Virus record (IMG/VR): IMGVR_UViG_3300027749_003452
Location: 1 to 21,590 of that record
Reading direction: 5' to 3' (one strand)
DNA length: 21,590 nt
From: a virus
Positions within the stretch are counted from its first letter, which is position 1. Each line of letters starts with the position of its first letter. Of the stretch, positions 1-21,590 are shown one piece after another. The translations under genes were made by a program, and so were the position numbers. The notes under the pieces are model-generated. The model searched no databases, was not told the origin of the DNA, and saw only the letters and a list, made by a program, of their open reading frames with translations.

Positions 1-447
1 CAGGTACAACACATAACTTGCCACACTCGATCCACGTCCCACACCCCATATCACGTGATTGTCACGCATGACATCCACAAGATATTTCAAATAACGCAAC
101 AGGTCAAACAAGCCACGTTCTTGATACAACAGCAATTCATGCGCCACACGCTGTAGTTTCTCTTCTGTATCACACAGGCCGATCACAAGTTCTGCAATGT
201 CCAACTGCTTGTACTCCGCGGGCATGTGCCAGGTGCTTTGTTGCATGTCATCAAATGCCTGTTGGGCATTGGGTTCGGACCAGTAAGTGAACTCTGGCAC
301 ACGTTCTAGCCAATAGGCCGCGGCTTCCACATCCACAGTATCATCAACCAATGCACCTGAGACACTTTCAAGATCACGTCCTTGCATGATCAGTTCAAAC
401 AAGTCTGATTCATCAAGTATGATTTGTCCTACTGTGTCAGTTTTCAT
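1..447 (-). CDS. C-family DNA polymerase (Pol III alpha-like), N-terminal part, cut by the window edge
   Basis: The 149 codons seen begin at the ATG at 447 and run off the left edge. The last visible residues, about 134-149, read WGVGRGSSVASYVLYL. This matches the G-R-G-S palm motif of bacterial DNA polymerase III alpha subunits (DnaE/PolC, family C), preceded by a helical stretch (residues 98-130) that looks like the DnaE region leading into the palm. In host DnaE this motif lies after an N-terminal PHP domain of roughly 270 residues; here only about 136 residues precede it and no PHP histidine motifs are visible. It would therefore be a compact, PHP-less phage replicase. The start overlaps the upstream 199-aa gene by 11 nt, so translation is probably coupled. 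The catalytic aspartates should lie beyond the edge and were not seen. Confidence 0.7.
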   Translation of the reverse strand, partial: MKTDTVGQIILDESDLFELIMQGRDLESVSGALVDDTVDVEAAAYWLERVPEFTYWSEPNAQQAFDDMQQSTWHMPAEYKQLDIAELVIGLCDTEEKLQRVAHELLLYQERGLFDLLRYLKYLVDVMRDNHVIWGVGRGSSVASYVLYL

Positions 448-1036
448 TTTTGGTAAATTTTCCATACACCACTGTGTTGTCTGTTGTTGGCACAGTTTCT
501 TCTGGCCACATTAATCCGTATTCGATCCAGGCACTGGGCTTGACCTTGACCACGTTATCCGGCACAGGCTCCAGTTCAATGGTTTCATGTTGTGTTGTGG
601 ATTCATGCCACCACCCTGGGTTGGCAAAAGGACCTGATGCGTCTTCTTCATCGTGCATGTACCATACATCATCGCCTAGTGAGCTGGCAATATCCAACTG
701 TGCCACTGTCATACGACCTTCCATGATAGCATTGAACTTGTAGTATAACATCATTCCAATGATCTGGTCAACCGGTTCTTCAGGTAGGGTGGTAACATTC
801 ACGCCCATCATGGCAAACAGTTCAGCACGTTCTTGATTGGCCATGCTGATAAAAACTGTGTTGGCTATTTCGCCATGCACAAATGCCTTGATTCGATCTA
901 GTGCAATATTGGTACTGGCTGAATCTGCGGACTTGGTCAATAAATTAAGATTAATTTCATAACTGTTCATTTGAAGTTGCTCTTCAAAATAGATACCCGC
1001 CAAAAATTCCAAACTGTATTGTAGTCTAACGTTCAT
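437..1036 (-). CDS. conserved-type phage protein of unknown function (199 aa)
   Basis: This 199-residue acidic protein was not recognised. It is mixed alpha/beta in composition with no signal peptide or membrane segment. The central part (residues about 80-135) is rich in Met, Asp and Glu, and the C-terminal third is Pro/Glu/Val-rich with many Trp (for example GWWHE). Its ATG overlaps the stop of the 79-aa gene in an ATGA junction, and its own stop lies 11 nt inside the polymerase gene. It is thus the middle gene of a replication-linked operon and may be an accessory of the polymerase; that role is inferred from position only. Confidence 0.7.
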   Translation of the reverse strand: MNVRLQYSLEFLAGIYFEEQLQMNSYEINLNLLTKSADSASTNIALDRIKAFVHGEIANTVFISMANQERAELFAMMGVNVTTLPEEPVDQIIGMMLYYKFNAIMEGRMTVAQLDIASSLGDDVWYMHDEEDASGPFANPGWWHESTTQHETIELEPVPDNVVKVKPSAWIEYGLMWPEETVPTTDNTVVYGKFTKNEN

Positions 1037-1272
1037 TTGATGTTTATCTTGTTGTCAAAGTTGATTTGTTCGCCGTCGATCTTTTTGTAAGATTCCTGCA
1101 GGCGCGATTGATATTTGTTTTGAAACGTTTCAATGGCCATCCGCAATTGGTTACACAAGTGAGCATTGCCCATTCTTGTGGCTATGTTGAGTTTGTTTGA
1201 AAGTTCCGAAATCTTACTACCGAGTTCATCAATAGTGAGATCGTCAATATTACCAATTAAAGGATGTTCCAT
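1033..1272 (-). CDS. small phage protein, first gene of the polymerase operon (79 aa)
   Basis: This 79-residue protein is mostly helical, with a central heptad-like stretch (ISELSNKLNIATRMGN, residues 21-36) and a Lys/Asn-rich C-terminus. It is of a type I associate with conserved phage hypotheticals, and no function can be assigned. The ATG at 1272 lies only 6 nt after the -10 box of a consensus-like promoter, so the mRNA probably begins at or next to the start codon and there is no room for a Shine-Dalgarno site. Its stop overlaps the next gene by ATGA. Confidence 0.75.
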   Translation of the reverse strand: MEHPLIGNIDDLTIDELGSKISELSNKLNIATRMGNAHLCNQLRMAIETFQNKYQSRLQESYKKIDGEQINFDNKINIK

Positions 1273-1278
1273 GTTGCT

Positions 1279-1307
1279 AGTTTACACTATTACAACTGGA
1301 TTGTCAA
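1279..1307 (-). promoter_or_regulatory. sigma70-type promoter for the 79-aa/199-aa/polymerase operon
   Basis: On the minus strand a perfect -35 TTGACA (1302-1307) is followed by a 17-nt spacer and the -10 TAAACT (1279-1284). The first ATG of the operon starts 6 nt downstream at 1272, which places the predicted start of transcription at or within a base or two of the start codon. The stop of the 303-aa structural gene is 9 nt upstream of the -35. Confidence 0.7.
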
Positions 1308-1315
1308 GTGTTTTA

Positions 1316-2227
1316 TTAACCGAAGGTACAACCGTTGTTGCCAATGCAGAACCATTTGGAGTTGGTGTATTGCAAAGTGCATCCGGCACCAATTGTGGCA
1401 AATGTAAGAGTACCTGTACCGCTGGATTTCCAACCAGCATTGGTCACTGTGATAACCATGTTGCCTGAGGCAATGGCCACAGCACTGAACACTTTGATTT
1501 GTCCTTCTGCACCTGCGGCCAGGGTGCCTGTTTCGGCCGCGGCAGTTGTGAAATAACTGGTTGTGAGAGTTAAACTTGCAGCGCCACTGGCTGCCAAATC
1601 TTCACTGCCGGTCAAGAACAGTGGATTGGTAAATCTGTTTCTGGGCCTAGTGAGTTCGCTGAGGTAAATCGTAGTTCCGCCATCTTCAGTATGGAACTGG
1701 AATTCGTATGTGCCGGTTTCCTTAAAGGTAATCACATTACTGACGATACCCTGAATACCCAGCACTGATGCCGCACTGGCACTGGTCCCTACTGCGGCAG
1801 GTAGCGTTAATGTATATGCGGTACTGGTCACAGTAACTCGCACAATTACCCAGGCTTGTGTGCCCGAAGCGGGGAAATTGCTAAATGCTAGAGTAACACT
1901 GCCAGCAGTACTAAGAGTTTGATAATGTCCTGAAGCATAGTTGATGGTATTAGAACCTGACACTGAGCCCAGTGCAACTCGGGTAGCACCAAAATCCTGT
2001 ATGGTGGCATTGTATAACAAACTACCGCCCATATCGTTGTCTAATGTGGTTCCTGTCAGTGCAGATTTTAATACAACATTGTTCTGCAAATCAGTAATTT
2101 CGTTGGCTGCGGCCGTAAAGTTTGTTTTGATGTTGGTAAAGTTATCACGAAAACCTTGTGAGTTGTTGTCTTGTCCAGCGACCGGATACGATCCGTCGAT
2201 GTCATTGGGGTTAATTTGACTTGCCAT
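1316..2227 (-). CDS. phage tail/baseplate structural protein (303 aa)
   Basis: The first 45 residues carry a motif of the form GQDN..QGFRDNFTNIKTNF, a helical attachment motif I recognise from the N-termini of tail and baseplate proteins in large marine and freshwater phages. It resembles the N-terminus of the 88-aa protein encoded nearby. Residues about 95-190 are beta-rich with many Thr/Ser/Val. Residues about 215-303 (Ala/Thr/Gly-rich, ending in a Cys-containing tip) form a second beta-rich part. There is no enzymatic motif. A ribosome site AGGAC sits 9 nt before the ATG. It follows the 1368-aa protein by 14 nt and is probably co-transcribed with it. Structural role is a family-level judgement; adhesin or fibre tip is possible. 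Confidence 0.8.
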   Translation of the reverse strand: MASQINPNDIDGSYPVAGQDNNSQGFRDNFTNIKTNFTAAANEITDLQNNVVLKSALTGTTLDNDMGGSLLYNATIQDFGATRVALGSVSGSNTINYASGHYQTLSTAGSVTLAFSNFPASGTQAWVIVRVTVTSTAYTLTLPAAVGTSASAASVLGIQGIVSNVITFKETGTYEFQFHTEDGGTTIYLSELTRPRNRFTNPLFLTGSEDLAASGAASLTLTTSYFTTAAAETGTLAAGAEGQIKVFSAVAIASGNMVITVTNAGWKSSGTGTLTFATIGAGCTLQYTNSKWFCIGNNGCTFG

Positions 2228-2241
2228 TCTTTTTGTCCTAG

Positions 2242-5200
2242 TTATACCAATATATTGGCTTTGGGAAATACCAGATATTTATCATCACGATCTGTAGGAT
2301 CGTAAGTATCAACTGGTGATATAAATTTCATGCTACTTTCGTCGAATATAGTTTCACTGACACTAGATTCTACCACTGGTAACCAATTTATCAAAGTATA
2401 ACCGGGCGCTGGAGCAGATGGATAATAAAATTGCTCTCCAGCAAACCGCAATCCACGCTGAATTTGTACAAATTGTGACTGTGCGGTCATCTGAGTCGGG
2501 GTCAGTGTAACCAATCTAGTGGTAAAATCAACTGATATAGTGTAAACTGCCATGCGTTGATTTCCAAAATCTGCAGTCATTATGCCCACAGCTGAAGTTA
2601 ATGTTACAACATCACCGGGTATGCCATCCGCTGACGTTTCACTTACTGTAAAATAACGTGTGTTTGCTGTCATTGTTCCTGAACTGGTGCTGAGAGTTTC
2701 AAAGCCGCCGCCCAAGGTCAATGACACTTTGAACTGTGTTGAATTTATCACTGTCACATAGTAAGGTTGTGATTCTAATGACGCATTTAAAACATCAATC
2801 CCGCCAAACGTGTTGCCCGAAAACCAAACAATATCATCATTGGCTAAATTTGCGGTGCTGTTGCAGGTAATAATATTAGTGCCCGCTGTGGTTGCTGTGC
2901 AGGTCACTCCCACAATGGATTTCACATAATACACTTGTGTCAGCTGGTTAACACCATATTCTTGTATGCCACCAAATACATCGCCCGAAAACCAAACAGG
3001 ATCATTAACTGCCATACCCGTAGTTTCGATGGCTTTGATATAATCAGATCCAGAGATTGATTGGGTACAATCATAAAGATATCCACCAGGTATAGTATAA
3101 CTTTCATCAAACCAGGCTCCCGAAGTTTCGGTACTGTATCCAGTATCGTCATACAAATCAATATAATTTTGCCAGGCTTCATCGGGTGTGGCGTAAACAG
3201 TATTGGTATAGTACTGTTGTCTAACAAATATTAAAGTATTGCCATTTATACCCGACAGCTGCCCATCAAGCCCGCCTAATTCAGCAATGTATTCTAAGGT
3301 ACGATTATTAACATCTGCATAGGCCAATCTGGTAGCAATATCAACATAGCCAGCAAATGGCTTCGCACCTGACGCATATCTGTCAAATGTGGTCAACGTT
3401 GGTGTAGGAGCCCAATTTTGAGTTACTGTATCCCAGTTACGACTCAAGGTATGATCTAATATATATCGATCTACTTTAAAGTCAACTGCATTTAATTGAT
3501 TTTGAAATTGTGTTTGTATGTAATATGCAATTTGTGCGCCATGTCCTGGATTGGCATAGCATATGACCCAGGCTGGAGTAAAGCCCAATATTCGACCATC
3601 TGATTGCTTTGATGTCATCCACAATGGCAACTTTGATGATATCTGCCCCACAACATCAATCACCTGATCTCGCATGTTGACCAAACTGTTGGGGTACACT
3701 TGTGTGATTTCTGTACTGCCATCCGCAGGATCTACAAAAGCATAAGGTGTGTTTACAATTTTGTTCACACTGGCTCCTGAATTGTTCACCAGATTGTCAA
3801 TGATTTTGCTATACACAACTTCGTACACAACTTCCCCTGTGATAGGATCCACTGCCTGCGCTACATCAATTTCCCCCAACACAAGATTTTTCCAATAGTG
3901 ATTTAGATATAAACTTTCGATATACACATCCAACAGGTCCGGAGCAAGACCAAAAGCATGTTGATATGTCACGCGGCGTGCTTTGCCAAAATATGGATCA
4001 TTGGGTCTGTAAAGATATTCAGGATTAAAAATTTCTTCATTGTTTAACAAATTTTCAATAACCAAACGATCGTTAGCCGGCGGCATGGCCTGGATAGATA
4101 AATTTTGATAGGGCTTGTTGTAAGTATGCTTTACTTGCACTGTGAATGTTTTGTACACACTTACCACGTCTCGAATTCCAGTGGGTCGCATGACCGGGGT
4201 TAGTACTGCTCCGCTGCCGCCATACCCAGCCAATATTGTTAATGTGGCTGGACCAGTATATCCTGAACCAGTATCAGACAATGTGATATCAGTTATTGTG
4301 CCAGATTCCACGGTTACTTGACTCACTTGTGCTGCCACTGCACTGGCACCAACAGGAGTGCTGAATGCAAGAGCAGGAGTGTCGATACTGCTGTAGCCAA
4401 TTCCACCATTGTTTATTTCTACTTTTGATACATTATAAACAATTTGTTGAGTATCTTCTGCGTAGGCGTTCACCGTGAATGTAAACTTGGTGTCAAACGT
4501 GGTTTCTTGAATTGTAGCATTTCTTACTACCGTTTGCGTGGCATCAAATGTTGTGGTTCCAAGATCTATAGCAAATGTGTTAAAGGTTACCCGTCCGGAT
4601 AATTCACCAGTTGGCAATAGTTTTAGCCCTTGTGGTAACAAATTATACGCACCACTTTTTAGTCGATATTGCAAAGTCCTACCACCAACATTTATGGCCT
4701 GAATTGACAATAAACTGGTGGCGCCGTTTTCAATAACGCCCAAATCATACGGTGTGGTCCAAGTAACTTCGGCATTAATAGCTCCGGATATTTCCAATAC
4801 AAACGGATACGGATCACTGGCCACAACCAAGTTGGCAGTAACTGATCCAGCGGCCGTAGATAGTGCTACTGAAGAAGTAGCGTCAGGCTTAATGGCTACA
4901 GTGAACTCGGTTATACTCTCTAGTGAGAAAACATAATATACCTGTGTGGGGCTGGCTGTGATACCACCAAAACTAGTACCAGTGAATACAATAGGTTGTC
5001 CTATATTGATTTGTGCTGTGCTGTTGCAGGTAATAATATTAGTGCCAAATTCTGTAGCGGTACAAGAGATAGGATCCCCCACAAAGTCACTTTGATATAC
5101 TATGATGTTAAAACTGTAGTCAACCACCGTGACACCTTGGTCAGGAATATATCCATAGTACCATCCAGAAACAGGATCAAGTGTTAATCCTGGTGGCAAC

Positions 5201-6348
5201 CCGTAACCTTGATTTACTCCAATGGCATATTTGAGATCGGGCGTATCGTAATCGTTGCCAAGAAACTGATAAGCATAGTAATTGTCCCCACGAACTGTGC
5301 CAAGATCACTAGGTAAACCATTAATTAAAAACGGTGCTCTTTCTGTGGTCTCGTCTGCTGTGACTGTGGTGTTGTCAGCTGTGATCTGTGTGGTGTCAGC
5401 AGTAAGAGTACTGCGGTTATAAACAAAAAATTGAAAAGTTCTTAAATTACTTCCTTTGCCGTCAGTAACTTCAAGGGTAAATTGATAGTTTTTGTTGTTG
5501 CCCGGAGCAACAACAAAATCATATGGGTATGCATAAATGGGTGTGAGGTCGTAACCTGGTGGTTGGTCGATATTATCAACAGGTTTAATATATCCATACA
5601 GCAATCCGGTGGGGCTCAATGAGACGCCACCGGGTAATTCTCCCCCTGCTAATTTTACAATCACAGTATCCCCGGGATCATTGTTGGTATATGTAATTTG
5701 ATAATCTATTAGATCACCATCATAGTATGAACCAATACTACCAGCAGGGGTTATAAATTCTGGAGTTTGATTTCCTGTTACTGTGAGTGTGAACGTGCGA
5801 TCTCGAATGCGATCAATAGTTTCGTCTTGGTTTTCTGTGTAAGCTCTAAGTGTAAATTTGCTGGTAACATCGCGATTGACATTATATGGTACTCCTTGTA
5901 AACTGGCCAAAGCCTCTGGTATTCCCACAATCAACCCATTAGCTGAACATTGTATTCCGGCAGGCAATGAACCTGCAATTATTAAATAATAAACTGATGG
6001 CCTGAATACAGCGGTCATAGATCCAGTTTCAGTCGTTAACTCCACAGGAGAAGTTCCTCCATAAGCAGCATTAATTCTAAATTGTGTACTGCTAATTACG
6101 TCTAACACATAGTATTCTACATAAGGACTGATGCCACCAAACACAGTTCCAGTAAACATCACAAAAAGTTCAGGGTATATTCCTTCGGTGCTGGTGCAAG
6201 TAATAACATTTGTTCCTGCAGTAGTAGCAGTACACGTGGGTGTGTTTGGCAACGGATCAGTAGTTACCAACATGGTATTCTGATAAAAAATCCCCTCAGG
6301 TATAGTACCTAAACTACCAGCTGGGGTGATCCACACAGGTTGACTCAT
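2242..6348 (-). CDS. giant repeat-rich tail/baseplate or fibre protein (1368 aa)
   Basis: This is the largest gene of the window, almost all beta-rich. Two kinds of internal repeats are visible. (a) Four Ig-like (He_PIG/dystroglycan-type) signatures of the form LPxGLxLxxxGxLxG lie near residues 127-144, 235-254, 383-401 and 571-586, three of them with a preceding TPxxLGxIxxG strand (residues 8, 200 and 531). (b) Four copies of a CTAT..GTNxITCxST...xFxGxxFGGI...YYV...TQFxV...GSMTA module lie near residues 38-113, 428-505, 1098-1145 (partial) and 1149-1228. Residues 645-720 hold two GxGY-type beta repeats, and about 740-1090 a distinct non-repeat region rich in Tyr and Asn. No hydrolase motif was seen. 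It follows the 88-aa tail protein by 9 nt without an obvious Shine-Dalgarno site. Role as a long fibre or baseplate scaffold in host attachment is inferred. Confidence 0.85.
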   Translation of the reverse strand: MSQPVWITPAGSLGTIPEGIFYQNTMLVTTDPLPNTPTCTATTAGTNVITCTSTEGIYPELFVMFTGTVFGGISPYVEYYVLDVISSTQFRINAAYGGTSPVELTTETGSMTAVFRPSVYYLIIAGSLPAGIQCSANGLIVGIPEALASLQGVPYNVNRDVTSKFTLRAYTENQDETIDRIRDRTFTLTVTGNQTPEFITPAGSIGSYYDGDLIDYQITYTNNDPGDTVIVKLAGGELPGGVSLSPTGLLYGYIKPVDNIDQPPGYDLTPIYAYPYDFVVAPGNNKNYQFTLEVTDGKGSNLRTFQFFVYNRSTLTADTTQITADNTTVTADETTERAPFLINGLPSDLGTVRGDNYYAYQFLGNDYDTPDLKYAIGVNQGYGLPPGLTLDPVSGWYYGYIPDQGVTVVDYSFNIIVYQSDFVGDPISCTATEFGTNIITCNSTAQINIGQPIVFTGTSFGGITASPTQVYYVFSLESITEFTVAIKPDATSSVALSTAAGSVTANLVVASDPYPFVLEISGAINAEVTWTTPYDLGVIENGATSLLSIQAINVGGRTLQYRLKSGAYNLLPQGLKLLPTGELSGRVTFNTFAIDLGTTTFDATQTVVRNATIQETTFDTKFTFTVNAYAEDTQQIVYNVSKVEINNGGIGYSSIDTPALAFSTPVGASAVAAQVSQVTVESGTITDITLSDTGSGYTGPATLTILAGYGGSGAVLTPVMRPTGIRDVVSVYKTFTVQVKHTYNKPYQNLSIQAMPPANDRLVIENLLNNEEIFNPEYLYRPNDPYFGKARRVTYQHAFGLAPDLLDVYIESLYLNHYWKNLVLGEIDVAQAVDPITGEVVYEVVYSKIIDNLVNNSGASVNKIVNTPYAFVDPADGSTEITQVYPNSLVNMRDQVIDVVGQISSKLPLWMTSKQSDGRILGFTPAWVICYANPGHGAQIAYYIQTQFQNQLNAVDFKVDRYILDHTLSRNWDTVTQNWAPTPTLTTFDRYASGAKPFAGYVDIATRLAYADVNNRTLEYIAELGGLDGQLSGINGNTLIFVRQQYYTNTVYATPDEAWQNYIDLYDDTGYSTETSGAWFDESYTIPGGYLYDCTQSISGSDYIKAIETTGMAVNDPVWFSGDVFGGIQEYGVNQLTQVYYVKSIVGVTCTATTAGTNIITCNSTANLANDDIVWFSGNTFGGIDVLNASLESQPYYVTVINSTQFKVSLTLGGGFETLSTSSGTMTANTRYFTVSETSADGIPGDVVTLTSAVGIMTADFGNQRMAVYTISVDFTTRLVTLTPTQMTAQSQFVQIQRGLRFAGEQFYYPSAPAPGYTLINWLPVVESSVSETIFDESSMKFISPVDTYDPTDRDDKYLVFPKANILV
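2665..2904 (-). repeat. internal module copy 4 of the 1368-aa protein (residues 1149-1228)
   Basis: Full copy of the CTAT..GTNIITCNST..FSGxxFGGI..YYV..STQFKV..GTMTA module. It directly follows a partial copy and is the closest match to copies 1 and 2. Confidence 0.75.
2855..2883. repeat. 29-bp exact direct repeat, copy A
   Basis: A 29-bp stretch is identical to 5018-5046. It encodes the GTNIITCNST core of module copy 4. Both flanking bases differ, so the identity ends sharply. Confidence 0.85.
2914..3051 (-). repeat. internal module copy 3 of the 1368-aa protein (partial, residues about 1100-1145)
   Basis: It keeps the ...PVWFSGDVFGGI...TQVYYVKSI part but lacks the CTAT..ITC beginning and the TQF..GSMTA end, and is fused directly to copy 4. 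This suggests a decayed tandem duplication. Confidence 0.6.
4834..5067 (-). repeat. internal module copy 2 of the 1368-aa protein (residues 428-505)
   Basis: Full copy with CTATEFGTNIITCNST, FTGTSFGGI, YYVFS, EFTVAI and GSVTA. It is inserted between the third and fourth Ig-like signatures. Confidence 0.75.
5018..5046. repeat. 29-bp exact direct repeat, copy B
   Basis: Identical to 2855-2883 over 29 bp, within module copy 2. A diverged third version lies near 6185-6215 in module copy 1. Confidence 0.85.
6010..6237 (-). repeat. internal module copy 1 of the 1368-aa protein (residues 38-113)
   Basis: Full copy with CTATTAGTNVITCTST, FTGTVFGGI, YYVLD, STQFRI and GSMTA, located just after the first TPAGSLG strand. 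Confidence 0.75.
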
Positions 6349-6357
6349 AGTTTTACG

Positions 6358-6624
6358 TTACCAAGGTGAAGTGCTAAATGCAACTCGATACCAAATCACA
6401 GAAGTAGCATCATATGCATAAATGCACACATACAAGTATGTCTCGTCAAACGCAATCATCCCGGGTAGGTCACCTTCTTGTCCTGCAGGTGATGCTGGAG
6501 GATCCACTTGAACCCGGTTATAGAGTTCAGTAAAATTATCATTGATCCACCCAAACGCTGTGCGTAATGGAGTACCTTGACCATCATTGGCTACATCGCC
6601 GATATTAATTATTTGCTGTGTCAT
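6358..6624 (-). CDS. small tail/baseplate structural protein (88 aa)
   Basis: The N-terminus (INIGDVANDGQGTPLRTAF, then INDNFTELYNRV) is a widespread N-terminal motif of phage tail-fibre and baseplate subunits, of the general form N.GD..NDG.G.PLR.AF..IN.NF.EL. The remaining 50 residues form a short beta-rich tail ending in Pro-Trp. It is short for such a protein and may be an adaptor. It is the first gene of the minus-strand structural operon. A hexamer TAAATA lies 18 nt upstream of the ATG, and AGGACTGCAAT gives a plausible ribosome site. Confidence 0.75.
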   Translation of the reverse strand: MTQQIINIGDVANDGQGTPLRTAFGWINDNFTELYNRVQVDPPASPAGQEGDLPGMIAFDETYLYVCIYAYDATSVIWYRVAFSTSPW

Positions 6625-6712
6625 ATTGCAGTCCTGTTGCTGTATTTACCAAATACTACATGGCTGAACGCTAACTTGATATGTTACTAAATACACTGAT
6701 TCGGAGAGATCA

Positions 6713-7102
6713 ATGTCATATATTATTAACAATAGTCGTGGGCAATTACTAGTGGTTGTACCAGATGGTACAGTAAACACCACTGCCACAGATCTTTATT
6801 TGGTAGGGCGAGCCATAACAGATTACGGTACCTACGAAAACGAAAACTACGTATATTTGTTGGAGAATTTTGCCAATTCAACTGCACCATTGCAACCAAT
6901 TTTGGGGCAACTTTGGTACAACAGCGACACAGATGTCCTGTCAGCGTACAGTACTGCAAATACCTGGGTGTCTTTGGCCAGTACTGCAAGTCCTGCATTT
7001 ACCGGGACTCCCACAGCACCTACTGCGGCACCGGGTACCAATACTACACAAATTGCTACTACAGCATTTGTGACAGCGGCCATTGCAGCCGCGTTGGCTT
7101 AG
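6713..7102 (+). CDS. tail-fibre-like structural protein on the plus strand (129 aa)
   Basis: Residues 1-90 ([10 protein letters not shown], then [13 protein letters not shown] and [17 protein letters not shown]) match an N-terminal structural domain recurrent in T4-like marine phage proteins, in which a Q-L-W-Y motif is diagnostic. Residues 95-129 ([20 protein letters not shown] then TTAFV) are the familiar tail-fibre stalk repeat ending in an Ala-rich helix. The start is well supported by GGAGAG placed 6 nt upstream. The gene is divergent from the other structural genes. Its TAG stop overlaps the stop of the convergent ErpA-like gene by 4 nt. A minimal fibre or whisker-like subunit is likely. 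Confidence 0.8.
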
Positions 7103-7419
7103 ACTGAAAAACTTGACCCGCAACCGCAAGTGGTTTGCGCTTGAGGATTAGTGATCACAAATTGACTGCCCTGCAAGTCTTCTTTGTAGTTGATTGATGC
7201 ACCTTCTAGGTATTGCATGCTGATCGAGTCAACTACTAATTTTACATCTTCATAAGCAAAGTCAAAATCGTCCTCGTTCTTGACTTCTTCAAATGTGAAT
7301 CCATAACTCATGCCCGAGCATCCGCCACCTTGCACAAACACTCTCAGCATGAGATTGGGGTTGCCTTCTTCAGCAACAAGTTCACGTAATTTTGCCACAG
7401 CACCGGTTTCTAGTATCAT
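7099..7419 (-). CDS. erpA: A-type iron-sulfur carrier, ErpA/IscA family (106 aa)
   Basis: Full-length A-type carrier (HesB/IscA fold). It has the three invariant cluster-ligand cysteines: Cys34 in [11 protein letters not shown], and Cys98 and Cys100 in [11 protein letters not shown] at the C-terminus. The [18 protein letters not shown] and [19 protein letters not shown] blocks fit ErpA better than IscA or SufA. ErpA-type proteins hand [4Fe-4S] or [2Fe-2S] clusters to apo-enzymes in the cytoplasm. It is the last gene of a nine-gene operon, overlapping the SGNH-like gene by ATGA. In this phage its clients could be the radical SAM protein or the host's Fe-S enzymes (inference). Confidence 0.92.
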
Positions 7420-8150
7420 ATTTTTCCTTGTGTATTAATTGTATTTACAAATTCTTTTGCTAGATTATAATTAGCACTTGACCCACAATGCATTAAATCT
7501 CTAGCATTGCCAATATCCCAAAAATTGTCGAATAAGTTATAATAAAATGGTACATTATGTTTGTTGCAAATATTTTGCATTGCTGATAAATTTTTACGCC
7601 TATTTAATTCGCTGTTTTGATCATGCAACAAGTATTGTTGTTGATATTTTTTCAACCAATGTGGCACATCACACTGTGGTAAAATACTTAACCAATTGCT
7701 GGAGGTGGCAGCAAAAATCTCATACCTAGAAATGCTAGGAACAGCACATGCTACAAATTGAATATTAAGATGTTCAATCCAATATTCAAGAAATCGGTAA
7801 CAGGTATCTAGTGCCGCGCCGCCACTTCCAAGATTCCAAATTTTTTGTCCCAACATTTTTTCTAATTGTTTAGGCCATGTATCATCAGCGTGAATTCCTA
7901 TACCCTGCGTAAGACTACATCCTAGTGCCAAACCAGCAGGTTGTTGATCAAATTCATCATCTCTAAATCCTTCGCTATTGAATTTATAAATTATGTCAGT
8001 GCCAATCCACCCTAGATTTTTGAGTCTTTCATAGGTTGTTTTGTCCGCACAGTTTGTTTTAAAATTTTGCTCAGTGTCTCCATGTCCACTCCATTTTTGA
8101 GTAGTTGATGCATAAATTTGATTGATATGATACGGGCCAGTATAAGGCAT
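7416..8150 (-). CDS. SGNH-like hydrolase family protein (244 aa)
   Basis: Residues 73-86 ([14 protein letters not shown]) have the look of SGNH block I, with Ser79 as the candidate nucleophile but GCS instead of the classical GDS. Residues 106-114 (WNLGSGGAA) fit the block II glycine. Residues 218-221 (DLMH, followed by CG) fit the catalytic Asp-His pair of block V. The Asn of block III is not obvious. An N-terminal region of about 60 residues with [10 protein letters not shown] before block I is common in cytosolic SGNH-like proteins of marine phages and surface-glycan loci. There is no signal peptide. The gene is visibly richer in A+T than its neighbours, suggesting separate acquisition. 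Substrate is unknown; an esterase acting on an acyl or acetyl group is the family expectation. Confidence 0.65.
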
Positions 8151-8707
8151 TATAGTCTTTCGTTACAAACATCCCAATCAATAATTTTCCAAATGTTGTC
8201 TAAGTATTTTTCTTTATCCCACTGGTAATCCAAACTCCAGGCATGCTCCCACCAGTCTATTAAACAACAGATGTCTGTGCGAACAGCATGATTGGCAATG
8301 GTCTTGATCGCTCCCGACGTGCTCAAATAAACCCAACCTGATCCTTGGATCTTCATGGCAGTTTCTTTCACAGCTTCTTTAAAGTCTTCATAGGTTTCAA
8401 AATGCTCTTCTATCAACGCAAGTACAGCACCACGTGGTCGGTTGGCACCCTTGGGAGCCCGAAGCTGAGGGAAAAATTTATTGTGTAGAAAACTGCCAGC
8501 ACGATTAAAATCCGCATTGCCTTCTCCTGCATTGTAACGTTTGGCGTAACCCCGGGCCAAATGTCCATAATGATATTCCAAACTTTCTTTACTCAACACA
8601 GGCTCAAGGTCTCGCTCACCGTAGGGTAAAGGGGTGGTTTCCAGTTTAGCCGGTCGGGTGCTGGCTTCGATAATCTGCATGTAATCAGTGATAGCAACGT
8701 GGTTCAT
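8150..8707 (-). CDS. sod: Fe/Mn superoxide dismutase (185 aa)
   Basis: The protein has the two-domain Fe/Mn-SOD pattern. The four metal ligands are present: His46 (LEYHYGH), His75 (SFLHNKFF), Asp151 and His155 (DWWEHAW). The gateway Tyr54 and the GSGW block (122-125) are also present. The usual second-sphere Gln differs. The position before the second ligand His is Gly71, and the IANHA segment puts His140 where Mn enzymes have Gln, so metal choice cannot be called. The residue equivalent to E. coli His30 is Leu50. The start was set at 8707 because an upstream extension would run back through IF-1 and is not SOD-like. The gene lies 7 nt after the IF-1 stop and overlaps the next gene by TAATG. 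Expected role is to remove superoxide during infection. Confidence 0.9.
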   Translation of the reverse strand: MNHVAITDYMQIIEASTRPAKLETTPLPYGERDLEPVLSKESLEYHYGHLARGYAKRYNAGEGNADFNRAGSFLHNKFFPQLRAPKGANRPRGAVLALIEEHFETYEDFKEAVKETAMKIQGSGWVYLSTSGAIKTIANHAVRTDICCLIDWWEHAWSLDYQWDKEKYLDNIWKIIDWDVCNERL

Positions 8708-8714
8708 ATTGTAT

Positions 8715-8933
8715 TTATTTCCTACGGGTAATACGTCCCTTAGTGAGATCGTATGGTGAAAATTCCATTTCAACTCTATCCCCCAGCAGTACTTTGATGT
8801 TGTTCTTGCGCATACGTCCGCTCAAGTGCGCCACAACCAAATTTTCAATTTTGTCTAGTTTTACCCGGAACATGGCGGCTGGTAAAACTTCTTCTACCCT
8901 GCCTTCCATGTTGATAACATCTTCTTTTGTCAT
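8715..8933 (-). CDS. infA: translation initiation factor IF-1 (72 aa)
   Basis: A single OB-fold S1-like domain of exactly the usual bacterial length. It carries the family signatures [37 protein letters not shown] and [13 protein letters not shown], which align along the whole of host IF-1. IF-1 binds the ribosomal A site with IF-2 and IF-3 during initiation. The ATG at 8933 gives the normal MTKED N-terminus; a TTG two codons earlier is less likely. No Shine-Dalgarno site is visible before this start. The preceding stop is only 6 nt away, so translational coupling is probable. A phage copy could bias initiation towards phage mRNAs, including leaderless ones (inference). Confidence 0.95.
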
Positions 8934-8939
8934 AAGCAA

Positions 8940-9353
8940 TTACTTATTGAAGTCCAAGGTGGCTGTGACCCTTTTGAGCCGGTCAAAACGGAAACTACGC
9001 CACTCTTGCTTCTCCACGTCATACACTCTGAGGCTATGCGGATCAGGTTCTTTCTTGGGTCGTTTGCTTTCACGCACAATGCCATCTACAGGTGCGGTAC
9101 TGTGAGTTGGTGTCACAGCCACCTTGGGCGGAATCCTAGTGGGATCTACAGTGCAAAGCATTTCTCTGTCTGTGCCATCTGCCTTGACAAATGTAATAGT
9201 GATTTCACCATTAACTAACAATCCACGTACCCATTCACGTATTTGTTCTTTGCCCCGGTCATCAGCTTCTTGATACTGTGTGCCCGGTGCTCCACGGAGC
9301 AGTCGCACCACTTCTTGTTTTTCCCAAGCATCAAAACTTAAATTTTCAAACAT
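8940..9353 (-). CDS. WYL_2/DUF2693-like phage protein (137 aa)
   Basis: Residues 49-75 (GEITITFVKADGTDREMLC and then TVDPTRIP) match the small beta-barrel (Sm/SH3-like) domain annotated as WYL_2 or DUF2693 in phages, in which K.DGT.R.M.CT.DP..IP is the hallmark. Residues 107-130 repeat the second hallmark (SLRVYDVEKQEWRSFRFDRL). The N-terminal 45 residues are helical and family-specific. The start at 9353 has AAGGA 6 nt upstream; ATGs further upstream (9392, 9398) overlap the preceding gene and give a basic tail not seen in the family. WYL-type barrels often bind ligands or nucleic acid, but the role of this one is unknown. Confidence 0.75.
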   Translation of the reverse strand: MFENLSFDAWEKQEVVRLLRGAPGTQYQEADDRGKEQIREWVRGLLVNGEITITFVKADGTDREMLCTVDPTRIPPKVAVTPTHSTAPVDGIVRESKRPKKEPDPHSLRVYDVEKQEWRSFRFDRLKRVTATLDFNK

Positions 9354-9388
9354 ATCAGTTCCTTTATCAGTTAATAAACGTTTCTTTT

Positions 9389-9610
9389 TCATGACCATTT
9401 GAGTGCAAACATTACAGCATCCTGCTCGTGCATGAACTTGAATTCCCGGTCCACTGTGCGGGTCCAGGGTCTAAATCCTGACCCATTCTTTTGTATATTA
9501 GCCATGAGCCATGCCATCATGGACACCCAATCTGCATCGTCTCTTGCTCGCACTCGATGCACACACTGGCTGAACATTTGGGCAGTTTCTGGTGACATGT
9601 GCTGTTTCAT
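9389..9610 (-). CDS. small tandem-paralogue protein C, ending AVMFALKWS (73 aa)
   Basis: Third member of three consecutive small genes whose proteins end with the same motif (here HEQDAVMFALKWS). The body is rich in Met, Trp and Arg, with a helical N-terminal half and a short beta half (FRPWTRTVDREFKFMHEQD). Start at 9610 gives a four-base ATGA overlap with the preceding paralogue; an ATG two codons earlier (9616) is possible. Its 3' end shares 28 of 31 bases with that of the preceding gene (9390-9420 against 9608-9638). Function is unknown. Confidence 0.7.
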   Translation of the reverse strand: MKQHMSPETAQMFSQCVHRVRARDDADWVSMMAWLMANIQKNGSGFRPWTRTVDREFKFMHEQDAVMFALKWS

Positions 9611-9843
9611 GACCATGTTAATGCAAACATTACAGCATGTTTCTCATCTTTGATTTCCACATAACCCCGGGCCGGAGTTATTGCAATCCTCATAACCCAG
9701 GTTTCTAAATCTCGACTACGCCATTCAATAAATTGACTAATGTTGTATCTCTCGCCATTTTCGTGACAGTTTTGTTGTATGTTTTCTTCTAGCCATTTTA
9801 GTACTTGCACACGATTTTTTTGATCAAATCGACAACGAGTCAT
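9607..9843 (-). CDS. small tandem-paralogue protein B, ending AVMFALTWS (78 aa)
   Basis: Second member of the tandem set, ending VEIKDEKHAVMFALTWS. It shares with the next member a central W(R/M)..LE.W pattern, Arg-rich strands and the terminal motif. The start at 9843 overlaps the preceding stop as ATGA; a GTG at 9849 is the alternative. The stop codon context TGGTCATGA is the same at the end of all three paralogues and supplies the ATG of the following gene. Confidence 0.7.
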   Translation of the reverse strand: MTRCRFDQKNRVQVLKWLEENIQQNCHENGERYNISQFIEWRSRDLETWVMRIAITPARGYVEIKDEKHAVMFALTWS

Positions 9844-10103
9844 GACCACTTCAACAAAAACATCATGTATTTTTGCTCATCCACAATTTCAACTGTTGAA
9901 TGTATGGCATCAATACCCGAGTCTGACAGTAGCATTTGAATGCCGTACATGTCACGGAACCACTCAATCATGCCTGCGGTGGTTGCACATGCTTTGACGC
10001 CTTCATCAGATGCTTTGGCACGTTGCATACTAGACCAAAAAGATGCATCACCCAGTATGGTGTCCAATCTTTTTTCTGGTGTGGAATACAAATCATTGCT
10101 CAA
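9840..10103 (-). CDS. small tandem-paralogue protein A, ending MMFLLKWS (87 aa)
   Basis: First and most diverged member of the tandem set, ending VEIVDEQKYMMFLLKWS. The N-terminal half is acidic and helical. No ATG fits the beginning, so the start appears to be TTG at 10103, two nucleotides after the stop of the conserved 129-aa gene; the next in-frame ATG would remove a quarter of the protein. Weak own ribosome site; coupling to the upstream gene is likely. Function is unknown. Confidence 0.65.
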   Translation of the reverse strand: MSNDLYSTPEKRLDTILGDASFWSSMQRAKASDEGVKACATTAGMIEWFRDMYGIQMLLSDSGIDAIHSTVEIVDEQKYMMFLLKWS

Positions 10104-10105
10104 GA

Positions 10106-10495
10106 TTATCTACGCATCCTGGCGCTGTCTTGTGCTTCTTGCTGGCTGAACACAGGTTGCAAACAACTCTTGTGCATGACAGCAATACCAATGACCTCGG
10201 TGCCGGTATACACTTTGTGTACTGTGGAAGTGGATCCACCAGCAGTCACATGACTGGGTATGTTGTGTGTTGTATTACGTCCCGGAGGTGTGGTCAACTT
10301 GTATGTGAGTGCAGGTGCCTTGAGCGCACGACTACGACGCTTTTCATCAGCATCCACTTCCCACTTTTTTTGCAGTTCCTTCCATGAGGCATCTAGCTCA
10401 CGGGCTTTTTTTGCTTCTTCAGCATTACGGAATTTTACCTTGCCACGTTTTTTACCGTTAAGGCTAAGGCTGGGATGGTGCAAGTGCATACTCAT
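10106..10495 (-). CDS. conserved phage protein of unknown function (129 aa), operon leader gene
   Basis: A basic N-terminal half (residues 10-60: KKRGKVKFRNAEEAKKAREL, then WKELQKKWEVDADEKRR) is probably a charged helix. The C-terminal half reads STVHKVYTGTEVIGIAVMHK, then SCLQPVFSQQEAQDSARMRR. The block VYTG..VIGIA.MHKS...PVFS...A.....MRR is one I recognise as strongly conserved among unrelated phages, always without a known function. GGAG lies 7 nt before the ATG. This is the first gene after the strong promoter at 10520-10548. Confidence 0.8.
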   Translation of the reverse strand: MSMHLHHPSLSLNGKKRGKVKFRNAEEAKKARELDASWKELQKKWEVDADEKRRSRALKAPALTYKLTTPPGRNTTHNIPSHVTAGGSTSTVHKVYTGTEVIGIAVMHKSCLQPVFSQQEAQDSARMRR

Positions 10496-10519
10496 AGATT
10501 TCTCCAGTTATATGTACAT

Positions 10520-10548
10520 ATTATAGCAGATCCCGAATTATTGGTCAA
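10520..10548 (-). promoter_or_regulatory. strong sigma70-type promoter with extended -10, for the nine-gene redox operon
   Basis: Minus strand: TTGACC (10543-10548), a 17-nt spacer ending in TGC, and a perfect TATAAT (10520-10525). The spacer AATAATTCGGGATCTGC closely resembles those of the promoters at 18828-18856 and 19212-19240. The downstream genes to 7099 have almost no gaps and no other promoter was seen. Confidence 0.9.
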
Positions 10549-10558
10549 GTAATACTTT

Positions 10559-10873
10559 TTACTTAAACAGGATCAAGGCCATGAATCCGGCTTGCAGTAT
10601 AAAACCAAATCCAATTGTGATAATGTTCAGCATGTCTTTGAGCACAACCGCCCGAAAAAACAACAGAACTAGACCTCCCCAAAGAAACAAGATTAGATCC
10701 AGGCCGGGTGTTCGATCGCTCAGCCCGGTCATCAGGGCCAAAAAGGTTGGCAGGGTTGCACAATGTAGAACTATGGTTGCCAACCAACCTAGAGTATCTG
10801 CCGAAAGTCGGGCTAGGCTGTTTGTAAAGTAGTCACGAACAGCAACGATTGCAACAGGGAAATTAAAAGGCAT
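10559..10873 (-). CDS. small integral membrane protein with three predicted helices (104 aa)
   Basis: Three hydrophobic segments at about residues 28-51, 58-78 and 81-103 are joined by short loops, with a short N-terminal amphipathic region carrying Arg13 and Arg22. No enzymatic motif is visible. It has its own promoter (10896-10923) and a GGAGAA ribosome site about 7 nt before the ATG. It could be a holin-like pore protein, since the SleB-type hydrolase gene lies 0.7 kb away, or an immunity or exclusion protein. Topology alone does not decide. Confidence 0.75.
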   Translation of the reverse strand: MPFNFPVAIVAVRDYFTNSLARLSADTLGWLATIVLHCATLPTFLALMTGLSDRTPGLDLILFLWGGLVLLFFRAVVLKDMLNIITIGFGFILQAGFMALILFK

Positions 10874-10895
10874 TAACGTTCTCCGTAAAAGAAAT

Positions 10896-10923
10896 ATTAT
10901 ATAACATGTAAAAATTAAGTCAA
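10896..10923 (-). promoter_or_regulatory. sigma70-type promoter for the 104-aa membrane protein
   Basis: Minus strand TTGACT (10918-10923), 16-nt spacer, TATAAT (10896-10901). It lies in the 120-nt divergent gap and partly faces the endonuclease leader. Confidence 0.8.
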
Positions 10924-10925
10924 TA

Positions 10926-10962
10926 CATAAATATAGGTGTAGTTCGCGGAACGGGAATTCCC
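10926..10962 (+). promoter_or_regulatory. possible late-type promoter box and two adjacent inverted repeats in the endonuclease leader
   Basis: CATAAATA (10926-10933) resembles the T4 late -10 element TATAAATA. It is followed by two abutting inverted repeats, GTTC-GCG-GAAC (10942-10952) and GGGAATTCCC (10953-10962), about 30 nt before the endonuclease start. Late-promoter function is a guess; the inverted repeats are seen directly. Confidence 0.4.
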
Positions 10963-10993
10963 AACTACTCTAACGCTTATAGGAGCAATCAGC

Positions 10994-11596
10994 ATGAATA
11001 TTTACTCAATTTACAAAGCAACTAATATCTGTAACGGAAAGGTGTATATCGGATACACTAAACACGGACTTGCACGTAGCATAGGTCATATATATGCCAA
11101 AAAAACAAATAACCCATTTCACAATGCAATAAGAAAATATGGCAAGGAAAACTTTTCTTGGGAAATTATATACCAATCCAAAGATCAAGAACACACGTTA
11201 AATGCTATGGAGCCTTATTTTATTAAGGAATACAATTCGTTCATTGACTTCGAAAATTCAAATGGTTATAACGCTACACTCGGTGGAGGAGAACATACTC
11301 ATTCTGCACAAGCATTAATTAAAATGTCAAACCGAGCCATGGAGCAATGGAAAAATGTGGATTATCGAAACATGATGATAGAATTTAATAAAACCAAATG
11401 GTCTAACAATGAATTTCTTAAAAGAAGAACTCAAGGATGGGAAATAACAACGCCTCAAAAAGAAACAGTTATTTGTAAAAATTTAGCCGAATTCTGCAGA
11501 CAACATAATTTAGATGACGGATGCATGGTTGCTGTTAGTAAAAATTATCGACAGCAACACAAAGGATACGTTTGCAAACGCATACATATTTTGTGA
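10994..11596 (+). CDS. GIY-YIG homing endonuclease (200 aa)
   Basis: The N-terminal GIY-YIG nuclease domain (residues 1-90) shows the paired motifs SIY (5-7) and YIG (18-20), Arg28 in the conserved Arg position, and Glu73 (LNAMEPYFIKEYN), the metal-binding glutamate. NGYNATLGGGEHTHS (about 90-104) is the usual hinge after this domain in seg-type enzymes. The C-terminal part (about 150-195, with ICKNLAEFCRQHNLDDGCM) looks like a NUMOD1-type DNA-recognition unit. AGGAG lies 8 nt before the ATG. The gene is very A+T-rich and on the opposite strand to its neighbours, with its stop 1 nt from the stop of the hydrolase, as expected for a free-standing homing gene that inserted between genes. Confidence 0.9.
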   Translation: MNIYSIYKATNICNGKVYIGYTKHGLARSIGHIYAKKTNNPFHNAIRKYGKENFSWEIIYQSKDQEHTLNAMEPYFIKEYNSFIDFENSNGYNATLGGGEHTHSAQALIKMSNRAMEQWKNVDYRNMMIEFNKTKWSNNEFLKRRTQGWEITTPQKETVICKNLAEFCRQHNLDDGCMVAVSKNYRQQHKGYVCKRIHIL

Positions 11597-11597
11597 T

Positions 11598-12167
11598 TCA
11601 TTCATAGAAAATATGCTGACCGATTGTTGTAATTTTTTTCTTTTTCCAGCCCGGCGAAATGTATGTTGCATGGTAGAACATTGCATTTTCCAGGCCCGGC
11701 AGTCTGAAGTTTTCTAACAGAACTTTCTTTGCCACTAACTCAGATTCACGCCACAATTCCTTATGGATTGGTTTAACTTTGTAGCCGGTTTCACAATACC
11801 ATGAGAATTGACAAATTACTTTTTCATAGATCACGTTTTTCTGATACACAACTCCACAAATTGTATCAGCAAACTTTCCTGATTCTACCCTATTAAGAGT
11901 AACCTGTGCTACCGCAACCCGACCTTCAAAAGGCTCACTAGCGGCTTCCCAGTAGATGTTGCGTGTCAAACAATCCAAGGATCGAATTTTTTCTGTAGCC
12001 GACACGTAACCAGCAGGCATTGATTCAACACCTGCGCGGAGATTGTTTAATTTGTGATTGCATACTGCAATCACCACAAGGGCAATAATCCAAAGTCCCA
12101 CAACTCGGAATGCTCGCAGACTCCAAATTACGATTTGATCGCTGATATAGGTTACTTGTGCTTTCAT
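11598..12167 (-). CDS. membrane-anchored cell wall hydrolase, SleB (Hydrolase_2) family (189 aa)
   Basis: Residues 65-188 match SleB/CwlJ-type lytic enzymes. They show CLTRNIYWEAASEP with Glu74 as the expected catalytic acid, then GRVAVAQVTLNRV, CGVVYQ, QFSWYC, NAMFYHATYISPGW and a final GQHIFYE. SleB-type enzymes cut the peptidoglycan glycan strand. A hydrophobic segment at about 22-36 (VVGLWIIALVVIAV), preceded by Arg18/Arg21, suggests a signal-anchor, so the catalytic part would face the periplasm. That is consistent with an endolysin that is exported without holin passage (SAR-like) or a virion/lysis enzyme. It has a separate promoter overlapping the end of the ferredoxin gene. Confidence 0.88.
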   Translation of the reverse strand: MKAQVTYISDQIVIWSLRAFRVVGLWIIALVVIAVCNHKLNNLRAGVESMPAGYVSATEKIRSLDCLTRNIYWEAASEPFEGRVAVAQVTLNRVESGKFADTICGVVYQKNVIYEKVICQFSWYCETGYKVKPIHKELWRESELVAKKVLLENFRLPGLENAMFYHATYISPGWKKKKITTIGQHIFYE

Positions 12168-12243
12168 GGTAGTTTTACTTACTCAGTTGATTGCAGAACC
12201 GGCCAAAGACCGGGACAAAATGGGTAATTTTTGTTATTATAAT

Positions 12244-12272
12244 AGTATATTATGATTCTTTGCCGGTGTCAA
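12244..12272 (-). promoter_or_regulatory. promoter for the SleB-type hydrolase, inside the 3' end of the ferredoxin gene
   Basis: Minus strand perfect -35 TTGACA (12267-12272), 17-nt spacer, -10 TATACT (12244-12249). The -35 and spacer lie in the last ferredoxin codons, and the -10 begins right after its stop. A second TATAAT at about 12236-12241 has no matching -35. The hydrolase leader would be about 70 nt. Confidence 0.65.
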
Positions 12273-12585
12273 ACAAATGTCGTTTTTGTACCACGGTGCC
12301 CCAATGTTCAGCATCAGGCAATGCTGGTTTCTTTTTGGTTATCACTTTCCACAATCTAGAAAAATCAACATTAATTTGGATAAAATCACGCTGATCTTCC
12401 GGTACATCATCTTCTGTATAAATGGCATTCACCGGGCATTCAGGAATACACACTGCACAATCGATACATTCGTCGGGATTGATTACAAGAAAATTTGGAC
12501 CTTCATAAAAGCAATCCACTGGGCAAACATCTACACAATCAGTATGCTTACACTTTATACAAGATTCAGTTACAACATGGGTCAT
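12250..12585 (-). CDS. fdxA: 7Fe ferredoxin, FdxA family (111 aa)
   Basis: The cysteine pattern matches the Azotobacter-type 7Fe ferredoxin shifted by one residue. Cys9, Cys17 and Cys50 fit the [3Fe-4S] ligands, and Cys21, Cys40, Cys43 and Cys46 the [4Fe-4S] ligands. Cys12 and Cys25 are the conserved non-ligand cysteines. Signatures [19 protein letters not shown] and [17 protein letters not shown] are intact, and the C-terminal helical extension typical of FdxA (about 60-111) is present, so it is full length. These proteins carry electrons at low potential in the cytoplasm. The start overlaps the NAD synthetase stop as ATGA, making it the last gene of that operon. A likely partner in this phage is the radical SAM protein (inference). 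Confidence 0.95.
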
Positions 12586-13367
12586 GGTAATTTACACACC
12601 GGAATTGGTTCCATCTTGTGTAAATTTTTTGCACGAATTGCTCGATACTTATTAAGATTTGTTTTTTCGGTACTGGTTACAGACTGGTCTCCGGACTCGT
12701 CCAACCACATGGTTCGTTCCAAGTCAGGATAACTCATACCCAGTTGTCCTTCATCTGTGCGGTCGTCATCCCAGAGTCCGTCAGTGGGTTCGGCGTCAAT
12801 GATTTCCTGGGGCAGGCCAAACTCTCTGCCCATGTCCCATACCGTAGTTTTCATGCAGTCCCCAATGGGACTGATATCCACCCCACCGTCGCCGTACTTG
12901 GTAAAGAATCCTACCCCAAAGTCTTCTACCCTGTTGCCAGTGCCCACCACAATCCCCGAGTGGCTTTGGGCAAGTTGGTACAAGGTCATCATGCGTAATC
13001 TAGCACGGCTGTTGGCAAACGCCAGTTGTTCCTGCGGATTGGGCTCTTGCTCAGGTGCGCAGAAGGGTTGTACTTTCTTTTCAAATGCTGTGAACACCGG
13101 GGTCAAATCCATGCTGATGTGTGTGACGTTTTTGTAGCGTTCCTGCAACCAAGTGGCTTGCATTGTGCTACGATTGTCTAATTTTTTGTTCTGGCGTATG
13201 GGCATTTGTACCACAATAGTTGGGAGTCCTGTTTCTGCACACAGTGCGGATACCACGCTGGAATCGATTCCACCTGAAATTCCCACCACCAAAGTGTCAA
13301 TTTTGGCACTCCGGGCATAACCTCGGATCCACTTTGTGATATGTTTAATACGTTGTTTTGAGTTCAT
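12582..13367 (-). CDS. nadE: NH3-dependent NAD+ synthetase (261 aa)
   Basis: N-type ATP pyrophosphatase fold: the PP-loop SGGIDSS is at residues 31-37. NSRARLRM (119-126), [21 protein letters not shown] (142-162, listed as GTGN then [10 protein letters not shown]), DISP (164-167) and [14 protein letters not shown] (200-213) are the NaAD- and ATP-binding blocks. [11 protein letters not shown] closes the protein as in host enzymes. There is no glutaminase domain, so ammonia is the expected nitrogen source. It adenylates and amidates nicotinic acid adenine dinucleotide to NAD+. Length is normal for the short bacterial form. It is flanked by ATGA overlaps with the 176-aa gene and the ferredoxin gene, all in one operon. 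A role in refilling NAD during infection or after NADase-type defence is inference. Confidence 0.93.
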
Positions 13368-13894
13368 GTATCCACCTTGGGCATTGATTTAAGTTTTTCC
13401 CACATGTATGCTTTTTCGCGACATTTCTTTTCTAGTTTACGATAACGGTCACCTAGTCGTTTTAGCTCATTCCATTCTGCTTCAAGTTCAGGATTGGGAG
13501 TCAAGATGTTGAGTTGTTGCTCAACTCGCTCCATCCAGGTCTTCATGCTCTTGCCATTGATCTTTAAATCAGCGTCTTTGCCTTCAATACTAATTGTGTT
13601 ACTTGGTTTGGCACTTGAAATTGTATAAGTTGGACTGACAGTTGTATTAGTAGTCCAAATGTTATTTGGATAGGTGGTGGTATACGTACCTCCACTGGTA
13701 ATGTTAACGCCCTGAGTTGCCATGGTATTATTAGTATTAATAGAAGGAATAGCACCATAATGGGCATCAGCAAATCCACCAAGTGGTAATGCACCCAAAG
13801 GTGCAGTAGGCAGTCCATCCTCACCCAGTTCCACACCATCCTGACCGTAAGTTATGTTGAAGATCAGATCTTCAATTACCTTTACTGTGGGCAT
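13364..13894 (-). CDS. phage protein with beta-rich N-terminus and coiled C-terminus (176 aa)
   Basis: Residues 1-95 are Gly/Thr/Asn-rich and beta-like. Residues 100-120 (ISIEGKDADLKINGKSMKTW) are a motif I associate with a conserved protein of large T4-like phages. Residues 120-170 form a charged helical region (ERVEQQLNILTPNPELEAEW, then NELKRLGDRYRKLEKKC) that could be a coiled coil. There is no catalytic motif. It overlaps the 62-aa gene by TAATG and nadE by ATGA. Possibly a virion or assembly protein; this is a weak inference from composition. Confidence 0.7.
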   Translation of the reverse strand: MPTVKVIEDLIFNITYGQDGVELGEDGLPTAPLGALPLGGFADAHYGAIPSINTNNTMATQGVNITSGGTYTTTYPNNIWTTNTTVSPTYTISSAKPSNTISIEGKDADLKINGKSMKTWMERVEQQLNILTPNPELEAEWNELKRLGDRYRKLEKKCREKAYMWEKLKSMPKVDT

Positions 13895-14082
13895 TACTTG
13901 GCGGCGGCTAATGCTTCTTTTTCTGCGGTAATTTCTTTACGACGTTCTTTAATGCCCTTGCTCATTTCTTGCAATGCTTTTCTAGCACGAGCCGCAGATG
14001 CTTTCACACCCTTGGTTGTGAACTTTTCGTTTTCAGCGACGTATGTTTCGTAAGCGGATACGATTGCTTCATGTTGGGTCAT
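13894..14082 (-). CDS. small basic histone H1/Hc1-like protein (62 aa)
   Basis: The central KGVKASAARARKAL followed by GIKERRKEITAEKEAL resembles the (N/G)xKAAaxRxRxxxxxLxKxxKxxRKxxxxxK pattern of the Hc1-type histone-like proteins seen in chlamydiae and in many phages. It is a short, Lys/Arg/Glu-rich single helix. AAGGAG lies 7 nt before the ATG. The gene overlaps the upstream 83-aa gene by 14 nt. It may bind DNA or another acidic partner; without a search, random similarity of low-complexity Lys/Ala sequence cannot be excluded. Confidence 0.6.
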   Translation of the reverse strand: MTQHEAIVSAYETYVAENEKFTTKGVKASAARARKALQEMSKGIKERRKEITAEKEALAAAK

Positions 14083-14320
14083 TTAGTTTCTCCTTGATTA
14101 TGACTACCTCTATGCCTTCAGCGACTGCAATCTCTAATTGACTGCTGTAACTGTTGACATCAAACTCTATCACACGATACTTCTTGTCCTTCAACCAATC
14201 CTCAAGAGCTTGGTCTTGTGCAAACACACTATCATGATCGCTTGACCCTGAGGCCAGCAATGCTTCATTGAAATTGTATTCTTTAAGATCTCGATTGGGG
14301 TTGATGTAGTGAAGTATCAT
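14069..14320 (-). CDS. small phage protein of unknown function (83 aa), first gene of the NAD/ferredoxin operon
   Basis: An 83-residue acidic protein with a short alternating alpha/beta pattern: YRVIEFDVNSYSSQLEIAVA, then EGIEVVIIKEKL. There is no Cys pair and no membrane segment; not recognised. Its ATG is 7 nt after a perfect TATAAT, so the mRNA probably begins at or next to the ATG and no ribosome site exists upstream. No other in-frame ATG is present further in. Confidence 0.7.
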   Translation of the reverse strand: MILHYINPNRDLKEYNFNEALLASGSSDHDSVFAQDQALEDWLKDKKYRVIEFDVNSYSSQLEIAVAEGIEVVIIKEKLNDPT

Positions 14321-14327
14321 AACAGTA

Positions 14328-14356
14328 ATTATACAGCCTTACGACATGGTTGTCAA
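14328..14356 (-). promoter_or_regulatory. perfect consensus sigma70 promoter for the 83-aa to ferredoxin operon
   Basis: Minus strand TTGACA (14351-14356), 17-nt spacer, TATAAT (14328-14333): every consensus base and the optimal spacing. The start codon of the first gene follows after 7 nt. Confidence 0.92.
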
Positions 14357-14412
14357 ATAATTGTCTGCAGTTTGACAATCTTAATTGAATTATTTCTGGC
14401 TATTAGATTAAA

Positions 14413-14420
14413 AATAAATA
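14413..14420 (+). promoter_or_regulatory. possible late-type promoter box for the radical SAM gene
   Basis: AATAAATA ends 4 nt before the ATG of the radical SAM gene. It resembles the T4 late -10 element, but such A/T words are frequent here, so support is weak. A TTGACA at about 14369-14374 has no matching -10 at normal spacing. Confidence 0.3.
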
Positions 14421-14424
14421 GGGT

Positions 14425-16479
14425 ATGAGTTTAGATCAAAAAAAGCATATTCCTATTTTAACAGGAAAAGAACACTCCACACACCCGTCTGGACAAACAG
14501 CTAGTTTACCTGAATTAGATAAACTGTTTAATGATCCCACTCAACCCGAATCTAAAGATGTTATTGCTGCCAGAGGATTATTAAAGTATGCCAAATCAAG
14601 GCCGCAGGCCAATTTGTCCGACGTTGTAATTACTCACGAGATCACAAGATCCACTCACATTGCACTGGTCATGATGCCAAAATGGGCAATATACTTTGCT
14701 CCATATAATATTGCTCGGTTATCGGCAGTGACCAAGGCAGCCGGATACAAAACGTCGGTGCGAGACTACAACATTGAAACTTGGCATCGATTAAAAGGTG
14801 TTTTGGATGAGGATCCGTACAACGGGCACGGGTCAAAAGATTATTTGTGGTTGAATGAAATGTATGAGAACAAACTCAAACCATATGTAACCCCATTATT
14901 AGAAGAGTATTTAGAAGAGTTAGTGAGTCTTAACCCAGATGTTGTTGGATTTAGTTTGTACTATACAAATGTGATACCTACTTTTTGGATGGCAGAACAA
15001 CTCAAACAAAGATTGCCCAATGTCAAGATTATTGGTGGCGGAAGTCATCTCCAATGGCATGATGAAAACAGTGGTGGGCGCTATCCCAATTTTGATCATG
15101 TGATCAAAGGTGAAGCCGAAGAACTGCTTTTAGAAATGCTAGACAAAATAGATACCGGAAACCCACTCACACAGTATCAGTATAATTCAGATTTTGGTCG
15201 CCGTATTAACTTAGATACCTTGCCATTTCCTGATTACAGCGACATGGATGTAAAGCGTTATTTGGTACCTAACGCTATCAGTTCTGAGATCAGTAGAGGG
15301 TGTGTTGCCAAGTGTGCATTTTGTGCCGAGACATTATTTTGGAAATATCGCGGTCGGCAGGCTCCGAGAATTTTAGAAGAAGTTGAACAACAATATCATA
15401 GATACGGCACCAATATGTTTTGGTTCATTGACAGTCTTGTTAATGGTAATCCTGAGGAACTTCGGGACTTTGCTGTGGGTGTGGTTGAACGTGGTCTTGA
15501 AATCAACTGGAAAGGATATGCCCGATGTGATGATCGCATGGACTATGCTTACTTAAAAGATCTCAAGGTCAGCGGATGTGTTGATCTTAATTTTGGTATT
15601 GAATCTGGTAGTCAATCAGTTCTTGACGCTATGAAAAAGAATACCAAAGTGCATGTGGTGGAAAGAAATCTTCAAGATTGTAAAAAATTAAACATAAGTT
15701 GTTCTACCAATTGGATGCTGGGATTCCCTGGAGAAGCATCCAATGATTTTGCCAAGACTATGACACTGGCCTGGCGCCTCCAGTCCTGTATAGCAACCAT
15801 GTCACGACAGGCCATGAATTTGGGACCAAGTCGAGTTGCCAATGATCCAGAAAAATACAATGTACACCCTAAACATTTCTTGGGAGTATGGGCCACAAAC
15901 GATCATAGTAATACCAAACTTCATCGATTGATACGTGTAAAGTCGTTTAATATATTAACCGAACAAATGCCAGTTTACAGTAAAATTGACGGTGACAAAT
16001 ATTCTCGCAACAATCTAAATGAATTTTCTTTACATTTAAATAACTCATTTAATTTTGACGTTACATTTGAAAATCAAATTACAAGAAAAGAACTATCCAA
16101 TTATCTTGATGTACCTTATGAAGATTTTGATTACGAAATAATCAAAGATCCCGGTCTTGACTCGGTATTCAAACGCACAGTTGTAAATGAAATATGGCCG
16201 TTATTTAGAACATTATGGCGCAGTAGAAAAAAATCAGCAATGAAGATGTTTGTTAAGTTTGATCCAAGTTGGGATTATAACAATCACGGCAGCGCATTAG
16301 GTGGTGATAATTTTACGGCTATTTATAATTTTGAAATTGACAACAACCAACAATGGCAAGCCAGTTGCCGGTTGCAATTTAATGCACCCGAAAATCCATA
16401 TCTTCCCTGGGGAATAGATTCTGATACATTAGACTTTGAGCTTGAGCTTGACTGGACCGGTAGCGGGCAATGGGATTAA
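14425..16479 (+). CDS. cobalamin-binding-type radical SAM protein (684 aa)
   Basis: Residues about 75-245 look like a B12-binding Rossmann-type domain: PYNIARLSAVTKAAGYKTSV (93-112), PDVVGFSLYYTN (171-182), VKIIGGGSHLQW (200-211) and DHVIKGEAEELLLEML (224-239). The radical SAM core starts at about 285 with SRGCVAKCAFCAE, whose Cys293, Cys297 and Cys300 should ligate the [4Fe-4S] cluster. It continues with FIDSLVNG, NWKGYARCD, GIESGSQSVLDAMKKN and NWMLGFPGE. The C-terminal 200 residues (about 480-684) are of no recognised family and end in an acidic beta-rich stretch (DTLDFELELDWTGSGQWD). Class B radical SAM enzymes include methylases and cyclases. It is the only large plus-strand gene, monocistronic, and ends by stop overlap with a convergent gene. 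Substrate unknown. Confidence 0.88.
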   Translation: MSLDQKKHIPILTGKEHSTHPSGQTASLPELDKLFNDPTQPESKDVIAARGLLKYAKSRPQANLSDVVITHEITRSTHIALVMMPKWAIYFAPYNIARLSAVTKAAGYKTSVRDYNIETWHRLKGVLDEDPYNGHGSKDYLWLNEMYENKLKPYVTPLLEEYLEELVSLNPDVVGFSLYYTNVIPTFWMAEQLKQRLPNVKIIGGGSHLQWHDENSGGRYPNFDHVIKGEAEELLLEMLDKIDTGNPLTQYQYNSDFGRRINLDTLPFPDYSDMDVKRYLVPNAISSEISRGCVAKCAFCAETLFWKYRGRQAPRILEEVEQQYHRYGTNMFWFIDSLVNGNPEELRDFAVGVVERGLEINWKGYARCDDRMDYAYLKDLKVSGCVDLNFGIESGSQSVLDAMKKNTKVHVVERNLQDCKKLNISCSTNWMLGFPGEASNDFAKTMTLAWRLQSCIATMSRQAMNLGPSRVANDPEKYNVHPKHFLGVWATNDHSNTKLHRLIRVKSFNILTEQMPVYSKIDGDKYSRNNLNEFSLHLNNSFNFDVTFENQITRKELSNYLDVPYEDFDYEIIKDPGLDSVFKRTVVNEIWPLFRTLWRSRKKSAMKMFVKFDPSWDYNNHGSALGGDNFTAIYNFEIDNNQQWQASCRLQFNAPENPYLPWGIDSDTLDFELELDWTGSGQWD

Positions 16480-16724
16480 TCTAAATAAATGTGCCGTCTC
16501 GACCAAGTGTCCCATACTGTGATTGCATCTATGCTATGAGTCCAGGTCACTCTAAATTGCTCAAACGCATGTTGGTCATGAAGCATCATTCGATTACCAG
16601 TAATAGTAGCATGATTGATTCGGTTTGCTTTAATCCAAGTTCTAAATAAGTTTTCAGCTTGGTTGTTGTTGCGCAAGATCACAATGTACAGTGGTTCCAC
16701 TGCACGGTAAGAAGTTATGGTCAT
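16476..16724 (-). CDS. small phage protein of unknown function (82 aa), convergent with the radical SAM gene
   Basis: A short Arg/His-rich alpha/beta protein. Its block YIVILRNNNQAENLFRTWIK and later NRMMLHDQHAFEQFRVTW faintly echoes the terminal DExxAVMFALxW motif of the tandem small proteins at 9389-10103, so it could be a distant relative with a C-terminal extension. It overlaps the next-door gene by TAATG. Its TAA stop is interleaved with the TAA of the radical SAM gene. Confidence 0.7.
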   Translation of the reverse strand: MTITSYRAVEPLYIVILRNNNQAENLFRTWIKANRINHATITGNRMMLHDQHAFEQFRVTWTHSIDAITVWDTWSRRHIYLD

Positions 16725-16972
16725 TAATGGATGGTAGCACCGTCTGGTACTTTTGTTGTACCTTTATTTAATTCCGCCATCATGGTGGCAAAAGTTTCAT
16801 CAAGCTCAAGTAACTCGTTGTCATGTTTGGCGGCCTTTTCGTCATCCACACCCAACAGGCGCATCATGGCACCCACTTGGACTCTTTTGATTCCGTTGTC
16901 ATAGAGTACAGCCATAACGTCGAGCATGATGTTTTTGATACGCTCGTGTAAGATATCATGTTGTTCTTGCAT
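16724..16972 (-). CDS. small acidic phage protein of unknown function (82 aa)
   Basis: A helical, acidic protein: IKNIMLDVMAVLYDNGIKRV, QVGAMMRLLGVDDEKA and ELDETFATMMAELNK. The layout (helix, a short VGAMMRLLG loop, acidic helix and polar tail) is one I have seen in conserved hypothetical proteins of T4-like phages. First gene after the terminator at 17005-17032. Only a weak -10-like TACAAT lies before it, so its promoter is unclear. Confidence 0.7.
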   Translation of the reverse strand: MQEQHDILHERIKNIMLDVMAVLYDNGIKRVQVGAMMRLLGVDDEKAAKHDNELLELDETFATMMAELNKGTTKVPDGATIH

Positions 16973-17004
16973 AGTATTAATTATTGTATCAAATCAAAAG
17001 CCAC

Positions 17005-17032
17005 AAAAAAGCGGCTCAAAAGCCGCCTTTTT
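17005..17032 (-). terminator. rho-independent terminator, able to act on both strands
   Basis: GCGGCT-CAAA-AGCCGC (17011-17026) is a perfect 6-bp GC-rich stem with a 4-nt loop. On the minus strand it is followed by six T, and on the plus strand by C and five T. It lies 14 nt after the stop of the 118-codon gene and should end that transcript. Confidence 0.92.
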
Positions 17033-17045
17033 GGCACTTAACCAA

Positions 17046-17387
17046 TTAAGCCTTCACAGCAGATTTGGCAGTTGCTTTTGACGCAGAGGCTTTGACACCT
17101 TTACCTGCGACTTTGACTTCGCCTTTCTTGACGAGCTTGGTCTTCTCTGACAGTTTGTTGGCTACAGCATAGCCAGCGTCGCCGTCAGTAATGCCCTGTT
17201 CAGTTAAGAACTGAAGAGCTTCCAACTTGGTCATTGCACTGGGCAATTCAACCAAGTTGATGTTAGTGCATCCAGACTTGTTAAGGATCTTGATGCGGGC
17301 TACCAAGTCGTTCGCAAAGCGAGCCTTGGTAGTACCATCGGAATTTGTAGCGGTACCTGCTACTGTAAAGAGTTTGTCTGCTGACAT
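17046..17387 (-). CDS. small phage protein with basic Ala/Lys-rich tail (113 aa)
   Basis: The start at 17387 has AAAGG 7 nt upstream; a TTG 15 nt earlier would add five residues. Residues 1-72 are a small folded part (MSADKLFTVAGTATNSDGTT, then KARFANDLVARIKILNKSGC and LPSAMTKLEALQFLTEQGI). Residues 73-113 become Lys/Ala/Val-rich (KLSEKTKLVKKGEVKVAGKG, then VKASASKATAKSAVKA), a histone-like disordered tail that could contact nucleic acid. The first part is one I associate with a conserved protein of large aquatic phages. It is a single-gene unit with its own promoter and terminator, probably highly expressed. Confidence 0.8.
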   Translation of the reverse strand: MSADKLFTVAGTATNSDGTTKARFANDLVARIKILNKSGCTNINLVELPSAMTKLEALQFLTEQGITDGDAGYAVANKLSEKTKLVKKGEVKVAGKGVKASASKATAKSAVKA

Positions 17388-17455
17388 AGTGTTGCCTTTC
17401 AAAGTTGCCTAAAGTTTAAAAAATTATGTTTTGCATTCCTGCTTAACATACCCAA

Positions 17456-17484
17456 ATTATAGCATAGAACGGTATTGGAGTCAA
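17456..17484 (-). promoter_or_regulatory. strong sigma70-type promoter with extended -10, for the basic-tailed protein
   Basis: Minus strand TTGACT (17479-17484), 17-nt spacer ending TGC, TATAAT (17456-17461). The transcript would have a leader of about 60 nt, unlike the very short leaders elsewhere in the window. Confidence 0.88.
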
Positions 17485-17521
17485 CCATTTTTTGCAATAA
17501 TTTTGGTTCGATTTGCCCGTT

Positions 17522-17650
17522 TTACTGGGCGAGTTCCTTGCTTTGCGTTTGGATGGTTTGGACGCCCTTGTCAAACATTCGGGCAATGCCCGAGAATCCA
17601 ACTGCACTGACCACCAAACCCAAAATGAATCCAATTATGATTTTACCCAT
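17522..17650 (-). CDS. tiny single-helix membrane protein (42 aa)
   Basis: Start at 17650 is fixed by AAGGAG 7 nt upstream. Residues 2-20 (GKIIIGFILGLVVSAVGFS) form one hydrophobic helix, with residues 24-42 polar and Gln/Lys-rich. I recognise the pattern as a recurrent small protein of aquatic phages. It follows the small lipoprotein gene by 1 nt, so the two are co-translated and may form an envelope pair. No terminator is evident after it. Confidence 0.75.
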   Translation of the reverse strand: MGKIIIGFILGLVVSAVGFSGIARMFDKGVQTIQTQSKELAQ

Positions 17651-17651
17651 T

Positions 17652-17792
17652 TCAATTCTCCTTACGATTAAACACACGAACAAATTCTTGATGTAGCCCT
17701 GCAATGTCTTCCTGGACTCCGGTGCGGACTGTATCCACTACGGCACAGGCACTCATAACAGATACTGAAATTAATACAAACGCTGTTTTCAT
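17652..17792 (-). CDS. small lipoprotein candidate (46 aa)
   Basis: Missed by size-limited gene finding. The start ATG at 17792 overlaps the previous stop as ATGA, and the stop is at 17652-17654. The N-terminus MKTAFVLISVSVMSAC is a short Lys-led hydrophobic segment ending with Ser-Ala-Cys16, a lipobox-like site with Met in place of the usual Leu at -3. The mature part would be 31 residues (CAVVDTVRTGVQEDIAGLHQ and then EFVRVFNRKEN), small and helical. It could be an outer- or inner-membrane lipoprotein acting in superinfection exclusion or lysis (o-spanin-like). Function is inferred only from size and location. Confidence 0.7.
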   Translation of the reverse strand: MKTAFVLISVSVMSACAVVDTVRTGVQEDIAGLHQEFVRVFNRKEN

Positions 17793-18568
17793 TCTGTTAT
17801 GACCACTCGGTTCAGTTGGGTGGTACCATCACGCAGGCTTTTGACAGTACCGCGGATTTGATAACTGTCACCTGCTGGCAGTTCTCTACGATATGCAAAA
17901 AACACAGCCGAGTTGTTGGGAGTCACAGCAGTCACATACCAAGTGTTCCATTTCACACTGAAAAACGATTTGATCACTTCAATGTCAGTATCCACTTTTG
18001 TGCCAACTGTGCCCATGTAGTCGCCTGAGGTAGCACGTACACGCTCTTGTTCTGCAATGCGAGCCAGGCTTCGTTGGTGGCTGGCAGGTAAACTTGCGAC
18101 CACAGCCATTTCATAGCGATGTTTCGCAGTATCAAATTCTTCTGCCACAGCCAAACACTTGCTGATGGCCATGTCAAACTCACCAAGTTTGTTTTTTAAT
18201 GCACGGAATGTGATATCGTTTTGCAGGAATTTACGGCAATCTTGTGCTTGTGCAATATCTTCCACAGTAAGCACAGCCGGATTGGCCAGAATGTCTAACA
18301 TGATACTACGGTTGCTCCGGCGAGCCAGTTGTTTGCCAGTGGCCTCATGCTCGGGTAATTCTGCTTCATCATGTTTGACGTAAGAACCATTCATGCGTTG
18401 AGCCGCCACTGCCGCCGCCCACACATTGTCCACCGAGTGTTTGACGCTGATTTTCTTTGCACGTGGCTTCCAGGTGCGAGTGGCAGTTGTTTCATCTGAG
18501 TCGGATGCTGAATTCATGAGTTGGATGTCTTGCTTGGACATGTGGGTTGCATCTACAAAATCTGACAT
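17789..18568 (-). CDS. phage protein with possible C-terminal OB-type domain (259 aa)
   Basis: The start at 18568 is fixed by AAGGAG 7 nt upstream; an open frame continues upstream but would run through the adjacent gene. The N-terminal half is Lys/Arg-rich and Ala-rich (TRTWKPRAKKISVKHSVDNV). The middle (about 85-165) is helical. The C-terminal 65 residues (VIKSFFSVKWNTWYVTAVTP, then NNSAVFFAYRRELPAGDSYQ and IRGTVKSLRDGTTQLNRVVI) form a predicted beta-barrel with the Gly-Thr-Val-K..rDG.tQLN.V pattern I associate with OB-like domains in phage proteins. A nucleic-acid-binding role is likely but not shown. It is the first gene of a unit with the lipoprotein and tiny membrane protein. Confidence 0.75.
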   Translation of the reverse strand: MSDFVDATHMSKQDIQLMNSASDSDETTATRTWKPRAKKISVKHSVDNVWAAAVAAQRMNGSYVKHDEAELPEHEATGKQLARRSNRSIMLDILANPAVLTVEDIAQAQDCRKFLQNDITFRALKNKLGEFDMAISKCLAVAEEFDTAKHRYEMAVVASLPASHQRSLARIAEQERVRATSGDYMGTVGTKVDTDIEVIKSFFSVKWNTWYVTAVTPNNSAVFFAYRRELPAGDSYQIRGTVKSLRDGTTQLNRVVITE

Positions 18569-18578
18569 TGTGGGCTCC

Positions 18579-18797
18579 TTAGAAATAAAAGGCGGTTTTA
18601 AAATCCAAGCGACTGTAAACAATCTCTCGCACTTCGGTATCCATTGCTTCAGCAAAGTCTTCACGCTTGGCAAGGTTTTCCAGTTCCTTGTAAACTTGTG
18701 GCCAATCCATTTTGAGAATTTTAGCACTACGAACGATTGCGTCAACTGCATCGTTACCAAAGTCACTGAACATTCCAAAATCTTTTGTTGCAATCAT
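18579..18797 (-). CDS. small phage protein of unknown function (72 aa)
   Basis: Start at 18797 has AAGGAG 7 nt upstream; the ATG at 18827 lies before the predicted transcription start and is therefore rejected. The protein is helical with the pattern MFSDFGNDAVDAIVRSAKIL, then MDWPQVYKELENLAKREDFAEAM, split here as MDWPQVYKELENLA and KREDFAEAM. I remember this from small conserved proteins of large phages. No motif gives a function. The leader is about 25 nt. Confidence 0.75.
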   Translation of the reverse strand: MIATKDFGMFSDFGNDAVDAIVRSAKILKMDWPQVYKELENLAKREDFAEAMDTEVREIVYSRLDFKTAFYF

Positions 18798-18827
18798 TTG
18801 CGGCTCCTTGTTTGTGTTCGTGTCCAT

Positions 18828-18856
18828 ATTATAGCATTTCGGGAATTATTGGTCAA
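18828..18856 (-). promoter_or_regulatory. strong sigma70-type promoter with extended -10
   Basis: Minus strand TTGACC (18851-18856), 17-nt spacer AATAATTCCCGAAATGC, TATAAT (18828-18833). The TGA stop of the upstream 109-aa gene (18853-18855) lies within the -35 box. Confidence 0.9.
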
Positions 18857-19182
18857 CCTCTTGCAATACGATATGTAATGCCTTGATCGGTTAGTACTTT
18901 AGTAATACCACCCGACTTTTCATAATCTTGCTCGAGCAATTTTAATATCTTGCTGTCTTTAACACGAGCCTGATCCAATTTGATAGTGACAAATTTTTGG
19001 CGATAAGTGATAAAAATGTTTTTGGCACTGTACACCATCTCAAGTCCCAACTTGATACGTTCGGCACGAATCTTTTGAGCTTCAGTGTAGAGTGTGCTTG
19101 CCGCATAACTTTTAATTGCGGCATCTCTTGCGGCTATCCATTTAAACGGTGCTTCTTTTGTGTCGAGTTCGAATGCTTTCAT
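18853..19182 (-). CDS. phage protein of unknown function (109 aa)
   Basis: Start supported by GAGG 6 nt before the ATG. The protein is basic and helical in the first half (IAARDAAIKSYAASTLYTEA, then QKIRAERIKLGLEMVYSAKN), then has IFITYRQKFVTIKLDQARVK and a short tail ending ITYRIARG. Not recognised. Its last codons and stop overlap the next promoter's -35, so gene and promoter form a packed unit. Confidence 0.7.
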   Translation of the reverse strand: MKAFELDTKEAPFKWIAARDAAIKSYAASTLYTEAQKIRAERIKLGLEMVYSAKNIFITYRQKFVTIKLDQARVKDSKILKLLEQDYEKSGGITKVLTDQGITYRIARG

Positions 19183-19211
19183 TTGGGCCTCTGTTTGCTG
19201 TTTATGTCCTT

Positions 19212-19240
19212 ATTATAGCATTTCGGGATTATTTGGTCAA
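19212..19240 (-). promoter_or_regulatory. strong sigma70-type promoter with extended -10 inside an inverted repeat
   Basis: Minus strand TTGACC (19235-19240), 17-nt spacer AAATAATCCCGAAATGC, TATAAT (19212-19217). An 11-bp inverted repeat (19216-19226 with 19241-19251, TAGCATTTCGG/CCGAAATGCTA) brackets the -35 and touches the -10. Confidence 0.9.
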
Positions 19241-19250
19241 CCGAAATGCT

Positions 19251-19275
19251 AGTACTACAAAAGTACTACTTTTGT
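19251..19275. repeat. hairpin-bearing 25-bp repeat, copy A
   Basis: AGTACTACAAAAGTACTACT followed by TTTGT. It matches 19851-19875 at 23 of 25 positions. Confidence 0.85.
19257..19275 (-). terminator. small hairpin across the stop codon of the 174-aa gene
   Basis: ACAAAAG-TACTA-CTTTTGT gives a perfect 7-bp stem with a 5-nt loop that contains the TAG stop. It is A+T-rich and lacks a long U-run, so termination may be weak. The same element recurs at 19858-19874. Confidence 0.55.
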
Positions 19276-19790
19276 GCTGCCAAATTCTGCTGGATATCTT
19301 CTGTTGCCAGGGCATCTGCAAGGAACTCCAAGTCATCCGTGCCCTGCTTGACATACCACACACCGTCTTTCATAAGGTATGCATACTCTGCGCCACAATT
19401 GTCGTAGAACTCTAGAAAGTCGTCCCAACTAGTCAGGGTTTTAAAATCACATCCGGTCTCGCCGCGATCACGATCGTAAAAAGTACACCAACCTGCTTCT
19501 TTGGCGGCTTCATATGCCGCTTCGGTTTCGGCTTTGATTTGGTTTTGTTCTTCTTCAGTCAATGCCTTGAACTCTTCGTCCTCAGTCACAAACGGACTGA
19601 ACGTATGCTTACTGCCGATTGTGGTGCCAAGGCTACTCAAGTCGCCCAGTGTCACAAGATGGTTGGCTTTGCTTGAGTCGTAATGGTCCAACAAAATACG
19701 TCCATTGTGATCTAGATAACCGTCCCAATGACAATATACTGCTTTAGCATTACCACCATGATACACACCAATCACACTTCTTGTACCCAT
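19266..19790 (-). CDS. conserved phage protein of unknown function (174 aa)
   Basis: Begins MGTRSVIGVYHGGNAKAVYC followed by HWDGYLDHNGRILLDHY. This opening (MGTRS.I.V...G..K.VYCHWDGYL..NG..L) is one I know from a protein found in many phages and some bacteria, with no established role. The middle is acidic (TEDEEFKALTEEEQNQIKAE), and the C-terminal part has WCTFYDRDRGETGCDF and GAEYAYLMKDGVWYV. Cys-His-Trp near residues 20-22 and FYDRDRGE could be functional. AGGAG lies 7 nt before the ATG. Confidence 0.8.
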   Translation of the reverse strand: MGTRSVIGVYHGGNAKAVYCHWDGYLDHNGRILLDHYDSSKANHLVTLGDLSSLGTTIGSKHTFSPFVTEDEEFKALTEEEQNQIKAETEAAYEAAKEAGWCTFYDRDRGETGCDFKTLTSWDDFLEFYDNCGAEYAYLMKDGVWYVKQGTDDLEFLADALATEDIQQNLAAQK

Positions 19791-19822
19791 TTTTGACTCC
19801 TGTTTTGTTACTGTATGTCCAT

Positions 19823-19851
19823 ATTATAGCATTTTAGGAATATTCGGTCAA
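19823..19851 (-). promoter_or_regulatory. strong sigma70-type promoter with extended -10
   Basis: Minus strand TTGACC (19846-19851), 17-nt spacer GAATATTCCTAAAATGC, TATAAT (19823-19828). Followed by a short leader whose GGACATA beginning is shared with the promoter at 19212-19240. Confidence 0.9.
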
Positions 19852-19875
19852 GTACTACAAAAGTATTACTTTTGG
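19851..19875. repeat. hairpin-bearing 25-bp repeat, copy B
   Basis: AGTACTACAAAAGTATTACT followed by TTTGG. Same element as 19251-19275, exactly 600 bp away, joined to another early promoter. Confidence 0.85.
19858..19874 (-). terminator. small hairpin across the stop codon of the 63-aa gene
   Basis: CAAAAG-TATTA-CTTTTG forms a 6-bp stem with a 5-nt loop that contains the TAA stop of the 63-aa gene. No long U-run follows. Confidence 0.5.
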
Positions 19876-20057
19876 TCCATGAGTTTAATAAAGTTGGAAA
19901 ATACAGCCAGCATTTCTTCCGGGTTTTGTTGCTTGACACAGGCGGCCACCGTGCCTTGCTGTCGGAATTTTTCTGCTGATTTTTCACAGTCAGGAAGACT
20001 GTTAAATTGTCCCACGCTCTGTACAGAGGTGCTCATGACCAAAATTATGTTCCACAT
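19866..20057 (-). CDS. small protein with a hydrophobic N-terminus and two cysteines (63 aa)
   Basis: Start supported by AGGAG 7 nt before the ATG. The N-terminus MWNIILVMSTSVQSVGQF is hydrophobic and could be a short signal, but lacks a basic n-region. Cys24 (LPDCEKSAEKF) and Cys40 (GTVAACVKQQ) could pair in an oxidising compartment. The overall pattern (hydrophobic start, F.sL..C......Q..G..A.CV.Q) is one I have seen in small phage proteins. Role unknown. Confidence 0.65.
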   Translation of the reverse strand: MWNIILVMSTSVQSVGQFNSLPDCEKSAEKFRQQGTVAACVKQQNPEEMLAVFSNFIKLMDQK

Positions 20058-20083
20058 TGGAGTTCTCCTATTTCAATACTTGT

Positions 20084-20112
20084 ATTATATAGGAAATTGT
20101 GATTTTGGTCAA
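20084..20112 (-). promoter_or_regulatory. sigma70-type promoter for the 63-aa gene
   Basis: Minus strand TTGACC (20107-20112), 17-nt spacer, TATAAT (20084-20089). The -35 sits at the centre of TTTTGGT-CA-ACCAAAA (20103-20118), a 7-bp inverted repeat. Confidence 0.85.
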
Positions 20113-20130
20113 CCAAAAGGCCGCAAACAA

Positions 20131-20186
20131 AAGTACTACCCATTCTGCCACTGTAAACTTAGTACGATAGTAGTAGAGTAGTACTT
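20131..20186. repeat. 9-bp inverted repeat in the gap after the 103-aa gene
   Basis: AAGTACTAC (20131-20139) and GTAGTACTT (20178-20186) are perfect complements. The same AGTACTAC word is part of the hairpin repeats at 19251 and 19851. The 98-nt gap between 20113 and 20210 holds no gene, and a 5-bp hairpin AACCT-CACA-AGGTT lies near its right end on the minus strand. Confidence 0.55.
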
Positions 20187-20210
20187 GTTGTTTAAACCTT
20201 GTGAGGTTCA

Positions 20211-20522
20211 TTATCTTATTTGTGTTACTTTTAGGTGGCGTTCTGCAACAAGCTCTTGCACAAATTCCAGTAACTGCTCAGGAGTCCACTTGTTATCTAA
20301 CCACTCAGTTTCCCATTCATCGATTTTCCATAGCATGTCTCTATTCTGAATTTTGATGATATTTTCTAGTCGCTTGACATGGGTACTAGTACCTTTAAAC
20401 AAATATGAAAAACGTGCTATGCCTCCCCAGGCTCCAGTATAGTCTTTTTCTCTACGTTCATAGTGCCCAGTAATACCGAATCCAGTTCGGTATGGACCTT
20501 TAAGGATGTAGAAATAACTCAT
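20211..20522 (-). CDS. GIY-YIG-like small phage protein, probably inactive as a nuclease (103 aa)
   Basis: The opening MSYFYILKGPYRTGFGITGH, then YERREKDYTGAWGGI, matches a small protein of T4-like phages annotated as GIY-YIG-like. YIL is in the GIY position and GFGIT in the YIG position, with Arg23/24 following and Glu53 in KRLENIIK where the metal-binding Glu is expected. The C-terminal part (IDEWETEWLDNKWTPEQLLE, then FVQELVAERHLK) is family-specific. It is much shorter than homing enzymes and has no DNA-recognition unit, so it may bind DNA or cut it with little specificity. ATGA overlap with the ParB-like gene. Confidence 0.7.
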   Translation of the reverse strand: MSYFYILKGPYRTGFGITGHYERREKDYTGAWGGIARFSYLFKGTSTHVKRLENIIKIQNRDMLWKIDEWETEWLDNKWTPEQLLEFVQELVAERHLKVTQIR

Positions 20523-21550
20523 GCTGTTTCAACTTCTTCGTACAAGGCCTTAATGTCATCATCAACAAAATCAAGGATCTTTTCAAAACGGTCCAACAAG
20601 GGTTTTGGTATACGCTGGGTACCGCCAAGTCGTTGATATAACAATACTAAGACCGCCGCAATGGCCTCATCTTGCCAACTGACCTCGTAGCCGTATGTAT
20701 GGATCCCCCACTTGACATGAGCACTATGCACCGCTTCGTGGAACTGTGCAAGGCCAGCAAAATATCCCTGTAGGATACCCGCTAGTTCACTCAAGAACTT
20801 GTCTGTGATCTTAATTTTTGCGGCGCTGAATGCCTTAGATAAATCTTCCATCATAAACCACAGCGAACCATTGATCTCGTCGTAGTGGAAATAGTCGTTG
20901 TGAAACTTGCAAGCCATTTTTAAAATATCGTTATCAAGACTTAGTGCCTGCATATGAGTAAATGTTCCGGGCAATCCCACAAAATTACTTTCTTTGTCTA
21001 CTGGATAGCAGTCGTATGTCTCACAGATTACCTGCCTGCGCAAGGCTTCTTGATCGTCATCATCTTGACTACCATCAATCCTGGCACTCATCACTTTGGT
21101 TCTGTGTTCGTACCACGCACTAATTTTCTTTTTACCCTTGCCGTTAATAAGTGCAAATGCTTTGCGAGCAAATGATTTGCTGGTTGTTTCAATATACAAA
21201 ACTGGCATTTCAACTTCACGCCAATCAGTCTCGCCGACAAACAACCCAGCATCAATCATTGCCGCAATTAATGCGGCAGTATGCTGTGCATCTACAGCAT
21301 GGTATTCTTCATTTCCGGGAATCTTAACACAATAAATTACCTGCAGGTACATGGGATTAAAATTACCAATACCGGCAATGTTTGTGCAATGCTTGGCATC
21401 TAATGCTCGTTGAATGTCTTCGTCAATAAACAAAAATTTTAACTTGACCATTTTAATTAACGGACGTAGTTTGGGATCAATTATGAGTCCCTGCTTGCGA
21501 TATTCCGCAATTAATCGTTGCCAACCTTTGTAGGTTTGCAATTCTTTCAT
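20519..21550 (-). CDS. ParB/DGQHR-like phage protein (343 aa)
   Basis: Residues 64-120 (FNPMYLQVIYCVKIPGNEEY, HAVDAQHTAAL) resemble the ParB/sulfiredoxin-like fold in which an aspartate and a Gln-His (here D87-AQ-H90) follow a beta strand, as in DGQHR-type and DUF6551-type phage proteins. Residues 125-165 (KSFARKAFALINGKGKKKIS) fit the helical region after that core. The rest (about 170-343) is unassigned and helical. Possible roles are DNA binding, CTP or ATP binding, or nicking, as in other ParB-like phage proteins. A weak AGAAG precedes the ATG. The promoter is probably beyond the right edge; the last 40 bases hold nothing else recognisable. Confidence 0.65.
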   Translation of the reverse strand: MKELQTYKGWQRLIAEYRKQGLIIDPKLRPLIKMVKLKFLFIDEDIQRALDAKHCTNIAGIGNFNPMYLQVIYCVKIPGNEEYHAVDAQHTAALIAAMIDAGLFVGETDWREVEMPVLYIETTSKSFARKAFALINGKGKKKISAWYEHRTKVMSARIDGSQDDDDQEALRRQVICETYDCYPVDKESNFVGLPGTFTHMQALSLDNDILKMACKFHNDYFHYDEINGSLWFMMEDLSKAFSAAKIKITDKFLSELAGILQGYFAGLAQFHEAVHSAHVKWGIHTYGYEVSWQDEAIAAVLVLLYQRLGGTQRIPKPLLDRFEKILDFVDDDIKALYEEVETA

Positions 21551-21590
21551 TCTGTCTTCTAAAGAAATTATTCGACTTTTGCTTTGTTTC

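Follow-up and report, generated by a model that had tools for sequence, protein, structure and literature searches.

What do near-identical promoters in front of unrelated small genes signify in a phage genome: sites read by one polymerase or regulator, duplicated genes, or cassettes through which genes are gained and exchanged? The question is raised by the virus record IMGVR_UViG_3300027749_003452 of IMG/VR, which was analysed over its complete length of 21,590 bases (the window).

A repeated promoter in the window

The promoter TTGACC-N17-TATAAT occurs five times in the window, always on the minus strand; nearly all window genes are encoded on this strand (Table 1). As the chance expectation is 0.01 and five or more sites were reached in 0 of 100 shuffles, a chance origin was ruled out. 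A preliminary description of this DNA had placed such promoters at four consecutive gene boundaries and once more at 10520. The latter was confirmed and all four of the former are present, but the promoter at 20084 sits within the 3′ part of a 47-aa ORF instead of at a clean gene boundary. This ORF looks genuine: leaderless promoters of two other genomes (G025 and G001) are followed by genes for similar small proteins. The ORF spanning 18579-18827, by comparison, must start at 18797 (g82), because the ATG at 18827 is upstream of the predicted +1 of its promoter.

An unbiased repeat search united the copies starting at 10494, 18802, 19186 and 19797 in one 57-nt family with 61-79% identity to the reference copy, and a leader resembling ATGGACATAnACAGnAAAACAGGAG is common to the copies at 18828, 19212 and 19823. 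Homologues of the gene behind the sixth family member (17456) are preceded by a promoter in six other genomes. The 20084 site has a spacer and leader of another type than the remaining window copies. Its leader resembles the type found in contigs G020 and L312, and to judge from this resemblance the cassette looks as if it had been imported from another lineage.

The nearly identical hairpin repeat said to cross the upstream stop codon at two sites was recovered as a pair of stem-loop repeats with 96% identity over 24 nt, which include the stop codons TAG (19266-19268) and TAA (19866-19868). As RNA these hairpins are weak (-5 to -7 kcal/mol). The inverted repeat around the -35 of the 19212 promoter had escaped the preliminary description. 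A Pfam search gave no function for the window cassette genes.

Table 1. Promoters, genes and repeats of the window, in coordinates of the 21,590-base record
Feature	Position	Strand	Remarks
Promoter TTGACCAATAATTCGGGATCTGCTATAAT	10520-10548	minus	Upstream of gene 10106-10495
Promoter TTGACTCCAATACCGTTCTATGCTATAAT, sixth family member	17456-17484	minus	TTGACT-type; upstream of gene 17046-17387
Downstream anchor gene (fam A), part	17789-18499	minus	Delimits variable locus
g82, 72-aa gene	18579-18797	minus	Served by 18828 promoter
Promoter TTGACCAATAATTCCCGAAATGCTATAAT	18828-18856	minus	TGA stop codon of g109 inside its -35; us = -4
g109, 109-aa gene	18853-19182	minus	Has its own cassette
Promoter TTGACCAAATAATCCCGAAATGCTATAAT with leader aaggacataaacagcaaacagagg	19212-19240	minus	
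10-bp inverted repeat AGCATTTCGG / CCGAAATGCT	19217-19250	minus	Flanks -35 of 19212 promoter; -12.3 kcal/mol
24-nt stem-loop repeat	19251-19274	minus	Spans g174 stop codon; 8-bp perfect stem; fold -6.8 kcal/mol
g174, 174-aa gene	19266-19790	minus	
Promoter TTGACCGAATATTCCTAAAATGCTATAAT with leader atggacatacagtaacaaaacaggag	19823-19851	minus	
24-nt imperfect stem-loop repeat	19851-19874	minus	Spans g63 stop codon, abuts 19823 promoter; fold -5.2 kcal/mol
g63, 63-aa gene	19866-20057	minus	Served by 20084 promoter
47-aa ORF, small hydrophobic protein	20068-20211	minus	3′ part contains 20084 promoter
Promoter TTGACCAAAATCACAATTTCCTATATAAT with leader acaagtattgaaataggag	20084-20112	minus	Drives ORF 19866-20057
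Anchor genes g103 (20211-20522) and g343 (20519-21550)	20211-21550	minus	

The promoter is widespread in a lineage of jumbo phages

The 16-mer CCCGAAATGCTATAAT, which covers part of the spacer and the -10, was found in 116 IMG/VR viral stretches; 130 of its 135 matches stand directly behind a TTGAC -35, in a conserved block that begins with the GG ahead of the -35 and extends to about +10. Whole-record searches gave a maximum of 22 TTGACC sites, in a contig of 262 kb, and about 9-40 TTGAC-N-TATAAT sites per contig of 94-354 kb, mostly on one strand and fewer in shorter fragments, while the reversed pattern used as a control gave 0-3 per strand. These matches show that the pattern extends well beyond the four gene boundaries at which it was noticed. 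A host origin of the promoter was rejected, since a search through 257 Gb of bacterial and archaeal genomes did not return its 22-base form.

Megablast returned no nucleotide match between the window and named phages, and no structural gene was identified in its 21.6 kb, Gp23 and portal included. The window genes are syntenic with parts of two larger contigs, G003 (116-139 kb) and G001 (171-187 kb), and the block B-C-E-A-D is found again in G025 and G031 and partly in G020. T4-type Gp23 (E about 1e-98) is encoded in G020, G022, G024, G025 and G002, contigs that share genes of this block, and the T4 portal in four of these five, G025 being the exception. These two proteins place the lineage in the T4 superfamily. 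For the DNA polymerase of G003, the closest named relatives are those of the jumbo myoviruses Phosso, Atu_ph07, GAP32 and CBB (42-51% identity). The likeness to Rak2, GAP32, CBB, Agrobacterium phage Atu_ph07 and Sinorhizobium phage Phosso is one of genome family (DNA polymerase, T4-type Gp23 and portal).

Anatomy of the cassettes

Among 148 cassettes from nine genomes, there are 63 in which the upstream gene ends within the promoter; its stop codon is the TGA of TTGA in 38, and in 16 it ends at promoter positions 11-12, typically as the TAA of an AATAAT after the -35. Perfect stems of at least 7 bp are present just upstream of the -35 in 14% of cassettes, compared with 1% after shuffling and 3-5% at control junctions, and several of these are canonical terminators that end 1-8 nt before the -35. 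A GC-rich stem followed by a run of T is clear in L051, L086, G020, L187 and L308 and weak in the window. Only 23% of the cassettes have a perfect stem-loop of at least 6 bp and most show none.

The ATG favours two distances from TATAAT: exactly 6 nt, at the predicted +1, in 28 of the 148 cassettes, and 21-34 nt in most of the others, which usually have a Shine-Dalgarno sequence. By this spacing, about a fifth of the sites appear to drive leaderless genes. Some leaderless genes recur as families across several genomes, and one gave a weak GIY-YIG match just under the cut-off (E = 2e-4). In dozens of related contigs, a leaderless gene behind a cassette promoter encodes a small GIY-YIG-like protein (M..RKKRTDRTHIVY...YYIGIT), with examples in L006-L121 (e.g. 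L046, L070 and L109), at G001:97201 and G003:41665, and at L312:5107-5433. Another cassette family, TTGACGCAGCCCTTCGGGGCTGCTATAAT, was seen in L239 and L240, where the spacer is a hairpin between the -35 and -10 and the cassette precedes different genes.

The inverted repeat at 19212 belongs to a small class of sites in which two arms flank the -35. Such dyads could be operators for a dimeric phage repressor or activator, in which case the cassettes would constitute its regulon. Arms of at least 8 nt were found in 14 of 307 unique cassettes (mean 1.8 and maximum 6 after permutation), and the dyads are perfect over 8-10 nt with arms that differ between lineages (AGCAAAACGG/CCGTTTTGCT, CCCAAAG/CTTTGGG and the pair at 19212), which counts in favour of operators. 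Most cassettes of the same genomes nevertheless have no upstream arm, and 19212 is the only window copy with one; a genome-wide operator was rejected because the dyad is confined to a minority of cassettes, and we consider it very unlikely that an operator explains the repeated sites.

Cassette sequence follows the genome more than the gene

Each genome uses its own spacer and leader before unrelated genes, as in G024, where TTGACATTAAATGGnTTTGGGTATATAAT is followed by a leader like agagacttagacagttaa. Among clustered cassettes, spacer identity was 0.598 between unrelated genes within one genome, 0.496 between homologous genes of different genomes and 0.439 between unrelated genes of different genomes; spacer and leader are more alike among unrelated genes of one genome than among homologues between genomes. 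Proximity adds to this effect: spacer identity was 0.658 in pairs within 2 kb, against 0.602 when permuted among clustered cassettes (0 of 1000 permutations), and the leader showed the same, weaker trend (35 of 1000). The effect is confined to pairs less than 2 kb apart, as the distance correlation over all within-genome cassette pairs was not significant (Spearman -0.03).

These data bear on an account of the repetition in which only a promoter type is shared: a single host RNA polymerase, or a regulator specific to the lineage, would select for the same promoter and leader, with no special role for recombination. In most of the lineages examined, the -35, TGCTATAAT and the WAWT motif that comes after the -35 are conserved, as function would require, and lineage-specific spacers could be the sites of a lineage-specific protein. 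Against this, bases in the middle of the spacer and in the leader are homogenised within genomes, and more so between near neighbours, whereas a trans-acting factor predicts no distance effect; sigma70, to our knowledge, does not read these bases. The distance effect is predicted by local exchange or duplication and not by selection through a shared polymerase. As a shared promoter type also does not predict the swap junctions and lower adjacency described below, we regard it as an unlikely explanation, though one to be taken seriously.

Local tandem duplication of promoter and gene units, with the coding part then diverging fast, would likewise bring similar cassettes together, and near-identical copies are often within a few hundred bases of each other. 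The genes would then be unrecognisable paralogues that had never moved between phages. Genes that follow the most similar cassettes show no detectable likeness to one another, yet have homologues beside other neighbours in other phages, and a spacer or leader of 15-22 nt would not outlast a diverged gene by drift. Duplication of this kind is thus improbable as the source of the cassettes.

Genes are exchanged at the cassettes

Gene order was compared between related genomes on simple ORF calls, and the counts below share genomes and are not independent. With P for the promoter, the window locus reads B-C-47aa-P-g63-P-E-P-g109-P-g82-A, whereas the same locus reads B-C-P-E-P-A in G031/L307, B-C-H-P-I-P-E-P-g82-A in G025 and C-H-P-I-P-E-P-g82-A in G003. 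The unit of g109 and its promoter is absent from this locus in G003, G025 and G031, and g109 is found elsewhere in the genomes of G022 and G024, with a cassette of the local type. Similarly, g82 is present in G003 and G025, while g82 with its promoter was not found in G031, and the position of g63 is taken by other genes or nothing in the relatives. Homologues of g174 were found in seven other genomes, and in each of these, as in the window, the gene has a cassette to itself, in most cases of the local type, although it lies elsewhere in G001, G022 and G024. The anchor genes g103 and g343 are common to G025, G031, L307, L309 and L312, and the genes that come after them differ between contigs.

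Swap junctions were observed on both sides of the promoter. Between L063 and L072, the upstream gene and promoter are the same and the downstream gene differs, while between L055 and G001 the downstream gene is the same and the upstream gene differs. Such junctions, homologous to one side of the promoter and occupied by different genes to the other, support the shuffling by recombination that was proposed from the window alone. Raw swap counts by DNA identity gave a modest excess over controls, on one side only and in mixed classes, and a protein-level test of gene order with nearby controls was run after this moderate result. Conserved adjacency was 0.24 across cassettes; ordinary junctions nearby gave 0.41 (Mann-Whitney 0.0024) and distant ones 0.49 (6e-6), with p-values indicative only. 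Where the upstream neighbour of a cassette gene had changed, 110 of 211 homologue pairs kept a cassette. A comparison with relatives, one of the checks proposed in the preliminary description, did not refute the shuffling: beside new neighbours, genes still have a cassette of the local type.

Comparison with PeSLs and a model for the cassettes

PeSLs are composites of a promoter and a stem-loop between unrelated small genes, and genes are exchanged at these cassettes. They are reported to have been described, as promoter-early stem-loop cassettes of T4-type phages, by Arbiol et al. in 2010 and Comeau et al. in 2014. Our comparison with them rests on 40 kb of RB49 sequence and on secondary text. 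In this RB49 sequence, promoters at variable boundaries read like TTGACATGCAAAGGGAGTATGCTATAATACTCCC...AACAACGAGAGGATTATATTATG, and the upstream TGA stop is within TTGACA in two cases (boundaries 38160 and 38783). Both systems have a promoter, joined to a stem-loop in a minority of the present copies, that is repeated between unrelated small genes, a conserved leader with a Shine-Dalgarno sequence, an upstream stop codon inside TTGAC in some copies, and gene exchange at the cassettes. The cassettes described here contain a promoter that is sigma70-like by sequence in the spacers between small variable genes, near-identical copies of them precede unrelated genes within a genome, and gene indels and exchanges have their junctions at them.

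The PeSL-like layout suggested for the window holds for promoter, repetition and swaps; stem-loops are significantly enriched, with a perfect one of at least 6 bp at only about a quarter of the cassettes. In RB49 the stem flanks the -10, with its left arm in the spacer and its right arm after TATAAT. Where the present cassettes have a stem-loop, which most do not, it is either upstream of the -35 or placed around it. They also differ from PeSLs in that each lineage has a spacer and leader of its own and some sites are leaderless. The arrangement thus appears to be a PeSL-like system with its own anatomy. A passage in PMC3950731 (citing Sencilo et al. 2013) describes a PeSL-like motif before most genes of one genome arm in the haloarchaeal virus HGTV-1, consisting of a promoter-like box and an inverted repeat with proposed roles in regulation and shuffling. 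This likeness is one of description, and HGTV-1 is an unrelated virus with an archaeal TATA-type promoter.

Our preferred reading, to which we assign a probability of about 80%, is that the repeats are modular cassettes for gene regulation in a T4-superfamily jumbo phage and probable sites of homologous recombination for gene gain, loss and exchange. Each cassette would begin with a stem-loop or terminator, which is optional, followed by a strong sigma70-type promoter and then by a short Shine-Dalgarno leader or none. The promoter has the form GG-TTGACC-NNWAWT-N8-TGCTATAAT, and the gene before it often has its stop codon within the -35 and spacer. The cassette would close the reading frame ahead of it and probably also end the preceding transcript, and a small accessory gene with its cassette would form a self-contained transcription unit. 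Since the cassette ends the previous frame and brings its own promoter, an accessory gene could work wherever it lands.

Because near copies precede unrelated genes in one genome, the cassettes are probably short sites of homologous recombination, through which genes would be gained, lost and exchanged, and recurrent exchange would maintain the likeness among the copies within a genome. Recombination would be initiated within the cassettes, although they may merely mark permissive junctions. There is also a slight chance that the cassettes form a regulatory family that is itself mobile and owes its spread and homogenisation to the small GIY-YIG-like nuclease often encoded, without a leader, immediately after them. 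Junctions with no cassette, or with one of a different type, would be cut by the nuclease, and units of cassette and gene would then be copied into them.

On the preferred reading of recombining modular cassettes, the copies mark sites of gene gain and loss in uncultivated giant phages, as already described for T4 relatives. PeSL-like shuffling, known from a few cultivated T4 relatives, is thereby indicated in a large uncultivated lineage of jumbo phages as well. The hundreds of cassettes in many contigs allow a statistical test of the recombination model through lineage types, distance effects and junction swaps, and a frequent class of predicted leaderless mRNA tied to the same promoters comes to light.

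The promoters are probably read by the host RNA polymerase. By analogy with PeSLs, and given a separate set of genes preceded by TATAAATA, the cassette genes would be expressed early. The TATAAATA boxes, which are of T4 late type, lie at most 60 nt upstream of 2-6 genes per genome in G001, G002, G003, G020, G022, G024, G025 and G031; they precede 32 genes, about 18-fold more than the 1.8 or so expected from coding sequence, and none of these genes has a cassette.

Other genes of the window

Two further window genes were noted. The lone plus-strand gene among the minus-strand genes, at 14425-16479, encodes a B12-binding radical SAM protein, the closest G003 homologue of which (36%) is at 37-39 kb, far from the syntenic block. 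The gene at 12582-13367 encodes a phage NAD synthetase (PHROG 11189, E = 1e-79), and several related jumbo contigs also have one.
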